Shown here piece after piece: positions 1 through 40,898 of a stretch of 40,898 nucleotides of DNA (its first letter is position 1; each line of letters starts with the position of its first letter). Both the position numbers and the translations under genes were made by a program. Under the pieces are notes generated by a model. The model made no database searches and had not been told where the DNA came from. It saw nothing but the letters and a program-made list of their open reading frames with translations. The stretch is from the NCBI RefSeq assembly GCF_000472285.1, contig NZ_KI421418.1, positions 258,623 through 299,520 on the forward strand. The letters run 5' to 3'. This DNA is from Desulfuromonas sp. TF. GTDB lineage: Bacteria > Desulfobacterota > Desulfuromonadia > Desulfuromonadales > ATBO01.

Positions 1-282
1 CCAAAAGTAAGCAAAAAATGCCTTCCCCTGGCGGGGGACACTTCTGTCGCGGATCACCTGCCGTCGAACGCCCTCGCAGCAACAGACCGGGGTGGTGCTC
101 CGTGGCGCCGAGGGGCCTGTTGTTTTCCGGCCCCTGTGGACGCGGTTTTATCCAGAATCGGGAGCTGTACTGCCGTTGCGTAGCTTTGGCGCCGGTGAAC
201 CGTTGCGAAACACGCCAGTGGCAGGCCCTTTTCCGCATACTCTCTTAGGCTATGGGTAACGATTTTTAAAGATGGATTCGAT
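1..282. other. Leader region without a supported gene
   Basis: No gene is supported here. A 76-codon open frame starting at 18 has no ribosome site, low-complexity Arg/Pro/Gly content and no family I recognise. The first 40 bases combine an A-rich stretch with a C/G-rich hairpin (CCCCTGGCGGGG near 26-37), which could be the end of a terminator or of a dispersed repeat cut by the window edge. The last 40 bases before 283 are AT-richer and probably hold the promoter of the transferase gene, but no clear -35/-10 pair was found. Confidence 0.4.
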
Positions 283-1941
283 ATGACCGCAATTCAGATT
301 CTATACGTATTCCTCACGGCACTGTTCGCCTCGCTCACCATGGTTCCGCTGCTGCGCCGCTGGGCCCTGAAAAGAGGGGAGGTGGACCGGCCGGACGGGG
401 AGCGCAAGACACACCTGCGGGCGACCCCGCGGATCGGCGGCATTGCCATTTTCATGGCCGTTCTTTTTGCCCTCCTGGTGCATGCCGATCTCGACACCGG
501 CGTGCGCGGCATCCTGGCCGGAGGGCTTGTGGTCTTTTTCACCGGGATGGTTGATGATCTGCACGGGATCTCGGCCCGCAAGAAATTTCTCGGCCAGATC
601 GGAGGCTGTCTGGTCGCCATGGCGGTCGGCCAACTCTATATCACCAGCCTGGGCAACCCCTTCGGCGCGGGGGAGATTCATCTGCCGCTTTGGCTGGCGT
701 GGCCCTTCACCGTCTTTGCGGTCGTCGGGGTGTGCAATGCCATCAACCTGATCGACGGTCTGGACGGTCTCGCCGGCGGAATTTCGGTGATCGCCCTCGC
801 CGCTTTTTTTATCCTTGCCTGCCAGGACGGCAACCAGCCCGCCATCGTTCTCAGCGCCGCCGGTCTGGGCGCCATCCTCGGATTCCTCAAGTTCAATTTC
901 TACCCGGCCCGCATCTTCATGGGAGATACCGGCAGTCTCACCATCGGCTTCCTGCTCGGCTTCATGGCGGTGCAGTTGACCCAGCCGGTGGCCGCCGGCA
1001 TTGCACCGGTGATTCCCGTGCTGATCCTCGGGCTGCCGATTCTCGACACCCTCTGGGTCATGACGCGCCGGATCCTCCGTAAAACGAGCCCCTTCACGCC
1101 GGATCGGACCCATCTGCACCACAAATTTCTCAACCTCGGCCTGCAGCATCGGTTCACGGTTATCCTGATTTACGGCCTCTCGCTCTTCTGGGCGATATTC
1201 TCCCTGCTCTTTCTGAATGCACCGGAATATTTCCTTCTCGCCGTCTATCTCTGCGCCTCCCTGGCGTTCTACGTGGTGCTGCGCCATGTTCTCAACCATC
1301 CCCAGCACTTTCCGATCGTCGACCGCGACTCGGCGGCGGGGATCCGGCAGTCGGCCGTTTATTTGAAGATCGCCGAAGGGATCGAGCGCGGGGTGCCGGT
1401 CTTGATGATGATGGCCGGTCTCTACCTGCTGGCCGCGGTATGGACGGCACGATATGCCGGCGGCAATCTCTGGCAGGTCAACGGGATTCTGGGCGTGTCC
1501 GCATTGGGGGTGCTCTACGTCACCCGTGATGCGAGAAACCAGTTTCTGCTGGCGGTGACCTATATCGCCGTGCTGCTGGTCACCTTTTCGGTAGAATCGG
1601 CCGGCGCCCGGGAGCTCTTCTGGGGGGTGAGTCTGGCCCGTTTCAGCGACGTGCTTTTCGTCCTGATGGGGCTGCTGGTGGCGGTGAAGATCTGTTTCCG
1701 CACGGACGGCGATTTTTTCATCTCCACCGCCGATATCCTCTTCTTCGCCCTGAGCGTCCTCTTTTCGACCACCTACTCCCAGCTGCCCCTCTCCGCCGGA
1801 CCCGAGGTTCTGCTCAAAGGCATCGTCTTCTATCTGGCCGTCAAGACCCTGGTGGCCCGGAACCGGCGGCGCGCGGTCTTTTCAGTAGGCTCGGTACTGA
1901 CGGCTCTGCTGCTGATCGCGGTGCGGGGTGTTTTTGTTTAA
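283..1941 (+). CDS. WecA/MraY-family undecaprenyl-phosphate sugar-1-phosphate transferase with C-terminal membrane extension
   Basis: Polytopic membrane enzyme expected to move a sugar-1-phosphate (typically GlcNAc-1-P) from a UDP-sugar to undecaprenyl phosphate, the first step of O-antigen or other surface polysaccharide synthesis at the inner membrane. The family signatures are all present: NAINLIDGLDGLAGG near residue 153, the Mg-binding FMGDTGS near 212 and the cytoplasmic His motif RTHLHHKF near 275. The product is 552 residues, well above the roughly 320-360 of plain WecA. From about residue 370 there is an extra hydrophobic block with several predicted membrane spans that I cannot assign. 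The ATG at 283 fits the family N-terminus (start of the first span), although the ribosome site is weak. The neighbours do not form an obvious polysaccharide cluster within the window, so the exact sugar and pathway are inferred. Confidence 0.87.
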   Translation: MTAIQILYVFLTALFASLTMVPLLRRWALKRGEVDRPDGERKTHLRATPRIGGIAIFMAVLFALLVHADLDTGVRGILAGGLVVFFTGMVDDLHGISARKKFLGQIGGCLVAMAVGQLYITSLGNPFGAGEIHLPLWLAWPFTVFAVVGVCNAINLIDGLDGLAGGISVIALAAFFILACQDGNQPAIVLSAAGLGAILGFLKFNFYPARIFMGDTGSLTIGFLLGFMAVQLTQPVAAGIAPVIPVLILGLPILDTLWVMTRRILRKTSPFTPDRTHLHHKFLNLGLQHRFTVILIYGLSLFWAIFSLLFLNAPEYFLLAVYLCASLAFYVVLRHVLNHPQHFPIVDRDSAAGIRQSAVYLKIAEGIERGVPVLMMMAGLYLLAAVWTARYAGGNLWQVNGILGVSALGVLYVTRDARNQFLLAVTYIAVLLVTFSVESAGARELFWGVSLARFSDVLFVLMGLLVAVKICFRTDGDFFISTADILFFALSVLFSTTYSQLPLSAGPEVLLKGIVFYLAVKTLVARNRRRAVFSVGSVLTALLLIAVRGVFV

Positions 1942-1968
1942 CATCGGAAAATCTTTTTTCAACATTCC

Positions 1969-1996
1969 TTGCTGAGACTTACCAGCGCTATATAAT
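1969..1996 (+). promoter_or_regulatory. Sigma-70-type promoter for the SGNH/LamG gene
   Basis: TTGCTG at 1969-1974 and a perfect TATAAT at 1991-1996 are separated by 16 bases. The pair lies about 130 bases upstream of the ATG at 2124, leaving a long 5' leader. The leader also contains a second purine-rich AAAGGAGG at 2067-2074 that leads only to a very short frame. The -10 match is strong; the assignment is by consensus only. Confidence 0.6.
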
Positions 1997-2123
1997 GAAC
2001 TCAAACCGCCTCGGCCAACGCCGGACGTATTCTGATGGTTGCCGTTATTGATTGATTTCTGGTCTTCAAAGGAGGTTGCGAACTTTAAAAAACTGAATAA
2101 CTGTCGTGAAGGAGGATTCTTTC

Positions 2124-5100
2124 ATGCAAGCCACAGTCAGGGCATTCTGGTCAGCGCTGGTGTTGAGCCTTGTTCTGTCTTCAACCGCTTTTTCGCAAGA
2201 TCCTTTTCCTTCTCCCGTCCGCATCATGCCTCTTGGTGATTCCATCACCAACGGCGCCTACAGCATCTTCGACTCCCTTCCCTTCGAACTGAGAACCGGT
2301 TACCGGCAGCCGCTTTATCTTGCCCTGCGGGATGCCGGGTATGTCGTCGATTTCGTCGGCGGCCTGCGCTACGGGGAGCTGGCGACGCCGACCTTTGATC
2401 CGGACCACGAAGGGCACGGCGGCTGGCGCGACGACCAGGTGGCGGCTCAGGTGCACAGCTGGCTGACGGCCAATCCCGCCGATATCATCCTGCTGCATAT
2501 CGGAACGAACTCCGTGGACACCAGCTCCAACGACGTGCGAAACATCCTGGATGAAATCGACCGCTTCAGTACGGCACCGATTGTTCTCCTGGCGCGGATC
2601 ATCAACCGCATGACCTACGATCCGGTGACCACGGCCTTCAACGACAACGTGGAAGCGATGGCCCGGCAGCGGATCGCCGAGGGGGACAAGATCGTCATCG
2701 TGGACATGGAAAGCGCCCTGGACGATCCGTCCTATTATTCGGATGATAAACATCCCGACGCCGCCGGTTATGAGATCATGGCGGGGGTGTGGTACCAGAC
2801 CCTGACCGGCATCCTGTCCCTGCAGGATGTGCCTCCGCAGATCACCTCGACTCCGATCACCTTCGCCCAGACCGGCGTATCCTACGTCTATGCGGTCACC
2901 GCCAACGGCTATCCCTTTCCATCCTATGCACTGGCCGACGCTCCGCCGGGGATGACCATCGACGCCGAATCGGGGGTGATCGAATGGACTCCCGACACTT
3001 CCGGCACCTGGGAGGTGACAGTGGAGGCCGCCAACTACCTGGGCGCCGCCCAACAGACCTACCTTCTCTCCGTCGTCGAGGCAGGGGGATGCTCCGCGGG
3101 ACTGGTTTCCTACTGGCCCCTCGATGAAACATCCGGATCGGTGTATGCCGATGTCTTCGGCGGCAGAAACGGCCTCTGCGCAGGAGGCGGATGTCCGGCG
3201 GCGACGACCGGACAGGTTCTCGGAGGCCAGTCCTTCGGCACGGCCACCGGCATCTCGGCGCCGGCCGACGCCGCCTTCGACTGGGGAGCGGCGGAGAGCT
3301 TCTCCGTCGAGTTCTGGATGCGGCGCTCGGGCGCTCCGGAGGGCACCGAAGTGATGGTGGGGCGAGACGCGGCCGAAAACAAGGTCCAGTGGTGGTCCGG
3401 CATAGATCATTCGCAGGGGGACGTCGCCCGGTTCTATCTGAGGGACCGCGGGGGCCGGGCGACCGGCGTCAGCGGATCGACGAACATTTCAGACGGCGCC
3501 TGGCACCATGTGGCGGCGGTCAGGGACGCCGCGTCCTCCCTGCTGCGGATCTATGTGGACGGGGTGGAGGAAAATTCCGCGGCGACGAATTACACGGGCG
3601 GGTTTGACTCCGCGTTCGCCTCCGTGGATGTCGGCTGGATCAATTTGGGAAGCGGATATCATTACCGCGGACTGGTGGACGAGGTGGCCCTCTACAATCG
3701 GGCCCTGACCCCTGTTGAAATTCAGAATCATTACAGCAGCGGCCTCCTCGGCGAGGGATACTGCGCGAACCCGTCGGACTCCGTCGCTCCTTCCTTCGTC
3801 ACCGATCCTCCCCTGACGGCTGCCCTTGGGGGCAGTTATGTCTACGATGCGGATGCCGGCGGAATCCCCGCGCCGGTCTATTCCCTGGATCAGAGCCCGG
3901 AGGGGATGACCATCGATCCGGCATCGGGGCTGATCGAGTGGAGCGTCAACAACACGGGCAGCTTCCCCGTTTCCGTCCTGGCCGTCAACACGGCCGGCAC
4001 GGCAACCCAGTCATTCTCCATTCAGGTGAACGCCGTCGTTCTGGCCCCTCGTATCACCTCCAGCCCGACCCTGAGCGTTAACCTGGGAAACACCTACACC
4101 TATGACGTCGAGGCCGATGGCGCTCCAGCCCCTGCTTTCGCCCTGGCCGCGGCCCCCCCGGGAATGACCATCGACGGGACATCGGGATTGATCACGTGGC
4201 TTCCCGGCGCCGCCGGCAGTTACGGCGTCACCGTCGAAGCGTCCAACTCGGACGGAGGGGACAGCCAGTCCTTCACGGTCGCGGTCACGGAAATCCAGAG
4301 CGGCGGCTGCTCGGAAGAACTGGTCTCCTACTGGACCCTCGATGAAACGTCCGGATCCTTGTACGCCGATGTCATCGGCGGCAAAAACGGCCTCTGCTCC
4401 GGGGACGGCTGCCCGGCGCCGGCGGCCGGACAGGTCCAGGGGGCTCAAGTCTTCGGAGCGAATACGGCAGTATCGGTGGAGCCGGACGCCGCCTTCGACT
4501 GGGGTGTGAACGACAGCTTCTCCATCGAGTTCTGGATGCGCCGCTCGGGGATCCCGACCGGCAACGAGGTCGTGGTCGGCCGGAACGAGTCCGGAACGAA
4601 GCTTCAATGGTGGGCCGGCATCGATCATTCTCGGGGGGACGTGGCGCGATTCTATCTCCAGGGCACGACCGGAAAAGGCGCAGGAGTCAGCAGCACGACC
4701 ATCCTGGCCGACGGCGCCTGGCATCATGTGGCGGCGGTCCGGGATGCCGCGGCGGGTCGATTGAAGATCTACGTGGACGGGGTGGAGGAAGGCTCGGCTC
4801 CGGCCAGCTTCGGCAGCGGGTTCGGTTCGCCCTCAGCCCCCGTGACAATCGGCTGGCTGAACCGCAGTAAGGGCTATCATTATCTGGGTCTGGCCGATGA
4901 AGCGGCCATCCATGGCCGAGCCCTGTCGGCGGAGGAGATCGAGGCGCACTACGCCAGCGGACTCGCCGGCAAGGGCTACTGTGAAGCGGCTCCTCCGGCC
5001 GAGGCCGCTCCCTCGATCACTTCCGACCCGTTATTGTCGGCCAACCTGAGCGGAAGCTACGCCTACGATGTCGACGCGGTCGGGGTTCCCACCCCTTCTT

Positions 5101-5945
5101 ATATCCTGACCGGCGCTCCGCCCGGAATGACCATCGACTCCGCCTCGGGGCTGATCGCCTGGACACCGACCTCCTCAGGCTCCTTCAATGTCGTGGTCGA
5201 GGCCGTCAACGCGGTCGGAAGGGACATCCAGTCCTTTACCGTGACTGTCGCCGAGGCCTTGGTCTGTCCGACCGGCCTGATATCCTACTGGACTCTGGAT
5301 GAGGCCGCCGGTCCCCTCTATGCCGACATCTTCAGCGGCAAGGACGGCCAGTGCGCCGGAGGGGGCTGTCCTGACGCCGTTGCCGGACTTGTCCTCAGGG
5401 GGCAATCCTTCGGATCGTCCACGGGAATCGCCGTTCTGGACGATGCCGCCTTTGACTGGGGAGTGAACGACAGTTTCTCCATCGAATTCTGGATGCGTCG
5501 CACTGGCGCCCCTTCGAGCAATGAGGTCATTGTCGGTCGGGACGAAGCGGGAAGCAAGCTCCAGTGGTGGGTCGGCATCGACAATTCAAGAGGCGATGTT
5601 GCCCGGTTTTATCTCCGCAACCGCTCCGGGCATACCGCCGCCATAAGTGGCGTAACCTTCCTTCCCGACGGCGGCTGGCACCACGTCGCGGCGGTCCGCG
5701 ATGCCGGGGCCGGTCGGCTGCGGATCTACGTGGACGGGGTGGAAGAAGGCTCGACGGCAGCAAACTTCGGCAGCGGTTTCGAATCGTCCGCCCCCCTGAC
5801 TATCGGCTGGCTGAACCGCAGCAACGGCTATCACTATTTCGGCGTGGCGGATGAAGCGGCCATTTACGGTAGGACGTTGACTCCGGGAGAAATTCAGCAG
5901 CACTTCAACGATGGTCTGGTTGGAAGGGGGTATTGCGGGGATTAG
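2124..5945 (+). CDS. Secreted SGNH hydrolase with Ig-like and LamG repeats
   Basis: Exported multi-domain protein of 1273 residues. GGAGG at 2111-2115, eight bases ahead, picks the ATG at 2124 over an in-frame GTG at 2106. A signal peptide ends near STAFSQ (about residue 24). The N-terminal domain (about 32-235) is an SGNH/GDSL hydrolase: GDSI near 37, GHGGW near 99, GTN near 127 and DDKHPDAAG near 207 supply the Ser, Gly, Asn and Asp/His blocks, so it should be an active esterase or lipase-like enzyme. Then come Ig-like putative-Ig modules, each with a PxGMTID core, and LamG/concanavalin-like modules, each opening with a YW.LDE motif, in the order Ig-LamG-Ig-Ig-LamG-Ig-LamG. The LamG modules probably bind carbohydrate or another surface ligand. 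No membrane anchor or sorting tail is visible at the C-terminus. Deacetylation of polysaccharide is one guess for substrate; it is not shown. Confidence 0.88.
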   Translation: MQATVRAFWSALVLSLVLSSTAFSQDPFPSPVRIMPLGDSITNGAYSIFDSLPFELRTGYRQPLYLALRDAGYVVDFVGGLRYGELATPTFDPDHEGHGGWRDDQVAAQVHSWLTANPADIILLHIGTNSVDTSSNDVRNILDEIDRFSTAPIVLLARIINRMTYDPVTTAFNDNVEAMARQRIAEGDKIVIVDMESALDDPSYYSDDKHPDAAGYEIMAGVWYQTLTGILSLQDVPPQITSTPITFAQTGVSYVYAVTANGYPFPSYALADAPPGMTIDAESGVIEWTPDTSGTWEVTVEAANYLGAAQQTYLLSVVEAGGCSAGLVSYWPLDETSGSVYADVFGGRNGLCAGGGCPAATTGQVLGGQSFGTATGISAPADAAFDWGAAESFSVEFWMRRSGAPEGTEVMVGRDAAENKVQWWSGIDHSQGDVARFYLRDRGGRATGVSGSTNISDGAWHHVAAVRDAASSLLRIYVDGVEENSAATNYTGGFDSAFASVDVGWINLGSGYHYRGLVDEVALYNRALTPVEIQNHYSSGLLGEGYCANPSDSVAPSFVTDPPLTAALGGSYVYDADAGGIPAPVYSLDQSPEGMTIDPASGLIEWSVNNTGSFPVSVLAVNTAGTATQSFSIQVNAVVLAPRITSSPTLSVNLGNTYTYDVEADGAPAPAFALAAAPPGMTIDGTSGLITWLPGAAGSYGVTVEASNSDGGDSQSFTVAVTEIQSGGCSEELVSYWTLDETSGSLYADVIGGKNGLCSGDGCPAPAAGQVQGAQVFGANTAVSVEPDAAFDWGVNDSFSIEFWMRRSGIPTGNEVVVGRNESGTKLQWWAGIDHSRGDVARFYLQGTTGKGAGVSSTTILADGAWHHVAAVRDAAAGRLKIYVDGVEEGSAPASFGSGFGSPSAPVTIGWLNRSKGYHYLGLADEAAIHGRALSAEEIEAHYASGLAGKGYCEAAPPAEAAPSITSDPLLSANLSGSYAYDVDAVGVPTPSYILTGAPPGMTIDSASGLIAWTPTSSGSFNVVVEAVNAVGRDIQSFTVTVAEALVCPTGLISYWTLDEAAGPLYADIFSGKDGQCAGGGCPDAVAGLVLRGQSFGSSTGIAVLDDAAFDWGVNDSFSIEFWMRRTGAPSSNEVIVGRDEAGSKLQWWVGIDNSRGDVARFYLRNRSGHTAAISGVTFLPDGGWHHVAAVRDAGAGRLRIYVDGVEEGSTAANFGSGFESSAPLTIGWLNRSNGYHYFGVADEAAIYGRTLTPGEIQQHFNDGLVGRGYCGD

Positions 5946-6109
5946 AGGTTCGCGGGACGTTCGACGAGGGAAGTTCAACCTGTAACGGATAGCCTGCCCG
6001 CGTCCCGATTTCTAATCGACCAGACGCTGGAATGGTGATATAAGAGGGGAGTCGTTCCGTTTGATGCTTTTCATGGATCGTATTTCAGTTGAACGAACAG
6101 GAGACCTCC

Positions 6110-7114
6110 GTGCCTTTTTTTGCGCCTTTTTTCCTTTTTTTTCTGCTCCTTGCCGTCGGCCCGGGTCTCGCCGCTTCAACCTGGGCGCTGGAGTTGATCC
6201 CTTTCAGCACCACCAACCAGAACCCGCTGGTGGCGGTGTACGGACTTCCTCCCGCCGGACCGGCGGCGGTCCTCGCGCCGGGGCGGACAGCTGCGGAGCT
6301 GCGGGCCGACATCGCCAGCAACTTCACCAGGGCTCGGGGATCGCAGGAACAGATCCTTCTCGACGGCGAAACCTACCGTTACACCCTGGCCCTCAAGCAC
6401 GGGATCGGAGATCGTCTCGAGGTGGGGCTGGAGGTTCCTTACGTGATGCACCGGGACGGTTTCCTCGACAGCTTTGTCAACGATTTTCATGACATTTTCG
6501 GTTTTCCCGACGGAGGCCGGGACAACGCGCCGAGCGACCGCCTGACCTACTCTTATGAGAGAGACGGGCTGCCCCTTATCGATTTGACCGAGGAAAAGGA
6601 GGGTTTCGGCGATCTGCGCCTGACCGGCGCCTGGCAGCTGTGGCGGCGGGAAGGGGAGAACCCCCGGGCCCTGGCCCTGCGAGCCAGTCTCAAGCTCCCC
6701 ACCGGGGATGAGGACCGCCTGCTGGGCAGCGGCAGCACCGATTTCGCTCTTTGGCTGAGCGGCTCCAGATCCTGCCGGGGCGGCTCCCTGGCCCTCTTCG
6801 GAGCCGCAGGCGGCCTGCTGATGACGGACGGTGACGTGCTGCCCGATCAGCAGCGCAACGCTGTCGCCTTCGGCACCCTCGGCGGCGGCTGGAGGGCTCT
6901 TCCCCGGCTGGCCCTCAAACTCCAGTTCGACGGTCACACCCCTTTTTACCGGGACAGCAGCCTTCGGGAACTCGGCGAGTCCGTGCAGCTGGTGCTCGGC
7001 GGCACGATCGGCGTGACCGACACCCTCTCCCTGGACATTGCCATCAGCGAGGACATCGTCGTCGATTCCGCTTCGGATGTTGTTTTTCATCTGGCCCTGA
7101 GGAAAATCTTCTAA
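6110..7114 (+). CDS. DUF3187 family secreted/outer-membrane protein
   Basis: Product of 334 residues with a strongly hydrophobic signal peptide (PFFAPFFLFFLLLAV) and probable cleavage near GLAAS. The remainder is rich in alternating hydrophobic and polar stretches ending in an aromatic residue (HLALRKIF), the look of an outer-membrane beta-barrel. The match is to DUF3187, a family known mainly from deltaproteobacteria and gammaproteobacteria, with no assigned biochemistry. AGGAG at 6099-6103 sits six bases before a GTG at 6110, which I prefer over the in-frame TTG at 6089 that would place extra charged residues before the signal peptide. No partner gene is obvious; the upstream SGNH gene is about 165 bases away with no clear terminator between them. 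Confidence 0.75.
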   Translation: MPFFAPFFLFFLLLAVGPGLAASTWALELIPFSTTNQNPLVAVYGLPPAGPAAVLAPGRTAAELRADIASNFTRARGSQEQILLDGETYRYTLALKHGIGDRLEVGLEVPYVMHRDGFLDSFVNDFHDIFGFPDGGRDNAPSDRLTYSYERDGLPLIDLTEEKEGFGDLRLTGAWQLWRREGENPRALALRASLKLPTGDEDRLLGSGSTDFALWLSGSRSCRGGSLALFGAAGGLLMTDGDVLPDQQRNAVAFGTLGGGWRALPRLALKLQFDGHTPFYRDSSLRELGESVQLVLGGTIGVTDTLSLDIAISEDIVVDSASDVVFHLALRKIF

Positions 7115-7133
7115 ATTCAGGGCAAAGCTTTTT

Positions 7134-7230
7134 TATCCGCAGATATACGCAGATTTTCGCAGATTAAATCAGAGACAGGATTCTTTGATTTTTGTCCTTA
7201 TCTGCGCTAATCTGCGTCATCTGCGGATAG
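7134..7230. repeat. Palindromic dispersed-repeat hairpin built from GCAGAT units
   Basis: The left arm (7134-7166) starts TATCCGCAGAT and carries three GCAGAT units; the right arm (7198-7230) is nearly its reverse complement, ending ATCTGCGGATA. Loop about 30 bases. It separates the DUF3187 gene from the S4 gene and could act as a bidirectional terminator or mRNA-end stabiliser. Similar GCAGATTA palindromes are common intergenic repeats in bacteria; copy number here cannot be judged from one window. Confidence 0.75.
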
Positions 7231-7268
7231 GTTTTCTCACCCTGGATTCAGGTATTAAGAGAATTGAA

Positions 7269-7478
7269 ATGGACGAATTTGAAATCAGGGATGCCGAATA
7301 CATCGAGCTGGCCAGCCTGCTCAAGGCGACCGGGCTGTGCGCCAGCGGGGGCGCGGCCAAGATGGCGATCGCGGAGGGGCAGGTCAGGGTCGACGGCGGG
7401 GTGGAACGGCGCAAGCGCTGCAAGATCCGGCCGGGGCAGGTGGTCGAATTCGAGGGGCATGTCATCGCGGTGCGGTGA
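7269..7478 (+). CDS. Small S4-domain RNA-binding protein (YbcJ-like)
   Basis: A 69-residue protein that is little more than one S4 RNA-binding fold. The motif runs from YIELASLLKATGL, through GGAAKMAIAEGQVRVDG, to RRKRCKIRPGQVV, as in E. coli YbcJ and RlbA-type proteins, which associate with ribosomes or structured RNA. I chose the ATG at 7269 because it gives the family length; the longer frame from 7185 runs through the palindromic repeat just upstream and would add a non-homologous tail. The ribosome site is weak (AAGAGA). It stands alone between a palindrome and a heptamer array. Role in translation is inferred from the fold. Confidence 0.82.
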   Translation: MDEFEIRDAEYIELASLLKATGLCASGGAAKMAIAEGQVRVDGGVERRKRCKIRPGQVVEFEGHVIAVR

Positions 7479-7483
7479 AAACA

Positions 7484-7536
7484 AGCTGTAAGCTGTAAGC
7501 TGTAAGCTGTAAGCTACGAGTTACGAGTTACGAGTT
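7484..7536. repeat. Heptanucleotide tandem arrays (AGCTGTA x4, ACGAGTT x3)
   Basis: Four exact copies of AGCTGTA (7484-7511), a four-base joint, then three exact copies of ACGAGTT (7516-7536). The array fills the gap between the converging S4 gene and 3D-domain gene and begins six bases after the S4 stop codon; the stop codon of the 3D gene lies inside it. It belongs to the 7-base-period arrays seen again at 27.7, 29.3, 37.9 and 38.9 kb. Confidence 0.9.
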
Positions 7537-8157
7537 ACCTGCATCCGCCATGGCGATCAGAGGCTCTTTCTCCTTTTTCTCATCCCCCGGCGAGCTGGCG
7601 ACCCAGAGCATGGTTCCCTTCTGAATCCCGAAGAGTCTCGCCGCCTCGCGGTCGTCATGCCAGATGTCCACCCGTCGGTGCCAGCGCCGATTCATCCTGT
7701 CCTGCACTTCGAACACCCCGTGCCCCGGAATCAGAACCCTCTGGCCGAAGGCTAGGCCGAGCTCCTTGACGATGTCGTCGGAGACGGCGATGACGCCGTG
7801 GCGCACAGGTTTGTTCGAGGCGGTGATGTGAGGAGTGGAGTCGCACTGCTCGGGGGTGGAGGAGTAGGCGGTGAGGGTGACGGGGGCGGTGTGGACATTT
7901 TCGAGTTGAACCGGGCGGCCGAAACTTTTTTCCAGCAGGCTGATGGCCAGGTCCAGGTCTTGACGAAGCTTCTCCAGTTCGTTCTGGAACTCTGCCACGG
8001 GATCGGGGGCGTCAGGCGCGGCATCGACGACCTGCAGTTCCATTGCGGAGGTTCCGGAGAGGGTCTGGGATGAAGCGGGCTCGTAGGGCCAGATGGCAGC
8101 ACCGATGAGCACCGGCAAAATCGCAACAAACAGCAAAGCGCATGTGGGGCGATTCAT
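7528..8157 (-). CDS. Secreted 3D-domain protein
   Basis: A 209-residue exported protein. An N-terminal signal or anchor segment (ALLFVAILPVLIGAAIW) is followed by a short coiled-coil-like stretch (about 55-80, EFQNELEKLRQDLDLAI). A 3D domain of the RlpA/MltA double-psi-barrel type covers about 90-180: LTAYSSTPEQCDSTPHITAS, then GHGVFEVQDRMNRRWHRRVDIW. These proteins act on peptidoglycan or form part of lytic transglycosylases; the two Asp of DRM and VDIW match the metal or substrate pocket. AAGGAGG six bases upstream selects the ATG at 8157; an ATG two codons earlier abuts that site. The C-terminus is encoded in part by the adjoining heptamer array. Confidence 0.8.
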   Translation of the reverse strand: MNRPTCALLFVAILPVLIGAAIWPYEPASSQTLSGTSAMELQVVDAAPDAPDPVAEFQNELEKLRQDLDLAISLLEKSFGRPVQLENVHTAPVTLTAYSSTPEQCDSTPHITASNKPVRHGVIAVSDDIVKELGLAFGQRVLIPGHGVFEVQDRMNRRWHRRVDIWHDDREAARLFGIQKGTMLWVASSPGDEKKEKEPLIAMADAGNS

Positions 8158-8257
8158 GACCATCCTCCTTGATTAAAATTGAGTCTACGATTCAATAGTA
8201 TCGACTAATCGAGTGAAATCAACTTTAAGGGATTTTTTTTGGGACGGGGGAGGGGTT

Positions 8258-8883
8258 TCACCTTGTCGTAGTCGCCAGTTTCAGCGCCAGGGCCACAAAC
8301 ACGGCGCCGGCGAGTCGGTTCATCACCTTCTGGGTTCTGGCGGAGCGGTTGAGCCATCGGCCGAGGGTGCCGGCGAGCAGGGCGATGCAGCCGAAGACCA
8401 GGATGGTGGAGAGGATGAACACCCCGCCGAGCAACAGCATCTGGATCGAGATCGGGCCACGCGCCGGGTCGGCGAACTGGGGCAGGAAGGCGAGGAAGAA
8501 GATAGAGACCTTCGGGTTGGTGATGTTCATGAGGATGCCACGGCAGTAGAGCTTCCGGAAATCGGCCGCGCCTTTCTCCTCCCCTTTGATTTCGGTGGGC
8601 GAGGCGCGGAAGGCCTGCCAGCCAAGTAGATGAGGTAGGCGGCGCCGAGCATCTTGAGGGCCGTGAAGGCGATCGCCGAGGTCTGGAAGATCACCGCGAC
8701 TCCCAGGGCGACGGCGACGCTGTGGCCGACCAGTCCGGTGCAGAGGCCGAGCATGACCATCAGGCCGGCGCCCCTGCCGCGCAGGGCGGACTGGGTCAGG
8801 ACGAAGAGGTTGTCCGGGCCCGGGGCCAAGGCCAGGAGGGTGGACGCGGCGAAGAAGGTTGCCAGGGTTTCGATGGGGAGCAT
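8258..8883 (-). pseudogene. LysE/RhtB-family exporter, interrupted by a one-base frameshift
   Basis: The N-terminal part, translated from 8883, reads through APGPDNLFVLTQ and KMLGAAYLIYLA, typical of LysE/RhtB amino-acid exporters. Near 8620 the frame is lost; in the next frame the protein continues WQAFRASPTEIKGEEKGAAD and then MNITNPKVSIFFLAFLPQF, the normal second half. Restoring one base near 8617-8623 gives a 208-residue protein, the usual family length. So either the gene is a recent pseudogene or the base was lost in sequencing; everything else is intact, including the NPK motif. If functional it would export a small amino acid or derivative across the inner membrane. Confidence 0.85.
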
Positions 8884-8958
8884 GGGGGTAAATCCTCGAT
8901 TCGAATTGTCAAAGCGTTTCGTTCCAGAACTCCTGGAAATCGAAGGAACGTTGGATTT

Positions 8959-9255
8959 CTATCGTTTTTTTCGGTATTCCGATACGGCTGAAGCAGTGGC
9001 TGCAGCGAAACAAGCAAGGGAACTGATGATCCACACTGTTTTCCCGGTTTTGCTTTCAATTGAACGTGCCGACCAGAGTGATATTTCGGCGCCGGAATAA
9101 CCGAGCAATGCCAGTATGCCGACAATCGCACAAAGAGCAGCCAAGGCGGCGACCCAGAGGAGAAAAAATAATCTGTATCTCATCGCGCTACTTGATCCAA
9201 AGGCCCAGAAGGTCAGATCGCGGAAAAACCTTTCCCCTTCCGGGGCCCGCGACAT
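8959..9255 (-). CDS. Small two-span membrane protein coupled to the DUF2157-like pair
   Basis: A 98-residue protein not assignable to a family. Its ATG (9255-9253) shares a base with the TGA (9257-9255) of the preceding gene, the TGATG form of translational coupling, which is the main reason to believe it. Two hydrophobic segments are visible: RLFFLLWVAALAALCAIVGI near residues 28-47 and VWIISSLACFAAATASAV near 74-91. The C-terminus is basic (SEYRKKR). As the third gene of the operon it probably works with the two larger membrane proteins. A longer open frame exists upstream in this phase but overlaps the DUF2157-like gene and is out of phase with any homology. Confidence 0.55.
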   Translation of the reverse strand: MSRAPEGERFFRDLTFWAFGSSSAMRYRLFFLLWVAALAALCAIVGILALLGYSGAEISLWSARSIESKTGKTVWIISSLACFAAATASAVSEYRKKR

Positions 9256-10460
9256 CAATAGCCACCAGTCGCTCCTCCGCCTCCGAAGCCCCCGCCGCCC
9301 GGGCGGAATCCCTCGGGGGCGGGCGTTTCTGGCGCCGGAGCCAGGGGTTGGATCGCCGCCAGGGCCTCGGCATCCAGGCCGTAGAGACGAGGCTCCAGCA
9401 GGGACTCGGCGGTGAAGGCACCTCTGCGCCGATGCGCACCGGAGTGCAGCCAGCGCAGAAGCCCCAAGGCCACCCCGACCAGGACCAGCCCCGCGGCCGT
9501 CACCTCCTCGGCCAGATATCCCAGGTGGATGAAGTACTTGAGGGTGAGGATCGAGGCGGTGCCGGTGAAGACTGCGTACCAGAGGAGCGCCCGGTCCCGG
9601 CGGAGGATCCCCAGGATCAGGGCCGTCACTGGCAGGAGGGCGGTGAGCAATGCGCAAAAGGGATCGGTCCAGGGCATCTCCCACGCTTCCGGTGTCCAGC
9701 CGAGCCAGTTCGTCCACAGGAGGCGGTGGGCGAAGAGGTTTACGTCCAGGTAGATCCCCGCCAGCGCGACGAGACGCACGGTCTCAAGGCACCAGACGTA
9801 GCTGCGGGGCATGGTTTCCCGGCGCCCGAGCCGCCGGTGCGCCCAGATCCCTGCCGCGCCCAGGAGGAGGAAGAGGACGACCCTGGCCAAATCCGGCTCG
9901 TGCAAGTGCAGCGCGTCGACCAGGTGGAAGGGGAGGGCGGCCAGGGCAGCCACGGACCCCAGGGCCGCCAGGGCATACCCGTAGCGGACGGCCAGCACCG
10001 TTGCGCCGGCAAGCAGGATGCCGTGGGCCGCGAGCCAGCCCAGGCGCTCCGCGCTCATTCCCCACTCGTGGGTGGGGATCCCCACCGCCAGGGCCAGGAA
10101 GCCGACGGCCAGAAAGAGGAGAACCTCCTCGGCTCCGCAGCGGTAGAGGCGGCGGCCGCTTATGAGGCGGCGATCGGCGACCCATGCGCAAAGCGGCGCG
10201 AAGAGGAGGAAGAGCACCGAAATGCCGAATTCCTCGACATCCAGGACCACGGCCGGGAGCGCCACCAGGGCCACCACACCCACCGCGGTGAACAGGGCCA
10301 GCAGGATCCGTATGAACAGGTTCACCCGCGCCAGCTCGGGGCGGTACCGTTCCCGCACCGCCGCGGCCTGGGCCGGCGAGACGATCCCGGCTTTCTCCCA
10401 GCGGCGGGTCTCTTCAAGCACCTGCACCCGTCCCTCGCCGGCCGAATAGAGCGCGATCAT
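9255..10460 (-). CDS. Polytopic membrane protein, second member of DUF2157/DUF4401-like pair
   Basis: Product of 401 residues with about ten hydrophobic segments. The N-terminus (EETRRWEKAGIVSPAQAAAV, residues 16-35) resembles the N-terminal helix pair of the upstream gene product, so the two appear to be distant paralogues. The C-terminal tail is glycine-rich (PGGGGFGGGGATGGY). The ATG at 10460 overlaps the TGA of the upstream gene in an ATGA arrangement, and its own TGA overlaps the next ATG, so the three genes form one coupled unit. The function of this family is unknown; paired DUF2157 and DUF4401-type membrane proteins are widespread in proteobacteria. A frame continuing upstream to 11168 is out of phase with the real preceding gene and is discarded. 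Confidence 0.72.
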   Translation of the reverse strand: MIALYSAGEGRVQVLEETRRWEKAGIVSPAQAAAVRERYRPELARVNLFIRILLALFTAVGVVALVALPAVVLDVEEFGISVLFLLFAPLCAWVADRRLISGRRLYRCGAEEVLLFLAVGFLALAVGIPTHEWGMSAERLGWLAAHGILLAGATVLAVRYGYALAALGSVAALAALPFHLVDALHLHEPDLARVVLFLLLGAAGIWAHRRLGRRETMPRSYVWCLETVRLVALAGIYLDVNLFAHRLLWTNWLGWTPEAWEMPWTDPFCALLTALLPVTALILGILRRDRALLWYAVFTGTASILTLKYFIHLGYLAEEVTAAGLVLVGVALGLLRWLHSGAHRRRGAFTAESLLEPRLYGLDAEALAAIQPLAPAPETPAPEGFRPGGGGFGGGGATGGY

Positions 10461-11401
10461 TCGGCGCTCCTGAAGCGACGGTGGAAGGCCACGAGGGCCG
10501 AAACCAGGGCCGCCGCGGTAATCAGGAAATAGCTGAGGATCCCCTCCGAGCGCCACCGGACGTGTTCCAGCACGAAGATCGTGACGCCCAGATATCCGTA
10601 CAGCAAGGCATAGAGGAGAAAGGCGAAGCGGCGTGCCCGCTGGGCGTAGAGGGCGCTGCCGGCGCCGACCAGAAGGAGACCGGCGAGGTAGAGCAGGCCC
10701 TTCGCCTGGGAGTCGATCCCTGCGACCAGCGCCGCAAGGAGGATGTTGACGCCCAGATGCAGGTGCACGGGGAGGAAGTGGCGCTTCCACCCGAGCCGGA
10801 TCTGTGCCGTTCCAGCCCCCACCACCGCGGCGCCGAAGGCGAGGGCGTTGCCCCGCAGAGCGGCTTCCCAGCTTCCCCCGGCAAACAGGCTTGTCTTCAC
10901 GCCGAGCCATGCGCCCAGGGTGGAGAGGGCCAGGGAGAGCACCAGACGATTGTCGAAGAAGTGGGCGCAGAGGAGATAGAGCACACCGGAGCCCAGCAGC
11001 CACCAGTTCCAGTGCTGGGCCAGCACCTGGTAGCGGAGCTCCAAATATCCTTGAAAGGTCCCGATGAGCAGGCACCCCAACAGGAGCGCGTAATCGTACC
11101 CCGCATCGGGAGCTGGCACCTCCTCCGGAGAAAACCCGCCGCCCCGGCGCAGGCAGTAGGCGAAACATCCCGCGCTCCCCAGGGCGATGGCCGCGAGCAG
11201 GGCCTCGTGGCCGATGGAGGCGAAATGCTTTGCGACAAGCAGGCCGAGACCGGTGGTCAGGATCAGGATGCCCGCATAAAGAAGCAGCCGGAGTTCCCAG
11301 TGCACCGAAAATAACTCCCGGCCGTAGATCCGGCGCAGCAGCGCTGCCTGCTCCCGCTTCAGAATCCCGGCCCCATCAAGGTCGTTAAGTGCCTCTTGCA
11401 C
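10457..11401 (-). CDS. DUF2157 domain membrane protein
   Basis: Integral membrane protein of 314 residues with about ten spans. The DUF2157 signature lies at the very start: a cytoplasmic helix pair (LNDLDGAGILKREQAALLRR) leading to the first span (LRLLLYAGILILTTGLGLLV). I chose the GTG at 11401 because GGGAGG lies six bases upstream and because a remnant at 17.6 kb with the same N-terminal sequence also begins at a GTG behind an AGGAGG. A TTG 39 codons earlier would lie inside a REP-like hairpin and add no homology. First gene of a coupled three-gene operon. Function unknown. Confidence 0.75.
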   Translation of the reverse strand: MQEALNDLDGAGILKREQAALLRRIYGRELFSVHWELRLLLYAGILILTTGLGLLVAKHFASIGHEALLAAIALGSAGCFAYCLRRGGGFSPEEVPAPDAGYDYALLLGCLLIGTFQGYLELRYQVLAQHWNWWLLGSGVLYLLCAHFFDNRLVLSLALSTLGAWLGVKTSLFAGGSWEAALRGNALAFGAAVVGAGTAQIRLGWKRHFLPVHLHLGVNILLAALVAGIDSQAKGLLYLAGLLLVGAGSALYAQRARRFAFLLYALLYGYLGVTIFVLEHVRWRSEGILSYFLITAAALVSALVAFHRRFRSAE

Positions 11402-11947
11402 AACTTGCCTCCCTAAGTCATAACCGACCGTTTCCCATTCCCTCCAAGCTTCTTGGATAGATTGGCATCTCAAAGTTGGATCTTTTGCAGTCTCTTGGTT
11501 TTTCCGCCTTTTTGTCAAGTGTGTAGGCTTGACCCCTCAGCCTTTCCCCATCTCGGCTCGTGTCATGGATGCCACACTCCCGTTGTAAGACCAACTCATT
11601 CAGGCCCGGGAGAAAGGCAAAATAGATTGGATTTTTCTTGCGGAAAGCCTCGCCGATAATTTTTATCAACTAACTTTCTCTTTCAAAACAGCACCTTGTG
11701 CCTTTTTGCGTCATTTCGGTGCGTGAAAACGCGAGACACTGAAAAGTCCAGTGCTTCCGCCCTCTTTCCGATCGAAAGGAATGTTTTCAAGATCAAATTT
11801 TTCGGAAACAGAAGGTGGGCGAGGCAGTTTGAGAGAACGACGGCTCATTGAGACTATCGGGTTTGATATTCCTCTATGGCCACTATTGGCACGTCAGGTG
11901 CAAAAGATCGAGACGAACAAGCCAAGCTGTGGAAAAACATACAAAAG
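11402..11947. other. Intergenic region between the DUF2157 operon and the riboswitch
   Basis: About 550 bases without a convincing gene. An 83-codon minus-strand frame (11418-11669) and an 89-codon plus-strand frame (11751-12020) lack ribosome sites and family motifs. The region holds one REP-like hairpin (11514-11533). The AT-rich stretch at 11640-11700 is a candidate place for divergent promoters, one for each flanking transcription unit, but I could not fix a -35/-10 pair. The riboswitch follows. Confidence 0.45.
11514..11533. repeat. REP-like hairpin, copy 1
   Basis: GTCAAG, eight bases (TGTGTAGG), then CTTGAC followed by CCCC. The same GTCAAG-loop-CTTGAC design, with GTGTAG in the loop, recurs at 17451-17469 and in degenerate form inside the palindrome at 14764-14824. 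Short hairpins of this kind are typical substrates of REP-associated tyrosine transposases, but none is encoded in the window. Confidence 0.6.
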
Positions 11948-12046
11948 TTTTCTTCGACAAAGGCAAAACCGGAGTAATCCGGTGACGCAAAGTCACGGGT
12001 CCGTCTTAGCCAAGGCTTGAACGGATAGCCGGACTGCCGAAGAGAT
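11948..12046 (+). ncRNA. GEMM-I cyclic-dinucleotide riboswitch aptamer
   Basis: The conserved GEMM-I blocks occur in order: AAAGGCAAAACC, GTGACGCAAAGTCACGGG and ATAGCCGGACTGCCGA. P1 can form between TCTTCG (11951-11956) and CGAAGA (12038-12043). P2 is ACCGGA/TCCGGT (11968-11973 with 11978-11983) closed by a GTAA tetraloop of the GNRA type. P3 is TCCGT/ACGGA (12000-12004 with 12021-12025) topped by AGCC/GGCT. GEMM-I aptamers bind c-di-GMP; a variant class in Geobacter binds cyclic AMP-GMP. By my alignment the base equivalent to G20 of the V. cholerae aptamer is G here, which leans to c-di-GMP, but this rests on a hand alignment. A terminator hairpin follows directly and a haem-protein gene lies downstream, the typical Geobacter arrangement. 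Confidence 0.9.
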
Positions 12047-12059
12047 GCCGCCCAACAAC

Positions 12060-12104
12060 AAGGGTGCTCATCTTCGGTTTTATGATGATGGGCGCCCTTT
12101 TTTG
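12060..12104 (+). terminator. Rho-independent terminator serving as the riboswitch expression platform
   Basis: AAGGGTGCTCATC (12060-12072) pairs with GATGGGCGCCCTT (12087-12099), using a few G-T pairs, and is followed by a run of T. It starts about 15 bases after the aptamer P1 and ends about 125 bases before the ATG of the downstream gene, so it must be read through for expression. Whether ligand turns the gene on or off is not decided by the sequence I can fold by eye. Confidence 0.85.
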
Positions 12105-12230
12105 TTATTTGGCAGACTAACCAGTCCCCTTTCCTACTGAATTTGCCCGTTCTCGGCGAATGACCAGCCGTTCGGGAAGGTTGCCGGGAAAGGGGTAACC
12201 GTCGCAACCGCTAACCGAAGGAGAATCGGA

Positions 12231-14186
12231 ATGGAAAGCTCGAAAACAGCAACAGCAGCGACAGAAATGAGCTTGATCCACAGAGCATCAGTACTTTTTT
12301 TGATTGCCATCGCCTTCGTGGCATTTCAATTCTGGGGGACGGAAGCCCAGGCGTACTCCTCATTCTACTCGAGCAATTGCGGCAGCTGCCATGTCGCGGC
12401 AACAACCAACACCTGCAACGGCTGTCATCACCACGGCCCGAAATCGTTGAAGGGAACGACCGACAAGGCGTCATATGCCCCTGGTGAGACGGTCTCGGTG
12501 ACCATAAGCGGCGGCAACCAAAAAGGCTGGTTCCGGGCCGTCCTGTATGATCAGAACAACAAGCAGGTTGCCATTTCGAACGACAACGCCAGCGGCTTCG
12601 GGCATGCGGCCACCTATCCTGCCGTTCTGAGTGCGGCGGCCCCGACGACACCGGGCACCTACACCTGGAAGGCGGCCTGGTTCGGGAACAACTTTGATAC
12701 CAACAATATGAATGCCAGCTCCCACGGCGAGGTTGCGGTAAACACCAACTCCTTTACCGTCGTGGCTCCGGCCGACACCACCACTCCGGTGGTCGGCACC
12801 TTCACCCTGCCGGCGACCGCCACCAGCCTGACCGTGCCGGTCACCTCCCTGAGCGCCAGCGACAACGTTGGCGTCACCGGCTATCTGGTGACTACAAGCT
12901 CCACCAAGCCGGCCGCCTCGGCCTCCGGTTGGAGCGCCTCCGCTCCCTCCAGCGTCACTGCTCCTGCCGAAGGGAGCGTCACCTTCTACGCCTGGGCCAA
13001 GGATGCGGCGGGCAATGTCTCGGCCGCCAAGAGCGCCACGGTGAAGATCACCCTGCCCGACACCACTGCTCCGGTGGTCGGCACCTTCACCTTGCCGGCG
13101 ACCGCCACCAGCCTGACCGTGCCGGTCACCTCCCTGAGCGCCAGCGACAACGTCGGCGTCACCGGCTATCTGGTGACCACAAGCTCCACCAAGCCGGCTG
13201 CCTCGGCCTCCGGTTGGAGCGCCTCCGCTCCCTCCAGCGTCACTGCTCCTGCCGAAGGGAGCGTCACCTTCTACGCCTGGGCCAAGGATGCGGCGGGTAA
13301 CATTTCGGCCACTAAGAGCGCCACGGTGCAGATTACCCTCGCTGTCACCACCCCGCCCACGCTGACGATTTCCACCCTGGCCGACGGCACCCGCACCAAC
13401 CAGGACACGCTCAATCTCAGCGGCAACGCCAGCGACCCTGACGGCATCGAGTCCGTCACGGTCAATGGCCAGGCGGTAACTGTCAATGCGGACGGCTCCT
13501 TCAGCACCGCCCTGGTGCTTGTCGAAGGGATCAACACCATCACGGTGGTCGCCACCGATTCCCTCGGCACCCAGCAAACAGACAACCGGACCGTCACTTA
13601 CGATCCGAGTGCACCGGTCATCACTGTCTCGAACCCTGGCGATAACAGCACCACCAACCAGGCGTTCGTCGTTGTCAGCGGCAATATCAGTGAAACCGGC
13701 ACGGTCTTCGTCAAGGCCAACGACGATACGCCCCAGGTCGCACCCATGACCGGAAACGACTTCAGCGTTACCGTTTACCTGCAGCCGGGTGTCAACACCA
13801 TCGACATCGACGCCACCGACCTGGCCGGCAACACCTCCAGCGCCAAGCGGACAATAACCTACGAGGTCGCCCAGATTTCCGTCGCGGTGACCAGCCCTGA
13901 ACAGGACATCACCACCGGTAAACCCTTCCTGAACATCAGTGGGACGGTCGCTGACGGCGTCGGAACTCCCACCATCTCCATAACCATGGACGGCATTACC
14001 TATACCCCGGCTGTCAAAAGCGGCCGATTCCAACAGCGGCTCACCTTCGACGCCGCCAAACAGTATGCGATCGCCGTCACCGCCACCGATGAGGCGGGCA
14101 ATGTCAGCACCGCTTACCGCAACGTGATCTACGATCCAGCGGCCAAAGGTGGCAAAGGCGGAGGCAAGGGTCGTGGTAATAAGTGA
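12231..14186 (+). CDS. Secreted two-haem c-type cytochrome-like protein with Ig-like repeats
   Basis: Product of 651 residues. A signal peptide (span SVLFLIAIAFVAFQF) is cleaved near AQA-Y (residue 41). Two haem-binding CxxCH motifs follow at once, CGSCH (50-54) and CNGCH (62-66), then a Cys-free body. The body has a beta-rich first module (about 75-180), two nearly identical 95-residue modules from about 182 to 371, and further Ig-like modules with DxxGN endings. The tail is Lys/Gly-rich (KGGKGGGKGRGNK). GGAG seven bases before the ATG supports the start. The upstream GEMM-I riboswitch ties expression to a cyclic dinucleotide. In relatives such genes take part in the extracellular matrix or electron transfer; a role as a surface electron-transfer or adhesion protein is inferred. 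Confidence 0.85.
   Translation: MESSKTATAATEMSLIHRASVLFLIAIAFVAFQFWGTEAQAYSSFYSSNCGSCHVAATTNTCNGCHHHGPKSLKGTTDKASYAPGETVSVTISGGNQKGWFRAVLYDQNNKQVAISNDNASGFGHAATYPAVLSAAAPTTPGTYTWKAAWFGNNFDTNNMNASSHGEVAVNTNSFTVVAPADTTTPVVGTFTLPATATSLTVPVTSLSASDNVGVTGYLVTTSSTKPAASASGWSASAPSSVTAPAEGSVTFYAWAKDAAGNVSAAKSATVKITLPDTTAPVVGTFTLPATATSLTVPVTSLSASDNVGVTGYLVTTSSTKPAASASGWSASAPSSVTAPAEGSVTFYAWAKDAAGNISATKSATVQITLAVTTPPTLTISTLADGTRTNQDTLNLSGNASDPDGIESVTVNGQAVTVNADGSFSTALVLVEGINTITVVATDSLGTQQTDNRTVTYDPSAPVITVSNPGDNSTTNQAFVVVSGNISETGTVFVKANDDTPQVAPMTGNDFSVTVYLQPGVNTIDIDATDLAGNTSSAKRTITYEVAQISVAVTSPEQDITTGKPFLNISGTVADGVGTPTISITMDGITYTPAVKSGRFQQRLTFDAAKQYAIAVTATDEAGNVSTAYRNVIYDPAAKGGKGGGKGRGNK
12774..13343 (+). 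repeat. Two 285-bp in-frame tandem repeats inside the haem-protein gene
   Basis: Copies at 12774-13058 and 13059-13343 differ at only a handful of bases over 285 bp (95 codons). Several differences are silent (for example AACGTT against AACGTC). The near identity at DNA level points to recent duplication or ongoing gene conversion, and offers a route to length variation of the protein by recombination. Confidence 0.93.
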
Positions 14187-14229
14187 TTGCACCTACCCGG
14201 GCAATCGAACCTAGATTGATCGATGAATG

Positions 14230-14261
14230 CGAAAGCCACCTGGAGTTCCGGGTGGCTTTCG
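14230..14261 (+). terminator. Terminator after the haem-protein gene
   Basis: CGAAAGCCACC (14230-14240) pairs perfectly with GGTGGCTTTCG (14251-14261) around a ten-base centre. The following T tract is short (TCTATTC), so termination strength is uncertain. It lies 43 bases past the stop codon. Confidence 0.75.
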
Positions 14262-14407
14262 TCTATTCAGAGAATCTGATAAGAGTAAGGTCGCTTCCTT
14301 GACCCCGCTACTTTAATTTAGGGAGGTCCGTATTTTTTCTCATCCTCTGGACAACCTGTCCCACCCCAGGTAAACATTCCTGTTCATGGGCTTCAATAGG
14401 GATTAAA

Positions 14408-14713
14408 TTACATTCTCGCATGTGATGCAATATAGAGGTCTATAGCGATGGACTCTATAAGAAAGGAAGCGGCAATAAACGGCATTAAGAAGGCTGCTGC
14501 TCTACTCTGGTGCCTCGAGAATTTAAAAGATCGTATGACTTCGATGATAAACCAGAACAGGTTTAGAAGAGGAATAAATACAAACAGAAAAACAATAAGT
14601 CCAAATCCTGAATCCATACGATTAAATCCGAAAATCAAATCAAATTTAGCGCCGACAAAAAGGATCAATGGCACTTGGGTTGAGATAATCGCTACGCCTC
14701 TAAAAATATTCAC
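14408..14713 (-). CDS. Small hypothetical membrane protein
   Basis: A 101-residue frame on an AT-rich patch unlike its GC-rich neighbours. The product has three hydrophobic segments (VPLILFVGAKFDLIFGF, LIVFLFVFIPLLNLFWFII and FLMPFIAASFLIESIAI) and basic connecting loops, a plausible inner-membrane topology. The start is a GTG at 14713 with GAGG seven bases upstream. The overlapping plus-strand frame (14448-14747) is Lys/Asn-rich without such structure. No family is recognised; low GC suggests foreign origin. Confidence 0.45.
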   Translation of the reverse strand: MNIFRGVAIISTQVPLILFVGAKFDLIFGFNRMDSGFGLIVFLFVFIPLLNLFWFIIEVIRSFKFSRHQSRAAAFLMPFIAASFLIESIAIDLYIASHARM

Positions 14714-14763
14714 CTTCAGACCTCATGGTTGCAATTTAACGGTATAGATAAGAGTAAGTTAGA

Positions 14764-14824
14764 GTGTCAGGTCTACACATTGACAAAAATTCTGTCATTT
14801 GATGTCAAGGAGTAGACCTGACAC
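14764..14824. repeat. 61-bp palindrome with 13-bp perfect inverted ends, copy 2 of the REP-like family
   Basis: GTGTCAGGTCTAC (14764-14776) is the exact reverse complement of GTAGACCTGACAC (14812-14824). The centre contains a second inverted pair, TGACA/TGTCA. The element overlaps the end of the phosphatase gene and supplies its last codons and TGA. A similar element lies at 17724-17784, and both are followed by a related TTTATCCTGTTG-TTTATC stretch (14830-14849 and 17790-17809). Confidence 0.85.
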
Positions 14825-15859
14825 TGCTGTTTTATCCTGTTGTTTTATCTCCGGCGCCAGGACCGCCTTTCTGATCGCCGCGATATCGGCCGCGCGAATG
14901 AGCTTCGGGATGTTGCCGTAAAAGAAGGCGTGGTAACCGTAGCCGCCATCGGTCAATTCGAGGATGGCAGCTTCCTTCTCCCACCCTTGGAAGACGATCC
15001 GGTACATGGCGCTGACCAGACCTGTGCGGTCGGAGCCGTGCCAGCAGTGGATCAGGATCGGTCCGTCGCTGTTGCTGATGATGCGAAGCGCCGCAATGAC
15101 CTGGTCGGTGGTGACGGATCCGGCCGCCATCGGCACCCGGAAGAGGTTCATCCCCGCGGTTTCCTCGCCGCTGTCGATGTGGTGTTCGCGCAGGTTGAGG
15201 ACATTGCTGATGCCGAGCGCCTTGAGCTCGGCGAACCCCACGGCGCTGGGCTGCGCCGCCCGGTAGACCTTGGAGTCGAGGCGGTAGAAGTTCTTAAGCT
15301 GCGCGGAGGGGAGGGGGCTCGCCCAGGCGGAGGGGCGTCCGTCCTGTTCAGCCTGGTCGTCCTGGCAGTAGTTTTGCGGATGGTCCTCCGCATAGGCCTG
15401 GAGCTGCCGCTTGACCTGCTCCTTCTCGATCGCGTTCAGTTCCTTGTAGCCACGTCCGTAGTCCCAGCCGTAGCCCCAGCGGTACCAGGCGGGAAAGGCC
15501 GGGATGCCGCCGGCGCGAACGCCGAGATACATGGCTTGCGCCAGGGTCGCATCGCCAGTCCGCTCCTGGACGCAGCCGCGCAGGGCTTCGTCCGTCGCAA
15601 GGCGCTCCGCTTCGCTTCCCCCCTGCCAGTAGGCCATATCATGGCTGAAACAGCAGTCGCACCACCTGGTGCGGTCGTTGAGGGTGCCGTCGGGGAAGAG
15701 GCTGCAGCCGTCGCTGCTGAAGGGGTGGATTTCGGTGGCAGCGAAAGTGGCGGAACCCGTCAGCAGCATGGCCGCCAACAGCACAGGGGTCATGGGGCGC
15801 AGCAAAAGGCGGGTCAGGGATCGTAAGAGTTCCATGAAAATTCCGAGCAGGTGAGACAT
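14795..15859 (-). CDS. Secreted fusion: phospholipase A2-like domain plus dual-specificity phosphatase domain
   Basis: Product of 354 residues. The signal peptide (PMTPVLLAAMLLTGSATFA) is cleaved near residue 40. The first domain (about 45-160) carries DGCSLFPDGT and CDCCFSHDMAYWQGG (67-81), which matches the CCxxHD catalytic signature of phospholipase A2-type folds (Cys69-Cys70, His73-Asp74). The second domain (about 190-325) contains HCWHGSDRTG (271-280), the HCx5R(S/T) phosphate loop of tyrosine/dual-specificity phosphatases with Cys272 and Arg278, preceded by YRAAQPS and LGISNVLNLRE as in the atypical DSP group. Export with both active sites intact suggests a periplasmic or secreted enzyme acting on phospholipid or phosphoinositide-like substrate. 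That is inference. The ATG at 15859 is used; one at 15835 is an alternative. The last six codons come from a palindromic repeat. Confidence 0.8.
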   Translation of the reverse strand: MSHLLGIFMELLRSLTRLLLRPMTPVLLAAMLLTGSATFAATEIHPFSSDGCSLFPDGTLNDRTRWCDCCFSHDMAYWQGGSEAERLATDEALRGCVQERTGDATLAQAMYLGVRAGGIPAFPAWYRWGYGWDYGRGYKELNAIEKEQVKRQLQAYAEDHPQNYCQDDQAEQDGRPSAWASPLPSAQLKNFYRLDSKVYRAAQPSAVGFAELKALGISNVLNLREHHIDSGEETAGMNLFRVPMAAGSVTTDQVIAALRIISNSDGPILIHCWHGSDRTGLVSAMYRIVFQGWEKEAAILELTDGGYGYHAFFYGNIPKLIRAADIAAIRKAVLAPEIKQQDKTAVSGLLLDIK

Positions 15860-15956
15860 TCTTTGTACCTACGGTAGTGGGGGCTGGGACAGCTGAACTG
15901 TAAGAGAACCACATTAGGGCCTGAATTCAGGTCCAGAAAGGGTGACGCGAAAAAGG

Positions 15957-16337
15957 TTAAAAAGTTTCTTCCCAAAACTCCGGAAAATCGAAGGAGAGTT
16001 GCCGGTGGTGCTTGATAGCCAGCAGGTAGAGATCGTTGTCGCGCCGGGCGTAGAGGATGAGGTAGTCGCCGCGGATCAGTTCGCTCAGGGCGGTCTGGGA
16101 ACCAAGGCGTTTCCGAAGAGCGGATTCCAACTCGGAGGCTTCACGGGAGGACGCTCGGCGGCGGAAGAAGTCGGTTCCAAGTTCTGGATAGCGTTCGAGG
16201 GCGGGGATGCTCTCTTCGAAGAGGTCGTCGAGCAGCGCCGAAAAGGCCCCCGGTGCGTCGGCTTCGAGCAGGAACTCCTTGATGGCGTCGAGATTCTCAG
16301 CGAAGTGGCGGGTAACCCGGATGACGGCTTTTCTCAT
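15957..16337 (-). CDS. ParE/RelE-superfamily toxin
   Basis: A 126-residue protein matching the RelE/ParE fold: an N-terminal helical pair (NLDAIKEFLLEAD and FSALLDDLFEESIPALERYP), then LIRGDYLILYARRDNDLYLLAIKHHRQL, the usual strand pattern with conserved Arg and Tyr near the end. It is longer than the typical 90-100 residues owing to an insert around residues 55-85. Its ATG overlaps the antitoxin stop (ATGA at 16337-16334). Whether it acts on gyrase (ParE) or on ribosome-bound mRNA (RelE) cannot be told; the helical N-terminus leans to ParE. Confidence 0.82.
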   Translation of the reverse strand: MRKAVIRVTRHFAENLDAIKEFLLEADAPGAFSALLDDLFEESIPALERYPELGTDFFRRRASSREASELESALRKRLGSQTALSELIRGDYLILYARRDNDLYLLAIKHHRQLSFDFPEFWEETF

Positions 16338-16618
16338 TCTTCGCGGCCGTAGCGCGCCTTGAGCTCAGCCACCGACAGCAGATCTCCCTTTTCGACGTCA
16401 TCCCAGCCGCGGCTCGCCTCTTCCAGAAGGGTGAGATGGATATTTTCGCGCTCCAGGCGGTGATAGTAGTCGAGTCGCCGGGCGTCGATAAGGGCGACAT
16501 AGGCTTTGCCGTTGCGGGTGATGATCTTCTCGCGCCCCCGGCAGGCGTCTTCGGCCAGTTCTGTCAGCCGGGCCCGCATCTCCTTGAGAGGGACGATGTC
16601 CTTGCTGGTGATCGACAT
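16334..16618 (-). CDS. Phd/YefM-family antitoxin
   Basis: A 94-residue partner of the toxin. The N-terminus has the Phd/YefM DNA-binding signature: SKDIVPLKEMRARLTELAED, then IITRNGKAYVALIDARR. The C-terminal half (EEASRGWDDVEKGDLLSVAE) is acidic and probably wraps the toxin. A purine-rich AAGGAGACATC precedes the ATG. A perfect-armed palindrome upstream is the likely site of autorepression by the antitoxin or the complex. Confidence 0.87.
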   Translation of the reverse strand: MSITSKDIVPLKEMRARLTELAEDACRGREKIITRNGKAYVALIDARRLDYYHRLERENIHLTLLEEASRGWDDVEKGDLLSVAELKARYGREE

Positions 16619-16645
16619 GATGTCTCCTTGGGTTGAAAGTTACAC

Positions 16646-16663
16646 CAATAGATTAAACTATTG
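16646..16663 (-). promoter_or_regulatory. Palindromic operator of the toxin-antitoxin operon
   Basis: CAATAG at 16646-16651 and CTATTG at 16658-16663 form exact arms around ATTAAA. The site lies 28 bases upstream of the antitoxin start. On the minus strand a TTGCCG 17 bases ahead of TAATCT would put the -10 element inside the palindrome, so binding would block RNA polymerase, as expected for Phd-type autoregulation. Confidence 0.6.
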
Positions 16664-16709
16664 ATGCAGCTTCGGCAATGGCCGAATTCGTCCCCCAGAG
16701 AAAAACGAT

Positions 16710-17330
16710 TCATGGGGCCAGGCGCTCTATCACCCAGTTTCCTGCCTCGTCACGCCGATAGCGCAACCTGTCATGGAGGCGGTTTTCCCCTTCCTGCCAG
16801 AACTCCATCACTCCGGGGACGACTCGGTAGCCGCCCCAATGAAGGGGGCGGGGAACGTCCTGCCCTTCAAATTTCCGGGTCAGATCCTTGAACCGCTTTT
16901 CCAGGGAAGAACGGTCTCTGATGATCTCGCTCTGGGGCGAAGCATGGGCGCCGAGTTGATAACCCCTGGGTCGGCCGGAAAAGTAAAGATCGGATTCGGC
17001 GGCACCCGATTGTTCCACAATCCCTTCGACCCGAACCTGACGGGATAAAGGCAGCCAGCAGAACACGAGAGAAGCCAATGGATTTTCCCGTAGTTCCTGT
17101 GCTTTTCGACTCTCGTAGTTGGTGAAAAAGACAAAACCGCGCTCATCAACCTCCTTGAGCAGTACGACCCGGGCCGATGGCTTTCCCTGTCGGCTCGAAG
17201 TGGCGAGCGTCATGGCATTTGGAAGCGGGACTTCGGCCTGCTCGGCTTCACGAAGCCACCTGATAAACTGCGAGATTGGATTGGGTTCCAAGCTATTCCG
17301 GAGCAGCGGTGTCCTCGGCCAATTTTTCAT
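16710..17330 (-). CDS. pdxH: Pyridoxamine 5'-phosphate oxidase
   Basis: FMN enzyme that oxidises pyridoxamine or pyridoxine 5'-phosphate to pyridoxal 5'-phosphate, the last step of vitamin B6 synthesis and salvage. The sequence carries the family motifs: NAMTLATSSRQGKPSARVVL, GFVFFTNYESRKAQEL (FMN phosphate contacts), PLSRQVRVEG, FSGRPRGYQLGAHASPQS, and the C-terminal signature HWGGYRVVPGVMEFWQ with RLHDRLRY. From the ATG at 17330 the product is 206 residues, close to the 210-220 of the family; the frame extends to 17432 without homology. PLP is needed by the cysteine desulfurase-like enzyme at 25.1 kb, though the genes are not linked. Confidence 0.93.
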   Translation of the reverse strand: MKNWPRTPLLRNSLEPNPISQFIRWLREAEQAEVPLPNAMTLATSSRQGKPSARVVLLKEVDERGFVFFTNYESRKAQELRENPLASLVFCWLPLSRQVRVEGIVEQSGAAESDLYFSGRPRGYQLGAHASPQSEIIRDRSSLEKRFKDLTRKFEGQDVPRPLHWGGYRVVPGVMEFWQEGENRLHDRLRYRRDEAGNWVIERLAP

Positions 17331-17450
17331 ACTATCAAGAGCCTCTATAAAGGGGGAGAGGGGGGGCAGGATTCCTTCATTTGTGGATACTGGGATTATG
17401 TCCCCGGAAATACCAAGCCCTACAGGGTACACAATATTCTATTGCTTGAT

Positions 17451-17469
17451 GTCAAGGTGTAGACTTGAC
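17451..17469. repeat. REP-like hairpin, copy 3
   Basis: GTCAAG, GTGTAGA, CTTGAC: the same design as at 11514-11533. The bases to the left (TTGAT) and right (ACTGG) match the right half of the palindrome at 14764-14824, so this may be a half-element left by deletion. Confidence 0.65.
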
Positions 17470-17565
17470 ACTGGATTTTTTCTCAGGCACTTAGCTTGGT
17501 CCGACCCGAGACATCCGAGATTCTGACATCTGATAATTAAGTAAGGTGTCCCTGGAACTGCCCCA

Positions 17566-17625
17566 TCCTGTCTGCTCCCCGTTCAGGATTCCGGCCTCCT
17601 CCAAGTCGTTCAACACTTTCTGCAC
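17566..17625 (-). pseudogene. Remnant of the 5' end of a DUF2157 gene
   Basis: Read on the minus strand from a GTG at 17625, behind a well-placed AGGAGG, the translation is VQKVLNDLEEAGILNGEQTG. It matches the N-terminus of the intact DUF2157 protein at 10457-11401 (VQEALNDLDGAGILKREQAA) at 12 of 20 positions. Homology stops after about 20 codons and the frame wanders into unrelated sequence. It is a decayed paralogue, not a gene. Confidence 0.7.
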
Positions 17626-17723
17626 GCCGTTCCTCCTGCCGTTATCCATAATCTGGTTGCCATTCGTTCAATAATGTTTTTTTGGGAGAGGCTCTCTCAA
17701 ACCTTGATTCCAAGAAAGTAAGA

Positions 17724-17784
17724 ATGTCAGGTCTGCACGCTGACAAAAATTCTGTCATTTGATGTTAAAGCGAAGACCCGACAA
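17724..17784. repeat. 61-bp palindrome, copy 4 of the REP-like family (degenerate)
   Basis: ATGTCAGGTCTGC at the left and GAAGACCCGACAA at the right are imperfect inverted ends. The centre TGACAAAAATTCTGTCATTTGATGT is nearly identical to the copy at 14764-14824, and the TTTATCCTGTTG tail is shared. Confidence 0.8.
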
Positions 17785-17955
17785 TGTTGGTTTATCCTGT
17801 TGATTTATCCGTAAAGCACTTGTTTCTCAGTTTTTATATCATCTCATTTTTGCTCATGAAAGAACAAAAAAGATTCGGAGATTACCCATGAAAAGTCCCG
17901 TTTGGCGGCTATACTCTGAACATTCAGAAGGAACTCCGGTGCCAGTGAGGTTATC

Positions 17956-18708
17956 ATGTCCCTACGGAATAACGATTGGATAAAAGTCGCCGCAATCATC
18001 GCCATTGCAACCCTGCTCTTGCCGTCGCCTTCATGGTCCCAGACCGATTGGCTGCAGAGAGGGCGGGAGCTGTTCGGTATGCCCGAAAAGGGGTCCAACG
18101 CCGTCACCACCTCCCAGGTCGCTGCCGGACTCAAGGAGGCCCTGCGGGTCGGAAGCGAAAATGTCGTCGGCAAACTCGGCCGTCCCGACGGCTTTGCTGC
18201 CGACCCGGCCATCCATATCCCGCTGCCAAAAAGCCTTCAAACCGTTCAGACGACCCTCAAACCGCTCGGCATGGCCTATCTGCTCGACGATCTGGAATTG
18301 AAGCTGAACCGCGCCGCCGAACAGGCGACCCCGAAGGCGAAGGGGCTCTTCTGGACGGCTATCGAGCAGATGACTCTCGATGATGTGATGGGGATTTACA
18401 ACGGACCGCCGGATGCGGCAACCCGCTATTTCCAGAAAAAGATGTCTGTGCCGCTCGGGGAGGAAATGCGGCCGATTGTGGACCAGACGCTCGATCAGAC
18501 AGGGGCTGTGCAGGCCTACGACAACGTCATGGGGAAATACCGGAACGTTCCTTTTGTCCCCGACGTCAGGACCGACCTGACCGGCTATGTCGTCGAGCAG
18601 GGAATGAATGGCATTTTCCACTATCTGGCCGAGGAGGAGGCCGCCATCCGGATGGATCCGGCCAAGCGCACTACCGAGTTGCTCAAAACCGTCTTCGGCT
18701 CGAAATAG
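17956..18708 (+). CDS. DUF4197 family exported protein
   Basis: A 250-residue protein with a signal peptide (VAAIIAIATLLLPSPSWS, cleavage near residue 28). The body matches DUF4197: AAGLKEALRVGSENVVGKLG near 55, IHIPLPKSLQTVQTTLKPLG near 87, FWTAIEQMTLDDVMGIYNG near 137 and TRYFQKKMSVPL near 160. The family is helical, periplasmic and of unknown function. GAGG lies seven bases before the ATG. A truncated DUF853 gene starts nine bases after the stop, so the two were probably co-transcribed before the truncation. Confidence 0.85.
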   Translation: MSLRNNDWIKVAAIIAIATLLLPSPSWSQTDWLQRGRELFGMPEKGSNAVTTSQVAAGLKEALRVGSENVVGKLGRPDGFAADPAIHIPLPKSLQTVQTTLKPLGMAYLLDDLELKLNRAAEQATPKAKGLFWTAIEQMTLDDVMGIYNGPPDAATRYFQKKMSVPLGEEMRPIVDQTLDQTGAVQAYDNVMGKYRNVPFVPDVRTDLTGYVVEQGMNGIFHYLAEEEAAIRMDPAKRTTELLKTVFGSK

Positions 18709-18717
18709 AGGTGCCTT

Positions 18718-18864
18718 ATGCCACACCCCTCACTCCTGCCGGTTGCCAGGGCAGAAAAATTCCTCGGACTGCTGCCACGGATGGCCAACCGCCACGGCAT
18801 CAGGCACAGTGACATTTCCAGCTTCGACCGGGAATGTCCGTCGCGTCAGTGGGGACGTTGGTAA
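18718..18864 (+). pseudogene. 5' fragment of a HerA-like ATPase gene (DUF853, YjgR type)
   Basis: A 48-residue frame behind a GAGGTG ribosome site. The sequence RAEKFLGLLPRMANRHG (residues 11-27) matches the N-terminal strand of DUF853/YjgR helicase-like proteins, where it leads straight into the Walker A motif (HGLIxGATGTGKT). Here homology breaks just before the Walker A, and the frame ends 21 codons later. So the ATPase gene lost its remaining roughly 450 codons, most simply when the restriction-modification block beside it was inserted. Confidence 0.62.
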
Positions 18865-18907
18865 GTTTTGTAGCTTATTCACGAATGGGAAGAATCCAGC
18901 GGGCAGC

Positions 18908-19165
18908 TTAATTCACCAGCATCCGCCAATCCCCCACCCCCAACGCCTCGGCAAGCATCCGAGCCCGCTCCTTGCCGATGGGGCGCTTGCCGTTCTCCAT
19001 CTCGCTGATGTGATGCTGCGGGATGCCTGTACGTGCCGATAGTTCCTTCTGGGTCAGGTCCTCGCGAGTGCGGTAGGCGCGCAAGGCCACATGCGACTTA
19101 CTGCCGAGATATTCAGGAAAGACCTCGGCGACGGTAATTCGGATTTGGTCATGATCTCTGTTCAC
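18908..19165 (-). CDS. XRE-family helix-turn-helix regulator, last gene of the R-M operon
   Basis: An 85-residue protein. The HTH is clear: LTQKELSARTGIPQHHISEM followed by ENGKRPIGKERARMLAEALG. The GTG at 19165 overlaps the nuclease TGA in a GTGA junction, which fixes the start and makes the gene part of the operon. Small XRE proteins beside type II systems often act as controller (C) proteins that time nuclease expression. Here it lies downstream of the nuclease, not before it, so the role is less certain; an antitoxin-like or silencing function is also possible. Confidence 0.72.
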   Translation of the reverse strand: MNRDHDQIRITVAEVFPEYLGSKSHVALRAYRTREDLTQKELSARTGIPQHHISEMENGKRPIGKERARMLAEALGVGDWRMLVN

Positions 19166-20019
19166 AACCCGTGCTCCCTTTTCAACTGCCTTAAATCTTC
19201 CTCCAACTGCTCCCCCATCGACTGCGTATAGATCCGTGTGATCCTGCCGACGTTTTGCAATTCCACCAGTTTCCCCAAGTCGCTGGTACGCTCCCGCCAT
19301 GTGATCCCGTCCGTTACCAGCAGGAAATGAGTGTCATGCCGTTTCTCAGTGACGATCCGGCTGATGTCGCCCAAGACGTCCGTCTGCTTGCTGCCGGTGG
19401 CGCCGTATGCTTTGGCTTCTACCAGAATGGCCGGATCCTTGCGGTTAGGAATGGCGAAATCCGCTTTTTCGGAGCTGATTCCAGTGGCGCCGAGAAAGCT
19501 GCAGCGAAGGTCGTAGGCGTTTTCTCCGAAGACGCGGATGATCTTCCCCTCGACGAAATCCTCCAGGAAGCGACCACGGCGCTGTCCCTTGATGGCGCTT
19601 CCGCGACCGCCCTTGAGACGTTCCACCATCAAATCGCTCCAAACTAAGGGCCGGTTCACCGCTGCAGCAATCCGGTCCAGCAGCCCCAACTCCTCAAGTG
19701 CGCCAAAGAATTGATCTGAGTTCTGAAGAGCTTTCTTGATGCCTATTCCCTTGCCGAGCCGGTCCCTCAATTCGGCGGTGAACTCGTCCTTGGACATGTC
19801 CAGAAACAGACGAACCACCGTCAGGTCAGCATCGAAGCGCTTCCGATTGGTGGTATCCAAATCGAACATTCCGATCAGGTCGTTACGGGTGTAGGCGGTT
19901 TTGACGGGAAAGTCTTCCAGCTCCCGGATCACCGCATCGGCATGATCGTCGCGCCAGCTGGCCTCGACGGGAGACAGGTGCTCAAGGATTTCGTCCAGGG
20001 TTTGCCGGTAGCGTTTCAT
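19162..20019 (-). CDS. Type II restriction endonuclease (PD-(D/E)XK type)
   Basis: A 285-residue protein directly downstream of a DNA adenine methylase; stop and start abut as TGA-ATG (20022-20017). The central catalytic block reads KADFAIPNRKDPAILVEAKA, fitting D-x(n)-E-x-K of the PD-(D/E)XK nuclease fold (Asp in ADF, Glu and Lys in VEAK). The N-terminal 110 residues are helical and probably bind DNA. Overall shape resembles DpnII-like nucleases; the recognition site cannot be read from the sequence. It overlaps the HTH gene by four bases. Confidence 0.75.
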   Translation of the reverse strand: MKRYRQTLDEILEHLSPVEASWRDDHADAVIRELEDFPVKTAYTRNDLIGMFDLDTTNRKRFDADLTVVRLFLDMSKDEFTAELRDRLGKGIGIKKALQNSDQFFGALEELGLLDRIAAAVNRPLVWSDLMVERLKGGRGSAIKGQRRGRFLEDFVEGKIIRVFGENAYDLRCSFLGATGISSEKADFAIPNRKDPAILVEAKAYGATGSKQTDVLGDISRIVTEKRHDTHFLLVTDGITWRERTSDLGKLVELQNVGRITRIYTQSMGEQLEEDLRQLKREHGL

Positions 20020-21165
20020 TCAGACTCCGATGATGAGGTATTCCTTGACCTGGGCTCGTTTCACGGCCTGATGGGTTCCGAAGTGGTAGCGATGCGCGCG
20101 CTCGAAGACTTCCACCGTGCGCTTGTACTTGCGCATGAGGCGGTGCAGAACGGCGAGGTCGGGATAGCCGTTGGAGGAGTAGGAGAGGACAAGAGTGCTG
20201 TCGGCGAATTTGCGGAACATGCTATCAAAGGCGTCGATGGCGTTCTTGCGATAGGAGAAGGGAGTGAAGGGTTTTTCGATCTTCTTCACCTTCGTATCCG
20301 GCATGATCGTCTTGCCTTCCCAGTAGCAGGAAAGCCCCTCCAGGAAGTGGTAGCGCTTCATGTAACAGTTGTCGTCGGCGCGCGGCACGTAGGGAGGGTC
20401 CATGTAAACCAGATCCGGCGGTTCAGGCAACTGCCAGTCGAAGACGTCGCCGCAATGGGCCGAGTTCCGCTGCCCATTGTCGAAGGCGGCGGCGTTGTAA
20501 ACCTGTACCTGCTCCAGAAAATGCTCCCGCAGGCTCAGCTTCAAATCGCGCCGGCCGTCCTTGTAATGATCCAGGTCGCCGGAGATGGTGAAAACCCCAC
20601 GGGGCTGGCGCTTGGCGCAGGATCGTATGAGGGCGGCGCGGGCGATGGCCTGCTCGTGAGGGTCGGTCAATTTCCGGATGTTCCAGGAGGTTTGATCGAG
20701 GAAGTGAAGATCCTTCGGCGTGTAGAAAATTCCCGAGAAAGTCTTCTCGATGAATCGTTCGTGGTCCTTGTCCGTTTCTAGAAGCATTTCCAGGCTTCCA
20801 TTTGAAAGCTGACGGCCGGGATTCTCGATCAAGGCCTTGGCCAGAGTCGTGCCGAGGTTGAGGAAGTCATTGGAGGCCACCCGCTTGCCCATGGACTTGA
20901 ACATGTAGCCGATACAGCCGGAGCCCGAAAAGGCATCGGCGGCACTCTCGAATGTCAGGTCGGACAGAACGGTATGAATCCAGGGGAGAAGCCGGTATTT
21001 GCTCCCCATGAAGCGGATTTGCGGGAAATCTCCCGCCTTGGCGGGAAATCCCAGGTCGAACAGCTTTGCCTGGTCCGGTTCGGGGATCGGTTCCGCCACG
21101 ATGAAACGGCCGTCTGCTTCTGGGGCGGAATCATTGCAATAGGGAGTGGGATTGGATGAAGACAT
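20020..21165 (-). CDS. D12-class DNA N6-adenine methyltransferase
   Basis: A 381-residue methylase that should protect the host from the adjacent nuclease. Motifs are in the alpha-class order: IRFMGSKYRLLPWI (about 50) and DAFSGSGCIGYMFKSMG (SAM site, about 78-94) come first, a target-recognition part follows, and then the catalytic LVYMDPPYVPRADD (DPPY, about 255) and the C-terminal LVLSYSSNGYP. A 45-residue N-terminal extension precedes the core. It is the first gene of the methylase-nuclease-HTH operon, which lets protection appear before cutting. The recognition sequence is not deducible by eye. Confidence 0.86.
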   Translation of the reverse strand: MSSSNPTPYCNDSAPEADGRFIVAEPIPEPDQAKLFDLGFPAKAGDFPQIRFMGSKYRLLPWIHTVLSDLTFESAADAFSGSGCIGYMFKSMGKRVASNDFLNLGTTLAKALIENPGRQLSNGSLEMLLETDKDHERFIEKTFSGIFYTPKDLHFLDQTSWNIRKLTDPHEQAIARAALIRSCAKRQPRGVFTISGDLDHYKDGRRDLKLSLREHFLEQVQVYNAAAFDNGQRNSAHCGDVFDWQLPEPPDLVYMDPPYVPRADDNCYMKRYHFLEGLSCYWEGKTIMPDTKVKKIEKPFTPFSYRKNAIDAFDSMFRKFADSTLVLSYSSNGYPDLAVLHRLMRKYKRTVEVFERAHRYHFGTHQAVKRAQVKEYLIIGV

Positions 21166-21326
21166 TTATTGCCTTTGATTTACTCAGAGGGTTTATTCGA
21201 ATGGAATGAGTCTGCTGGAACTCTATGTCAGAATACGTCATACATCTTGTTCATTATGATAATGAACAGTCTGGACCCCCAGCATATTTATATCATTCCA
21301 TCTTCCCCGGCCAAAGCACAAAAGCA

Positions 21327-21350
21327 AACGGCCTCCCGGGGGAGGCCGTT
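21327..21350 (-). terminator. Terminator of nrdJ
   Basis: AACGGCCTCCC and GGGAGGCCGTT form a perfect 11-bp stem with a two-base centre. On the minus strand it is followed by a T-rich stretch (TGCTTTTGTGCTTT). It lies 13 bases past the nrdJ stop codon. Confidence 0.85.
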
Positions 21351-21362
21351 CGTCATCTCAAA

Positions 21363-23612
21363 TCAAGCACACTCACTATACCCGCAAGCATGACACACGC
21401 AGCATCCACCCTCATGCTCCACCGGCCCCCCGCACTCGGGGCAGGCGCCGCCGGCCTGGGTGTGGGCGACGTCCTCCTCGTGGAACATGTGCATCTGGAT
21501 CGCCTTGGCCACGGCGTCGGCGCAGGAGGTGATGCGGTTGTCGCCGAAGCCGGCGGGCTTGTGGCAGGTGATGCCGATCATCTGCTTGACCGCCTGCCGG
21601 GCCTGCACGCCGCTGCGCCAGGCCAGGGAGACGAGGCGGCCGATGGCCTCGCACTGGCTGGCGGCGCAGCCTCCGGCTTTGCCCATGGTGGTGAAGAGCT
21701 CGAAGAGCCCCTGGTTGTCCTCGTTGATGGTGACGTAGAGAGGGCCGCAGCCGGTCTCCATCTGGTAGGTGGAGCCCTTGAGGGCCCGGGGCCGCTCACG
21801 CTTCTTGCCGGCCTTGTGCGACTCCATGGGGACGATCTTCTCGTCCTTCTTCTCCTCTTTCTTGCCTACCGAGAGCACCTGCATGTCGCGGGAGCCGTCG
21901 CGGTAGATGGTTACCCCTTTGCACCCCTTCTTGTAGGCGAGGCGATAGACGGTGGAGACGTCTTCCTTCGTGGCGGTATTGCAGAAGTTGACGGTCTTGG
22001 AGACGGCGTTGTCGGTGTGCTTCTGGAAGGCCGCCTGCATCCGGATGTGGTCCTCGGGGGTGATGTCGTGGGAGGTGACGAAGATGCGGCGCACGTCCTC
22101 GGGGATCTCGTCGATTCCCTGCACCGTGCCGTGCTCGGCGATGAGCTTCATCAGCTCGGGGGAGTAGAAGCCCCGCTCTTTGGCGATCTTCTCGAAGAGG
22201 GGATGCACTTCGAGCAGGATGTCGTTGTCGAGCACCTGGCGCACGTAGGAGACGGCGAAGAGGGGCTCGATGCCGCTGGAAGTGTTGGCGATGATGGAGA
22301 TGGTTCCGGTGGGTGCGATGGTGGTGCTGGTGGCGTTGCGCACCGGTTTGGCCCCTTTTTTGTCGAAGACGCTGCCGGTGAAGTTGGGGAAGGCGCCGCG
22401 CTCCTCGCCGAGTTCGATGGAGGCCTGCCGGGCCTCTTCGGTGATGAACTTCATCATCTTTTCGCCGAGCTGGACCGCCTCGGCGCTGTCGTAGGGGATG
22501 TCGAGGAGGATCAGCAGATCGGCCCAGCCCATCACCCCCAGCCCCACCTTGCGGTTTGCGCGGGTCATCTCGTCGATCTGCGGGATGGGATAGTTGTTGA
22601 CCTCGATAACGTTGTCGAGGAAGCGGGAGGCCAGGCGCACGACCTCCTTCAGCTTGTTCCAGTCGAGCTCTCCCTTCTCGTCCACCATTTTCGCCAGGTT
22701 GATGGAGCCGAGGTTGCAGCTCTCGTAGGGGAGCAGGGGCTGCTCGCCGCAGGGGTTGGTCGCCTCTATCTCACCAACGTGGGGGGTGGGGTTGTCGCGG
22801 TTCAGACGGTCGAGGAAGATGATCCCCGGCTCGCCGTTGGTCCAGGCCAGATCGACGATGTGCTCGAAGACCTTGCGCGCCGGCATCCTCTTCAGCGCCT
22901 CGCCGGTACGGGGGCTGACGATGTCGTACTCGCCGTCGGCATCCACCGCCTCCATGAAGGCCTCGGTGAGCCCGACGGAGATGTTGAAGTTGGTCAGCAC
23001 GTTCTGGTCGCGCTTGGCCATGATGAAGTCCATCACGTCAGGATGGTCGACCCGCAGGATACCCATGTTGGCGCCGCGGCGGGTACCGCCCTGCTTGATC
23101 GTCTCGGTGGCGGCGTCGAAGACCTTCATGAAGGAGAGCGGACCGGAGGAGACGCCTTTGGTCGACATCACCACGTCATTTGCCGGGCGGATGCGGGAGA
23201 AGGAGAAGCCTGTGCCGCCGCCGCTCTTGTGGATCAGCGCCGTCTGCTTGATCGATTCGAAGATCTCCTCCATCGAATCGCCGATGGGGAGCACGAAGCA
23301 GGCGCTGAGCTGCCCCAGCTCGCGGCCGGCGTTCATCAGGGTGGGGGAGTTCGGGAGAAACTCCAGCGAAGTCATCATCCGGTAGAACTCTCCGGAGAGA
23401 GCCTGGGCGTCGTTGCCGGTTTTCAGCCGGTCCTCAGCGGCGGCGATGGATTCGGCCACCCGGCGGAACATGTCGACAGCGTTTTCAAGTACCTTGCCTT
23501 CGCTGTCCCGCTTCAGATAGCGGCGTTCGAGGACGGTCAAGGAGTTTTTGGAGAGGGGAAGGGCGGCTTCGGACGGAGTCTGCAAGGCTGTTGATAGTTT
23601 TTTGGCGCTCAT
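21363..23612 (-). CDS. nrdJ: Adenosylcobalamin-dependent (class II) ribonucleotide reductase
   Basis: Makes deoxyribonucleotides using an adenosylcobalamin radical, so it works with or without oxygen. The 749-residue product has the class II landmarks: SPTLMNAGRELGQLSACFVL near residue 93 (first redox Cys), the active-site NPCGEQPLLPYESCNLGSIN near 286, PTGTISIIANTSSGIEP near 437, and a C-terminal Cys-rich zinc-like tail (CPECGGP then CCVCHACGYSEC) that relays electrons from thioredoxin. No separate radical subunit is needed or present. The start at 23612 has a weak ribosome site (GGAG 13 bases away). Two possible NrdR boxes lie upstream and no cobalamin riboswitch was recognised. Confidence 0.95.
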   Translation of the reverse strand: MSAKKLSTALQTPSEAALPLSKNSLTVLERRYLKRDSEGKVLENAVDMFRRVAESIAAAEDRLKTGNDAQALSGEFYRMMTSLEFLPNSPTLMNAGRELGQLSACFVLPIGDSMEEIFESIKQTALIHKSGGGTGFSFSRIRPANDVVMSTKGVSSGPLSFMKVFDAATETIKQGGTRRGANMGILRVDHPDVMDFIMAKRDQNVLTNFNISVGLTEAFMEAVDADGEYDIVSPRTGEALKRMPARKVFEHIVDLAWTNGEPGIIFLDRLNRDNPTPHVGEIEATNPCGEQPLLPYESCNLGSINLAKMVDEKGELDWNKLKEVVRLASRFLDNVIEVNNYPIPQIDEMTRANRKVGLGVMGWADLLILLDIPYDSAEAVQLGEKMMKFITEEARQASIELGEERGAFPNFTGSVFDKKGAKPVRNATSTTIAPTGTISIIANTSSGIEPLFAVSYVRQVLDNDILLEVHPLFEKIAKERGFYSPELMKLIAEHGTVQGIDEIPEDVRRIFVTSHDITPEDHIRMQAAFQKHTDNAVSKTVNFCNTATKEDVSTVYRLAYKKGCKGVTIYRDGSRDMQVLSVGKKEEKKDEKIVPMESHKAGKKRERPRALKGSTYQMETGCGPLYVTINEDNQGLFELFTTMGKAGGCAASQCEAIGRLVSLAWRSGVQARQAVKQMIGITCHKPAGFGDNRITSCADAVAKAIQMHMFHEEDVAHTQAGGACPECGGPVEHEGGCCVCHACGYSECA

Positions 23613-23658
23613 GGTGGTGAAATTACTCCATTTTATTGAATGTTGATTTTAGAAGGAG

Positions 23659-23707
23659 ATGCCTATATCATGTGGTGGTTCAGAATTTAAAACACAATAT
23701 GTCGTGC
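23659..23707 (-). promoter_or_regulatory. Possible pair of NrdR boxes upstream of nrdJ
   Basis: ACACAATATGTCGTGC (23692-23707) is close to the NrdR consensus ACACWATATNTNGTGT. A weaker match, ATGCCTATATCATGTG (23659-23674), lies 33 bases away centre to centre, about three helical turns, the spacing normal for NrdR tandem boxes. NrdR represses reductase genes when dNTPs are plentiful. Confidence 0.5.
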
Positions 23708-23878
23708 TGTCAAGGATTCTATGGATATTTGGGGGGGGCCTGTTTCTTGCAGAAAAAGTAAACGTCATAGTCGCTGAGCGCTAAAAGGATCAAATCACCT
23801 TTACACGGGTTCTCATTCATTTTATTATTCGACATTAATTTTAATTGAATATCTCAAAGGGAAGGTCGGTTTATCGCC

Positions 23879-24913
23879 ATGGCCCAGCTTGAACTTTTCG
23901 AAGAGGAAGCAAAAGGGTTGCGCGCCATTCTGACTGTGGCCCAGGTCGTGGTCTCGTCGTTGGAGCTCGATGAGGTGCTGCAGAACATCCTGTGCAGCGC
24001 CATGGGGATCATGGACATGCCGGCCGGCAGCATCGCTCTTTATGAGGAGGAGTCACGGAACCTGACTCTCCATGCCCATGAGGGACTGAGCCCCACATTC
24101 ACTTCCAGGGGCCGCTGGCAAGTCAAAAAAGGGGGACTCACCCATCGGATACTGGAGGCGGGGGAGCCCCTGGTTGTCGAGGACACCTCCGAGGCCGCAT
24201 TCTTCAACAATCCCTTGGCACTCGATGAAGGGATCAGATGCCTGATTGCCGCTCCCCTTCAGATACAGAAGAAAATCGTGGGGATCCTCTATCTCAACGA
24301 TTTTGTTCCGCGGCGGTTTTCCAAGCCACTGCTGCAGCTGCTGTCGATTCTCGGCTCGTTTGCCACCATGAGCATCGACAACGCCCGCCTTCACCAGCAA
24401 ACCGTCCATATGGCCTGCACCGACGGTCTGACGGGACTGTACAATCATCGCCAGTTCAAAAAGATGCTCAAGGATGAGATATCCCGGACGAAGCGCTACG
24501 GGAACCCTCTTTCTCTGATCATGCTCGATGTGGACGATTTCAAGAAGTTCAACGACACCTATGGCCATCCCGCCGGGGACAAGGTGCTGACGACCGTGGC
24601 AGGTATCCTGCGGGATCTCTCTCGCGAGAGCGATCTGGCCTTCCGTTACGGGGGGGAAGAGTTTGTGGTCATTCTCCCCGAAACCTCCATTGACGAGGCG
24701 TTGGTGGCGGCCGAACGCATCCGCCGGGTCATTGAGTCCGATTCCGTTCCAGATCTGCACGGAGCGGTCAAGTCGGGGGTGACGGTCAGCGCAGGGGTGG
24801 CTTCATATCCCAGCGACGGCGATAGTGCCGAGAACCTGCTTAAGACCGTCGACGAACTTCTTTTCCAGGCCAAGGAGCAGGGAAAGAACAAGATTCATCA
24901 CCTGCCCTCCTGA
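23879..24913 (+). CDS. GAF-GGDEF diguanylate cyclase
   Basis: A 344-residue soluble enzyme that should join two GTP into c-di-GMP. The N-terminal GAF domain (about 15-165) contains GSIALYEEESRNLTLHAHEG and IAAPLQIQKKIVGILYLND. The GGDEF domain (about 175-340) has TDGLTGLYNHRQF, LIMLDVDDFKKFNDTYGHPA and the active site RYGGEEF near 255. The sequence RESD, five residues before GGEEF, is a canonical RxxD inhibitory site, so product feedback is expected. No signal or membrane segment is visible. The GAF domain probably senses a small ligand or redox state. The window also holds a GEMM-I riboswitch, so source and receptor of the signal occur together, though not adjacent. Confidence 0.93.
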   Translation: MAQLELFEEEAKGLRAILTVAQVVVSSLELDEVLQNILCSAMGIMDMPAGSIALYEEESRNLTLHAHEGLSPTFTSRGRWQVKKGGLTHRILEAGEPLVVEDTSEAAFFNNPLALDEGIRCLIAAPLQIQKKIVGILYLNDFVPRRFSKPLLQLLSILGSFATMSIDNARLHQQTVHMACTDGLTGLYNHRQFKKMLKDEISRTKRYGNPLSLIMLDVDDFKKFNDTYGHPAGDKVLTTVAGILRDLSRESDLAFRYGGEEFVVILPETSIDEALVAAERIRRVIESDSVPDLHGAVKSGVTVSAGVASYPSDGDSAENLLKTVDELLFQAKEQGKNKIHHLPS

Positions 24914-25114
24914 ACGAATGCCGACGGACATCGAAGCCGATGAATATATGTGTCTGATCTTCCTGAGTTCTGCTCCTCTGCGAGATCGGGAAATTTAGGT
25001 TGCCAAACCTCAAGATCGGTGATAATTTTCGGCCGTCTGTCGGGCGGCGCAGCCGGAGCTGAAAAGACATGGAGGGGTTGAGAAGCGTCGGTTTTCCATA
25101 CGGTTTTTTTAATT

Positions 25115-26266
25115 ATGACGATATATCTCGATAATGCGGCAACCTCCTTCCCAAAGCCGGAATCCGTTTATCGCGCCGTGGATCAGACCCAGCGATTTAT
25201 CGGGGCTAATCCGGGCCGTGGCGGACACCGCCTCGCCGTGGATGCCAGCCGTCTGGTTTTTTCGGCCCGGGAAGCCGCAGCCGATTTTTTTTCCATCGCC
25301 GATGCATCTCGGATCGCCTTCACTGGAAGCGCGACGGAAGCCATCAATATCGCCCTTTTCGGTCTTCTGCAGCCCGGCGATCGGGTGGTGACCTCCACGA
25401 TGGAGCACAATTCCGTCACCCGTCCCCTGCGGACTCTTCAGGAACGGGGCATCGAGGTGGTCAAGGTCCCCGCCGACCGGCGCGGATTTATCGACCCCCT
25501 TGCCATTCGCCGGGCTTGCGCCGAAAAAACCCGCATGGTCGTCCTCACCCACTGCTCCAACGTGACCGGCACTCTTCAGCCCATCGAGGAAGTCGGTCCC
25601 TGGTGCCGCCGGGAGGGGATCCTTTTTCTTGTCGACGCCGCCCAGAGCGCGGGTTTTTTCGCCATCGACGTCGAGGCGATGGGAATCGATCTCCTCGCGG
25701 TTCCCGGTCACAAGGGACTGCTGGGGCCCCAGGGGACGGGGTTCCTGTATGTCCGGGAGGGTTTGAAGCCGATACCGCTGATTTACGGGGGCACAGGCGG
25801 CAATTCCCATTCAGAACTGCCCCCCGAGACGATGCCGGAGCGGCTGGAAAGCGGCACGCTCAACACGCCTGGCATCGCCGGGTTGAAGGCCGGCATCGAT
25901 TTTCTGAAGGAGGAGGGGATAGCGGCCGTAAGGGCCCATGAACAGGAGCTGATGGCCAGGCTCATTCAGGGCCTGCGTGAGATTCCCGGCTGCAGCATCT
26001 ATGGCCCTCTCGATCCCCGCTTCCATGGGGGCGCCCTTTCCTTCAATATGGAAGGGATCGATCCTTCCGAGGTCGGTTTTATTCTCGACCGTGACCACGA
26101 TATCTTCGCCAGGGTTGGACTTCATTGCGCTCCGGATGCGCATCGCACCATTGGCACCTTTCCCCGCGGGACGGTTCGGGTCAGCCCTGGATTTTTCACC
26201 ACTTCCAGGGAAATAGATCATCTGGTGGCAGCCCTGTCTTCTCTCTCTTCCCATTTTCCGGCTTGA
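25115..26266 (+). CDS. Class V aminotransferase, cysteine desulfurase family
   Basis: A 383-residue PLP enzyme. It begins with YLDNAATSFPKPESV and shows SATEAINIALFGL, TSTMEHNSVTRPL, VDAAQSAG (PLP-ring Asp and Gln), the PLP lysine in PGHKGLLGPQGTG near 200, and ARVGLHCAPDAHRTIGTFPR, where Cys near 338 is the candidate persulfide cysteine. This pattern matches the cysteine desulfurase family related to SufS/CsdA that is common in anaerobes; it likely releases sulfur from cysteine or selenium from selenocysteine. No scaffold gene (iscU or sufU) is beside it, so the acceptor pathway is unknown. The start at 25115 gives the family N-terminus exactly. Confidence 0.88.
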   Translation: MTIYLDNAATSFPKPESVYRAVDQTQRFIGANPGRGGHRLAVDASRLVFSAREAAADFFSIADASRIAFTGSATEAINIALFGLLQPGDRVVTSTMEHNSVTRPLRTLQERGIEVVKVPADRRGFIDPLAIRRACAEKTRMVVLTHCSNVTGTLQPIEEVGPWCRREGILFLVDAAQSAGFFAIDVEAMGIDLLAVPGHKGLLGPQGTGFLYVREGLKPIPLIYGGTGGNSHSELPPETMPERLESGTLNTPGIAGLKAGIDFLKEEGIAAVRAHEQELMARLIQGLREIPGCSIYGPLDPRFHGGALSFNMEGIDPSEVGFILDRDHDIFARVGLHCAPDAHRTIGTFPRGTVRVSPGFFTTSREIDHLVAALSSLSSHFPA

Positions 26267-26340
26267 AGGGTAATCTTAAGAAAACACCGCATGATCGGCT
26301 TGGGAACAGTCGCTCATCCGATTCCGCGAAAAAGGTAATC

Positions 26341-27657
26341 ATGAAAAAAACCTACGTCCTTGATACGAATGTTCTGCTCCATGATCCCGAGGCTTTGTTC
26401 AAGTTCGAGGACAATGATCTGGTGGTACCAATAACGGTCATCGAGGAAATCGACCATTTTAAAAAGGATCAGAACGAGACCGGACGTAATGCCCGGCAGA
26501 TCTCCCGGATTCTCGACGGCTTTCGTGAGAAGGCTCACCTGACCGCCGGGGTGCCTCTGGAAAGAGGGGGGACCCTCAAGGTGGAGATCTATGCCGAGGA
26601 GGCCCTCAGGAAACTGCCTCCGGAGTTGAGGATCGATCGGGGAGACAATCGGATCCTGGCCGTGGCCATGGCCCTGAAGGAGGGGCGGGACTGTCCGGTC
26701 ATTCTCGTCACCAAGGACACCAATCTGCGGATCAAGGCCGATGCGCTGGGGCTGTTGGCCGAGGATTACGCATCGGACAAGGTTTCCCTCGACGAACTTT
26801 ATTCCGGCACCGCGGAGGTTCTTGTCGAAAAAGACGAAGTCGATCGTTTCTATTCCCAGGGGTATCTGGAGCTGGAGGAGGAATTTTTTCCCAATCAGTG
26901 CCTGACTCTGGCCGAATCCTCCAACCCCTCGCACACGGCCATCGGGCGGTACCATGCGCCGCTGCAGAGACTGCAGCCGCTGATTCGCGCCCCCAAGGAC
27001 GGGATCTGGGGGATTCATCCCCGCAACCGCGAACAGCAGTTCGCCCTCGATCTGCTGCTGAACGACGACATCCAACTGGTGACCCTGGTCGGTAAGGCGG
27101 GCACCGGTAAAACCCTCCTCGCCATTGCCGCCGGACTGTTCAAGACCGCCGACGAGGGGGCTTTCAGCCGCCTGCTGGTTTCCCGCCCGGTCTTCCCCCT
27201 GGGGAAGGATCTCGGCTTTCTCCCCGGCGACATCGAAGAGAAGCTGGCGCCCTGGATGCAGCCCATCTTCGACAATGTCGAACTGCTGCTGAGCGGTGTG
27301 GACGAAGGAGGCAAGCGCAAGCGCGGCCATCGCGAACTGGTCGATATGGGCATTCTCGAGATCGAGGCACTGACCTATATCCGCGGCCGCTCCATCCCCA
27401 GACAGTACATGATCGTCGACGAGGCCCAGAATCTGACTCCCCACGAGATCAAAACGATCGTGACCCGGGCCGGGGAGGGGACCAAGATCGTCCTGACCGG
27501 CGATCCCTATCAGATCGACAATCCCTATGTAGACTCGTCCAGCAACGGCCTGACCTATGTCGTGGAGAAATTCAAAAGCCAGGAAATCGCCGGCCATATC
27601 ACCCTGACCAAGGGCGAGCGTTCCTGTCTGGCCGAACTGGCGGCCAATCTTCTGTAA
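26341..27657 (+). CDS. PIN-PhoH protein (PhoH2 type)
   Basis: A 438-residue two-domain protein. The N-terminal PIN nuclease domain (about 4-150) opens with YVLDTNVLLHDP and has further acidic positions in VIEEIDHF and VTKDTNLRIKA. The C-terminal PhoH ATPase (about 225-435) has Walker A GKAGTGKT (251-258), Walker B MIVDEAQN near 357 and TGDPYQIDNPY (sensor). PIN-PhoH proteins studied in mycobacteria are ATP-dependent RNA helicase/ribonucleases. The ATG at 26341 matches the family start; the longer frame from 26125 overlaps the upstream gene and has no homology. Confidence 0.92.
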   Translation: MKKTYVLDTNVLLHDPEALFKFEDNDLVVPITVIEEIDHFKKDQNETGRNARQISRILDGFREKAHLTAGVPLERGGTLKVEIYAEEALRKLPPELRIDRGDNRILAVAMALKEGRDCPVILVTKDTNLRIKADALGLLAEDYASDKVSLDELYSGTAEVLVEKDEVDRFYSQGYLELEEEFFPNQCLTLAESSNPSHTAIGRYHAPLQRLQPLIRAPKDGIWGIHPRNREQQFALDLLLNDDIQLVTLVGKAGTGKTLLAIAAGLFKTADEGAFSRLLVSRPVFPLGKDLGFLPGDIEEKLAPWMQPIFDNVELLLSGVDEGGKRKRGHRELVDMGILEIEALTYIRGRSIPRQYMIVDEAQNLTPHEIKTIVTRAGEGTKIVLTGDPYQIDNPYVDSSSNGLTYVVEKFKSQEIAGHITLTKGERSCLAELAANLL

Positions 27658-27661
27658 AATC

Positions 27662-27738
27662 GTCATTGGTCATTTGTCCATGGTCATTTGTAAAAAGAAC
27701 CAGGTGACAAGTGACAAGTGACAAATGACAAGTGACGT
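27662..27738. repeat. Heptamer array forming an inverted-repeat hairpin between phoH and tsaD
   Basis: Left arm in strict 7-base phase: GTCATTG, GTCATTT, GTCCATG, GTCATTT. Right arm: GTGACAA three times (27704-27724), ATGACAA, then GTGACGT. The arms are roughly reverse complements, so the whole can fold into a long hairpin. It fills the gap completely, starting four bases after the phoH stop codon, and leaves no Shine-Dalgarno sequence for tsaD. Confidence 0.88.
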
Positions 27739-27744
27739 TTTGCC

Positions 27745-28770
27745 ATGCTTTTACTCTGTATCGAATCTTCCTGCGATGAAACCGCCGCCGCCGTGGTGCG
27801 GGACGGGCGCTCCATTCTGTCCAATGTCGTCGCCTCCCAGGTGGATGTCCATGCCCGCTACGGCGGAGTGGTCCCCGAGCTGGCTTCGCGCAAACACCTG
27901 GAGGCCATCACCGTGGTCGTGGACGAGGCGCTCGGCAAGGCCGGCGTGAGTCTCGGCGAGATCGGAGGGATCGCCGTGACGCGCGGTCCCGGCCTGGTCG
28001 GGGCGCTGCTGGTGGGGCTTTCGGTAGCCAAGTCGATCGCCTTTGCCCGGGACCTCCCCCTGGCGGGCGTTCATCACATGGAAGGCCACATCCTCGCCCC
28101 GCTTCTGGAGCAGGAGATTCCTTTTCCCTATCTGGCGCTGGCCGTTTCGGGGGGGCACACCCATCTCTACAGGGTCGAAGACATCGGGAGCTATCGCATC
28201 CTGGGGCGCACGCTCGACGACGCCGCCGGGGAGGCCTTCGACAAGGTGGCCAAGCTGCTGGGCCTCGCCTATCCGGGAGGAGTGCTGATCGACCGCCTGG
28301 CGGCGCAGGGAAATCCCCAGGCCATCGATTTCCCCCGACCGCTGCTGCACCAGAAGAATCTTGACTTCAGCTTCAGCGGGATCAAGACGGCTGTCCTCAA
28401 TCATGTACGCCGCCAGTCCGGTCCCATAGAGGGAGATCAGCTCAAGGACCTGGCCGCCAGCTTTCAGGAAGCGGTGGTCGATGTGCTCAGCCGCAAGACC
28501 ATGCGCGCCGCCGAGGAAACGGGGCTGAAACGCATCGTCGTTGCCGGCGGAGTGGCCTGCAACAGCGGTCTGAGGACCCGGATGCAGACCCTGGCCCGGG
28601 AAAAAGGTGTCTCCGTTCACTTTCCCAGCCCGGCCTTGTGCGGCGACAATGCCGCCATGCTGGCTGTGGCCGGCGACCGATACCTGGAAGAGGGGAGAAG
28701 AGCGCCGCTGGATCTCAATGCTCTCGCCAGCTGGCCTCTGGATCAGGCCGGATGTGAACTGAGCCGATGA
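27745..28770 (+). CDS. tsaD: tRNA N6-threonylcarbamoyladenosine transferase
   Basis: Universal enzyme that transfers threonylcarbamoyl to A37 of ANN-decoding tRNAs, working with TsaB, TsaC and TsaE. The 341-residue product has the Kae1/TsaD signature: IESSCDETAAAVV at the start, AVTRGPGLVGALLVGLSVAKS near 74, the metal ligands in VHHMEGHILAPL (His 110 and 114 region), LAVSGGHTHLY, and AGGVACNSGLR near the end. The ATG at 27745 gives the exact family N-terminus (LLCIESS). No ribosome site precedes it because a heptamer repeat fills the upstream gap. Confidence 0.96.
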   Translation: MLLLCIESSCDETAAAVVRDGRSILSNVVASQVDVHARYGGVVPELASRKHLEAITVVVDEALGKAGVSLGEIGGIAVTRGPGLVGALLVGLSVAKSIAFARDLPLAGVHHMEGHILAPLLEQEIPFPYLALAVSGGHTHLYRVEDIGSYRILGRTLDDAAGEAFDKVAKLLGLAYPGGVLIDRLAAQGNPQAIDFPRPLLHQKNLDFSFSGIKTAVLNHVRRQSGPIEGDQLKDLAASFQEAVVDVLSRKTMRAAEETGLKRIVVAGGVACNSGLRTRMQTLAREKGVSVHFPSPALCGDNAAMLAVAGDRYLEEGRRAPLDLNALASWPLDQAGCELSR

Positions 28771-28793
28771 AAAAGGACTGAACGGAACCAGAT

Positions 28794-29276
28794 ATGTGGC
28801 GGCGTTTCGGATTCATCCGGCAAATCAAACTCAATTTCCTGCGTTTCGTCAGGCTGCGGGGGGCTCCCGATGAAATCGCCAAGGGGGTGGCGCTCGGGAT
28901 TTTCATCGGCATGACCCCTACATTTGGCTTTCAGATCGTCCTTGCCCTTTTCTTCGCCTGGCTGCTCAAGGAAAACAAACTGGCGGCCCTTCTGGGGGTC
29001 TGGATCACCAATCCGGTGACCGCCCCTTTCATTTACGCTCTGGAATACGAATCGGGAAGACTGCTTCTCGGCATGACACGGGCCAGACTTCCGGTGGAAT
29101 TCTCTTTTTCCGCCTTCGGGCACCTGGGTTGGGAGGTGCTCCTTCCTCTCACTCTCGGAAGCATCCTGTACGGCGTCCTCTGCGCCAGCCTCTCCTATGC
29201 CCTGACCCTGCGCATGATTCCCGTGGTCAAGACCTGGCATGTTCCCCGCTGGCCGAAGAAGCGGAAAAACCTGTGA
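28794..29276 (+). CDS. DUF2062 family membrane protein
   Basis: A 160-residue inner-membrane protein. It has the DUF2062 pattern: a basic N-terminus, RGAPDEIAKGVALGIFIGMT, then PTFGFQIVLALFFAWLL (span 1), the signature WITNPVTAPFIYALEYESG, and a last span near residues 120-140. The C-terminus is very basic (RWPKKRKNL). The family is widespread in proteobacteria and its function is not settled. It follows tsaD by 23 bases and precedes rsmA, likely in one transcript; its stop codon lies inside the first unit of the next heptamer array. Confidence 0.85.
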   Translation: MWRRFGFIRQIKLNFLRFVRLRGAPDEIAKGVALGIFIGMTPTFGFQIVLALFFAWLLKENKLAALLGVWITNPVTAPFIYALEYESGRLLLGMTRARLPVEFSFSAFGHLGWEVLLPLTLGSILYGVLCASLSYALTLRMIPVVKTWHVPRWPKKRKNL

Positions 29277-29353
29277 CTAGTGATTGGTGACTAGTCATTG
29301 GTTTAGAGCAAGGCCTTTTACGAGTCACCAATCACCAATCGCCAATTACGGAT
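29273..29353. repeat. Heptamer array forming an inverted-repeat hairpin upstream of rsmA
   Basis: Left arm units GTGACTA, GTGATTG, GTGACTA, GTCATTG run from 29273; right arm units CACCAAT, CACCAAT, CGCCAAT run from 29326 to 29346. The arms are near reverse complements. The left arm contains the stop codon of the DUF2062 gene (TGA at 29274-29276), and the right arm ends a few bases before the rsmA ATG. Confidence 0.87.
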
Positions 29354-29357
29354 TTTC

Positions 29358-30155
29358 ATGGATTACCGCCCCAAAAAGCGCTTTGGACAGAACTTTCTAA
29401 GGGATCATCATATCGTCCAGCGCATTCTGGATGCCGCCGCACTTCTGCCGGAGGATCGGGTAGTGGAGATCGGCCCCGGCCTGGGAGTTCTGACCGACCG
29501 GCTCCTGCCCCGGGTGCGGGAGGTCCGGGCCATGGAGGTGGACCGGGACCTTGCCGAGCGCCTCCTGCAGCGCGAGGCGGATAACCTCGTGGTCCTGGAA
29601 GGCGATGCCCTGCGCCTGTCCTGGGAGGACCTTCTGCCGACTCCGCCGTACAAGCTGGTGGCCAATCTCCCCTACAACATCTCCAGCCAGATTCTGTTCA
29701 GGATTCTTGACCACCGCCGGTTCTTCGGGCGGCTGGTCCTGATGTTTCAGAAGGAGGTCGGCGACCGCCTCTGCGCCTCTGCCGGGACCAAGGATTACGG
29801 CATCCTTTCGGTTTTCTGTCAACTCTGGTACGATATCCGCCGCGTCGCAGTCGTTCCGCCGGGGGCCTTCAACCCACCCCCCAAGGTCTATTCGGTGGTG
29901 CTGGCTTTCGATCCGTTGAGCGGACCCCGCGTGCCGGTCGAGGACGAGGCGTTCTTCCGCCGGGTGGTCAAGGGGGCATTCTCCCAGCGCCGCAAGACCC
30001 TTCGCAACGCCCTGATCGGGTCAGGATTTACCGCCGGGGACCTCGACTCAGCGATGGAAGTTGCCCGGATCGACCCGGTCCGACGGGGAGAGACCCTGAG
30101 CCTGGAGGAATTCGCCCGGCTTGCCGCGGCTCTGAATCCGACCGAGGAGAGATGA
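29358..30155 (+). CDS. rsmA: 16S rRNA (adenine1518-N6/adenine1519-N6)-dimethyltransferase
   Basis: Dimethylates the two adjacent adenines in the loop of helix 45 of 16S rRNA, a late step of small-subunit assembly. The 265-residue sequence has KKRFGQNFLRD at the start, the SAM site VVEIGPGLGVLTDRLL near 36, VLEGDAL, and the catalytic NLPYNISSQILF near 102, then the C-terminal helical domain (RRKTLRNALIG). The length equals that of typical KsgA. The start ATG at 29358 gives the canonical N-terminus though no Shine-Dalgarno is visible. The stop is one base before the start of the parvulin gene, so the two are coupled. Confidence 0.96.
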   Translation: MDYRPKKRFGQNFLRDHHIVQRILDAAALLPEDRVVEIGPGLGVLTDRLLPRVREVRAMEVDRDLAERLLQREADNLVVLEGDALRLSWEDLLPTPPYKLVANLPYNISSQILFRILDHRRFFGRLVLMFQKEVGDRLCASAGTKDYGILSVFCQLWYDIRRVAVVPPGAFNPPPKVYSVVLAFDPLSGPRVPVEDEAFFRRVVKGAFSQRRKTLRNALIGSGFTAGDLDSAMEVARIDPVRRGETLSLEEFARLAAALNPTEER

Positions 30156-30156
30156 T

Positions 30157-31032
30157 ATGTCCGACCTTGTCGCCACCGTGAACGGCACTCCCATCCGCCG
30201 TTCCGATCTCGATAATGCCATTCAGGGGCTTGCCATGCAGATGCACCGCAAGACGATGGATCAGCTCTCGGCGGAGGAGCGGGAGGAGATCAACGAACTG
30301 GCTCTGGAAAAGCTTCTGGCCCGGGAACTCATCTACCAGGCGGCCATGGCCCTGGGCGTCCTTGCCGACGCAGCGGCCGTGTCCGAGGAAAAGCGCAAAG
30401 TCATGGCCAATTTTCCCACCGAGGAGGAGTTTTTTGCCACGCTTGAGAAAGCGGGCATCGATGCCGCGGCTTATCACAGAATGCTTCGACAGGATCTTAC
30501 GGTGAACCTGATGACGGAGAGGCAGCTGGCCGACCTCGATATTGAGCCTTCCGAGGAGCGGATCGCCGAAACCTACCGCCGTTTTCCCGAGAAGATGAAA
30601 AGGCCTGGAAGGGTTCGTGCCGCCCATATCCTGATCCGCCCCGGAGAAAGCGGCAGGGAGGAAGCCCTCAGGCGTGTCCGGGAAATCAGGGCTCTGTGTG
30701 CCGAGGAGGGTTTCGGCGCCCTGGCCAGAAGGTTTTCCGATTGTCCCAGCGCCCCCGGCGGCGGTGACCTTGGCTATTTCCGCAGGGGGGACATGGCCCG
30801 GCCTTTTGAGGAAGCGGCCTTTTCCCGACCGGTTGGGGAGATCGGCGAGCCGGTGGAGACCCAATTCGGTTTTCACCTCATCAAAGTGCTCGACCGGGAG
30901 GAAGATGTTCCGCTGACCCTGGAGGAGGCGACACCGAAAATCCGCGGGTTTCTCAAGGAGGAAGCTGCAGCCGCAGCCCTTAAGAAGTGGGTCGGAGAAC
31001 TTCGGTCGGCAGCCGAGATTGTGATCATGTAA
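30157..31032 (+). CDS. Parvulin-type (PpiC/SurA) peptidyl-prolyl isomerase
   Basis: A 291-residue protein with the SurA-like layout: an N-terminal helical chaperone part (VATVNGTPIRRSDLDNAI, then a long helical stretch to about 145) and a rotamase domain from about 150 to 250 (RAAHILIRPGES, FGALARRFSDCPSAPGGGDL, GYFRRGDMARPFEEAAFS, TQFGFHLIKVLD). It lacks a visible signal peptide, unlike SurA, so it may be cytoplasmic or exported by another route; a missed upstream start is ruled out because rsmA ends one base before. GAGGAGAG is well placed inside the rsmA end. Confidence 0.88.
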   Translation: MSDLVATVNGTPIRRSDLDNAIQGLAMQMHRKTMDQLSAEEREEINELALEKLLARELIYQAAMALGVLADAAAVSEEKRKVMANFPTEEEFFATLEKAGIDAAAYHRMLRQDLTVNLMTERQLADLDIEPSEERIAETYRRFPEKMKRPGRVRAAHILIRPGESGREEALRRVREIRALCAEEGFGALARRFSDCPSAPGGGDLGYFRRGDMARPFEEAAFSRPVGEIGEPVETQFGFHLIKVLDREEDVPLTLEEATPKIRGFLKEEAAAAALKKWVGELRSAAEIVIM

Positions 31033-31036
31033 TCTT

Positions 31037-31056
31037 GATGGCGCCATCCTCTGAGT
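31037..31056. repeat. Short palindrome matching the tips of the repeat at the window end
   Basis: GATGGCGCCATC (31037-31048) plus CTCTGAGT (31049-31056). The terminal bases of the palindromic element at 40764-40890 are GATGGC at the left and GCCATC at the right, and its right flank is also CTCTGAGT. So this looks like the element with its whole interior missing. It begins four bases after the parvulin stop codon, just as the full element begins four bases after the rseC stop. Confidence 0.6.
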
Positions 31057-31211
31057 TTGCGAGTGCATCAATCTTCCCCGTAGCAGGTCGTCCTTGAGCT
31101 CCGCAGGAAGGAAACTTGTCATGCCGGCCGGGATGATTTAGGCTTTCTATAAGCGGGGATGTCTTTTCTTCCCGATGAAAGTTCATCAACCTCCACTCCT
31201 CGGGAGAATTC

Positions 31212-34200
31212 ATGAGTTGGAATTTAGTCGTCGATTCCCGGTCCGGATTATCCCCGGATGACGACCTGCTTCGGAAGACTGAACAGGTCATCTCTATTCT
31301 GGAAGCCGAGTCCGGGAAAGCAGGATATCCCTGGTGCAAAACCCTCGCGGCGATTCTGCGGGAGCATACGCCTCTTTCCTTCATCGTTTCCCCTTCGGCA
31401 CGGCAGATCGCCGACTGGCTTCTGGAATTCGCAAGGTTTCTTGAAAACCGCCGCCAGGATGCCGCTGTGCGTCTTCTCCCCATCGGCGCGGGAGGGCACT
31501 TTCTCCTTCTCACCAATTCCCCCGATGTCCCCTACCTTCTCGATTCCATCCAGACCGTCCTAGAGGGCCTGAATCTGCGCTTCAACCTCATCTCCCACCC
31601 CATTCTGAGCGTCCGCCGCAAAGACGGCGCGCTGACTCACCTGGCGCGCGTCGAGAAGAGGGGACCGCACGAATCATTCATCGTTATCGAACTCGAAGGG
31701 ATAATGGCCGATGCTCTTCCCCGCATTGAGGAAGGGGTCCGGAAAACGATCGAAGCGGCGCGGCAGGTGCACCATGACCATAAGGCACTGATGAAGACGC
31801 TCGCCGGCCTGGAACAGGTCCCTGGAATGAACGATTACAGGGATTTATGGCGCTGGCTGCAGAAAGGAAACTTTTTCCCCTTCTCTTATCGCTGCCTGCG
31901 CGTCGAGGCGGCTGGTGCCGGGGAAGCGACAATACGGGAGGTGGAAGGCTCGGCTCTCGGCCTCACCCCGGAGCCGCCGGAACTCACCTGCTGCGACGGG
32001 AGGCCCCTGTCCGACTTCGACCGTGACGTCCGGGAGCGCCTCCTGCGCCGGGAGGCGCTGGTTGTGGAAACCATCGAACGCCGCAGTCCGATACTGCGAG
32101 ACGATTCACTGGTCTGGATCGGGTTTCGCGAGAAGGATGAACATGAACCGGGATCCTGGCAGGAACACGTGTTTCTCGGTCTTTTCTCGCAGCAGAGCAT
32201 CGATGAGACGGCATCCAGCGTACCGACGCTGCACAAGCGGATCGACCAGGCGCTTTCCTTCCTGCGCATTCCCGAGGACAGTCACGACTATCGCAAGTCG
32301 ATCGAGATTTTCAACAATTTTCCCAAGGTGGAGCTTTTCAGCATGGCGCCGGATGAGCTGGCCGGGGCCGTTCGTTCCTTCACGCTTCTTTACCGCCGGG
32401 GCGCAGTCAAGGTCGTCCCCGCCCGCAGCCTCGCCGTACGCGGATTGACCCTGCTGGTCATCATGCCCCGTGAGTATTATGCGGAAGAGAACATGGGGCG
32501 CATCGGGAATTATCTCTGCCGCTATTTCAAGACCCCTTCGGTCGCGGCACAGATCATTCATATATCCGACGACTATCTGAGTCTCCATGTCAATATCCGG
32601 CTGCGCGAGGATGTCCGGGTCGATATCGAGCGACTGGAGCGCGGATTGACCAATATCGCCCGGCCGTGGAAACTCAAGCTGCAGATGCTCCTCGAACGCG
32701 AGCTCGGCGAGCAGGAAGGCGGCGAGCTGTGGGAGAAATACAGCAGCAGCTTCCCCCGCGAGTATCGAACCATGGTCCATCCCCGTTTTGCGCTCCGTGA
32801 TATCCGGGGGCTGGAGCAGGTCCTGACAACGGGCGAAGAGGTTCTCGACCTGTGGGGCCCCTTCGCCGCGGCCGAGCCGTCTTACCGCATTCAGTTCTAC
32901 AGTCTCAAGGGAAGTTATCTTAATGAACTGATGCCGTTTCTGGAGAACCTCAATCTGTGCGTCATCGACGAAGTCGATTTCTCGATCAAAGTCGGCGGCG
33001 TGGTGGTGTTCATCAAGAGCTTTGCCGTGCGTGGAGCGGCCGAGGCGACCCACCGCCTCTCGAGCCTGCGGGAAAACTTCCTCGGTACTCTCACCGCTTT
33101 GCGGAGAGGAGAGGTGGAGAATGACTATCTCAACCGGCTGCTGGTGCTGACGGGACTCTCCTGCAGGGAGATCGATGTTTTCCGCGGATACCGCAATTAC
33201 TATTTCCAGCTCGGCTCTCCCTATACCAAGCGGCGGGTGGCTTTTGCCCTGATCAATAATCCGCAGGTCGCGCTTCTGCTGTTTCGCTACTTCGAGGCGC
33301 GCTTCAGGATCGAACCCGAATGGCAAGATCCCATGCGGCGGGAAGAAGAAGCCCTCTCCCCCATTCGCCAGGAACTCGTCACCGCTCTCGAAACCGTCGC
33401 CGACATCAATGAAGACAATATCCTGCGCATCCTCTTCAACCTGATCGACTCCACGGTGCGGACGAACTTCTTCCTTCGCCGAAACCTGCCGGATTACTTC
33501 TCCTTCAAGATCAGCGCCATCGGGATCATCGACATGCCGGCCCCGCGCCCCCTTTACGAGATCTATGTCCATTCCGCCTCCATGGAAGGTATCCATCTGC
33601 GCGGCGGGCGGGTGGCCAGGGGAGGGATTCGCTGGTCCGATCGCCCGGACGATTTTCGCACCGAGATCCTCGGTCTGATGAAGACCCAGATGACCAAGAA
33701 CGCCCTGATCGTTCCGGTCGGCTCCAAAGGCGGATTCGTGGTGAAAAAGCCCTTCGCAGATCGGGAGGAGGGAGCTGCCCTGTCCAGGGCGGCCTATCAG
33801 ACCCTGATCCGCGGGATGCTCGATCTCACCGACAACCGTGTCGGGGAAGAAATCGTCCGACCCGAGGGTATCGTCGCCTACGACGAGGAGGATCCCTACC
33901 TGGTGGTGGCGGCGGACAAGGGAACCGCCCACCTCTCCGATACGGCCAATGCCATCAGCCGCGAATATGATTTCTGGCTGGACGACGCCTTTGCCAGCGG
34001 CGGCTCGCAGGGCTACGATCACAAGAAGCTGGGGATCACCGCCCGCGGCGCCTGGGAGTGTGTCAAGGCCCATTTTCGTGAGTTGGGGAAGGACATCCAG
34101 ACCGAACCCTTCACCGTGACGGGGATCGGGGACATGAGCGGAGACGTCTTCGGCAACGGCATGCTCCTCTCCCGGCAGATCCGTCTCCTCGCCGCCTTCG

Positions 34201-35990
34201 ATCACCGGCACATCTTCCTTGATCCCGACCCGGATCCCGAGGTCTCCTTTCGGGAACGACAGAGACTGTTCGAGCTGCCCCGATCCTCCTGGGATGACTA
34301 CGATCGCAGCCTGATCTCGTCCGGCGGCGGCGTCTTTCCCCGCCACGCCAAAAGCATTCCCTTGTCACGGGAAGTGCGCGACTGGCTCGGCGTGCGCCAT
34401 GAGACGATGGACGGACAAGGCCTCATCAGACTCCTGCTTATGGCCCCGGTCGACCTGCTCTGGAACGGCGGGATCGGCACCTACGTCAAGGCCGCGGGCG
34501 AAAAGAACGAGGATGCGGGGGACCGGGCCAACGACGCCGTCCGGGTCGATGCGCCGCAGCTCAAAGTCCGGGTGGTCGGGGAAGGGGGAAACCTCGGTTT
34601 TACTCAGCGGGGCCGGATTGAGTACGCTCTTGGCGGCGGCCGGATCAATACCGACGCTGTCGATAATTCGGGGGGTGTCGACTGTTCCGACCATGAGGTC
34701 AATCTCAAAATTTTCATGCAGCACCTCAAGAACAAGGGGCTCATCGGCTCGCAGGAGGAGCGCGACCGACTGCTGGAGGAGATAGCGGACGAGGTATGTG
34801 CCGCCGTTCTGGCCGACAATTACGGCCAGAGTCTCTGCCTTTCCCTGGACCGGATCCGCTGTGCCGACGATGTCGAGCCCTCCCTCAGCCTTACGGAGCG
34901 TCTCTCGTCCGCCGGACTCCTTGATCGTCGCGGCGAATTTCTGCCGACCTCAAAAGAGGTATTCGCCCGAAAGGACAGCAGCCTCACTCGTCCGGAACTG
35001 GCCATCCTGATGGCTTACAGCAAGATGCAGCTTTTTCAGGCGCTTCTGGAGAGTGCTCTTCCCGAACAGCGGGAAGCCCGGGTTTACCTCTTCCGGTATT
35101 TTCCCGAGGCGGTCCGCAACCACTTCGGTGATGAGATTCCGGCCCATCCCCTGGCGCGGGAAATTACCGCAACGGTTATCACGAACCTGGTGGTGAATCA
35201 GGGCGGCAGTACTTTTCTCAATCAACTTGCCCGTCAGACCGGGGCTCCACTGGCGAAGATTGCCGCTCTCTATCTCGCCCTGGATCAGGTTCTCGACGGG
35301 GAAGCCATGCGGCTTCGGATTGCCGCGCTCGACAACCGTGTATCAGCCGGCCTTCAGCAACAGCTCCTTCGCCGCCTTGAAGACACCCTGTTCAGCCTCT
35401 GTTCGTGGGCTCTCGTGCGTGAAACGGGACTGGGGCTCGAGGAGGAGGAAATTTCCGCTTTTCGGGAGCGGGCAAATGTTTATGTCAAAAATCTGGGCGG
35501 TGTTCTTCCAAAAGTGGAATGGGAGCAATATCAGAAAGCGGCCGCTTCTCTTGAAAGCGAGGGGTTCTCCGCCGAAATCGCCCGGACAGCGGCGGCCCTG
35601 CCGTATCTGGAGGATTTTCTTCCTGTGGAAACTCTCGCTGTCGATACGGACAACGATCTGTATTCGGCGGCGCAGACTTATATCGAAGTGCACGAATACC
35701 TGGGTTTGAAGGATCTGCTGCGGCGGATGGAAGCAGTGCAGGTGCGGGACCGGTGGGACCGGCTGGCCCTTCAGTCTCTCAAAGGGGAGTTTGCTTCAGC
35801 GGCATTCAACCTGGCTCATGGAGCGCTTCAGGAATCGAAGGGGAACCTGGAGTCCTTTTTCGCCCCTCGTCGCCATAAGCTGAGGTTCTATCGGAATATG
35901 CGAGAGGCCCTGGGAGGCGTTCCGGCCAATTTTCATCCGTTTACGGTACTTCTCCGGGCATTGGTGGCCCTCCAGGATAAAAGCTCCTAA
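31212..35990 (+). CDS. NAD-specific glutamate dehydrogenase, large (180-kDa) class
   Basis: Catalyses reversible oxidative deamination of glutamate to 2-oxoglutarate and ammonia, usually in the catabolic direction, linking amino-acid use to the TCA cycle. The 1592-residue product is the size of the bacterial large GDH class. A long N-terminal part (1-about 700) with ACT-like segments is expected to be regulatory. The catalytic core shows GGIRWSDRPDDFRTEILG near 804, VPVGSKGGFVVKKP near 834, VAADKGTAHLSDTANAIS, GIGDMSGDVFGNGMLLS near 973, NGGIGTYVKA near 1085 and the nucleotide-site VVGEGGNLGFTQRGR near 1121. GGGAG five bases before the ATG supports the start. It stands apart from the upstream parvulin by about 180 bases. 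Confidence 0.94.
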   Translation: MSWNLVVDSRSGLSPDDDLLRKTEQVISILEAESGKAGYPWCKTLAAILREHTPLSFIVSPSARQIADWLLEFARFLENRRQDAAVRLLPIGAGGHFLLLTNSPDVPYLLDSIQTVLEGLNLRFNLISHPILSVRRKDGALTHLARVEKRGPHESFIVIELEGIMADALPRIEEGVRKTIEAARQVHHDHKALMKTLAGLEQVPGMNDYRDLWRWLQKGNFFPFSYRCLRVEAAGAGEATIREVEGSALGLTPEPPELTCCDGRPLSDFDRDVRERLLRREALVVETIERRSPILRDDSLVWIGFREKDEHEPGSWQEHVFLGLFSQQSIDETASSVPTLHKRIDQALSFLRIPEDSHDYRKSIEIFNNFPKVELFSMAPDELAGAVRSFTLLYRRGAVKVVPARSLAVRGLTLLVIMPREYYAEENMGRIGNYLCRYFKTPSVAAQIIHISDDYLSLHVNIRLREDVRVDIERLERGLTNIARPWKLKLQMLLERELGEQEGGELWEKYSSSFPREYRTMVHPRFALRDIRGLEQVLTTGEEVLDLWGPFAAAEPSYRIQFYSLKGSYLNELMPFLENLNLCVIDEVDFSIKVGGVVVFIKSFAVRGAAEATHRLSSLRENFLGTLTALRRGEVENDYLNRLLVLTGLSCREIDVFRGYRNYYFQLGSPYTKRRVAFALINNPQVALLLFRYFEARFRIEPEWQDPMRREEEALSPIRQELVTALETVADINEDNILRILFNLIDSTVRTNFFLRRNLPDYFSFKISAIGIIDMPAPRPLYEIYVHSASMEGIHLRGGRVARGGIRWSDRPDDFRTEILGLMKTQMTKNALIVPVGSKGGFVVKKPFADREEGAALSRAAYQTLIRGMLDLTDNRVGEEIVRPEGIVAYDEEDPYLVVAADKGTAHLSDTANAISREYDFWLDDAFASGGSQGYDHKKLGITARGAWECVKAHFRELGKDIQTEPFTVTGIGDMSGDVFGNGMLLSRQIRLLAAFDHRHIFLDPDPDPEVSFRERQRLFELPRSSWDDYDRSLISSGGGVFPRHAKSIPLSREVRDWLGVRHETMDGQGLIRLLLMAPVDLLWNGGIGTYVKAAGEKNEDAGDRANDAVRVDAPQLKVRVVGEGGNLGFTQRGRIEYALGGGRINTDAVDNSGGVDCSDHEVNLKIFMQHLKNKGLIGSQEERDRLLEEIADEVCAAVLADNYGQSLCLSLDRIRCADDVEPSLSLTERLSSAGLLDRRGEFLPTSKEVFARKDSSLTRPELAILMAYSKMQLFQALLESALPEQREARVYLFRYFPEAVRNHFGDEIPAHPLAREITATVITNLVVNQGGSTFLNQLARQTGAPLAKIAALYLALDQVLDGEAMRLRIAALDNRVSAGLQQQLLRRLEDTLFSLCSWALVRETGLGLEEEEISAFRERANVYVKNLGGVLPKVEWEQYQKAAASLESEGFSAEIARTAAALPYLEDFLPVETLAVDTDNDLYSAAQTYIEVHEYLGLKDLLRRMEAVQVRDRWDRLALQSLKGEFASAAFNLAHGALQESKGNLESFFAPRRHKLRFYRNMREALGGVPANFHPFTVLLRALVALQDKSS

Positions 35991-35998
35991 CAGGGACT

Positions 35999-36253
35999 TT
36001 AGTGAATTTTTTTGTAGCATTGCCCGGAGTCGGCCAGGTAATCGCAGTCTTCTTCCGGGGCTTCGACAACCTCGAAGAGCTGGAAGAGTTCCCCCGGAAC
36101 ATCTTTCAGTACGGAAAGAATATCTTCTCTGCTGTGGCGGGGATCGAAGACATACAGGTCATTGCTGCTGTCTCTGATCTCGAGTTTCCGGCCGACTTCC
36201 GAAGACCAGTGGTCATGCCAGCGGATCTCATCCAGTATGCGCAGTCCTTGCAT
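35999..36253 (-). CDS. Small conserved-looking hypothetical protein
   Basis: An 84-residue soluble protein of unknown family. GGGAGG five bases before the ATG is the best ribosome site in the area and favours this strand over the overlapping 96-codon plus-strand frame. The protein is acidic and mixed in composition (RILDEIRWHDHWSSEVGRKL, then VFDPRHSREDILSVLKDVPG), with three Cys/His-type residues near the end (CDYLADSGQCYKKIH). It converges on the glutamate dehydrogenase gene with eight bases between stop codons. No function can be given. Confidence 0.65.
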   Translation of the reverse strand: MQGLRILDEIRWHDHWSSEVGRKLEIRDSSNDLYVFDPRHSREDILSVLKDVPGELFQLFEVVEAPEEDCDYLADSGQCYKKIH

Positions 36254-36352
36254 AGGCGCCTCCCGGTAAAAAGAATGATTATAAAAGAATAGTATCCGGA
36301 ATCGACCCTATTGCAAGGTAGTTCATAGCTGCCGCAGGGCGGCAGAGGACAT

Positions 36353-36370
36353 GGGGCTGAGAACAGCCCC
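36353..36370 (+). other. GC-rich hairpin in the leader of the flavin reductase gene
   Basis: GGGGCTG (36353-36359), AGAA, CAGCCCC (36364-36370), followed by CCTTTAG and then the AAGGAG ribosome site. A second short hairpin (GCTGCC/GGCAGC-like) lies just upstream near 36328-36344. These could attenuate transcription or be leader structure; the T tract is too short to call a terminator. Confidence 0.4.
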
Positions 36371-36396
36371 CCTTTAGAAGGAGCATTGAGAAAACG

Positions 36397-36975
36397 ATGA
36401 CGGAGAAGAGAAAACTCGGCCCTTGCGTGACCTTTTTCCCTCAGCCGACCACCCTCCTGTCGACGAGGGGCGCTGACGGTCAGGTCGATATCATGACCGC
36501 CTCCTGGGTCGGGATCGTCAGCAAGACGCCGCCGACCATGGCGGTTTCCCTGGCCCGCGGTCGCCAGACCTATGCCAACATCCGGGAAACGGGATGTTTT
36601 GCCGTGAACATGGTACCGGCGCGCCTGGTGGTGGAAGCCGATTATTGCGGTCTTAAATCGGGGCGCGATGAGGATAAGGTGGAAGGAGCAGGGTTGACCC
36701 TGGTCGAGGCAAGCCTGATATCCTCCCCCCTGATCGATGAATCCCCCCTCAACGTGGAGTGCCGCTACGTGCGGGAGGTGGAACTCGGCGAATACCGTTT
36801 GGTGCTGGGCGAGATTCTGGAAATCCATGCCGCCGGCGCGGCCTTCGATGAGGAGGGAAAGATGGACGCCCGGGTGTTCGATCCCCTGGTCTACTTCGGA
36901 GGCATCCGCGAGTACTGGAGCCTTGGAGAAAAGGTCGCCCAAGCCTACCAGGAGGGGAAGAAGCTTTTTCGCTGA
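36397..36975 (+). CDS. Flavin reductase-like / flavoredoxin protein
   Basis: A 192-residue FMN-binding protein of the flavin reductase-like split-barrel family. The fold signatures are PTTLLSTRGADGQVDIMTAS, MAVSLARGRQTYANIRETG, CFAVNMVPARLVVEADYCG, and the ending FDPLVYFGGIREYWSLGEKV. Relatives include flavoredoxin of sulfate reducers and NADH:FMN oxidoreductases. It may shuttle electrons in low-potential metabolism. The ATG at 36397 is 13 bases from GGAG, rather far but with no better candidate. It is upstream of panB by 75 bases and on the same strand. Confidence 0.85.
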   Translation: MTEKRKLGPCVTFFPQPTTLLSTRGADGQVDIMTASWVGIVSKTPPTMAVSLARGRQTYANIRETGCFAVNMVPARLVVEADYCGLKSGRDEDKVEGAGLTLVEASLISSPLIDESPLNVECRYVREVELGEYRLVLGEILEIHAAGAAFDEEGKMDARVFDPLVYFGGIREYWSLGEKVAQAYQEGKKLFR

Positions 36976-37050
36976 TCCGGGATTTCCGGCTTTGCATGCG
37001 CCGGTGGAACGTTGTAAGATAACTCTGTTTTTTTTGGAGAGGTTAAGAGC

Positions 37051-37851
37051 TTGAATAAAAAAAAGACGGTTCTGGATATTCAGAGAATGAAGGAAGAAGG
37101 GGAGAAGATCACCGTTCTGACGGCCTACGACTATCCCTTCGCCCGCCTGATGAGCCAGGCCGGCATCGATGTGATTCTGGTCGGCGATTCCGTCGGCTCG
37201 GTGGTCTCGGGGTATGACAACACCCTGCCGGTGACGATGGAGGAGATGCTCTATCATACCCGGGCCGTTGTGCGCGGCTCCGGCGGCGCCCTGGTTGTGG
37301 CGGACTTGCCCTTTCTCTCTTATCAGATCGATCTGCGCGACGCCCGGCTCAACGCCGGACGCCTGATCAAAGAGGGCGGGGCGCAGGCGGTGAAGCTCGA
37401 GGGGGGCGAAAACGTCGCCGCAACCATCCATGCCATCGTCGATATGGACATCCCGGTGGTCGGACATATCGGTCTGACTCCCCAGTCGATCCACCGCATG
37501 GGAGGATTTCGGGTGCAGGGGAAAAAAGAGGAGCAGGCCCGACAGCTCCTCGCCGATGCCCGGGCAGTGCAGGAGGCCGGGGCTTTCGCCCTGGTTCTGG
37601 AAGGGATTCCCGCCGACCTGGGCCGTCGGATCACTGAATCCGTCACCATCCCCACCATCGGCATCGGTGCCGGAGTGCACTGCGACGGGCAGGTACTGGT
37701 CATCCATGACATCCTCGGCCTGTGCGAAAAATATTCGCCTAAGTTCGTCAAGAAATACGCCGACGTCTCCGGCATCATCCTCGGCGGCATCGAAGATTAC
37801 ATCCGGGAAGTGAAGGCGGGGGAGTTCCCGGACGACGAACACAGCTTTTAA
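37051..37851 (+). CDS. panB: 3-methyl-2-oxobutanoate hydroxymethyltransferase
   Basis: Converts 2-oxoisovalerate to ketopantoate using methylene-tetrahydrofolate, the first committed step of pantothenate and CoA synthesis. The 266-residue product shows [77 protein letters not shown] and [16 protein letters not shown]. Start is a TTG at 37051 with GGAGAGG eight bases ahead; the first ATG (37087) would cut into the conserved fold. panC follows on the same strand after a heptamer array. Confidence 0.95.
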
Positions 37852-37855
37852 AACG

Positions 37856-37984
37856 GTGATTAGTGATTAGTAACCGGTGACGGGTTAATAAGCCAGATCC
37901 GGTTTTTCCATTCACCGATAACTTTCCCGGTTTTCAGTTTTGCTGATCACGAATCACTGATCACGAATCACAGTCACGGAATTT
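37856..37984. repeat. Heptamer array forming an inverted-repeat hairpin between panB and panC
   Basis: Left arm in 7-base phase: GTGATTA twice, GTAACCG, GTGACGG, GTTAATA. Right arm: GATCACG, AATCACT, GATCACG, AATCACA, GTCACGG (37945-37979). The arms are approximate reverse complements around a 54-base middle. It fills the gap from four bases after the panB stop to the panC ATG and leaves no usual ribosome site. Confidence 0.87.
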
Positions 37985-38836
37985 ATGGAAACCATCACCG
38001 ACGTTCAGACAATGCAGGAGCGCTGCGCCGCCGCGCGCCGTGAGGGCAGGCGCATTGCCTTTGTCCCCACCATGGGATATCTCCACGAGGGACACCTCTC
38101 TCTTTTGCGGGAAGGACGCCGTCGGGGAGACCTGCTGGTTCTCTCCATTTTCGTCAATCCTACGCAGTTCGGCCAGGGGGAGGACCTCGACTCTTATCCT
38201 CGCAATCTTACCGGGGATTCCGAGATGGCCCGTTCCGCCGGCGTCGATCTGATCTTCGCTCCCGAGGCGCGCGATGTCTATCCGGCCGGCTATGCCACCT
38301 ATGTCCAGGTGGAGGGGCTGACCGAAACCCTTTGCGGCCGCAGCCGGCCCGGGCATTTCCAAGGGGTAACCACGGTGGTCTGCAAGCTGTTCAATATCGT
38401 ACAGCCTCATGTGGCGCTTTTCGGCAACAAGGATTTCCAGCAGCTGGCTGTCATCCGCCGGATGACGCGGGATCTGAACCTGCCGGCGGAGATCGTCGGC
38501 ATGCCCATCGTCCGCGAGACGGACGGACTGGCAATGAGTTCGCGCAATGTTTATCTCTCCGCAGCCGAGCGGCAGCAGGCGCTGGCCCTGATCGATGCCA
38601 TCCGCCTGGCGGTGAAGCGGGTCGGTGAAGGAGAGCGCAGAGCCGATGCACTGATCGATTCCGTGCGGCAGCGCATCGAACGGGAACCGGATGCGGCAAT
38701 CGATTATGTCCAGATCTGCCATGCCGAAACCCTTGAGGATATGGAAACCATCGATTTCGATTCGGTTCTTCTCCTGGCCGTCAGAATCGGCGGCACCCGA
38801 TTGATTGATAATCATTATCTCTTTCAGGAGGTGTAG
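37985..38836 (+). CDS. panC: Pantothenate synthetase (pantoate-beta-alanine ligase)
   Basis: Joins pantoate and beta-alanine with ATP to give pantothenate. The 283-residue product carries the nucleotidyltransferase landmarks VPTMGYLHEGHLSLLREGRR (HxGH near residue 34), VSIFVNPTQFG-type IFVNPTQFGQGEDLDSYPR, GRSRPGHFQGVTTVVCKLFN, FGNKDFQQLAVIRRMTRDLN and the KMSKS-like MSSRNVYLS near 182. Length matches the family. No Shine-Dalgarno is visible because the upstream gap is the heptamer array. Acts directly downstream of PanB in the pathway (PanE/IlvC supplies pantoate; its gene is not here). Confidence 0.96.
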   Translation: METITDVQTMQERCAAARREGRRIAFVPTMGYLHEGHLSLLREGRRRGDLLVLSIFVNPTQFGQGEDLDSYPRNLTGDSEMARSAGVDLIFAPEARDVYPAGYATYVQVEGLTETLCGRSRPGHFQGVTTVVCKLFNIVQPHVALFGNKDFQQLAVIRRMTRDLNLPAEIVGMPIVRETDGLAMSSRNVYLSAAERQQALALIDAIRLAVKRVGEGERRADALIDSVRQRIEREPDAAIDYVQICHAETLEDMETIDFDSVLLLAVRIGGTRLIDNHYLFQEV

Positions 38837-38846
38837 CCTAAAGGCC

Positions 38847-38925
38847 GTGACCCGTGACTCGTCATACCAGACTTGGACCTGATATTGGTCCTCGAACCAT
38901 GGACCTTGCCCCTTGGACCTGCACT
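38847..38925. repeat. Heptamer array upstream of, and reading into, the amidohydrolase frame
   Basis: Units GTGACCC, GTGACTC, GTCATAC, CAGACTT, GGACCTG and related GGACC-containing heptamers continue to about 38925, with partly inverted copies (GGACCTG-ATATTGG-TCC). The open frame of the next gene runs through it by chance, which makes automated start calls unreliable here. Confidence 0.7.
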
Positions 38926-40200
38926 TTGAAGAATTCAATCATCTATCTCGCCCGCTATGCGTATCCCGTCGCTTCCCCTCCCATCGAAGACGGAGCCCTG
39001 CTGGTGCGCGACGGGCGCATTGTCGAAGTGGGAAAGCGATCGGTCCTGACCGCATCCTGTCCTCAGGCAGCGGTTGTTGATTGCGGCGACGCCGTTCTCC
39101 TCCCGCCGCTGGTCAACGCCCATACCCATCTTGAGCTGACCCATTTCCCCGGCTGGGCCGAAGAGATCGGAGAGGGCGGCGCGCCCGCCTCTTTCATCGA
39201 CTGGATACTGCACGTTATCCGGGTGAAGCGAAGCATCGATTCCAACCGGTACCGTCCCTCCCTGGAAAAGGGAATCCGGCTTTCCCTGAAATCCGGCACA
39301 GGGGCGGTCGGGGACATTCTCTCCTTCTTTCCGGCCCGTTCCGCCTACGCCGGATCTCCCCTGCGGGGCCGACTGTTTCTGGAGACTCTCGGCCGGGACC
39401 CGGCCCGAAACCGGGAGATCCTTCGGGGGATCGGCCGCATCCTCGACGAGGGCCGTATCGGGCGCATGGAACCGGGGATCTCCCCCCATTCTCCTTACAC
39501 GCTCTCCGCCGAATACCTGGAGGAAGTTTTCGAACTCGCCCGTCGGCGCAGGATTGCCGCCTGCACCCATTTTGCCGAATCCTCCGACGAGGTCGAATTC
39601 CTGCGAGATTCCGAAGGGCCCATTGCCAGGATACTCTACCCTCACGTCGGCTGGGGAGACATGACTCCTCCAGCGTCGCGTCGCTCTCCGGCGGTTTACC
39701 TTTTCGAGTGCGGCGGTCTCGTCCGCGGAAACCTGCTCGTTCATGGGGTGCAGGTGAGCGGTCGGGATATCGAGCAGATAGCCCGCTGCGGGGCCACCGT
39801 GGTTCTCTGCCCCCGCTCCAACGCCCGTCTGGGGGTCGGCAAGCCCCCTTTGCGACGCTACCGTGAGTCCGGCATTCCCCTGGCCCTGGGAACGGACAGT
39901 CTGGCCAGCTCCGACTCCCTGTCGATGTGGGATGAGCTCTCCTTTGCCCGCCGCCTGTTTGCCGGCGACGTCGATTCCGGCGACCTCCTGAAAATGGCCA
40001 CCGCCGACGGAGCCGTCGCCCTTGGTCTGGGCGGGGAGATGGGGGTTCTCAAAGCAGGGTACGGGGCCCACTTCCAGGTCCTGACCTCTGCGGGCCTTCC
40101 CCGCATCGAAGATCTGACCGAATTTCTCTGCACCTGTGGAAACTCCGCTGAAATTACCTCCCTCTATCTGGACGGCCGCGATGTGTTGCAAATGACCTGA
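38926..40200 (+). CDS. Amidohydrolase-family metal enzyme (TRZ/ATZ, SAH- or aminofutalosine-deaminase-like)
   Basis: A 424-residue protein if the TTG at 38926 is used. That start gives LKNSIIYLARYAYPVASPPI, the usual N-terminus of the family; an ATG-like start at 38854 would encode 24 residues of repeat sequence. Metal-site motifs: NAHTHLELTHF near 64 (HxH), GISPHSPYTLS near 187, CTHFAES near 215 and LGTDSLASSDSLSMWDEL near 322. This is the cytosine deaminase/ATZ/TRZ group, which includes S-adenosylhomocysteine, guanine and aminodeoxyfutalosine deaminases. The last of these serves the futalosine route to menaquinone in Desulfuromonadia; this is a candidate function, unproven. It follows panC on the same strand. 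Confidence 0.82.
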   Translation: MKNSIIYLARYAYPVASPPIEDGALLVRDGRIVEVGKRSVLTASCPQAAVVDCGDAVLLPPLVNAHTHLELTHFPGWAEEIGEGGAPASFIDWILHVIRVKRSIDSNRYRPSLEKGIRLSLKSGTGAVGDILSFFPARSAYAGSPLRGRLFLETLGRDPARNREILRGIGRILDEGRIGRMEPGISPHSPYTLSAEYLEEVFELARRRRIAACTHFAESSDEVEFLRDSEGPIARILYPHVGWGDMTPPASRRSPAVYLFECGGLVRGNLLVHGVQVSGRDIEQIARCGATVVLCPRSNARLGVGKPPLRRYRESGIPLALGTDSLASSDSLSMWDELSFARRLFAGDVDSGDLLKMATADGAVALGLGGEMGVLKAGYGAHFQVLTSAGLPRIEDLTEFLCTCGNSAEITSLYLDGRDVLQMT

Positions 40201-40288
40201 ATAAACCCTATAATCCCTCTCCGGCGGCGCGCGCCATTCTTTAGCCGTTGTGTTAAAATCAAAATCAAGGAAGCAAAGGAGGTGCCGC

Positions 40289-40759
40289 ATGGTCGAGGAA
40301 TTCGGAAACATCGTCGAGCTGAAAGGGAAAGAGATCGCCGTCGTCCTTTGCGAGAAGTCGAGTTTCTGCAAGAACTGCGCGTCCATGGAAAGCTGCCAGG
40401 TCGGAGACGACAACCGTTCGAAACTGGTCGAAGCCCTCAATATGCTGGGTGCCGATGTGGGAGACCGGGTCAAGCTGGTGGTCAGTACGAAAACCTTTCT
40501 CCAGTCGTCCTTTTTCCTCTACATCGTCCCCTTGATTGCCCTCGTCTTCGGGGGATCGCTCGGTCAGTGGATGGGAGGCGTCCTGCAGGGGGGTCCGGAT
40601 GCGAATCTGCTGTCCGCTATTCTAGGGACCGTTTTCCTGGTCGGATCCTTCTTCGTGATCCGGGTCGGCAGCCGGGCCATTCCCAAGGAAACCTACATGC
40701 CGCGCATCGTCGCGGTCGTTTCGGAAGACGACATCTTCGCCGATGAATTGAAAAAATAA
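40289..40759 (+). CDS. rseC: RseC/MucC-family membrane protein
   Basis: A 156-residue inner-membrane protein. The N-terminus carries four Cys in the pattern C-x5-C-x2-C-x5-C (residues 21, 27, 30 and 36), the RseC/RsxC-associated Fe-S or metal signature. Two spans follow (SSFFLYIVPLIALVFGGSLG and LLSAILGTVFLVGSFFVI), then a cytosolic tail (PRIVAVVSEDDIFADELKK). In E. coli RseC is linked to sigma-E control and to SoxR reduction with the Rsx complex; in anaerobes it is often near Rnf genes. AAAGGAGG lies six bases before the ATG at 40289, so the longer frame from 40250 is not used. Confidence 0.87.
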   Translation: MVEEFGNIVELKGKEIAVVLCEKSSFCKNCASMESCQVGDDNRSKLVEALNMLGADVGDRVKLVVSTKTFLQSSFFLYIVPLIALVFGGSLGQWMGGVLQGGPDANLLSAILGTVFLVGSFFVIRVGSRAIPKETYMPRIVAVVSEDDIFADELKK

Positions 40760-40763
40760 ATAT

Positions 40764-40890
40764 GATGGCGTCGCAAAAAGTCCGCCCTACGGCGTTACGG
40801 CGTTTTTTCAGGACCTTGACATATCTGATGTATGCCTTCGCCCCTGAAAAACCACCAGGCCTTGTAGGACGAAATTTTTGCTTAGCCATC
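40764..40890. repeat. Palindromic element of about 127 bp with inverted termini
   Basis: GATGGCGTCGCAAAAAGTCC at the left (from 40764) is mirrored at the right by GGACGAAATTTTTGC and GCCATC (to 40890): the reverse complement of the right end begins GATGGCTAAGCAAAAA. A second inner pair is GTTTTTTCAGG and CCTGAAAAAC. It encodes no protein, lies four bases after the rseC stop and may serve as its terminator. Structure fits a MITE-like or REP-like mobile hairpin. Confidence 0.75.
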
Positions 40891-40898
40891 CTCTGAGT

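Follow-up and report, generated by a model that had tools for sequence, protein, structure and literature searches.

A predicted exported fusion of a phospholipase A2-like domain and a TpbA-like dual-specificity phosphatase in Desulfuromonas sp. TF

The fusion gene and its surroundings

The window analysed in this study is a stretch of 40,898 nucleotides on contig NZ_KI421418.1 of Desulfuromonas sp. TF. It contains a gene for a 354-residue protein in which a phospholipase A2 (PLA2)-like part is followed by a dual-specificity phosphatase (DSP) part (Table 1). The first-pass annotation of this DNA had given the correct coordinates of the gene; the strand, which it left unstated, is minus. It had also described the chain as exported, and an export-type N-terminus can be read by eye from the sequence as basic residues, a hydrophobic run and the stretch TFA followed by ATE. 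Three ATG codons are candidate starts, and the signal remains with each of them. Six cysteines fall in the PLA2-like part and one, the catalytic Cys272, in the DSP part, a distribution that would suit an oxidising compartment.

A Phd/ParE-like pair lies directly 5′ of the fusion gene, with the ParE-type toxin above the Pfam cut-off and the Phd/YefM-like antitoxin just below it. The product of the gene on the 3′ side is a small protein of membrane type that matches no Pfam family, and among the loci compared no match to it was found beyond the window's own genome. Scanning positions 14300-16750 for promoters and terminators returned nothing exceeding shuffled sequence. The window also holds a compact restriction-modification locus, in which DpnII-like and D12-class genes stand beside a reading frame with an HTH-looking stretch, and an exported-looking protein of 651 residues in which an N-terminal CGSCH...CNGCH stretch with a haem-binding look (by eye) is followed by Glucodextran_B and Ig-like repeats.

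Table 1. Features of the fusion gene and of other genes in the window
Feature	Positions	Strand	Basis or remark
Fusion gene, PLA2-like + DSP, 354 aa	14795..15859	minus	same architecture in G045
Export signal, residues 1-40 (candidate starts at residues 1, 9 and 23)	15740..15859	minus	sequence read
PLA2-like domain, residues 41-165	15365..15739	minus	predicted structure and profile
Asp50 of DGC motif, predicted calcium ligand	15710..15712	minus	profile alignment to solved PLA2s
His73-Asp74 of CCxxHD	15638..15643	minus	profile alignment, 59/60 rows
Asp90, predicted catalytic-dyad partner of His73	15590..15592	minus	profile alignment, 59/60 rows
Conserved RWGYGWDYGRGY motif, residues 127-138	15446..15481	minus	family alignment
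TpbA-like DSP domain, residues 175-335	14855..15337	minus	Pfam and TpbA chain matches
P-loop HCWHGSDR, residues 271-278 (Cys272, Asp277, Arg278)	15026..15049	minus	sequence motif
ParE-type toxin and Phd/YefM-like antitoxin pair	15957..16618	minus	directly 5′ of fusion gene
Compact restriction-modification locus	18908..21165	minus	
Reading frame with HTH-looking stretch	18908..19300	minus	by eye
DpnII-like restriction endonuclease	19162..20019	minus	
D12-class adenine methylase	20020..21165	minus	
Exported-looking protein, 651 aa	12231..14186	plus	

Two predicted catalytic domains in one chain

The N-terminal half had been assigned to the PLA2 type with a CCxxHD signature, which is present as CCFSHD at residues 69-74. 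No Pfam or NCBIfam model covers this part of the protein, and PF09056 gives no match to the protein at E <= 1; PHROG 6098, to which no function is assigned, matches the PLA2-like part with an E value of 1.4e-9. When 15 members of the PLA2-like family were scanned singly against Pfam, weak matches were obtained to PF09056 in five, PLA2G12 in three, DUF1353 in two and PF00068 in two. The best E value among the weak PLA2-type matches was 0.00028, that of PF09056 was 0.03, and nine unrelated families each appeared in one or two members of the same scan.

An AF2 model of residues 41-179, built from a 15-row alignment, had a pLDDT of 82.8 and a pTM of 0.79, with the remaining four models at 73-75. 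Foldseek against the PDB ranked two bacterial PLA2s first and second (probability 1.00; E 0.029 and 0.079), and VIA-align placed three PLA2s at Z scores of 7.1, 6.8 and 6.0, the next row being unrelated at 5.6. These structural scores are moderate, and a Z score below 8 is weak alone, but the sequence profile concurs: profile A4 searched against solved chains returned four at E <= 10, all of them bacterial or fungal secreted PLA2s (best 8.9e-4), and its alignment places Asp50, His73-Asp74 and Asp90 on the catalytic columns of solved PLA2s. We take Asp50 to be the calcium ligand of the domain. Among 60 distinct rows, which were gathered by similarity searches and hence do not form an independent sample, Asp50, His73, Asp74 and Asp90 are all kept in 56, and the other four are gapped there; counted separately, Asp50 is present in 56 rows and gapped in four, while His73-Asp74 and Asp90 are each present in 59. 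Computation shows that this half has a predicted PLA2-like fold around His73-Asp74 with the full set of predicted catalytic residues. The conserved RWGYGWDYGRGY motif lies at the edge of, or outside, the stretch aligned to solved PLA2s and is possibly a membrane-facing patch.

The PLA2 type assigned by the first-pass annotation holds as PLA2-like, with the refinement that the domain is closer to bacterial and fungal secreted PLA2s than to the venom or pancreatic type. The latter was considered and rejected: PF00068 matches weakly in only 2 of the 15 members, profile A4 finds the bacterial and fungal secreted type only, and four pancreatic-type chains detected with profile A1 at E ~0.7 rank below two group XIV-type chains.

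A viral fold library gave no match at E <= 0.001; the named rows that ranked high in it included densovirus VP1 proteins, DUF1353 and a phage PLA2. Members of the PLA2-like family are also encoded on 22 IMG/VR viral contigs (L043-L064), and most of the copies read lack a clear signal peptide; the members tested match PHROG 6098, and three of them weakly match PHROG 1158 (tail assembly chaperone). Eight related contigs (L051, L052-L057 and L061) carry an in-frame TGA in the PLA2-like gene at the conserved Cys96 column (positions 4130-4132 in L051). The reading frame beyond it reaches a TAA in all seven copies with the end present, and a 7-bp stem-loop starts 11 bases 3′ of the TGA in all eight, with a compensatory A-T to C-G change in L055. 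Judged from the sequence, the pattern resembles that of a phage gene in which a selenocysteine codon is served by a bacterial SECIS element. Three results count against this reading: other unfiltered frames in those viral stretches end in TGA too, no tRNA was found in the stretches examined (L051 group), and Rfam returned nothing relevant on L051 4080-4230.

The C-terminal half matches chains of TpbA (4r0s, E 1.4e-23, residues 175-335), its closest solved relative. Four Pfam phosphatase families match it above the cut-off and six below. The best is Tc-R-P (E 1.2e-9), a family named after polymorphic toxin systems; Y_phosphatase3 matches, though not as the best family, and DSPc itself falls below the cut-off. 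The HCx5R signature claimed earlier is present as HCWHGSDR, and computation shows a predicted DSP domain with an intact P-loop. The two domains claimed for one chain were recovered, by the TpbA chain match for the DSP and by predicted fold and profile for the PLA2-like part. Given the DSP matches and the conserved PLA2-like family, the CCxxHD and HCx5R motifs are not chance occurrences at the level of sequence.

The column of TpbA Asp105 is Gly247 in the window DSP and holds Asp in one of the 32 close DSP rows (distinct, E<1e-40). All 32 have Asp immediately ahead of the P-loop Arg, as do 51 of 55 distinct rows at E<1e-10, a set in which HCx5R[TS] was required and matches without the motif were removed beforehand. 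In the accessible portion of PMC4409338, Asp105 is the proposed general acid of TpbA and D105A cuts efficiency by only 53%, so the missing Asp in the window DSP need not mean a dead enzyme. According to the available excerpt of PMC3091653, MptpB-type and myotubularin phosphatases have an Asp at the position preceding the P-loop Arg, and in MptpB it is important for catalysis.

Occurrence of the fusion and gene partners in relatives

The whole protein was searched in 147 genomes of relatives, and the domains were tallied by hand from the rows. Matches were obtained in 24 genomes: both domains lie in one frame in two (G000, the window's own genome, and G045) and in separate genes in two (G048 and G054), while nine have only the PLA2-like part and eleven only the DSP part, with G026 among the latter also giving a weak PLA2-like profile match. 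The G045 fusion is 63% identical, with the same domain order in one open frame, and because this second genome has it the fusion is not an assembly artefact. Across a phylum sample of 395 genomes 53 match, with both domains at one place in G000 only. Profile searches counted the PLA2-like domain in 13 and the DSP in 12 of 136 genomes of the order, and in 23 and 103 of the 395 genomes of the phylum sample, many of these DSP matches being weak. The architecture, which the first-pass annotation had called unfamiliar, is uncommon and its sites are intact, yet it is assembled from known folds. Among 72,556 plasmid and 50,697 phage records, no place covered 80% of the fusion protein; partial matches occurred in 49 and 2 of them, respectively. 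An insensitive scan of genome contigs seeded from short exact peptides gave three PLA2-like loci, none with a DSP. The PLA2-DSP fusion was not found in the literature searched, a set poor in subscription journals.

The final tree, from which the DSP rows G347 and G480 and the G048 DSP were excluded, recovers the two fused DSPs as sisters (99/99). The PLA2 halves are sisters in 16% of bootstrap trees, a relationship that is not rejected (AU p 0.355), and they group near four lipoprotein-type relatives without clear resolution. Together, the sister DSP halves and the unrejected sisterhood of the PLA2 halves are compatible with a single older fusion that two families have retained. The catalytic residues are all intact in both fusions.

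The nearest stand-alone PLA2-like relatives (G012, G034, G048 and G099) come from four families, and their proteins carry a lipobox-like Cys. In all four, a DUF3943 gene is followed by a PAP2-type gene that converges tail-to-tail on the PLA2-like gene. PAP2 was recognised by Pfam in G048, G099 and G012. In G034, where Pfam confirmed DUF3943, the PAP2-type gene was identified by similarity to G048 over 110 residues only, since the stretch runs into masked bases; in G099 DUF3943 is split across two frames. The G048 PAP2 query matched 15 of the 136 genomes of the order, over at least 110 residues at >=63% in these four only and more weakly in ten. The remaining match, in G015, has 84% identity over 55 residues; there (L192:1498-1668; genome 87% complete) the PAP2 frame, which comes after a DUF3943-type gene, breaks off at 56 codons. 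A profile search found no PLA2-like match in G015, where perhaps a single deletion removed both convergent genes. The four PAP2 cases may represent one ancestral or transferred block. The G048-type PAP2 has no match in either fusion genome, and no close PAP2 lies beside the fusion in the window or in G045; PAP2 as a family is present in all seven genomes checked. Likewise, neither the window nor L154 (G045) gave a tblastn match to the G048 DUF3943.

Phosphatases accompany these domains in further arrangements. In G048 the PLA2-like gene has a secreted-type DSP gene 57 bases to its 5′ side, on the same strand; this DSP is distant from that of the window (26%) and has no P-loop Asp. A frame in G188 (L155, C275:1-1608), open at the contig start, combines an APP1 phosphatidate phosphatase (E 2.5e-42) with a putative serine esterase (DUF676, marginally over the cut-off) and a PLA2-like domain; of the two genomes of its order that were compared, only G188 has a match. 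G003 has a fusion of the DSP with Peptidase_C92 (E 3.3e-11), the family of YiiX, which the available portion of PMC3142127 describes with a bound fatty acid. Eighteen neighbour genes of nine more distant stand-alone copies included no phosphatase recognised by Pfam (15 match some Pfam family and three match none); neighbours were chosen by a longest-frame rule, and nine of 12 distant loci were scanned, L152 on one side only. The phosphatase link therefore belongs to the window's clade and G188, not to the whole family.

Envelope lipids as candidate substrates and related systems

The R-P phosphatases of DUF3943 operons presumably belong to the rhodanese-phosphatase superfamily, DSPs included. 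In the accessible text of PMC12419801, DUF3943 (YfiM-Griddle, lipocone superfamily) is predicted to be a lipid head-group domain of the outer membrane, and its operons may include genes for PAP2 and for a secreted R-P phosphatase. Two members of the DUF3943/PAP2/R-P set are combined in the window protein, which is why we read it as a putative envelope enzyme that would deacylate and dephosphorylate membrane lipids; with its predicted fold and sequence motifs, we give this reading about an even chance of being right. A calcium-using PLA2-like domain would cut an acyl chain off a glycerophospholipid, and the Cys272 phosphatase, possibly with Asp277 of the P-loop as general acid, would dephosphorylate that lipid or a neighbouring one. 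Candidate lipids would be phosphatidate, lysophosphatidate, lipids of the phosphatidylglycerophosphate type, or lipid A. The fusion could then be a condensed form of a lipid-trimming set that relatives encode separately as a DUF3943 protein, a PAP2 phosphatase, a PLA2-like lipoprotein and a secreted DSP. The lipid substrate proposed for the phosphatase by the first-pass annotation gains indirect support from the PAP2, DSP and APP1 partners in relatives and from the P-loop Asp. Its particular suggestions (phosphoinositide, polyprenyl phosphate, host or prey membrane) received no specific support, and own-envelope lipids match the neighbours in relatives better. Against the envelope reading, the PAP2 neighbours are convergent and not co-operonic with the PLA2-like gene, and the G188 and G003 cases are single genomes each. 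The phosphatase-free neighbourhoods of the nine more distant copies, the absence of DUF3943 and a close PAP2 beside both fusions, the distant G048 DSP that lacks the P-loop Asp, the missing Lys of the MptpB signature and the moderate structural scores also weigh against it.

An extended form of this reading, which we hold only tentatively, is that acyl chain and phosphate are removed from the same lipid and that the fusion is one of several independent assemblies of an unrecognised outer-membrane lipid-trimming module, an acyl hydrolase plus a phosphatase, seen as DSP fusion, PAP2 neighbour, APP1 fusion and DSP-C92 fusion. The DSP family would then constitute a novel lipid phosphatase group using the P-loop Asp as general acid.

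Alternatively, the DSP could act like TpbA as a periplasmic protein-tyrosine phosphatase on a membrane signalling protein, for example a CHASE8-GGDEF diguanylate cyclase, with the PLA2-like domain as membrane recruiter or separate activity. TpbA is the closest solved relative of this half, the accessible parts of PMC4409338 and PMC2691606 report that it dephosphorylates TpbB peptides, and G000 has a CHASE8 match above the cut-off (E 3.2e-18). We nevertheless find this reading unlikely: the Asp105 column is Gly247, with Asp in one of 32 close rows, the CHASE8 match of G045 is below the cut-off only, and it explains neither the intact PLA2 residues nor the PAP2 and APP1 partners seen in relatives. 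The toxin and chance-fusion readings are less likely than both the envelope and the TpbA-like readings. That two unrelated exported proteins were joined by chance, with no coupled function, would fit the rarity of the fusion (two cases in 147 relatives, one in the 395 genomes of the phylum sample) and the low bootstrap frequency of PLA2 sisterhood; it is made improbable by the sister DSP halves, by a PLA2 sisterhood that is not rejected, by catalytic residues intact in both fusions and by the phosphatases of other folds that accompany the PLA2-like domain in relatives. Bacterial PLA2s can serve in attack, and the Tc-R-P name and the 22 viral contigs with PLA2-like relatives would suit a secreted effector against competitor or host membranes, its DSP acting on target lipids or proteins; this is the least probable reading of all, as the Pfam matches of the fusion protein include no delivery domain, the small downstream membrane gene, a possible immunity gene, is unmatched outside the window's genome among the loci compared, and the distant relative TtaP remains with the bacterial cell in the available text of PMC11525133. 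A toxin role by the Tc-R-P name alone is not supported.

If the envelope lipid-trimming reading is true, it would be a sign that Gram-negative envelopes have a PLA2-type route of deacylation outside all Pfam and NCBIfam models, and would suggest lipids as substrates for exported TpbA-like phosphatases otherwise taken as protein phosphatases. The protein is also a handy test object, with two predicted active sites in one chain that is probably exported, each removable by one point mutation.

Comparison with known systems places the protein between several families. The DUF3943 outer-membrane loci resemble the surroundings of the four nearest stand-alone relatives, which adjoin DUF3943 and a PAP2-type gene, in G048 together with a secreted DSP; unlike these, the window locus is without DUF3943 or a close PAP2, and the loci as described in the accessible text of PMC12419801 name a patatin-like lipase rather than a PLA2 of the window's kind. 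TpbA, the periplasmic DSP of Pseudomonas aeruginosa (4r0s, 2m3v), has the domain fold (by sequence) and HCx5R in common with the window DSP, for which export is predicted from an N-terminus read by eye. It differs in the P-loop (HCKHGNNR against HCWHGSDR), in having Asp105 where the window protein has Gly247, and in its lack of a PLA2 half. The MptpB-like and myotubularin lipid phosphatases, as excerpts of the source describe them, share with the window DSP the Asp before the P-loop Arg and the absence of a general-acid Asp in the usual loop; the Lys of the MptpB signature HCXXGKDR is Ser276 in the window protein, which keeps Asp277.

The group XIV PLA2s (1faz/1lwb from Streptomyces, 4aup from Tuber, 8k1w from Saccharothrix and 7ygk from Sciscionella; PF09056) have the same predicted core fold, with Asp, His-Asp and Asp common to both on the catalytic columns, whereas the window protein has other cysteines, a conserved RWGYGW stretch, the DSP fusion and no PF09056 match. 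TtaP (DUF1353, PF07087), the family of which was a weak match of two of the 15 members scanned, is in the available portion of PMC11525133 a divergent, distant group XIV homologue with shown PLA2 activity. As described there, it keeps the His, Asp and dyad Asp as the window protein does, and is without an overt secretion signal and a DSP half; the window protein has an export-type N-terminus and a DSP half. Since TtaP is active as a PLA2, divergent domains of this kind can be true enzymes.
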